From a virus: 21,164 bases of DNA. Shown piece by piece: positions 1-21,164 of the stretch. Below the pieces are notes generated by a model. The model was given only the letters and a program-made list of their open reading frames with translations. It was not told the origin of the DNA and ran no database searches. A program made the translations under genes and the position numbers. Location of the stretch: positions 1-21,164 of the IMG/VR virus record IMGVR_UViG_3300017727_000214, one strand, 5' to 3'. Position 1 is the first letter of the stretch. Each line of letters begins with the position of its first letter.

Positions 1-2
1 AG

Positions 3-1061
3 AGACAAAAGCTACACTTTGAGAAACTAGATCAACAAGCACAATTTGATGAGATGGATACTCAGGCACTTCTTGACGAGAGGAAAGCAAAACAAGAAGA
101 ACTGAAAGGTAAACAAGATGCACTCAATGCTCGTAATGAATATATTTTCATGGAGAGGCAAGCAGATTCAGACGCTGCTGACGCTGAGAAAAATAGGATT
201 GAGAAAAAGAAAGAAAGTCTAGATGCACAAATCGAAAGAGACATGGAGAACTCTACGATTAGACATAATGGTGTTATTCTAGAAGGTGATGCAAAACGAC
301 AATTCCTCATGGACATGCAGGCTGGTGAAAGAGATGCATTAGTCGAAAGAGAAGCACAAATGAAGGCACAGGCCTTTGCAAACGAAGAAAAGTATGAAAC
401 CATGCAAGAACAAGCTGACCTTGGTATCCTTCGTGATAAAGAAGGTAACATGGTTGGTGGTGATGCATATGCATATACTTCTACAGAAAGACTCCAAGGT
501 GAAGCTAATGAACTCTCAAATGAAGTTGGTGCAATGCAAGGTAGTCTTAAAGGAAGAGAAGACTATGTGCCTGCAAAAGAAATCTCTGATGAAGAAGTTG
601 CAATCACAATGGGATTCAATACTACAGAAATTGACGCTGCAAAATCTCTCATGGCTGAGGGTGGTGAGTTTGCAAAAATGGGTCTACTCGATACTCTTGA
701 ACTTGCAAAACAAAGAGGTCTTACTCAATTCTCTGACCGTGGTGCTTATGCAGACGAGGATATCTACCGTAGTGAGGATGTCGCCAGAACTGAGTTAAGT
801 GGAATGCAAGACACGACCACAGCAGGTCAAGACATGGCTTCATCAGAACTTGAAAAGGGTAGATTTGAATTACAGAAACAAAGACAAGAAGCTCAAGTGG
901 AAGAATACAAGATGTATGGAAATACAGACCCTAAGAGTAATGTCTTCCAAAATGTTTCACAAACTAATGTCTCAGGGTATTCTAGAATGGAAGACCCACA
1001 AGCAATTAATAGAAAAGCAGCTGCAAGTGCTGGTAATGACTACGATGACTTAGGATTCTAA
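3..1061 (+). CDS. 3' end of a long coiled-coil protein, partial at left edge
   Basis: The reading frame is open to the left edge with no in-frame stop before the first ATG at 54, so the gene starts outside the window and 352 C-terminal residues are present. The first roughly 130 residues are very rich in E, K, Q and A with heptad-like spacing, typical of a long coiled coil. A middle part contains a glycine-rich turn and a second charged helical region, and the tail is Asn/Ser/Thr-rich and ends in an acidic DDLGF. No catalytic motif is visible. It is the only gene on the plus strand, and its end overlaps the end of the convergent next gene by 12 bases. A virion or tail-associated structural role is a guess from composition and orientation; the family was not recognised. 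Confidence 0.8.
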   Translation, partial: RQKLHFEKLDQQAQFDEMDTQALLDERKAKQEELKGKQDALNARNEYIFMERQADSDAADAEKNRIEKKKESLDAQIERDMENSTIRHNGVILEGDAKRQFLMDMQAGERDALVEREAQMKAQAFANEEKYETMQEQADLGILRDKEGNMVGGDAYAYTSTERLQGEANELSNEVGAMQGSLKGREDYVPAKEISDEEVAITMGFNTTEIDAAKSLMAEGGEFAKMGLLDTLELAKQRGLTQFSDRGAYADEDIYRSEDVARTELSGMQDTTTAGQDMASSELEKGRFELQKQRQEAQVEEYKMYGNTDPKSNVFQNVSQTNVSGYSRMEDPQAINRKAAASAGNDYDDLGF

Positions 1062-1238
1062 GTCTATATCAAATTTCTTACGATTATATTTTGTTCGGTC
1101 TTTATGGACTTGAGTAAGTCCGTGTGAAGGTGTCTTCTTATGTTCTTTTATCTTAGGCTCAGGTTTGCCAAAGATTCGTTCCCAATTATCTTGGTACTGA
1201 GTTCCCGTTTCAGGTCTTCTTTTACTTCCCTTTGACAT
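1050..1238 (-). CDS. small basic conserved phage hypothetical (62 aa)
   Basis: A 62-residue, Lys/Arg-rich protein beginning MSKGSKRRPE. The ATG at 1238 is preferred over an in-frame GTG at 1253 because GGGA lies about seven bases upstream of the ATG and nothing similar precedes the GTG. The composition (many K, R, H) suggests nucleic-acid or ribosome contact, but no motif fixes a function. It lies just downstream of the bS21 gene on the same strand, about 80 bases away, and is convergent with the plus-strand coiled-coil gene, overlapping its last 12 bases. I am fairly sure it is coding because of the start signal and the biased composition. Confidence 0.65.
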   Translation of the reverse strand: MSKGSKRRPETGTQYQDNWERIFGKPEPKIKEHKKTPSHGLTQVHKDRTKYNRKKFDIDLES

Positions 1239-1317
1239 ATACAATTCCCACACTGGGTTCCTATTAGATGGTATCTATGGGTTTCAGAACTTCTGACATT
1301 GTTACAAATGCACAATA

Positions 1318-1566
1318 TCAATTAAGCACTCCCCATCGTTTTCTCATTGACGCTTGTTCGTCTCTTTTTGCTTGAATCTTTCTTCGTCTTGTTATTTCTT
1401 GATTCTTCTTATGTCTCTTCTGATTAGGTTTGACATAATATTCACGATCTCTACATTCCTGAATTATACCAGCTCTTTCTACTTGTTTCTTAAATCTGCG
1501 TAACATCCTGTCGAATGGTTCGACATGTTTACTCTTCGGATGTTTTCTTGGTTTTACACTTGGCAT
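1318..1566 (-). CDS. rpsU: phage-encoded ribosomal protein bS21
   Basis: This 82-residue basic protein matches bacterial bS21 through its whole core. [17 protein letters not shown] at residues 17-33 corresponds to the EPFDxALRRFKRxxEKAG helix, and the following REYYVKP corresponds to RREFYEKP. A long basic tail follows. bS21 is a small-subunit protein at the platform near the anti-Shine-Dalgarno region and affects initiation. Phage copies are known, especially in marine phages. Here an extra basic N-terminal segment of about 12 residues precedes the conserved core. AAGGA at 1572-1576 sits five bases before the ATG. The gene is preceded by a GC-rich 190-base leader after gp32. The protein could replace host bS21 in ribosomes to favour phage messages; that role is inferred. 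Confidence 0.95.
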
Positions 1567-1580
1567 AATATTCCTTAATT

Positions 1581-1627
1581 AAAAAAGTGTTAAGTCACCC
1601 CGCGCCTTACAGCATCCCGTTCTTAAC
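1581..1627 (-). terminator. possible terminator/attenuator before bS21
   Basis: On the minus strand GTTAAG and CTTAAC (1622-1627 and 1589-1594) can pair, and TTTTTT (1581-1586) follows two bases later, immediately upstream of the bS21 ribosome binding site. The stem is short and A+T-rich with a 27-base loop, so the call is weak. If real, it would end gp32 messages or attenuate bS21. Confidence 0.2.
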
Positions 1628-1746
1628 CGAGAGACCCGCTTTGTTTTGCTGTCTCCCTTACCCTTACTTGGTGCCCCCAATTGCATTCCACGGCCCAAGT
1701 GAGTTATCGTCTGTATCACCAAAGGTGCATTATATAACACGATAAC
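1589..1746 (-). other. GC-rich, inverted-repeat-bearing leader upstream of bS21
   Basis: The gap between gp32 and bS21 (1567-1758) has no convincing reading frame. By hand count 1591-1710 is 64 of 120 G+C, clearly above the flanking genes. It contains a perfect 8-bp inverted repeat (GTTATCGT at 1703-1710 with ACGATAAC at 1739-1746), an inner CACC-AAA-GGTG hairpin (1717-1727), a GAGAC/GTCTC pair (1631-1635 and 1651-1655) and a GTTAAG/CTTAAC pair (1589-1594 and 1622-1627) next to a T-run. This could be a structured 5' leader or a small RNA. No known RNA family was recognised and it does not fold as a tRNA. Confidence 0.35.
1729..1734 (-). promoter_or_regulatory. candidate -10 box (TATAAT) for the bS21 leader
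   Basis: A perfect TATAAT on the minus strand sits at the upstream end of the GC-rich leader. The -35 position at 17 bases reads TTCGAA, only three of six matches, so this is a weak or activator-dependent promoter at best. It would start a transcript of about 155 bases before the bS21 start codon. Confidence 0.3.
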
Positions 1747-1758
1747 CCCAGTTCGAAA

Positions 1759-2658
1759 TTAACTGTCCGAAGCTAATTTCTTGAAGTAATCCATTGCATC
1801 GTCACCAGTTTCACCAACTGATGCATCTGCAGATGCGATTACGGGTTCATCTGCAACGGAGGCAGTGTTTACATTTGCCCAAGGCACTTCTTCTTGGTCT
1901 TCTGCAACTGACTCTGCTGTAGAATTACTCACTCCACCTGATAGTCCTAATACTCTATCGAGTTTAGTTTTGAGTTCGTCATAAGACTTGAACTCATCAG
2001 ATGATATAATTTCTGATAGCGAATGAACAGAAGTATATATATCATTCAACTGATTTTCGTCATCAAAAAGTGGTGCAGCTCCATCGAACTCAGATTTGTC
2101 GTAGTTCCAATAACCATCAACTTTTCTGATTTTGATTTTGAAGTTAGCACCTTCTCCTCTCAAGTCAAAAGGATTGATTGCTTTCTCGTCCTCAAATGCT
2201 GGACTGATAGCTTCTTTTAACTGTTCAAAGATTTTTTTACCGTACTTGTAAAGGAATACTTTACCTTCGTTATCGGGATTCTTAGGGTCTGAAACAACAT
2301 AGACATTAGAAACATAATGAAGTCTACGCTTCTGTTTCCTTGCAATCTCTTTGTTTGCTTCTATCCCAGTATTCCATAACTGAGTATTGTACTCGGACAC
2401 AGGGTCTTGTTTATTAAGAGTCGTTAAAGACTTCTCAATATACCATCCGCCTGGCCCTTGAAATCCGTGATCCCAATATGAGACCCATGGCATTTCTTCG
2501 CCTTCGGGGGTTGGTAGAAAACGGATTATCGCAAACCCGTTACCACTCTTATCGAGTTCGGGTTTCCAAAATCTGTCATCGGAATAGGACTTTTTTTCTC
2601 CTTGAGTTGGAGACGCAGATTCCATTGCTGCGCGTAGTTTATCTAATGATGTTGACAT
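1759..2658 (-). CDS. 32: gp32 single-stranded DNA-binding protein
   Basis: 299 residues against 301 for T4 gp32, collinear over the core: SGNGFAIIRFLP near residue 38, HGFQGPGGWYIE near 64, NEGKVFLYKYGKKI near 130, and an acidic C-terminal tail ending DYFKKLASDS. gp32 coats single-stranded DNA in replication, recombination and repair and recruits partners such as gp59 through its acidic tail. The T4 zinc site needs H64, C77, C87 and C90. Here the His is kept but the three Cys positions read as non-Cys residues (the segment is DPVSEYN instead of CPVCQYI). Zinc binding is therefore probably lost. The basic N-terminal motif of T4 is also reduced. AAGGAG stands six bases before the ATG. Confidence 0.96.
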   Translation of the reverse strand: MSTSLDKLRAAMESASPTQGEKKSYSDDRFWKPELDKSGNGFAIIRFLPTPEGEEMPWVSYWDHGFQGPGGWYIEKSLTTLNKQDPVSEYNTQLWNTGIEANKEIARKQKRRLHYVSNVYVVSDPKNPDNEGKVFLYKYGKKIFEQLKEAISPAFEDEKAINPFDLRGEGANFKIKIRKVDGYWNYDKSEFDGAAPLFDDENQLNDIYTSVHSLSEIISSDEFKSYDELKTKLDRVLGLSGGVSNSTAESVAEDQEEVPWANVNTASVADEPVIASADASVGETGDDAMDYFKKLASDS

Positions 2659-2691
2659 AGTATCTCCTTGTATTATACATCGTATTGCATT

Positions 2692-3420
2692 TTATAGCAT
2701 CTTATTAAAGTCATGAAGTGAACTCACACCTAATGACCACTTACATTTACTATTTTCATAGTAACATAATTCATTATATATGACTTCCTTGTTATCGTCA
2801 ATAGGGTTTTTGAAATAAACCTTTATATCATCAAACAAGGGGTCTTCAAGCAACGATACGAACTGCATCTTTTGAATGTAGTTAACTGTATCATTTGCAT
2901 TGTATTTATAGCGATAGAACTCAGTTCCTTGATAGACATTATCAACTGAATCTAACTCAGGGTCTAATGCATCAAACCCTACTAAAGTAATCTCTTTGTA
3001 TCCATTGTAAGCTGCATATCCTAATGCACTAATACCACAAAAGGTGTTCTTGAGCTTCTCATAATTATACATAATTATGTTGCAGCCCAGAGGTATATTA
3101 TAGCTAGTGAAATATACTTCTTCACCCTCTCCCTGAACAACAAAATGTGTATCGTCCTCGGTTCGATTGTGTATTGCATTCGGATATCCCATCTTCAATC
3201 CATCCCACAAATCTATCTCCATATGATTCCAGTCTCCGACCGCGACCTTTCCTCTCTCTAAACATCCATCTACAACAGCTTGGTGTTGAACGGGAATGTC
3301 GTGGACGAATAGTATATCAGGAGTATGATCTCTGTATACACCATTACATCCCCACCACTCTTCGAAAGAGTTTAGATCATATTGTTTACGACTTGGGCCG
3401 TTACCTACTATGTGGAGCAT
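2692..3420 (-). CDS. glycosyltransferase-like / MptE-DUF115-like protein
   Basis: 242 residues starting with a nucleotide-binding-like strand-loop, HIVGNGPSRKQYDL, then WWGCNGVYRDHTPDILFVHD. Later comes CGISALGYAAYNGYKEITLVGFD at about 127-150. This layout (VGNGPS, GCN, DxxxxxD, then SG-aLxxAxxxGxxxIxLxGFD) is that of the MptE/DUF115 and sialyltransferase-like fold, which often acts on activated sugars or pterin pyrophosphates. The substrate cannot be read from the sequence. The gene is inserted between 59 and 32, which are neighbours in T4. Its start overlaps the end of gene 59 by 13 bases, and no good ribosome binding site is seen, so coupling is likely. A role in phage or host glycan change is inference. 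Confidence 0.6.
   Translation of the reverse strand: MLHIVGNGPSRKQYDLNSFEEWWGCNGVYRDHTPDILFVHDIPVQHQAVVDGCLERGKVAVGDWNHMEIDLWDGLKMGYPNAIHNRTEDDTHFVVQGEGEEVYFTSYNIPLGCNIIMYNYEKLKNTFCGISALGYAAYNGYKEITLVGFDALDPELDSVDNVYQGTEFYRYKYNANDTVNYIQKMQFVSLLEDPLFDDIKVYFKNPIDDNKEVIYNELCYYENSKCKWSLGVSSLHDFNKML
2903..2910 (-). promoter_or_regulatory. TATAAATA late-type box inside the gene upstream of gp32
   Basis: An exact match to the T4 late promoter core TATAAATA on the minus strand, about 245 bases upstream of the gp32 start and inside the preceding gene. It may give late gp32 transcripts, but in A+T-rich coding DNA a chance match is quite possible. Confidence 0.25.
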
Positions 3421-4001
3421 AGATCAATTAATTTGGTTTTGTATTCCTGTTGTGGGTAAGATAAGAAAGCTTTGTATTTGTTTATCTTGTTGTGGACTTC
3501 GGGATAAACAATCTTTTCCTGTATTAGTTTTTCCCAGTCTGAACTGAATCCGATTATCTCGTCCATAATACAAAGTGTTTCTAAACTTATCTCTTTACCT
3601 AAGTATGCTTTTAATAATCTAGGGTGTTGTCCCTTGTTTACCTTAAGTAAAGTATTAATCTTGTATTTTCTAATTTGGTCTGATACTTCTGTCTCAAACA
3701 TGTAGGAAAGTTTCTGTTGTCTTTTCTTCCACTCCATGTATCTCTTCTCACATTCATTCTCTAGAAGATCACCAGCCCATAGATCATAAACAGATAGATT
3801 TGCAATGTAGAAATCCTGTAGGTTCTGTTTATACTTTTTGTATAACTTACCAAAGTGATACTTATCTTTTCGTTTAACGAATGAGTTTATATCTGCTTTG
3901 ACTTTACCGTTATACTTAATGAAGTTGTAGTCGGTAGAATAGAAGTGTAGCTTTATACCAAGATATAAAGTGTATGCATCATATCCTTCACGACTCGTCA
4001 T
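3408..4001 (-). CDS. 59: gp59 helicase loader
   Basis: 197 residues (T4 gp59 has 217). The N-terminal half follows T4 gp59 closely: YTLYLGIKLHF, YNFIKYNGKV, KRKDKYHFGKLYKKY, then FYIANLSVYDLWAGDLLE in place of the T4 segment FISNLVANQDAWIGDI. The C-terminal half is helical with ISLETLCIMDEIIGF matching T4 ISFETFILLDSFLNI. gp59 loads the gp41 helicase on gp32-coated forked DNA. The start codon shares one base with the stop of the upstream gene (TAATG). With gp33 and gp32 nearby the local T4 order 33-59-32 is kept, with two extra genes between them. The helicase itself is not in this window. Confidence 0.93.
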   Translation of the reverse strand: MTSREGYDAYTLYLGIKLHFYSTDYNFIKYNGKVKADINSFVKRKDKYHFGKLYKKYKQNLQDFYIANLSVYDLWAGDLLENECEKRYMEWKKRQQKLSYMFETEVSDQIRKYKINTLLKVNKGQHPRLLKAYLGKEISLETLCIMDEIIGFSSDWEKLIQEKIVYPEVHNKINKYKAFLSYPQQEYKTKLIDLCST

Positions 4002-4273
4002 TACTTAACTAACTGAATGCTAGTTGTTGCTTCTGTATGTGCTTTTGCTACTGCTTTATTTGTTGGGATAATATAAACCACATTGAGGAATGTTACTGCT
4101 TCAGGATTCTCTTCACCTGTTACTGCAACACCATGTGCAAATCCCATACCTTTTTCTGATTGAACAACCATTCGTGGTTTATTAAGAACCACTCTTGCAT
4201 CTTCAAACGAATCGAGTACACCAACATACTCACCGCTGATTGTAACTACTGTTACGACATCACCTTTTTCCAT
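4001..4273 (-). CDS. small LSm-like conserved phage hypothetical
   Basis: 90 residues with a beta-rich opening, KGDVVTVVTISGEYVGVLDS, followed by NKPRMVVQ and GVAVTGEENPEAVTFLNVVYIIPTN. The pattern of short strands with a turn at SGE resembles LSm/SH3-like small barrels common in marine T4-type phages beside genes 59 and 33, but no specific residue proves RNA binding. It is joined to both neighbours by TAATG overlaps (at 4271-4275 and 3999-4003), so it is surely co-translated with gp33 and gp59. A part in replication or late transcription is suggested by position only. Confidence 0.8.
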   Translation of the reverse strand: MEKGDVVTVVTISGEYVGVLDSFEDARVVLNKPRMVVQSEKGMGFAHGVAVTGEENPEAVTFLNVVYIIPTNKAVAKAHTEATTSIQLVK

Positions 4274-4524
4274 TATTTTTTCTCCGTAAAGAAACCAGTC
4301 AAGGTTGACTGACTTCGTGTATGTCTATTAATCATGTTGAGTTGTTCTGCTTCAGCTTGCAGCTTTTCCTTAAGTGGTGTAGAGATTAATCTCTTTGCAC
4401 TTTCGGGTTCAACCTTATTGACCTCACATACCTTTATTATTGCTGACATTACATCGGGTGTTCCTTTACCTTTTGAAAGTAACCTCTCGACTTGTTCACT
4501 GAATTCTTTTCTAGTAACCATCAT
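4273..4524 (-). CDS. 33: gp33-like late transcription co-activator
   Basis: 83 residues, shorter than T4 gp33 (112). The central helix pair VNKVEPESAKRLISTPLKEKLQAEAE aligns with T4 gp33 NSIPETQFAKFIPSGIIEKIQSEAI. The C-terminal STLTGFF resembles the hydrophobic clamp-binding end of gp33 (T4 LDFLL). gp33 links host RNA polymerase to the gp45 sliding clamp to activate late promoters. The first ATG (4524) forms an ATGA overlap with the upstream exonuclease gene; a second ATG follows directly. The position next to gene 59 supports the call. The presence of nATAAATA late boxes elsewhere in the window agrees with gp33 function. Confidence 0.85.
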   Translation of the reverse strand: MMVTRKEFSEQVERLLSKGKGTPDVMSAIIKVCEVNKVEPESAKRLISTPLKEKLQAEAEQLNMINRHTRSQSTLTGFFTEKK

Positions 4525-5201
4525 ATCCCGTATAAGTTTGTGTATTGTTTCCTCAACTGAACTAGATCATCCACATAATCCTGTGGTTCACATACGAACA
4601 ATTGAAATGAATTAGAACCTTCGACTGCAACAATCGCTACACACTCTTCGATTGCATGACCAGTTAATTCCTCGACCATGATTGAGTATGCAGTCATTTG
4701 TATATACCAAGACTCTGCCATATAATCTTCTTTGGGTTTTGAACTGGACTTAAAGTCTATAATACAAAGTTTACCATCGAACATTCCTACACAATCCACA
4801 CGACCAGCCATCTTAAGATTAGTCGAATACAACGGTGCCTCTAAGGCAAGTGGTACGACCTCGTCTAATACTGGTCTTACTGCACTGAACATTTGTTCTT
4901 GTAAGATGTTCTCAAACTCGATGAAGGGTTTCTCTTTCCTGAGATAGTCTTCAACATGTTGATGGAATTGTGTTCCTCGTTTTGCAGCTGTAGTAGAAAT
5001 CTTATTTGCAGTTTCTTCACCTACTCGTTGACGCCACAACTTAATTTGTTCTTTACTCCTTAGACCAACTACAGTGGTGACACTTGGATATGCTTCACCT
5101 TTCTGATCTATGTAATATCTTTTACCTTCTCGCTGTTCGGTCTTTAAATCTAAAGCTTCTAGATCAGTTATCTCTAGTAATGTCGTTCTCACTTCTGTCA
5201 T
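4521..5201 (-). CDS. PD-(D/E)XK exonuclease, Cas4/RecB-nuclease-like
   Basis: 226 residues with the full RecB-type nuclease layout: RGTQFHQHVEDY (H80), a Glu at 121 (ALEAPLYS), GRVDCVGMFDGKLCIIDFKSSSKP with D136, D149 and K151, and the QMTAY motif (Q168, Y172). These residues coordinate Mg and cut DNA ends in Cas4, AddB and lambda-exonuclease-like enzymes. Phage relatives sit in the replication cluster and probably process ends for recombination or degrade host DNA. No cysteines for a Cas4 Fe-S cluster are seen in the expected C-terminal group. AGGAAAG lies upstream of the ATG, and the start overlaps the upstream gene by ATGA. Confidence 0.88.
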   Translation of the reverse strand: MTEVRTTLLEITDLEALDLKTEQREGKRYYIDQKGEAYPSVTTVVGLRSKEQIKLWRQRVGEETANKISTTAAKRGTQFHQHVEDYLRKEKPFIEFENILQEQMFSAVRPVLDEVVPLALEAPLYSTNLKMAGRVDCVGMFDGKLCIIDFKSSSKPKEDYMAESWYIQMTAYSIMVEELTGHAIEECVAIVAVEGSNSFQLFVCEPQDYVDDLVQLRKQYTNLYGI

Positions 5202-5512
5202 AATTTCTTTCCTTTGGACTGGATGTCCGCATGTTTTTTGATGATTCTTTTTGTTGCAGAAGTTTTTGAATCTACACCATTGTATCTCATATCAACATCT
5301 GAACCTTTGTAAGCTTCACCTACTTTAGATAATACTTCTTTAAAACCATCATCAGTTTTAACTCGATCACCAGTACCACCCACTATTTGTGGTGCAGAAA
5401 CTTGTTGTTTAAGGTGGGGATTGTTTAGTTTGAAATCGTCAAGGTCTCTCCATGACATTGTGTATTCAATCAACTCACCAGTTTCTTCATTATAAAAATC
5501 GTATCTAGGCAT
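5198..5512 (-). CDS. FmdB-like small phage protein lacking the zinc cysteines
   Basis: 104 residues starting MPRYDFYNEETGELIEYTMS, followed by LDDFKLNNPHLKQQVSAPQIVGGTGDR. This is the arrangement of FmdB-type zinc-ribbon proteins found in marine T4-type phages (MPxYxFxNxxTGE then an NPHL segment then APxIVxGxG), but no cysteine pair is present, so zinc binding is not expected. The internal ATG at 5512 is chosen because this conserved start motif begins there; an upstream ATG would only add residues encoded within the preceding gene. It overlaps that gene by eight bases and the following exonuclease by ATGA. Function unknown. Confidence 0.8.
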   Translation of the reverse strand: MPRYDFYNEETGELIEYTMSWRDLDDFKLNNPHLKQQVSAPQIVGGTGDRVKTDDGFKEVLSKVGEAYKGSDVDMRYNGVDSKTSATKRIIKKHADIQSKGKKL

Positions 5513-6050
5513 ATGAATCCATAAAAGTTGGGACAGGTCTATCTGTCCATTTTGCAAAATCTTTCTTGTAGACTGCATAGTATTTATGGTATGCTTTTAG
5601 ACTGTCATTCGGAACCTTAACATCCTCAGGCATACACTGAGGTGGTTCTGACCATTCACCTAGTTTAATATTCTTAGGTAATACATCTAATGAGTATCTA
5701 AGTTTAGAATCAGTCAAGTGTGTCTTACCATATCTGTATGTGTACTCATCACATAAGTTAGTAAACATATCGTATGCATACTGATATTGAATTGCATTCT
5801 CACGAACCCAACGAGTAGATGGATGATTAATATGAGAAGCTTTGTATAACATATCTTCCATAGTATAATCTTCTAGTCTCCATCTTTGAATTCTACGACC
5901 ACTGGATGCATCGGTGTATTGTTTACCATCTAACATCCTATGTGCAGTAGATAACATTTGAGCATACTCGATAATCATCTTCACTACATGTTTATCACAA
6001 TGCAGTGTTGAAGATACTTCGGGGTCTTCATGTAAATAAAATAAATTCAT
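5505..6050 (-). CDS. conserved T4-type marine phage protein (181 aa)
   Basis: Starts MNLFYLHEDPEVSSTLHCDKHVVKMIIEYAQMLSTAHRML. Later it has INHPSTRWVRENAIQYQYAYDMFTNLCDEYTYRYGK and EWSEPPQCMPEDVKV, and it ends with a W-R-PxF segment. This pattern of conserved His, Cys, Trp and a paired HxNHPS/CxEYxxRYGK is familiar from marine T4-type phages but has no assigned function I can name. The conserved H-C-D-K-H near residue 17 could bind metal. It is clearly coding, soluble and helical. It heads the coupled group FmdB-like, exonuclease, gp33, gp59, suggesting a nucleic-acid role, which is inference. Confidence 0.82.
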   Translation of the reverse strand: MNLFYLHEDPEVSSTLHCDKHVVKMIIEYAQMLSTAHRMLDGKQYTDASSGRRIQRWRLEDYTMEDMLYKASHINHPSTRWVRENAIQYQYAYDMFTNLCDEYTYRYGKTHLTDSKLRYSLDVLPKNIKLGEWSEPPQCMPEDVKVPNDSLKAYHKYYAVYKKDFAKWTDRPVPTFMDSYA

Positions 6051-6059
6051 GTTACCATT

Positions 6060-6296
6060 CTACCACTTATCTGTAACATCCGCAACCCCCTTTTCATAAT
6101 TCCATGGAACGGAAATTGAATAAGGGTCACCCATTTGATTACCAACATAAGTAAAATTCTTCTGAACTACAAAAGGTGCAACATGATCTAGATAACGATC
6201 TACACATGTTTCTTTCTCTTCTGCATACGCTTCGACTTCTTCATAAAGTCCATATACTAATTCACCATTCTGTAGTTTTGCAAGCTCTATACTCAT
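6060..6296 (-). CDS. small acidic hypothetical (78 aa)
   Basis: Begins MSIELAKLQNGELVYGLYEE and then alternates charged helix (EVEAYAEEKETCVDRYLDH) with strands (PFVVQKNFTYVG, DPYSISVPW). The opening resembles small LSm-like phage proteins, which often begin with a strand of the kind xLAKLxNGExVxG, but the match is weak. The start overlaps the upstream gene by ATGA (6293-6296), which fixes the start and argues for translation. No function can be named. Confidence 0.72.
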   Translation of the reverse strand: MSIELAKLQNGELVYGLYEEVEAYAEEKETCVDRYLDHVAPFVVQKNFTYVGNQMGDPYSISVPWNYEKGVADVTDKW

Positions 6297-6607
6297 TTGC
6301 CTATGTCCTTAACTGAATCTTTTCCTATAACTTGATATGCACCCTTGTTGTACGCTGGTGCAATCGTATACTGAGAAGATATCTTTTGTTTCTCTAGTTC
6401 CCATGCAAGGTTCTTAGTTCCCTGACCTGAACCCACATTAGATGTAAGAGAAGGTATAACTTTCTCAGGTTTCTTCTGACTGGTTGGAGTCATTCTCAAC
6501 TCTTCCAGTTTAATTTGATGACGCTTCTTTTGTTTCCAAGCATTAGTCTTTCGTCTTTTACCACTTGGGCCGAACTTCATCGACCCACTCATATTAATCA
6601 TTCCCAT
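6293..6607 (-). CDS. basic conserved phage hypothetical (up to 104 aa)
   Basis: A Lys/Arg-rich N-terminal half (KFGPSGKRRKTNAWKQKKRH) followed by a low-complexity middle and a C-terminal YTIAPAYNKGAYQVIGKDSVKDIGK that looks like a short recognition tail. Similar basic small proteins with an SMKFxPxGxxRKTxAW opening occur in marine T4-type phages; role unknown. The start is uncertain. ATG 6607 has only a weak AGG, whereas the ATG five codons later (6592) has GGGA at good spacing. It sits just below the cell-wall hydrolase and overlaps the next gene by ATGA. Confidence 0.72.
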   Translation of the reverse strand: MGMINMSGSMKFGPSGKRRKTNAWKQKKRHQIKLEELRMTPTSQKKPEKVIPSLTSNVGSGQGTKNLAWELEKQKISSQYTIAPAYNKGAYQVIGKDSVKDIGK

Positions 6608-6610
6608 TTT

Positions 6611-7126
6611 TTACCTATAGAATATGTGATTGTTTATAGTAACAGTTTCATTCAGATGTTGTGCCCAATACGGGTAGATGTAATCTGCATGATACCACAA
6701 TGCACCCTCGGTCAAATCCCATGTAGGTGCCATCATAAAATTGTTTGCAACTTGAACTGATGCAATCCAAGTCTTAGAATCTTTTGGGTCGTCTGACTTC
6801 CCATCACAGAACCATGAGAACTGACACATCCCACGAACAGGAATTAGATTCCCTGTCCAAGATGTTCTCCATTCTTTGGCATCGTAGATTACTCCACAAT
6901 AAGTATCGGGAAAGTTTGGCGACTCAACACGATTCTTGACTACTTGAGCGACTGCAACTTTTCCAGCGAGTGGTTGGTTACCAGCTTCGAAGTAGATGTT
7001 CTTTGCAAGACAAAATGCTTCACCATTCTCATCGAATGCCATTGCCTTACCACTGTAAATACCTAGGCAAAACCCTAGGACAAATAATGCAAGATATCTA
7101 TATCTTATTTCGTTTTTGAAATCCAT
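6611..7126 (-). CDS. SleB-type cell-wall hydrolase with signal peptide
   Basis: 171 residues. MDFKNEIRYR plus a hydrophobic stretch (LALFVLGFCLGIYSG) and AMA-F near residues 28-31 form a good signal peptide or N-terminal anchor. The catalytic core LAKNIYFEAGNQPLAGKVAVAQVVKNRV (E47 the expected acid) and GALWYHADYIYPYWA near the C-terminus are signatures of the Hydrolase_2/SleB family, which cleaves peptidoglycan glycan strands. In a phage it would act as an endolysin or wall-modifying enzyme exported through Sec. The start at 7126 is fixed by GGAGGAG four bases upstream; a longer in-frame start would lie inside the previous gene. It overlaps that gene by 22 bases. Confidence 0.9.
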   Translation of the reverse strand: MDFKNEIRYRYLALFVLGFCLGIYSGKAMAFDENGEAFCLAKNIYFEAGNQPLAGKVAVAQVVKNRVESPNFPDTYCGVIYDAKEWRTSWTGNLIPVRGMCQFSWFCDGKSDDPKDSKTWIASVQVANNFMMAPTWDLTEGALWYHADYIYPYWAQHLNETVTINNHIFYR

Positions 7127-7308
7127 ACTACTCCTCCAAAGTAATCTTGGTTGAAGTCCTGATTCCATTTACTATTGAAATGGTGTAGGAACTTATTAGC
7201 TCCAAAGACCTTATATACAATAAAGTCATACAATGTAGCTTTAACATTGATCGGTTTTTTATAGTGGTCACCGCGATCTGGCCCACCTAGAAAGTTTGCA
7301 ACAAACAT
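7105..7308 (-). CDS. small conserved hypothetical (67 aa)
   Basis: MFVANFLGGPDRGDHYKKP opening, then a mixed hydrophobic-aromatic sequence with KVFGANKFLHHF and a C-terminal DYFGGVVWISK. AGAGGT stands upstream of the ATG. No motif was recognised. It is directly upstream of the SleB-type hydrolase and overlaps it by 22 bases, so the two are likely made together; a regulatory or accessory role in lysis cannot be shown. Confidence 0.7.
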   Translation of the reverse strand: MFVANFLGGPDRGDHYKKPINVKATLYDFIVYKVFGANKFLHHFNSKWNQDFNQDYFGGVVWISKTK

Positions 7309-7312
7309 AATA

Positions 7313-7510
7313 TTACCTCTTTAGTTTTATGAACTTCCTTCGAGCCTTCGAAAAAAGTTTGGAAGGTTTCTTATAAATGATCTCTTCCTTAGTGCCTGTT
7401 TTGATATAACCAACATTCTGATTCTTCTCATTGAAGATGTAAGTATGGTTCTTTACATTGACCCCACACTCACTCCAATCGGTTATCTCTTTGTAATAAG
7501 TATAACTCAT
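7313..7510 (-). CDS. small basic conserved hypothetical (65 aa)
   Basis: The start is taken at 7510, where ATGA joins it to the upstream gene; a longer frame extends into that gene. The protein reads SYTYYKEITDW then NHTYIFNEKNQNVGYIKTGT and a basic end KARRKFIKLKR. The strand-turn-strand element NHTYIF-GYIKxGT followed by KKPxxF is seen in many small marine T4-type phage proteins of unknown function. The basic tail may bind nucleic acid. No independent ribosome binding site is visible, consistent with translational coupling. Confidence 0.72.
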   Translation of the reverse strand: MSYTYYKEITDWSECGVNVKNHTYIFNEKNQNVGYIKTGTKEEIIYKKPSKLFSKARRKFIKLKR

Positions 7511-7851
7511 GATGCTTTTTGTGCTTCCCACTTGGCATCTTCTTCTGCCCATTCGATATCATCAATCTCATTACCTTTATCCCTGAGAGCTTCTTCAAAG
7601 GGTTCTACTAAATCATAGATTGCAGATTCCAGTTTGTTGACAGCCTCACGGACTTCTTTAATTTTCCATTCAAGATCAGATGAGTCACTTGCATCGATAC
7701 CATTATCGTCTGCAATACCCTGAACCTTGATATAAATTTCTGATGGGATATTATCATACTTGATAACTTTAGTCTCATCATTTACTTTACGAACTGCAGC
7801 TTCAAGTTCCCACTTTTCGTCATACAGTTTATCTAATTTTACTTTATCCAT
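7507..7851 (-). CDS. acidic helical hypothetical (114 aa)
   Basis: MDKVKLDKLYDEKWELEAAVRKV followed by an acidic centre and a second long helix (EWKIKEVREAVNKLESAIYDLVEPFEEALRD), ending in an acidic tail rich in D, E and A. Two-helix, strongly acidic proteins of this sort are often small inhibitors or DNA mimics, but no family was recognised. GGAGG lies five to six bases before the ATG. The start shares a base with the stop of the upstream 57-residue gene (TAATG), and its own stop overlaps the next start (ATGA). Confidence 0.75.
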   Translation of the reverse strand: MDKVKLDKLYDEKWELEAAVRKVNDETKVIKYDNIPSEIYIKVQGIADDNGIDASDSSDLEWKIKEVREAVNKLESAIYDLVEPFEEALRDKGNEIDDIEWAEEDAKWEAQKAS

Positions 7852-8024
7852 TAGTAACCTCCACTAACATGTGCATATGCATCAGGACAATCCTTAGTCC
7901 CACATACACAGACACCCTCTTCTACAGAGTCCTCTGATAAATTATCGAGTGTTGCATCAACATGAGCTTTCTCACTGTCACTCAACACCTCGTACATTGC
8001 AATTGCATTTTCTAACCATTCCAT
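7851..8024 (-). CDS. 57-aa acidic cysteine-bearing small protein
   Basis: MEWLENAIAMYEVLSDSEK opens an acidic helix, and the end carries EEGVCVCGTKDCPDAYAHV, a C-x-C-x4-C cluster that could bind one metal together with His53. A good GGAG lies nine bases before the ATG, and a strong promoter (8049-8078) ends about 20 bases upstream, so it is the first gene of its transcript. Its stop shares a base with the next ATG (TAATG). The family is unknown; the promoter, ribosome binding site and coupling together make coding very likely. Confidence 0.75.
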   Translation of the reverse strand: MEWLENAIAMYEVLSDSEKAHVDATLDNLSEDSVEEGVCVCGTKDCPDAYAHVSGGY

Positions 8025-8048
8025 ATATTATTCTCCATTTCTATATAC

Positions 8049-8078
8049 AGTATATCAAAAAGCCAGAGGCATTGTCAA
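8049..8078 (-). promoter_or_regulatory. sigma70-type early promoter P1 (TTGACA-18-TATACT)
   Basis: Minus strand: TTGACA at 8073-8078, 18-base spacer containing GGCTTTTTGA, and TATACT at 8049-8054. The expected start of transcription is near 8042, just upstream of GGAG and the ATG at 8024. The -35 box contains the TGA stop of the upstream 41-residue gene and lies in the loop of an AGAGGC/GCCTCT inverted repeat, which with the following T-run could also act as a weak terminator. Confidence 0.75.
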
Positions 8079-8200
8079 GGCCTCTTCTCCCATGGTAGAT
8101 AAACTCGTTTACCTGTTTTCTTTTCGTGTACAATTACAGATGAGTATAGAGCAAACACTCCCATAAAGAGAGTGATTGCTATTCCAAATATTATTTCCAT
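8075..8200 (-). CDS. 41-aa single-helix membrane peptide
   Basis: MEIIFGIAITLFMGVFALYSSVIV is one membrane helix followed by a basic tail, HEKKTGKRVYLPWEKRP. The ATG shares a base with the stop of the upstream gene (TAATG at 8198-8202), and the TGA lies inside the -35 box of the next promoter. Small inner-membrane peptides like this occur in phages as holin-like, antiholin or superinfection-exclusion factors; nothing here separates these possibilities. Coding status rests on the coupling and the clean helix-plus-basic-tail design. Confidence 0.65.
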   Translation of the reverse strand: MEIIFGIAITLFMGVFALYSSVIVHEKKTGKRVYLPWEKRP

Positions 8201-8538
8201 TATCTTAAATAATCAGGGCCGTACTTTCTCATTCCATGGATTGCATATCCCTTGAAGAGATTGCCCCTTGGAGCATTTAATGCTGGGGTTGCCCAACCAG
8301 CAGACATTAATACATCACCTTCTTTGAAAGTGATACCAGTATTTCCTTTTTGAAATTCAAAACGATTAATGAAACCCCAAACTGAGCGTTGGTCTCCACT
8401 GTTGGTTATGATTTTGATGTACTTACGAGCAACTTTGTAAGTGTAAGAATAATCCGTAAGAGTCGGGTATTGTTTTAAATGTTCTGTCAAAAGATCATCA
8501 CAGAGTTTTTGACATTGTTGTTCTAAATTCTTTTCCAT
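8200..8538 (-). CDS. conserved phage hypothetical (112 aa)
   Basis: A helical N-terminus (MEKNLEQQCQKLCDDLLTEHLKQYP) followed by a beta region, KYIKIITNSGDQRSVWGFINR, KGDVL-like FKEGDVLMSAGWATPALNAPRGNLFKG. The motif VWGFINR...GDVLxxxxWxxPAxNxxRGN is widespread in small proteins of marine T4-type phages; function not known. GGAG stands nine bases before the ATG, and a consensus promoter (8569-8598) lies 30 bases upstream, so expression is probably early and strong. Confidence 0.8.
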   Translation of the reverse strand: MEKNLEQQCQKLCDDLLTEHLKQYPTLTDYSYTYKVARKYIKIITNSGDQRSVWGFINRFEFQKGNTGITFKEGDVLMSAGWATPALNAPRGNLFKGYAIHGMRKYGPDYLR

Positions 8539-8568
8539 TTATAGTCTCCTTTATCAATCTATAAGCAT

Positions 8569-8598
8569 ATTATACTAAAAAGCTTAAGCCATTGTCAA
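8569..8598 (-). promoter_or_regulatory. sigma70-type early promoter P2 (TTGACA-18-TATAAT)
   Basis: Minus strand: TTGACA at 8593-8598 and TATAAT at 8569-8574, both perfect, with an 18-base spacer containing GCTTTTTAG just before the -10. The start site should be near 8562, giving a leader of about 24 bases to the ATG at 8538. The -35 is flanked by GCC and GGC. Confidence 0.85.
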
Positions 8599-8709
8599 GG
8601 CAAAAAGAAGGGGTGGGTTCAAGTTTTCACGCATGTCGTAAAATAGTTGTGGACTTGGTGATGTTTTAGAACCCTGTCCCTATCCCCAGTTTTTACACCG
8701 TAATAACTA
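8599..8709. other. intergenic gap with one inverted repeat
   Basis: No reading frame was seen. On the minus strand GGGTTC (8669-8674) and GAACCC (8615-8620) are complementary, with ACCCCTTCTTTTT after the second arm. This could serve as a terminator for the upstream gene, but the 48-base loop makes it doubtful. Confidence 0.3.
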
Positions 8710-8982
8710 TTATACCATGGACTCTGCCTTATGGTCAAGACCATATTTGTCCAAATAATAAGAAACCGCTTGTGCCTCCTTCGTATTCAATTCACTCAAC
8801 GACTTCATACCATATGTGGTATTGATCGTTACTAATTTGTTTCCAGCGGTTACAGCTGCGTTCCACATCTCATCATCCTTTGGGTACATGTTATTCTTCT
8901 CACATAATGTGATTAGGTTCCGTCCCATACGGACAATCTTTTCTTCGTTGTCATTAACAAAGTTTTCGTATATTGCTTCCAT
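8710..8982 (-). CDS. small helical hypothetical (90 aa)
   Basis: MEAIYENFVNDNEEKIVRMGRNLITLCEKNNMYPKDDEMW, then AAVTAGNKLVTINTTYGMKSLSEL, then a final helix. The composition is that of a soluble globular protein; no family was recognised. GGAG precedes the ATG by eight bases, and promoter P3 (9014-9043) ends about 30 bases upstream, so the gene is a single early-type transcription unit followed by the 8599-8709 gap. Confidence 0.78.
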   Translation of the reverse strand: MEAIYENFVNDNEEKIVRMGRNLITLCEKNNMYPKDDEMWNAAVTAGNKLVTINTTYGMKSLSELNTKEAQAVSYYLDKYGLDHKAESMV

Positions 8983-9013
8983 TACTTACTCCAATTATGT
9001 TTGTAATGAAGTT

Positions 9014-9043
9014 ATTATACTAAAAAGCTTGAGGCAGTGTAAA
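9014..9043 (-). promoter_or_regulatory. sigma70-type early promoter P3 (TTTACA-18-TATAAT)
   Basis: Minus strand: TTTACA at 9038-9043, 18-base spacer ending in GCTTTTTAG and TATAAT at 9014-9019. The spacer is nearly identical to that of P2. The expected start is near 9007, about 25 bases before the ATG at 8982. Confidence 0.82.
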
Positions 9044-9051
9044 GTGGGTTT

Positions 9052-9303
9052 TTATAATCCTGCGTTAATCTTATCTAATTCGAGGATTTTCTTATTGATG
9101 ATATCAACCCGATTAGGCCAATAGATGTAATCCTTATCAGAATCCTTTGCAAGGTTTTCAAGTAAAGGTCTGATAAAGTTGTCAAGCTTATCAATGACAG
9201 CGTTTGCTTCGTTTGTGCTAGAGGATATCTTCGTATCGACTGCAGATAGTTCATCTGCGTCTAACGCGGTAAATCCAAAATCGTTGTATTCTATATCTGA
9301 CAT
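9052..9303 (-). CDS. conserved phage hypothetical (83 aa)
   Basis: MSDIEYNDFGFTALDADEL opening, a helical middle, then LLENLAKDSDKDYIYWPNRVDIINKKILEL. The combination of a (D/E)YNDFGF(T/S) N-terminus and a KDYIYWPNR core is seen in small proteins of marine T4-type phages; no role is established to my knowledge. GGAG lies 13-16 bases upstream of the ATG, rather far. It follows the dehydrogenase gene after eight bases, so it is probably the last gene of that operon. Confidence 0.8.
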   Translation of the reverse strand: MSDIEYNDFGFTALDADELSAVDTKISSSTNEANAVIDKLDNFIRPLLENLAKDSDKDYIYWPNRVDIINKKILELDKINAGL

Positions 9304-9311
9304 AATATTAT

Positions 9312-9893
9312 TTAGGTCTCCGTACCGCTGAATCTTTTAAAATCTTCTTCCAAATCTTTCAGTTCTTGTTTGTGTTTTTGGTTCTCTCGATAGTTCTCTC
9401 GATGTTGTAAGGTGATCTCTGTCATGGTTGGTCGACTTGTATACCAGTTAAAGATGATCTCTTTGATTGTATCGATAACTTGATCGTATGATAATGATGC
9501 AACTTCTTCATGTTCCATCAATCCAAGATTCAATGTTACGATTCCACATCTTCGATCTGAGTTATAAACGAGATTGTCAGCGAGATGGTTAAGTGCAGCT
9601 TTCTGTGCAGAATACAAATACCCTTTTGAGATATTTGATTTTGCAGCTCGACTGGATATATTGATAATAAGTTTAGTCGAATCATTCTTCCACTCAGCAA
9701 AACAATCATTCAAGAGTTCTGTTTGTTTGAAACCGACATGGGCACAATTGATAAAGACATCAAAATACTTCCATGGTATGTTTGCATCAACTCTTGTTGA
9801 TTCCATTTCGATCTTTTGGTATACGATCTTGCCATCTAGTTGTGACATGATTGCACCAGCTAACTTCGTCTTACCTGTTATTAGGGCTCTCAT
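9312..9893 (-). CDS. short-chain dehydrogenase/reductase-like protein, compact
   Basis: 193 residues, shorter than the usual 240-260. A Rossmann start (RALITGKTKLAGAIMSQL) with a degenerate glycine motif, FINCAHVG in place of NNAG, INISSRAAK (S80/S81) and YSAQKAAL giving Y94 and K98 of the YxxxK dyad, then LNLGLMEHEE in the NPG position. These support an NAD(P)H-dependent SDR, probably active, with a trimmed middle and a charged helical tail. The substrate is unknown. The start lies inside the end of the upstream radical SAM gene (23-base overlap), so the two are coupled and may act on the same pathway. Confidence 0.82.
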   Translation of the reverse strand: MRALITGKTKLAGAIMSQLDGKIVYQKIEMESTRVDANIPWKYFDVFINCAHVGFKQTELLNDCFAEWKNDSTKLIINISSRAAKSNISKGYLYSAQKAALNHLADNLVYNSDRRCGIVTLNLGLMEHEEVASLSYDQVIDTIKEIIFNWYTSRPTMTEITLQHRENYRENQKHKQELKDLEEDFKRFSGTET

Positions 9894-10800
9894 AGTAATC
9901 CTTAATTAATTCAAATGATGGTTTACCAAACAGTGAACCATCGACACTACATTTATTACATGGTGACTTAGAACGGTCACCCCTCATTAATCGTCGCCGT
10001 ATCTTATTCATAGGTTTAGAGAACCATACTTCATGCAACGACTGTTGCAATAAGTTACCGACAACATGTTCTCTCCCCCAATCGTTTGAACAGAATAGTA
10101 CATCACCATTCCAATCAACGAACATTTTGTAGAACGGATAGTGACATGGTTTCCCTTGTAGCGATTCCACATCACTCTCCTCTACTCCTACCCAATCAAT
10201 CACACCTGATCGATTGTTTAATATTAATCCGTGTTTCTCAAAGTCTCCCCAATGCATACGATACTTGTATTTTGCTTGTGGTATCATTGCACTCTGCATG
10301 ATGGAATCAAAATGATCTATCTGTTCGACTCCATCATATAAGTTTATATAGAGTAAGTCTAACCCCGCTTTGAATAAATTAGTTACATAGACTGCATCTA
10401 ACTTATCACCGTTAGTGTTACATTCTATTGTTGCTTGTGGTAGATAGAATCTGAATTCCCTTACGATGTCTACAAAGTTTGGGTTGAGTAAGTTCTCTCC
10501 GAAACCTGAGAAAGAAATCTTTCCCTGATATTGATTGTCAGCTAGTTCTTCTGCGATGGTCGATGCACCTTTAATTGTAAGGTGCAATTGCCTATTGGGA
10601 AATACTCTTGGGTCATGCCTCGGACAAAAGACGCATGTACGATTACACAACTCAGTAGTATTAATTTCAACGGTGAGGATTGAATCAAGTTCATTTAAAT
10701 CATTACCTTTCTTATTCCAATGCTTCTTCTCTTGTTGCCTACGGTGATCTAGGAAGTCGTATTGGTCAACTGCTACAATTGGGATGTTTGACTTCGACAT
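9871..10800 (-). CDS. radical SAM/SPASM enzyme
   Basis: 309 residues. EINTTELCNRTCVFCPRH carries the CxxxCxxC site for the SAM-bound 4Fe-4S cluster (C52, C56, C59). FSGFGENLLNP near 98 is the usual GGE-like strand, and IECNTNG follows. The C-terminus has PCHYPFYKMFVDWNGDVLFCSNDW (C219, C237) and PCNKC (C281, C284), with GNLLQQSLHEVWFS between, the layout of a SPASM or twitch domain with an auxiliary cluster. Such enzymes modify peptides, sugars or cofactors; the substrate is not evident. AGAGGAAAGAC stands before the ATG, and the start overlaps the upstream gene by 35 bases. It is coupled to the SDR. Confidence 0.92.
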   Translation of the reverse strand: MSKSNIPIVAVDQYDFLDHRRQQEKKHWNKKGNDLNELDSILTVEINTTELCNRTCVFCPRHDPRVFPNRQLHLTIKGASTIAEELADNQYQGKISFSGFGENLLNPNFVDIVREFRFYLPQATIECNTNGDKLDAVYVTNLFKAGLDLLYINLYDGVEQIDHFDSIMQSAMIPQAKYKYRMHWGDFEKHGLILNNRSGVIDWVGVEESDVESLQGKPCHYPFYKMFVDWNGDVLFCSNDWGREHVVGNLLQQSLHEVWFSKPMNKIRRRLMRGDRSKSPCNKCSVDGSLFGKPSFELIKDYYESPNNR

Positions 10801-11164
10801 GTCTTTCCTCTGACTCCGTTTCTTGAATATAGTTAAACTCTACTTCATCACCCTCTGAGAATTGTGGGATAAAATCCTTTTCTATTAGAGTGTAAGCATT
10901 GTCAACTTCTCTGAATATATTCTTAGAGTTTTCCCATCCACCTTTCTTAACGAATCTAACTGGTGTTATGTGTTCGTATAACTCTGGCTTGTGTAAAGGT
11001 AGGACTGATAAAAGAAGTTTATACTCGTCTCGAATGACTCGTAGTTCATCGTACCAACGGAACCCTACCTTGTTTACCATGTCCCATGGTAGATCGATTC
11101 TTAATGTGTCTTGATTGTGTTCTCGAATAACGGACTTACTTGAAGTATCCACCGTCTCGGTCAT
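10766..11164 (-). CDS. conserved phage hypothetical (132 aa)
   Basis: From the ATG at 11164 the protein begins MTETVDTSSKSVIREHNQDTLRIDLPWDM, then KVGFRWYDELRVIRDEYKLLLSVLPLHKPELYEHITPVRFVKKGGWENSKNIFREV, ending acidic. The mixed strand-helix core looks like a globular enzyme or binding protein, conserved in style among marine T4-type phages, but I cannot name it. An ATG at 11206 is in frame but would need a ribosome binding site directly against it; GGAT eight bases before 11164 favours the shorter form. It overlaps the acidic protein gene upstream and the radical SAM gene downstream. Confidence 0.72.
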   Translation of the reverse strand: MTETVDTSSKSVIREHNQDTLRIDLPWDMVNKVGFRWYDELRVIRDEYKLLLSVLPLHKPELYEHITPVRFVKKGGWENSKNIFREVDNAYTLIEKDFIPQFSEGDEVEFNYIQETESEERHVEVKHPNCSS

Positions 11165-12485
11165 CGGAACTATCCGTGGCCTCATCGTCATCTTCATCCC
11201 TCGCACTTACGAACTCACCACTGTCTTGAAGATCAGCGATAAACTGTTCTGTTGATTCAATGAAGTCTGAGATCATTTTACTCTTAGACGACTTAGTTGT
11301 GACATTGGCAAACCCTAATGAATTAGCTTCTTGTTGGATTTTAGACTTAGTCATTCCTTTAAGTTCTGACTCTGTAGGAATAGAAACTTCTACAACTTCA
11401 TCTTCTTCCGCTGGAGGTGGTACTGAGAAATCATCTTCACTCACACCATTTACTTTCTCTTCGAACTCTGCAATGTCTTCCTCTGCAACGATTCGAACAT
11501 TAGGTGTTTGTTCTACTTGATCGTAATGTAAACCATCGTTTCCATTCTGACCGATGATGTCCATTCTCTTTTCAGCTTCTTTCTCAAGTTCTTCTTCAAT
11601 GATTGAAGGTGAGTTAGTATCTGAGATAACTGGTTTGTTGTTTATTGGTGACTCTATTGTTGGACTACCGTTTGCATCGAATCCTACTTCTTCAAGATCA
11701 TCAGGTGAAGTCTTTGCAACTTCCTCAACTTCTTGTTCGAACTCTGTAGTTCCTTTTGCTGTATCAGGAACGGGAAGTTCTATTGTAGGTACATCAGGCC
11801 CTGCACTTTCGAATGCTTCTTTGGTTGCATCGATCTTTGCTTGTAACTCAGGGTCATGAGTTATCACACCTGTTGTTTCAGATTGTGGTACTGGGTTTAG
11901 TGATCTTGCTTTTGCAAATGCTGGACTTGTAGTCACTGCAGCTTTAGATTCATCGAGTAACTTCTTAAGTGTTACTTGTTGTTCTGCAGTTAAGTTCTCT
12001 TTCTCTTCTCCAACATTAAGACCAACTTTACCATCCCCATCTAGATCGATGTGGACTCCATGGGATGCAAGTACAGCTTCAAGTTGTCTAGCTTTCTCTT
12101 CGGCATCCTTCCTTCTTTTTCTCTCTCCGTCTCTTGCAGCTATCAAGTCTGCTTCTTTCCTTGCAAGTTCCTGTGCTTTGAGGATGTTGTGTTCCTCAGT
12201 CAACTGAGCCATTCGTCTCTGTGCGCTGGTTAGTTGTTCTTGATAAGAAGTTAATCCTTCAATCAATTCATTTCTCACCTGAATATAACCATCAAGGTCT
12301 TCGGGTTTAGTTGGATTCTGTAGAGCCTGATTCATTAACACCTGTGCCAGTTGAGCAACTGTAGGGGTTATCTGAACTTTGAAATTTGCAATACGCTCTT
12401 GCAACTTCTCCAGTTCTGTTTTCTCAGGTACGGGTTGAGCAAATGTAGTAGTGTCTACATTGTTCACTTTATTATCTTCTTCCAT
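11136..12485 (-). CDS. large acidic coiled-coil protein with Ca-loop and SAP-like domain
   Basis: 449 residues from the ATG at 12485, chosen because GGAG stands nine bases upstream; an ATG seven codons earlier lacks this. An N-terminal helical region leads into a coiled coil (about 75-140). Next comes the loop DLDGDGKVGL (D147, D149, D151), like an EF-hand or dockerin calcium loop but without the final Glu. A long acidic, Pro/Ser/Thr-rich, probably disordered stretch follows. Near 385-430 is LKGMTKSKIQQEANSLGF then SKSKMISDFI, resembling a SAP/LEM-type helix-turn-helix that binds DNA. The end is very acidic (DEDDDEATDSSDDRDGG). No family was recognised; a DNA-associated scaffold is inference. 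Confidence 0.78.
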   Translation of the reverse strand: MEEDNKVNNVDTTTFAQPVPEKTELEKLQERIANFKVQITPTVAQLAQVLMNQALQNPTKPEDLDGYIQVRNELIEGLTSYQEQLTSAQRRMAQLTEEHNILKAQELARKEADLIAARDGERKRRKDAEEKARQLEAVLASHGVHIDLDGDGKVGLNVGEEKENLTAEQQVTLKKLLDESKAAVTTSPAFAKARSLNPVPQSETTGVITHDPELQAKIDATKEAFESAGPDVPTIELPVPDTAKGTTEFEQEVEEVAKTSPDDLEEVGFDANGSPTIESPINNKPVISDTNSPSIIEEELEKEAEKRMDIIGQNGNDGLHYDQVEQTPNVRIVAEEDIAEFEEKVNGVSEDDFSVPPPAEEDEVVEVSIPTESELKGMTKSKIQQEANSLGFANVTTKSSKSKMISDFIESTEQFIADLQDSGEFVSARDEDDDEATDSSDDRDGGYFK

Positions 12486-12588
12486 AATTATACTCCATGG
12501 AGTCATACACGACTATTATATTCTTTACACACTTAGACATTAATATACTGTGTACATTTGTATGTATAGTCTCGGATGACATTAATAT

Positions 12589-13107
12589 TTAGTTAATTGT
12601 TAGCTCTGGAAATGCCTTTTTGACTATGTCAAGTGTGACATTTTTGAACGGCCATTTACCATCTTTTACAAGGTCAATCATCTGTGCTTCATTTGAAGGG
12701 ATGCCTTCTAGTAACTCAATCCACATTGTCTCTCTACGAGTTTGTGGTACTTCTTCTGTCACAAAGTATCTGAACTTCTTATGTTCAAATCTCAATTGTG
12801 TTTCAGATAGATCACTTGCTGGTGCATCATTCTTATTGAATGGTGTCGGGCCATCAGGTAATGTACTATTGATTGTTGAATCAAAGTTCCACTGTAATAC
12901 TTTCTGTACTGCAGCGTTTCCTTGGTTAAACACTCTAATGCCATGTGCAGCTTTGTCTGCATCTTCCTGTGCAACAATATCTGCTTGACAAAGAACTTCA
13001 AACACATCTGCGTTCTTAGTTAGATTGACTCTCTCAGTAATCAATTCCATTACTGGTTTATTGGGTGAACCTTTAGGTCTACCTCTTCCTTTTTTCTTTT
13101 CGCTCAT
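12589..13107 (-). CDS. DUF6433-like phage protein with AT-hook-like N-terminus
   Basis: 172 residues. The C-terminal two-thirds shows the pattern I know from the T4-type phage family DUF6433: VLQWNFDSTINSTLPDGPTPF, then RFEHKKFRYFV, then RRETMWIELLEGIPSNEAQMIDLVKDGKWPFKNVTLDIVKKAFPEL. The family has no established function that I can name. The first 20 residues, KKKGRGRPKGSPNKP, look like an AT-hook, suggesting DNA minor-groove contact; this seems to be an added piece. The start overlaps the RNase H stop by ATGA, so it is the last gene of the 16443-12589 operon. The family assignment is from memory of the pattern. Confidence 0.75.
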   Translation of the reverse strand: MSEKKKGRGRPKGSPNKPVMELITERVNLTKNADVFEVLCQADIVAQEDADKAAHGIRVFNQGNAAVQKVLQWNFDSTINSTLPDGPTPFNKNDAPASDLSETQLRFEHKKFRYFVTEEVPQTRRETMWIELLEGIPSNEAQMIDLVKDGKWPFKNVTLDIVKKAFPELTIN

Positions 13108-13958
13108 AATGCAAAATCCTCTACATGATTTAGTAACTCATTTAATCTATGAGTTCTTAGGTAGTCAAATACTTTACCTCTTACTGGTGCTGTATTCTCA
13201 TACTCATTTATTATTCTATCAATTACCTCTTGAGGTATGAAATCAAAATCAATTAATGTTTGATTTCTTAGATAGTTCCTATAGTATTTATCATCGCTAG
13301 AAATAGTAATTCTCATGTACTTCTCTAGTATTGGTTTCCTTAATGGTGTCTGTCTTATACCTTCGTCTAAACAATTGTCGTTAGATAGAATGTTTGGTAT
13401 ACCATCTGACTTATCTCCCTTAAGGATATGTTCTTTTAAGAATGTCTCTGCACCACCTTCGGGTTCTATAAACTTATTTACATTCGGTGAGTATTGAGAT
13501 ATGTTATCGTATCTCTGTAGCTGTTGGAAGTCTTTATCTCCACTCACAATCAATACCTTTTCATTCGGTGCAAGGATGTGAGCATGTTGTACCATGACTG
13601 CAATGATATCATCTGCTTCACAATTCTCAACATACATGAAACGATACGGGAAGTTTTCTTTGATCTCTTGTTTTACTTTATGTAAAGTATCAAAGATCAA
13701 TCCCCAATCTTTATCGTCCTTGTCTCTAGACTTCTTCCTGTTTGCTTTATACAATGGGAAGTAGTCTCGTCTCCAAGGATGGGCTGCATCTGTACAAAGT
13801 ACGATCTCCCCATACTCTTCGGTATGTCTCTTCTGATAGTTTCTTATTGAATTCAGAATCATATGTCTTAACATATCTTCTGACAATTCCCCATTGGTCA
13901 CTTTTAATTGTGCCATCAGACCAGCAATTATGACCTGACTAAAATCTATTAATATCAT
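13104..13958 (-). CDS. rnh: T4-type RNase H (5'-to-3' FEN-1-like nuclease)
   Basis: 284 residues (T4 Rnh 305). Metal-site motifs in order: ILIDFSQ (D5), CTDAAHPWRRDYFPLYKANR (D57, R63/R64, K71), ENCEADDIIA (E114, D116, D117), VSGDKDFQQL (D141, D143) and KGDKSDGIPNI (D182, D185). This is the FEN-1/T4 RNase H family that removes RNA primers and some DNA from lagging-strand fragments, working with gp32 and the clamp. The C-terminal helical region is present. ATGA overlaps join it to the genes on both sides. Nothing is missing in the active site. Confidence 0.95.
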   Translation of the reverse strand: MILIDFSQVIIAGLMAQLKVTNGELSEDMLRHMILNSIRNYQKRHTEEYGEIVLCTDAAHPWRRDYFPLYKANRKKSRDKDDKDWGLIFDTLHKVKQEIKENFPYRFMYVENCEADDIIAVMVQHAHILAPNEKVLIVSGDKDFQQLQRYDNISQYSPNVNKFIEPEGGAETFLKEHILKGDKSDGIPNILSNDNCLDEGIRQTPLRKPILEKYMRITISSDDKYYRNYLRNQTLIDFDFIPQEVIDRIINEYENTAPVRGKVFDYLRTHRLNELLNHVEDFAL

Positions 13959-14680
13959 TTAACCACTTTAACTAATAATGTATTCTTAGTAATTAAATCG
14001 TTTCCGTCCTTCTCTTTTGATCTTGGTATTTCATCTAAGAACTTCGAAGCAATTATATTACCACCTTTATATAGTCTATCAAGCAAATCCAAATCTGTCA
14101 AGGTCTTTTCTTTACATGAATCAAATCCTGTAATCCTAGAACCTTTAACTTGTAAATGTCCTTCGAACCTTGTTAGTTTTTTACTTGATGTATTATATGT
14201 GTATAGTAATCTTGCACGAATGATCTCTTCGGGATTAATAGATTGGAAGTTGTAATCATCCTGAGCATAAACATTCAGGTAGGGTAACTTCTTAACTAAT
14301 TGTGCTGGTGTTTTGATTCGAACCTTACGAATCGGTTTGTATTCTTCACAATACTGTTCGACTTCTCTTTCCCATGTCTCTAGTTTTTTGATGACTCGTT
14401 TCTTTTGAGTTGGTTTAAGAAAGTTGTATGCCTCATCTAGCTGATCACACTTCTCTTCATTCTTTAATTCAAACAAATAGTTTTCTGCAAACCCTTTCAT
14501 GTAATGTACAACCTTACCACTGTAACCTAGTTGTTTAACATACTTGTACATAGAAAAGTTTGACTTGGTTGTTTCTAGAAGACGATCTATCTGATGCTCT
14601 ACTTCACCTAGAGCAACAAATGCTTTGTTCTGCATTCTCTCTTGTATCGATACGGTTTTAGGTGTCTTCTGTGTCATCAT
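13955..14680 (-). CDS. conserved phage hypothetical (241 aa)
   Basis: A helical N-terminal half (ERMQNKAFVALGEVEHQIDRLLETTKSNFSMYKYVKQLGYSGKVVHYMKGFAENYLF) with a KKRVIKKLETWEREVEQY coiled region, and a beta C-terminal half (RARLLYTYNTSSKKLTRFEGHLQVKGSRITGFDSC) ending in LVKVVK. The C-terminal half is of the kind found in small structural or regulatory proteins in marine T4-type phages; no catalytic motif was found. It starts inside the RimK-like gene (23-base overlap, no separate ribosome binding site) and ends with an ATGA overlap into RNase H, so its dose follows both. Confidence 0.78.
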   Translation of the reverse strand: MMTQKTPKTVSIQERMQNKAFVALGEVEHQIDRLLETTKSNFSMYKYVKQLGYSGKVVHYMKGFAENYLFELKNEEKCDQLDEAYNFLKPTQKKRVIKKLETWEREVEQYCEEYKPIRKVRIKTPAQLVKKLPYLNVYAQDDYNFQSINPEEIIRARLLYTYNTSSKKLTRFEGHLQVKGSRITGFDSCKEKTLTDLDLLDRLYKGGNIIASKFLDEIPRSKEKDGNDLITKNTLLVKVVK

Positions 14681-16070
14681 GTTTATTCGTCAATAAGAAC
14701 TTCCTTGATGGATTTATCATCAGGTTAGCTCTATTCATAAAATCTCTATTCGCCAGAAACGGGATATTCCCTCTCTGATCTAAACTAACTTCTTGTTCAT
14801 ATATAGTATTTAAGAAGTTTAATTCACACTTGACTACTGGTCTTTCTTCTGCGGGTTTAATTAAAGTTAACATTCTAAGTAAAGGTTTCTTATATTTTTT
14901 ACCATTCCTTTCAAAGTGAACAACCTTTCCTTTGACCTCGTAGGAGTCGGCGTGTAAGGCACAAGCCTTTGCACTGTTCCCAGTGTCCAGCTTTGCTGTC
15001 ATCGTCTCTCCATCGACCTCTATGGTCTCTAGAACGCCACATTCAGTTGCCTTCTTTCTCCATATATCTCTGTCAAAGTAATCGTCTATAATTGTTTCAC
15101 ATACCTCTTCACCCAATGCATCACTGATACCTTGAGTTCCTGGCGAATGATTTACCTCTAGAATGTAAGGTGCATCCTCTTCTCTATCCTCTGCTGGAAT
15201 AAAGTCAACACCTACCCACTGACCGTTGACAGCTTTTGCAGCTATCAAACATGTTTCTTTCTCTAGTTCTGTAAGTTCTATCTCTTCGGCTTCTGCACCT
15301 TGAGATATATTTGATCGAAAGTCATCAATGATTTTTTTCCTCTTCATTGCACCGATAACTCTTCTGTTGTTTATCATGACACGAACATCATATTCCATGT
15401 CGATGTATTCTTGTAATAGGATATCACAAGTTGGGTCAATCTTGTATACAAGACTCACCGTTGATTGTAGTGATCTCTCAGTCTCCACCAATAGAACTCC
15501 AACACCCTTTGCACCCTGTAGAGTTTTAAGCACCATAGGGAACTCATCGTCTAATCTCTTTGCAGCCATGTCGACTGTCTCGGGTTCTTCGTTTGGAATT
15601 AATACTGTTCGAGGTTGGTTCATACCAATCTCTTGAAGTCTTAGATAAGTTCTAAACTTATCTGCACATACTTCGATACACTCCCTAGAGTTTACCACTG
15701 GGAAACCGTATCGTTCTATTTGACTGATTAAATCTAGATAAGAATCTTTTGAAGTAACAGCTCCACGAATCATTATGATTGTGTCACCATCTAAATGAAA
15801 TCCTTTCTCATCATCTGAGTTGTGAATTGTGATTACACCATCGTCTGCTCTCTCGATGTATGCACCATTAACTCTAACACTGTAAACATCACAACCCGCT
15901 TCCTTTGCAAGACTGTAGAGTTTACTTGATGTTGAACTTGGTTTTTTTACAACTGGTTTATCTGAGTTCTTCTTAGACTTTTTCACCATGCGTCTTTCTG
16001 CTATCACCACTAGGCGGTAGGGTTTCTTGTTATCAGTTTCCTCACGGATAACTTCTGAAAACGAACGCAT
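14658..16070 (-). CDS. rimK: RimK-like ATP-grasp ligase fused to a RimB-like aspartyl protease domain
   Basis: 470 residues. After a RimK-type N-terminal domain come ATP-grasp motifs close to E. coli RimK: ADKFRTYLRLQEIGMNQP, VLKTLQGAKGVGVLLVET, LLQEYIDMEYDVRVMINNRRVIGAMKRK, DFRSNISQGAEAE, GVDFI and ILEVNHSPGTQGI. From about residue 345 follows a retropepsin-like domain of the RimB/DUF785 (PF05618) type: MTAKLDTGNSAKACALHADS (DTG at 362-364), RPVVKCEL and a final NRDFMNRANLMINPSRKFL. RimK adds glutamates to ribosomal protein bS6, and RimB-type proteins work with it in some bacteria. The ATG at 16070 is chosen for GAGG nine bases upstream. The target could differ from bS6. Confidence 0.92.
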   Translation of the reverse strand: MRSFSEVIREETDNKKPYRLVVIAERRMVKKSKKNSDKPVVKKPSSTSSKLYSLAKEAGCDVYSVRVNGAYIERADDGVITIHNSDDEKGFHLDGDTIIMIRGAVTSKDSYLDLISQIERYGFPVVNSRECIEVCADKFRTYLRLQEIGMNQPRTVLIPNEEPETVDMAAKRLDDEFPMVLKTLQGAKGVGVLLVETERSLQSTVSLVYKIDPTCDILLQEYIDMEYDVRVMINNRRVIGAMKRKKIIDDFRSNISQGAEAEEIELTELEKETCLIAAKAVNGQWVGVDFIPAEDREEDAPYILEVNHSPGTQGISDALGEEVCETIIDDYFDRDIWRKKATECGVLETIEVDGETMTAKLDTGNSAKACALHADSYEVKGKVVHFERNGKKYKKPLLRMLTLIKPAEERPVVKCELNFLNTIYEQEVSLDQRGNIPFLANRDFMNRANLMINPSRKFLLTNKHDDTEDT

Positions 16071-16104
16071 GTTTGAATTCCTCATATAATTGCTGTATAG
16101 AATG

Positions 16105-16112
16105 TATTTATC
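16105..16112 (-). promoter_or_regulatory. late-type promoter box GATAAATA before the RimK-like gene
   Basis: Minus-strand GATAAATA, seven of eight matches to T4 TATAAATA and an exact nATAAATA, the late form used in marine T4-type phages. It lies 35 bases upstream of the start at 16070, so a start site near 16099 would give a short leader with the ribosome binding site. It overlaps the stop of the preceding nuclease gene. Confidence 0.5.
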
Positions 16113-16443
16113 ATTTTTTGCTTAAAGAAACGAAATGTTCTGCGTCCACTAGGACTAATGGTTTCTGTCGATTCCTTTTGATGACTACCACTGGTTCGTA
16201 TCCTTTGCAGTTCTGTTCTGCCTGTGCATATGCTTCCCATACATTTACTTTCTCTTGATTCTTACATTCTACACTATAAGGGAAGATTTGTCTAGATTGT
16301 TTTCCTAAGATGATATCCTCACCTTGGGAACCCATTGGTCTAGACTCCAAGTCTTCTTCGTCAAGATTTAATTTCTCAACGAGTAAGTTTGCAAACCACT
16401 GTTGTAGCTTACGACCTTTCGCTTTTGCTGATGATGTTTTCAT
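16111..16443 (-). CDS. small PD-(D/E)XK endonuclease
   Basis: 110 residues: SSAKAKGRKLQQWFANLLVEKL helix, SRPMGSQGEDIILGKQSRQIF with D43, then YSVECKNQE giving E59 and K61 (ExK), and a helix WEAYAQAEQN followed by PVVVIKRNRQKPLVLVDAEHF. This is the compact archaeal-resolvase-like PD-(D/E)XK nuclease type common in phages (no extra domains). It may cut branched or unmodified DNA. The ATG at 16443 has no clear ribosome binding site; it follows the Fe-S carrier gene by 18 bases. It heads the coupled run that leads to RNase H. Confidence 0.85.
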   Translation of the reverse strand: MKTSSAKAKGRKLQQWFANLLVEKLNLDEEDLESRPMGSQGEDIILGKQSRQIFPYSVECKNQEKVNVWEAYAQAEQNCKGYEPVVVIKRNRQKPLVLVDAEHFVSLSKK

Positions 16444-16461
16444 AATCTAATTTAGTTTGTT

Positions 16462-16773
16462 TCATATATCAAACTGTACACTCACTCCACATCCACATGA
16501 ACTAACTTCGTGTGGGTTTATAAATTTAAAGAACTGGTTCAAACCTTCTGTAACAAAGTCTAACCTCATACCTTCAAGATATGGCTGACTTACTGGGTCA
16601 ACTATAAATGAAAACTTTCCGTAGTCTATTACTAGATCGTCTGATTGTGGAGCATCCTCTTTAAACACATATTCCATTCCAGCACATCCACCACCAGTCA
16701 CACCTAGTCTGACATTGTCGACTCCTTTAAAGATTAACTGGTTTATTGCTTCGTCTGTAATATCTATGTTCAC
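16462..16773 (-). CDS. iscA: A-type iron-sulfur carrier (IscA/HesB family)
   Basis: 103 residues. VTGGGCAGMEYVF provides C30 and SSCGCGVSV gives C93 and C95, the three invariant ligands of A-type carriers (C35, C99, C101 in E. coli IscA). The spacing and the helix TDEAINQLIF match the family, with FIVDPVSQPYLEGMRLDFV in the middle. These proteins pass Fe-S clusters to target enzymes; copies occur in marine T4-type phages. The start is a GTG immediately after an in-frame TGA, so no earlier start exists. Only a weak ribosome binding site is seen, and a late-type box ends six bases upstream. The radical SAM enzyme at 9871-10800 is an obvious local client, which is inference. Confidence 0.93.
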   Translation of the reverse strand: MNIDITDEAINQLIFKGVDNVRLGVTGGGCAGMEYVFKEDAPQSDDLVIDYGKFSFIVDPVSQPYLEGMRLDFVTEGLNQFFKFINPHEVSSCGCGVSVQFDI

Positions 16774-16778
16774 TCAAT

Positions 16779-16786
16779 TATTTATA
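16779..16786 (-). promoter_or_regulatory. late promoter box TATAAATA before the Fe-S carrier
   Basis: Exact TATAAATA on the minus strand overlapping the TAA stop of the carbamoyltransferase C-terminal gene. By T4 rules transcription would begin about six bases downstream, right at the GTG start (16773), so the message would be nearly leaderless or serve the genes further on. Confidence 0.5.
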
Positions 16787-17417
16787 CAGTGTTCCTGTTG
16801 TGAGAGGTCTCAAAGTTGCTATAATCTTTGTCACCTTTAACTTTAATAAAGTCTGTAGGGATATGTACATCCTGATCTTCGGGTACATACAGATGATTGA
16901 TCTCTGAATGATTACAAGTATGCACTGCATCATAGATCGTCTCTACCATAGATTCACCGTGTAGGTTAAAGCTAGTATTAAAAACAATAGGTACACCGTT
17001 CTCTTCGTACATAGCTTTGATAAGATTGTAGTAGTTTTTATTTTGTTCTTCATTAACTGTTTGTATTCTGCAAGTGTTATCACAATGTATAAGAGCAGGG
17101 ATTTCATCTAGTGCTTTCTCCGTACACTGAAATGCAAACGACATGTATGGACTTGACTTCAATTGTTTCATGTCCACATACTCATGTGCATATTCTTCTA
17201 GGATGGTACATGCAAAGGGACGATAGTGTTCTCTCTTCTTTACTGCGTTGACTATGTCTTTTGCTTCGGGATTGGTAGGGTCAAAAAGTATTGAACGATT
17301 ACCCAATGCTCTTGGGCCCCACTCGGAATGGTTCTGATAGATTGCAACGATCTGTTGTCTCTTTAATAAATGATCTACGACAACTGATTGTTCTCTGTGA
17401 ATCTCGGTAACGATCAT
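16782..17417 (-). CDS. carbamoyltransferase C-terminal subunit (NodU/CmcH family)
   Basis: 211 residues covering the C-terminal domain of NodU/CmcH/TobZ carbamoyltransferases (Carbam_trans_C): AIYQNHSEWGPRALGNRSILFDPTNPEAKDIVNAVKKREHYRPFACTILEE, then SSPYMSFAF, IPALIHCDNTCRIQTVNEEQN and GVPIVFNTSFNLHGESMVETIYDAVHT. In single-chain enzymes this part follows the Kae1-like domain and, in TobZ, carries the adenylation-type YrdC-like active site. Here it is a separate gene whose ATG overlaps the stop of the N-terminal gene by four bases (ATGA). The two would be made in equal amounts and form one enzyme. The Lys/Asp-rich C-terminus is a normal end, not a break. Confidence 0.92.
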   Translation of the reverse strand: MIVTEIHREQSVVVDHLLKRQQIVAIYQNHSEWGPRALGNRSILFDPTNPEAKDIVNAVKKREHYRPFACTILEEYAHEYVDMKQLKSSPYMSFAFQCTEKALDEIPALIHCDNTCRIQTVNEEQNKNYYNLIKAMYEENGVPIVFNTSFNLHGESMVETIYDAVHTCNHSEINHLYVPEDQDVHIPTDFIKVKGDKDYSNFETSHNRNTV

Positions 17418-18607
17418 ACTTCTTCTCCATGTTTTAATGCACGAGCTAATCTGATTGCACCACCCACTGCAGTTCCACCATCGTGTGCAACTGGGTCAAC
17501 AAAGATTTGATGATTAGGGAATGCATCGAGATACTTTGCATTGTTAGTACAGTTCAATGCATAACCACCTGACAAGATTATATTCTTGACATCAGGATTC
17601 TTATCCACTGCTCTTTGTATGATCTTACATGTATGATCGAAAGCTTTCTGTTGTAACTGATTACCTAAACTGTATGTGGTCATGTCAAAGTAACTCTCAT
17701 CTTCGTACCAGTGTTGATAAGAAGCTGCACCCATAACTTTACCCGCTGCACGACCAAGACGATCAAACCCAAAGAACATACTCAATGCACTAAAGATTTG
17801 TCCCATCGATGGTTTACTATTGAATACTGTTTCGACTCCATTCATATCTTTAATAAGATCAGGTGCCATCTGTACTCGTTCTCTAGACTCTTCATAGAAG
17901 ACATCACCTGCCCACATATCCAAGTAACGATAGTTAGACATTCTCTGCCATTGTTTCTCAGGTACGGTATCGGGTTGACATAGGTAAACGGTTTCGACTT
18001 CTTGATAGTTCGGGAATCCTTTCTCATGATATAACTTTGCACCACCACCATCACATACGATAGCAATTGCAGACTCTTTCTCTCTCCAAGGACTGAACCA
18101 ATAACCACACTCTGCATGGTAAAGGTGATGTTGAATTTCGTAAACAAACTCTTCGAGGAACAGCTGTTCAGCGACAGTAGAATGAAGGAAGTCGTCCCTC
18201 GCTTGTCCATCACACTTCTTAAGTTTATCTAAGTTAAACTCAGTAAAGATATTCGGGAATGTAGAATTAAACTCAATGAGTCTATCCTCAGTCATTTGTT
18301 CCTGTGCAATGAAGTCTAACAGTTGACGATTGAGTTTCTTATTGTATTTTAAATAGTCTCTGTTCCATACAAGAGCACCCATGTCATGAACGAACTCTCT
18401 TCGATCAAAAGAGCATCCAATAAAATGATCGGGTGTCTGTATGACTTCTCTATCGATACACAACAACTGATGCTGTGGTGGTTCGGGTGTCCATTGCTTG
18501 ACTCGTCTAAACCTTTCTTCTTCGAAAAGAAAGTCTAAGTCCCATGTATCAGAATCAAACTGACATAGGGATGTTTCGTGGGATGAGTTGTATCCAATAA
18601 TTTTCAT
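17414..18607 (-). CDS. carbamoyltransferase N-terminal subunit (NodU/CmcH family)
   Basis: 397 residues forming the Kae1-like half: IIGYNSSHETSLC near the start, FLFEEERFRRVKQW at 27-39, QHHLYHAECGYWFSPW (H160, H161, H164), AIVCDGGGAK, RAAGKVMGAASY and NIILSGGYALNCTNNAKYL...IFVDPVAHDGGTAVGGAI. These bind ATP, metal and carbamoyl groups in the family, which transfers carbamoyl from carbamoyl phosphate to sugar or nodulation-factor hydroxyls. The acceptor here is unknown: virion or host glycan, or a modified nucleotide, are options. No clear ribosome binding site; a late-type box AATAAATA lies about 40 bases upstream. Together with the next gene it equals a full-length enzyme (608 residues). 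Confidence 0.93.
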   Translation of the reverse strand: MKIIGYNSSHETSLCQFDSDTWDLDFLFEEERFRRVKQWTPEPPQHQLLCIDREVIQTPDHFIGCSFDRREFVHDMGALVWNRDYLKYNKKLNRQLLDFIAQEQMTEDRLIEFNSTFPNIFTEFNLDKLKKCDGQARDDFLHSTVAEQLFLEEFVYEIQHHLYHAECGYWFSPWREKESAIAIVCDGGGAKLYHEKGFPNYQEVETVYLCQPDTVPEKQWQRMSNYRYLDMWAGDVFYEESRERVQMAPDLIKDMNGVETVFNSKPSMGQIFSALSMFFGFDRLGRAAGKVMGAASYQHWYEDESYFDMTTYSLGNQLQQKAFDHTCKIIQRAVDKNPDVKNIILSGGYALNCTNNAKYLDAFPNHQIFVDPVAHDGGTAVGGAIRLARALKHGEEV

Positions 18608-18622
18608 AATATAATAATGTGT

Positions 18623-18799
18623 TTAAGTATGCTTGTCTTTAATATTGTATTTATTAACCAAGTCTGTTTCGGTTATAAGACCACGGTCAAGCATATCCTC
18701 AACCATCTGTACTCGTCCTGATTTTTCTCCTGATCGAAACACGGTGTATACCAATGCAACGATAAATCCAATGTGGATTAATATTAATTCATCACTCAT
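18623..18799 (-). CDS. 58-aa membrane protein with short SHOCT-like tail
   Basis: MSDELILIHIGFIVALVYTVF is one membrane helix. After a charged link comes MVEDMLDRGLITETDLVNKYN, which resembles the short helical SHOCT motif (L-x-x-G-x-I-T-x-x-E-F) found at the end of many small membrane proteins. The ATG overlaps the stop of the upstream membrane gene by ATGA. It is part of the row of small membrane genes 18623-19861. Role unknown. Confidence 0.7.
   Translation of the reverse strand: MSDELILIHIGFIVALVYTVFRSGEKSGRVQMVEDMLDRGLITETDLVNKYNIKDKHT
18648..18655 (-). promoter_or_regulatory. late-type promoter box AATAAATA before the carbamoyltransferase
   Basis: Minus-strand AATAAATA (seven of eight to TATAAATA; exact nATAAATA) 41 bases before the carbamoyltransferase start, inside the C-terminal codons of the preceding 58-residue gene. 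Spacing fits a late promoter with a leader of about 35 bases. Confidence 0.4.
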
Positions 18800-19002
18800 A
18801 TAATGTAATCCTCGGGGTCTTCTCCATAATCGTGTTTATATTTCTTCTTGCGTCTTGGAAGATATTCTTCCCAATCAAATGTTTCTAAAGCTTGCACCAA
18901 CCAATTGAAAAACAAATACCACAAACCAATTGCAACAATGTATTTCAATCCCCACACTAACAATGTGTAAGGTAATAATAATATATCCATCAAGAAGTCC
19001 AT
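18796..19002 (-). CDS. 68-aa membrane protein
   Basis: Two hydrophobic segments, LMDILLLPYTLLVWGLKYIVAI and LWYLFFNWLVQAL, are followed by a charged tail, DWEEYLPRRKKKYKHDYGEDPEDYII. The design (hairpin in the membrane with a cytoplasmic basic-then-acidic tail) is seen in class II holins and other small phage membrane proteins, but no homology can be claimed. The stop overlaps the next ATG by ATGA. An ATG four codons downstream is an alternative start. Confidence 0.65.
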   Translation of the reverse strand: MDFLMDILLLPYTLLVWGLKYIVAIGLWYLFFNWLVQALETFDWEEYLPRRKKKYKHDYGEDPEDYII

Positions 19003-19006
19003 ACAG

Positions 19007-19195
19007 TTATTTAGTCGTTCTAATTAAACTCTGTCTCCCTGATCTAGCTATTCCTCTGACTCTCTCTTCTGAGTACCATAACCCTGAGAACATTGAGCAG
19101 TGTCCATCGTCCCACTCAATATGATAACGCTTATATCCATAAGGTCGATCATAAAAGATTCGAGTGTCACCGTAGTTATCTAGTAATACTCTCAT
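19007..19195 (-). CDS. small hypothetical (62 aa)
   Basis: MRVLLDNYGDTRIFYDRP then YKRYHIEWDDGHCSMFSGLWYSEERVRGIARSG. Strand-rich and aromatic, soluble, with no known motif. ATG 19195 is chosen since it forms ATGA with the upstream 28-residue gene; the frame could extend three codons to a TTG. No separate ribosome binding site is seen, so translation would depend on the tiny gene before it. Confidence 0.62.
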   Translation of the reverse strand: MRVLLDNYGDTRIFYDRPYGYKRYHIEWDDGHCSMFSGLWYSEERVRGIARSGRQSLIRTTK

Positions 19196-19278
19196 GATGG
19201 CCAATTATTATTATCATTGTAGATTCGATATAATGTATAAAGAAACACAATGGTTAATAGATAAAAGATTAAATCCAT
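19192..19278 (-). CDS. 28-aa single-helix membrane peptide
   Basis: MDLIFYLLTIVFLYTLYRIYNDNNNWPS: one 17-residue hydrophobic helix and a short polar tail. The ATG shares a base with the stop of the lipoprotein gene (TAATG), and its TGA overlaps the next ATG (ATGA). Both joints support translation in spite of the tiny size. It could be a small holin-type or regulatory peptide; nothing more can be said. Confidence 0.5.
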   Translation of the reverse strand: MDLIFYLLTIVFLYTLYRIYNDNNNWPS

Positions 19279-19553
19279 TATGCTATCATCATACAGTTAG
19301 ACCAAGCTTCTGCGTCATGATCTAAAAAGGGTTCACATAGTTCCCATTGATCTTGAGGTTGATGTTCAATCGGTACTTCTTCTGTAGGACATATGTATGT
19401 CCCATCTTTATCGTTATAACAAAGTCCATCCAATACTTCTACAGTAGAACAACCCGTTATTAAAAACAAAGCGGGTATAAGAATATATAATCCCCATATC
19501 AATCTCACGACTCTTTTATATTGTCGTTGACCTTTCTCAGTTATATCATACAT
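19278..19553 (-). CDS. small lipoprotein (91 aa) with five cysteines
   Basis: From the ATG at 19553 (GGAG nine bases upstream, and TAATG with the previous stop), the protein has a basic N-terminus (RQYKRVVR), a hydrophobic stretch (LIWGLYILIPALFLITG) and the lipobox ITGC with C35. The mature part has four more cysteines (C45, C55, C73, C87), suited to two disulfides outside the cytoplasm. Lipid attachment in a Gram-negative host by Lgt and LspA is expected. Phage lipoproteins act as Rz1-type spanins, which usually are short and Pro-rich, or as superinfection-exclusion factors that block receptors. This one is not Pro-rich, so exclusion is somewhat more likely, but that is a guess. Confidence 0.72.
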   Translation of the reverse strand: MYDITEKGQRQYKRVVRLIWGLYILIPALFLITGCSTVEVLDGLCYNDKDGTYICPTEEVPIEHQPQDQWELCEPFLDHDAEAWSNCMMIA

Positions 19554-19861
19554 TAAAATATACTCCATATCTCAAAGAGATTTCTCAATAAAAATAATAG
19601 TCCTACCCCATTTAATAATATCAATGCACGATCTTGCCAGAGTATCGATACCCATAACCATAGTGCTACACCGATTACGGATAGACCTAGGTCATAGATT
19701 TGAAACCCATCAATACCTCTCATAGAGATCGCTGCAAGGACAAAGACTGATGCAACCCATTTAATATACCAGTCTAGAGTATACTTGGGTGTTGCACTCT
19801 TAAAGATTCGTTTAGAATTCTTTACTTCTTTTACATCAAAATTTCTATTCTTTGGACTCAT
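19553..19861 (-). CDS. three-helix membrane protein (102 aa)
   Basis: A 30-residue basic N-terminus (KNRNFDVKEVKNSKRIFK) then three membrane helices: WYIKWVASVFVLAAISM, YDLGLSVIGVALWLWVSILW and ALILLNGVGLLFLLRNLFEIW. The loop WQDRALI between helices two and three is a motif I recognise from small inner-membrane proteins in marine T4-type phages; no function is known. The stop overlaps the start of the lipoprotein by TAATG, so the two are made together and may act as a pair across the envelope. The ribosome binding site is weak; a TATAAT lies 13 bases before the ATG without a good -35. Confidence 0.75.
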   Translation of the reverse strand: MSPKNRNFDVKEVKNSKRIFKSATPKYTLDWYIKWVASVFVLAAISMRGIDGFQIYDLGLSVIGVALWLWVSILWQDRALILLNGVGLLFLLRNLFEIWSIF

Positions 19862-19876
19862 ACTATCTATTATACA

Positions 19877-20116
19877 CTATAACTCATCAAAGGGCAATAC
19901 AGTTTGTGCGGGATTATAATCACATGCATACCCCTTAGAACAGTTTAATTGTATGTCGGTACATACGAGGACAAGACGCCCATCGTTTGAGACACGGAAC
20001 ATACACACCTGACCATCGCGGAAATCATGAGAAGAAAGAAAACGCTCAGCATTCAACTCCTCATCAAAGGTAATCACACCCTTATCCACATCAAAATCAT
20101 ATCCACAATACTTCAT
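19877..20116 (-). CDS. small hypothetical (79 aa)
   Basis: MKYCGYDFDVDKGVITFDEELNAERFLSSHDFRDGQVCMFRVSNDGRLVLVCTD, then CSKGYACDYNPAQT. Beta-rich, acidic and soluble, with five cysteines but no clear metal motif. GGAGAG lies seven bases before the ATG, and the stop of the upstream metalloprotein gene (TAA) directly abuts the ATG. The pair may therefore be functionally joined, but no family was recognised. Confidence 0.7.
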   Translation of the reverse strand: MKYCGYDFDVDKGVITFDEELNAERFLSSHDFRDGQVCMFRVSNDGRLVLVCTDIQLNCSKGYACDYNPAQTVLPFDEL

Positions 20117-20434
20117 TTACATTCTCTCCTTTGCAAGTTCGTAAATTAAATCTTCATACTTCCTAACTGGTCTCTCGTACATATACTCACCCTTAGCGGT
20201 CTGTCGTGCATGTAATAACTCATGTGCAAGGGTACGGTATATATCATTCGACTCAGTGTGAGTACCCTCCACATACTTACGAGCTAGATGTATCTCAATA
20301 CTATCCCCATCATTCTCATAACAAAGACCCAATGCATCAGGATGAGTATGTATGTAAGTAGGGTGTACGATTATATCTAGGTGATAATAATACTGATCTA
20401 GTCCTAATATATCGGAACAGTGTAAGTAGAACAT
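20117..20434 (-). CDS. small HELLH zinc metalloprotein (zincin-like)
   Basis: 105 residues from ATG 20434. A strand region (HLDIIVHPTYIHTHPD, GDSIEIHLARKYVEG) leads to IYRTLAHELLHARQTAKGEY, with H71, E72 and H75 forming an HExxH zinc site. A third ligand could be one of the later acidic residues (YERPVRKYEDLIYELAKE). This is the minimal zincin fold; activity as a protease cannot be proven. The ATG has only a poor ribosome binding site, whereas AAGGAG (20506-20511) stands eight bases before an in-frame ATC at 20497 that would add 21 residues (RSITISGPRGGYLRDEDRIY), so a non-ATG start is possible. Confidence 0.8.
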   Translation of the reverse strand: MFYLHCSDILGLDQYYYHLDIIVHPTYIHTHPDALGLCYENDGDSIEIHLARKYVEGTHTESNDIYRTLAHELLHARQTAKGEYMYERPVRKYEDLIYELAKERM

Positions 20435-20622
20435 GTATATTCTGTCTTCGTCTCTGAGGTATCCGCCACGGGGGCCAGATATAGTTATTGATCTGATGAC
20501 CTTAGCTCCTTAAATTTTACCCAAAAAAAAAATTAGTTGTCACTCTTATTTACTCGTTGAAGGCTTGAGTATGGGGCGTTGAGGCGGAACACATTCTCGG
20601 TAGGAGTCCCATATGACTGTTC
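20435..20622 (-). other. stretch without a normal gene: T10 tract and an orphan ribosome binding site
   Basis: Minus strand: right after the TAA of the 20623-20805 gene the same frame stays open for 29 codons (EQSYGTPTENVFRLNAPY and on) to TAA at about 20533. Ten T residues follow (20523-20532), then AAGGAG at 20506-20511 with no ATG, GTG or TTG at working distance. The TACTC/GAGTA hairpin upstream of the T-run is too far from it for a clear terminator. It could be an old coding piece or a leader. Confidence 0.3.
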
Positions 20623-20805
20623 TTAAGGCTGCTGAGAGACCTTCTCTAACATGATGACATGTCCCTTGGACTCTAATTCGGTCGCCAGAGAGACGGCGTC
20701 AGAGATTCTCAGAGGCGCTTCCGTCCTCTTCTCAAGCCGATATGACTTATTGATATTGATTATCTTGGTGTCTATTGAGTAGACATGAGTATCATAACAC
20801 TCCAT
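20623..20805 (-). CDS. small hypothetical (60 aa)
   Basis: From ATG 20805: MECYDTHVYSIDTKIININKSYRLEKRTEAPLRISDAVSLATELESKGHVIMLEKV. The last part, an amphipathic helix followed by a strand (SDAVSLATELESKGHVIMLEK), looks like true protein. The difficulty is its start: the ATG overlaps the TATAAT of a strong promoter, so transcripts from that promoter would begin after the ATG. Expression would need a promoter further upstream, such as the one at 20975-21003. GGCGGAG stands 12 bases before the ATG. The frame remains open after its TAA stop. Confidence 0.5.
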   Translation of the reverse strand: MECYDTHVYSIDTKIININKSYRLEKRTEAPLRISDAVSLATELESKGHVIMLEKVSQQP

Positions 20806-20832
20806 TATAACATAATGCTCCGCCAATGTCAA
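20804..20832 (-). promoter_or_regulatory. sigma70-type promoter P4 (TTGACA-17-TATAAT)
   Basis: Minus strand: perfect TTGACA at 20827-20832 and TATAAT at 20804-20809, 17-base spacer. GGCCT-CTCGA-AGGCC, a 5-bp hairpin, lies just upstream of the -35, which is again flanked by GCC and GGC as in P2. The start site would be near 20797, inside the 20623-20805 frame, so it more likely serves the HELLH gene through a leader of about 360 bases, or makes an RNA. Confidence 0.75.
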
Positions 20833-20972
20833 GGCCTTCGAGAGGCCCGAGCTATAAGGGTTTGGGAGCCTATCTCATTCTCCCATGGGAATCTCTGTTT
20901 ACCAACACTATACTCTTTACTATTATATGCAATCCACGGACATATAGTATAGTCAATTCCGTTTCTTATATC
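20829..20972 (-). other. coding-like open frame without a standard start
   Basis: Between an in-frame TAG (20973-20975) and TGA (20829-20831) the minus strand reads DIRNGIDYTICPWIAYNSKEYS then GKQRFPWENEIGSQTLIARASRRP. Composition and codon choice look protein-like, but there is no ATG, GTG or TTG near its beginning; ATA at 20969 or ATT are the only starts. The bases CCATGGGAGAA and GGCCTTGACA near its end also occur at the end of the 41-residue membrane gene ahead of promoter P1. It may be a relic of a gene tail carried with a promoter. Confidence 0.25.
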
Positions 20973-20974
20973 CT

Positions 20975-21003
20975 ATTATAACACTAATGGAATGATCTGT
21001 CTA
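20975..21003 (-). promoter_or_regulatory. candidate sigma70-type promoter P5 (TAGACA-17-TATAAT)
   Basis: Minus strand: TAGACA at 20998-21003 (five of six), 17-base spacer, perfect TATAAT at 20975-20980. It lies over the 3' end of the right-edge gene, and the start site would be near 20968. It lacks the GCTTTTT spacer core of P1-P3. Confidence 0.5.
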
Positions 21004-21163
21004 CCCCATTTATGCATATAAAGTCTATGTGCATGTTCCCCCGCGGGTCAGGAAAGCCCCCTGCTATAAGGCTTTTACACATCCTATCCCATGAGTCGTT
21101 CATAGACAAGGGGTCTTTATCACACGCTAGTATAACCTCACTATCACTTAGAGGTATAATAAC
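20984..21163 (-). CDS. C-terminal fragment of an unknown gene, partial at right edge
   Basis: The minus-strand frame is open from the right edge to TAG at 20984-20986 and gives 59 residues: VIIPLSDSEVILACDKDPLS, then MNDSWDRMCKSLIAGGFPDPRGNMHIDFICINGVDRSFH. Its balanced composition with W, C, M and aromatic residues argues for a real protein end. It cannot be identified from this fragment. If the start lies outside the window the gene is at least 60 codons; an internal ATG (MNDSWDR, about 21101-21103) would leave only 39 residues and is less likely. Confidence 0.6.
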   Translation of the reverse strand, partial: VIIPLSDSEVILACDKDPLSMNDSWDRMCKSLIAGGFPDPRGNMHIDFICINGVDRSFH

Positions 21164-21164
21164 C

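What the first reader, a model, noticed from the sequence alone, without database searches (positions are those of the whole stretch)
14658..16070. RimK-like glutamate ligase fused to a RimB-like aspartyl protease domain in a phage
The protein has all ATP-grasp motifs of RimK and a DTG-containing RimB/DUF785 domain in one chain. RimK adds glutamates to ribosomal protein bS6, and RimB works with it in Pseudomonas. A phage bringing both parts in one protein, in the same window as its own bS21, suggests deliberate change of host ribosomes during infection. It is placed under a late-type promoter box.
Basis: partly seen in the sequence, partly recalled or inferred. Interest (0 to 1): 0.62.

Follow-up and report, generated by a model that had tools for sequence, protein, structure and literature searches.

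The report
Phage glutamate-tail ligase–protease fusion
A marine T4-like phage carries one protein that joins a glutamate-adding enzyme to a protease of the kind that cuts glutamate chains; phage genes of this type were first reported in 2008, both halves look active, but nothing yet shows that the target is the host ribosome.

Summary
A 470-aa protein (14658-16070, minus strand) joins a RimK-family ATP-grasp ligase to a C-terminal DUF785/RimB domain. The isolated C-terminal half passes Pfam's PF05618 cut-off and is predicted to fold as a retropepsin, nearest to the poly-glutamate protease RloA and then HIV protease. In 110 aligned phage relatives the catalytic Asp and two poly-Glu-coordinating arginines (RloA R114, R137) never vary; the matching lysine (K46) is kept in 107. 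Ligase ATP/Glu residues are also fixed. So a one-chain writer and trimmer of glutamate tails is the best reading.

The ribosome interpretation is only partly supported. The ligases form their own clade. AU tests reject placing them with characterised bS6 ligases (p 0.001-0.005) or with cyanophage RimK (p 7e-6). bS21 co-occurs in all long marine T4-like records, but each gene also occurs without the other. The 'late box' is absent from 83-89% identical relatives. The gene lies among replication genes, and the YerA41 homologue peaks in middle infection.

The kind is known: Monier et al. 2008 described marine T4-like phage RimK with C-terminal DUF785. Bacterial RimBK hybrids (opposite order) were assayed in 2025. 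New member of a known kind. Acceptor unknown.

The parts
14658..16070 (-). RimK-RimB fusion gene, 470 aa (ATG 16070-16068, stop 14660-14658)
   Evidence: translation and homologues starting at the same residue
15084..15665 (-). RimK-like ATP-grasp domain, residues 136-329
   Evidence: PF08443 2.2e-31; TIGR00768 above cut-off; structure match to Pseudomonas RimK 7QYS/7QYR
14661..15059 (-). C-terminal DUF785/RimB-like retropepsin domain (Pfam match residues 353-460 = 14691-15014)
   Evidence: PF05618 28.5 bits for the isolated domain; profile hit to 9G59 8e-10; AF2 model matches 9G58/9G59/2PMA and HIV protease
14979..14987 (-). DTG active-site motif, D362-T363-G364
   Evidence: D, T and G each in 110 of 110 aligned sequences
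16079..16083 (-). GAGGA ribosome-binding site
   Evidence: sequence; gaggaat-like stretch upstream of most close relatives
16105..16112 (-). GATAAATA box claimed as late promoter; not conserved, chance-level
16111..16443 (-). RusA-like resolvase gene, usual upstream neighbour
   Evidence: phrog_244; found upstream in 47 clade-A loci
13955..14680 (-). downstream neighbour, phrog_11903, unknown function; overlaps the end of the fusion gene
   Evidence: next gene in 50 of 53 clade-A loci
13104..13958 (-). RNase H-like exonuclease gene (phrog_107)
   Evidence: second downstream gene in 51 clade-A loci
1759..2658 (-). gp32-like single-strand DNA-binding protein
   Evidence: phrog_224 3e-104; nearest isolates Melnitz, Mosig, HTVC008M, cyanophages
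1318..1566 (-). phage bS21 gene, same strand, about 13 kb downstream of the fusion
   Evidence: phrog_21469 2e-12; PF01165 9e-17

Best explanation
A phage enzyme that both writes and trims alpha-linked glutamate chains. The N-terminal ATP-grasp half activates a carboxylate with ATP and ligates glutamate (inferred from family and conserved residues). The C-terminal half dimerises as a retropepsin and cuts poly-glutamate (inferred from fold and from conserved poly-Glu-coordinating residues). Joining them fixes the ligase:protease ratio and probably lets the protease domain set chain length or stimulate the ligase, as separate RimB does for Pseudomonas RimK. It is probably made with the replication proteins in the middle period. 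The acceptor is not identified. My estimates: host bS6 about 0.25, another host translation protein 0.1, a phage protein 0.25, free poly-glutamate or a small molecule 0.2, other 0.2.
For: Domains and folds. Catalytic and nucleotide/Glu-binding residues (K138, K182, D228, R230, R252, D289, E305, N307) fixed in 107-110 of 110 aligned sequences, 92 of them distinct. RloA's poly-Glu residues map to K360 (107/110), R410 (110/110) and R433 (110/110) with the same 23-residue spacing between the two arginines; in RloA these residues are modelled to bind poly-E, and R114A/R137A give the strongest loss of activity (PMC12239564). RimB removes glutamates from polyglutamylated RpsF and stimulates poly-Glu synthesis by RimK, and a bacterial RimBK hybrid has the protease activity (PMC11957791). 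Operon context is replication: RusA-fusion-phrog_11903-RNase H in clade A; clamp loader-regA-fusion-DNA polymerase in clade B. The YerA41 homologue peaks in middle infection (PMC7354516).
Against: The acceptor and the chemistry are untested. The ligase lacks residues typical of S6-type RimK at the acceptor groove (E. coli positions S7/R8 are A/E here, H215-R216 are S-Q), so its acceptor or chain type may differ. The Desulfotalea RimBK hybrid did not glutamylate the RpsF tested. Two relatives, Melnitz and L062, keep only the ligase.
Confidence: 0.65

Rival explanations
1. One reading: the phage adds and trims glutamates on host bS6 to change the host ribosome during infection, acting together with its own bS21.
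For: RimK/RimB chemistry on bS6 is established in Pseudomonas. bS6, bS18 and bS21 lie together on the 30S platform, as described in Flavobacterium. bS21 is present in all long marine T4-like fusion records. Monier et al. 2008 proposed a role in translation.
Against: Not in the S6-ligase clade (AU p 0.001 and 0.005). bS21 and the fusion also occur apart. In 20 small alphaproteobacterial genomes (unnamed) bS6 ends in Glu in 7, and in none of the 7 with local GC at or below 0.31. The host of this phage is unknown.
Confidence: 0.25
2. It modifies a phage protein, possibly one packaged in the particle: the fusion polyglutamylates and then trims a phage protein.
For: The YerA41 homologue was detected by LC-MS/MS in purified particles and is annotated 'structural protein'. 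The fusion occurs across phages and its nearest relatives are all phage-borne.
Against: The YerA41 particle list also holds DNA polymerases, helicases and RNA polymerase subunits, so association is weak evidence. No conserved neighbour is an obvious Glu-ended substrate.
Confidence: 0.25
3. It makes free poly-glutamate or a glutamylated small molecule (as in MptN, CofF or methylofuran synthesis) rather than modifying a protein.
For: Among curated equivalogs the ligase scores highest to MptN (140 bits), then LysX and S6 ligase, all below cut-off. Positions 215-216 (S/A-Q) resemble MptN-like proteins. Melnitz infects a Methylophilales host.
Against: E. coli RimK itself also scores 157 bits to MptN, so this is weak. 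Support for grouping with the LysX/MptN-like clade is only 31. The protease half argues for a peptide-type chain.
Confidence: 0.2

Closest known systems
Marine T4-like phage RimK with C-terminal DUF785 (Monier, Claverie & Ogata 2008, PMC2530865)
   Same: Same domain order, phage neighbours such as regA, marine T4-like origin, and the same suggested role in translation
   Different: Theirs were metagenomic contigs, and DUF785 was then a domain of unknown function; here residue-level conservation, fold, tree tests and context are added
RimBK hybrid of bacteria (Desulfotalea psychrophila DP2392; PMC11957791)
   Same: RimK and RimB domains in one chain; protease activity shown
   Different: RimB at the N-terminus there, C-terminus here; cellular, mostly Flavobacteriales and Rhodobacterales
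Pseudomonas RimB + RimK (separate proteins)
   Same: Both activities; fold matches RimK 7QYS/7QYR
   Different: Separate genes; RimK is a bS6 ligase; the phage ligase lies outside that clade
RloA retropepsins (9G58, 9G59; PMC12239564)
   Same: Fold and poly-Glu-coordinating residues
   Different: RloA is secreted and not fused to a ligase
Pelagibacter phage Mosig 'putative glutathione synthetase' and Yersinia phage YerA41_066
   Same: Same two-domain architecture, 41% and 33% identical
   Different: Annotated otherwise; YerA41 lacks bS21
Cyanophage 'ribosomal protein S6 glutaminyl transferase' (S-RIM32, S-CAM8, S-RIM8)
   Same: RimK-family ligase in related Kyanoviridae
   Different: No RimB domain (about 295 aa), separate origin (AU p 7e-6), no bS21

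Membership tests
RimK family alpha-L-glutamate ligase (TIGR00768/PF08443) | Profile score above curated cut-off | tested here: met
   158.5 against 143.4 bits; PF08443 109 against 21 bits
RimK family alpha-L-glutamate ligase (TIGR00768/PF08443) | ATP-grasp catalytic and Glu-binding residues | tested here: met
   107-110 of 110 sequences at eight positions
Ribosomal protein S6--L-glutamate ligase (RimK sensu stricto) | S6-ligase equivalog score (NF007764) | tested here: not met
   85 against 331 bits; E. coli RimK control 670
Ribosomal protein S6--L-glutamate ligase (RimK sensu stricto) | Falls in the clade of known S6 ligases | tested here: not met
   Own clade, support 97; AU p 0.001-0.005 against joining
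Ribosomal protein S6--L-glutamate ligase (RimK sensu stricto) | Glutamylates bS6 | not testable with these tools
   needs enzyme assay or mass spectrometry
DUF785/RimB-RloA retropepsins (PF05618) | Family profile match | tested here: met
   28.5 against 27 bits for the isolated domain; 32 of 33 relatives match at E up to 1; whole protein below cut-off
DUF785/RimB-RloA retropepsins (PF05618) | Catalytic DTG and retropepsin fold | tested here: met
   110 of 110 DTG; Foldseek to 9G58/9G59/2PMA and HIV protease
DUF785/RimB-RloA retropepsins (PF05618) | Poly-Glu coordinating residues (RloA K46, R114, R137) | tested here: met
   107, 110 and 110 of 110
DUF785/RimB-RloA retropepsins (PF05618) | Cleaves poly-glutamate | not testable with these tools
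   needs protease assay
Bacterial RimBK hybrid | RimB domain N-terminal to RimK | tested here: not met
   RimB domain is C-terminal
Phage RimK + C-terminal DUF785 (Monier et al. 2008) | Phage-borne RimK with C-terminal DUF785, T4-like neighbours | tested here: met
   paper

The most novel reading that the evidence does not exclude
A phage-specific family of self-contained poly-glutamate writer-erasers, distinct from bS6 RimK, that tags a not yet recognised acceptor (host or phage) during the replication phase, with chain length set by the fused retropepsin: a phage-encoded reversible post-translational modification.
Probability: 0.35. Interest if true: 0.68.

Novelty: new member of a known kind. 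Interest (0 to 1): 0.42.

Why it matters
The phage genes have been on record since 2008, but the fold and poly-glutamate specificity of the protease half's relatives (RimB, RloA) were worked out in detail only in 2025. Read together, marine phages appear to carry, in one chain, the enzymes to add and remove glutamate tails, with active sites kept across the retrieved set of 110 sequences. That makes a concrete test possible: whether phages use reversible polyglutamylation, and on what. Cultured phages with the gene exist (Mosig on Pelagibacter, YerA41 on Yersinia ruckeri).

Tried and rejected
Late-promoter reading: rejected. Cyanophage origin: no psbA family match in 12 long relatives including a 146-kb record. 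Cellular fusions with the same domain order: every genome hit covering both halves lies on a short contig of a MAG that looks phage-derived. bS21 as acceptor: the window's bS21 ends ...GVLN, no Glu end. A clade-specific ligase signature (Q for R at E. coli position 216) was dropped as diagnostic because MptN-like proteins share it. C-terminal E-rich proteins in the 146-kb relative gave no clear substrate. Two paper look-ups failed because a term was too short.

Full report
WHAT IS THERE. The window is a 21,164-base virus record. The finding lies on the minus strand, ATG 16070 to stop 14658, 470 residues. An ATG five codons upstream overlaps the ribosome-binding site GAGGA, so 16070 is the better start.

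BOTH HALVES ARE REAL. The ligase half scores above the RimK subfamily cut-off and its predicted structure is nearest to Pseudomonas RimK (7QYS, E 9e-23, TM 0.86 by target length; model pLDDT 84). The C-terminal half falls short of the Pfam cut-off when scanned in the whole protein but passes it alone, and 32 of 33 relatives match PF05618. A profile of the domain finds solved DUF785/retropepsin proteins (9G59 8e-10, 2PMA 2e-7, 9G58 4e-6). A separate model of the domain (pLDDT 86.5) matches these first and then HIV-1 protease.

BOTH HALVES LOOK ACTIVE. Across 110 aligned sequences (92 distinct) the ligase residues K138, K182, D228, R230, R252, D289, E305 and N307 are fixed apart from three rows gapped at K138, and the protease D362-T363-G364 is fixed in all. 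The 2025 RloA paper assigns poly-Glu binding to K46, R114 and R137 among others, with R114A and R137A most harmful. In the phage proteins these map to K360 (107 of 110), R410 (all) and R433 (all); the 23-residue spacing from R114 to R137 is the same. This mapping is my alignment-based inference. It is the strongest reason to think the protease half cuts glutamate chains, and so that the ligase half makes them.

IS THE LIGASE A RIBOSOMAL RimK? The S6-ligase equivalog model gives 85 bits against a 331 cut-off, whereas E. coli RimK gives 670. In a 61-row tree the phage fusions, with Mosig, YerA41 and the ligase-only Melnitz, form one clade (SH-aLRT 97). Placing them with the S6-ligase clade is rejected (AU p 0.001 for the inner set, 0.005 for the wider set), and so is a single origin with cyanophage RimK (p 7e-6). 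Caveats: the tree used the quick search, the tested groups were named after seeing it, YerA41 is a long branch, and cellular sampling was about 50 genomes in each of three phyla plus a few others. The link to LysX/MptN-like proteins has support of only 31. RimK residues that touch the poly-Glu chain in the Pseudomonas aeruginosa crystal (S7, R8; paper PMC10092738) are mostly A/V/T and E/D in the phage proteins, while R64, R189 and N262 are kept but are shared with LysX/MptN-like proteins. The target therefore cannot be read as bS6.

CONTEXT. Two gene orders occur. Clade A (window): RusA-like, fusion, phrog_11903, RNase H, in about 50 of 53 loci. Clade B (Mosig-like): clamp loader, regA translation repressor, fusion, DNA polymerase; regA is upstream in 47 of 59 loci, many of which are short contigs. 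Both are replication neighbourhoods. The YerA41 homologue peaks in middle infection and was also found in particles, together with many enzymes. The late-type box is not conserved. The host is unknown: gp32 is about equally near Melnitz, Mosig, HTVC008M and cyanophages, and there is no psbA in 12 long relatives.

bS21. All five long records of the fusion clade tested (96-146 kb: G029, G032, G033, G042 and Mosig) carry bS21; in clade A it lies about 13 kb away on the same strand. But YerA41 has the fusion without it, HTVC008M has bS21 without any RimK, and three cyanophages have RimK without bS21. bS21 has been reported as core to pelagimyophages, so the pairing is weak evidence. Among 20 small unnamed alphaproteobacterial genomes, bS6 ends in Glu in 7, none of them among the seven stretches with GC at or below 0.31; this speaks mildly against bS6 if the host is of that type.

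KNOWN OR NEW. Monier et al. 2008 already found marine T4-like phage RimK with C-terminal DUF785 beside regA and suggested a role in translation. Little et al. 2025 describe bacterial RimBK hybrids with the opposite order, protease-active but without detected ligation on the RpsF tested. The gene is a new member of a known kind. What this work adds is the poly-Glu residue match, the fold of the second half, the separate clade, and the replication-phase context.

VERDICT. Observation confirmed; interpretation partly supported. Most likely a one-chain glutamate-tail ligase and trimming protease with unknown acceptor (0.65). Shown: domains, folds (predicted), conservation, tree position, context. 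Inferred: both activities, timing, acceptor.

Noticed in passing
L056-L061 (genome contigs): Six MAGs named Sphingobacteriales, Saprospiraceae, Parcubacteria, Chloroflexi, Thaumarchaeota and Alphaproteobacteria hold short contigs with phage-type fusion genes (L056 is 88% identical to the window); probably phage contigs binned into the wrong genomes.
   Followed up: partly
window 16782-18607 (-): A Nol-like carbamoyltransferase is split into two overlapping genes (397 + 211 aa); the 146-kb relative also has it in two pieces, while the PHROG family is one 528-aa protein.
   Followed up: partly
window 16462-16773 (-): Small protein with a Cys pattern like an IscA-type iron-sulphur carrier (phrog_17776, unknown function), kept upstream of the fusion in most clade-A loci.
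   Followed up: no
window 9312-10800 (-): A radical-SAM-like gene (CxxxCxxC) followed by an oxidoreductase-like gene, both kept in the 146-kb relative.
   Followed up: no
L133-L135: Cyanophage RimK (no RimB domain) is a separate acquisition that sits beside cellular RimK in the tree, in different genomic places in each phage.
   Followed up: yes
L061 2917-4312: The fusion gene in this MAG contig is broken into two frames (160 and 294 aa), by sequencing error or decay.
   Followed up: no
L043 (Mosig) 14445-16251: The fusion gene is annotated 'putative glutathione synthetase'; its start lies inside the end of the translation repressor gene (regA), suggesting translational coupling.
   Followed up: partly
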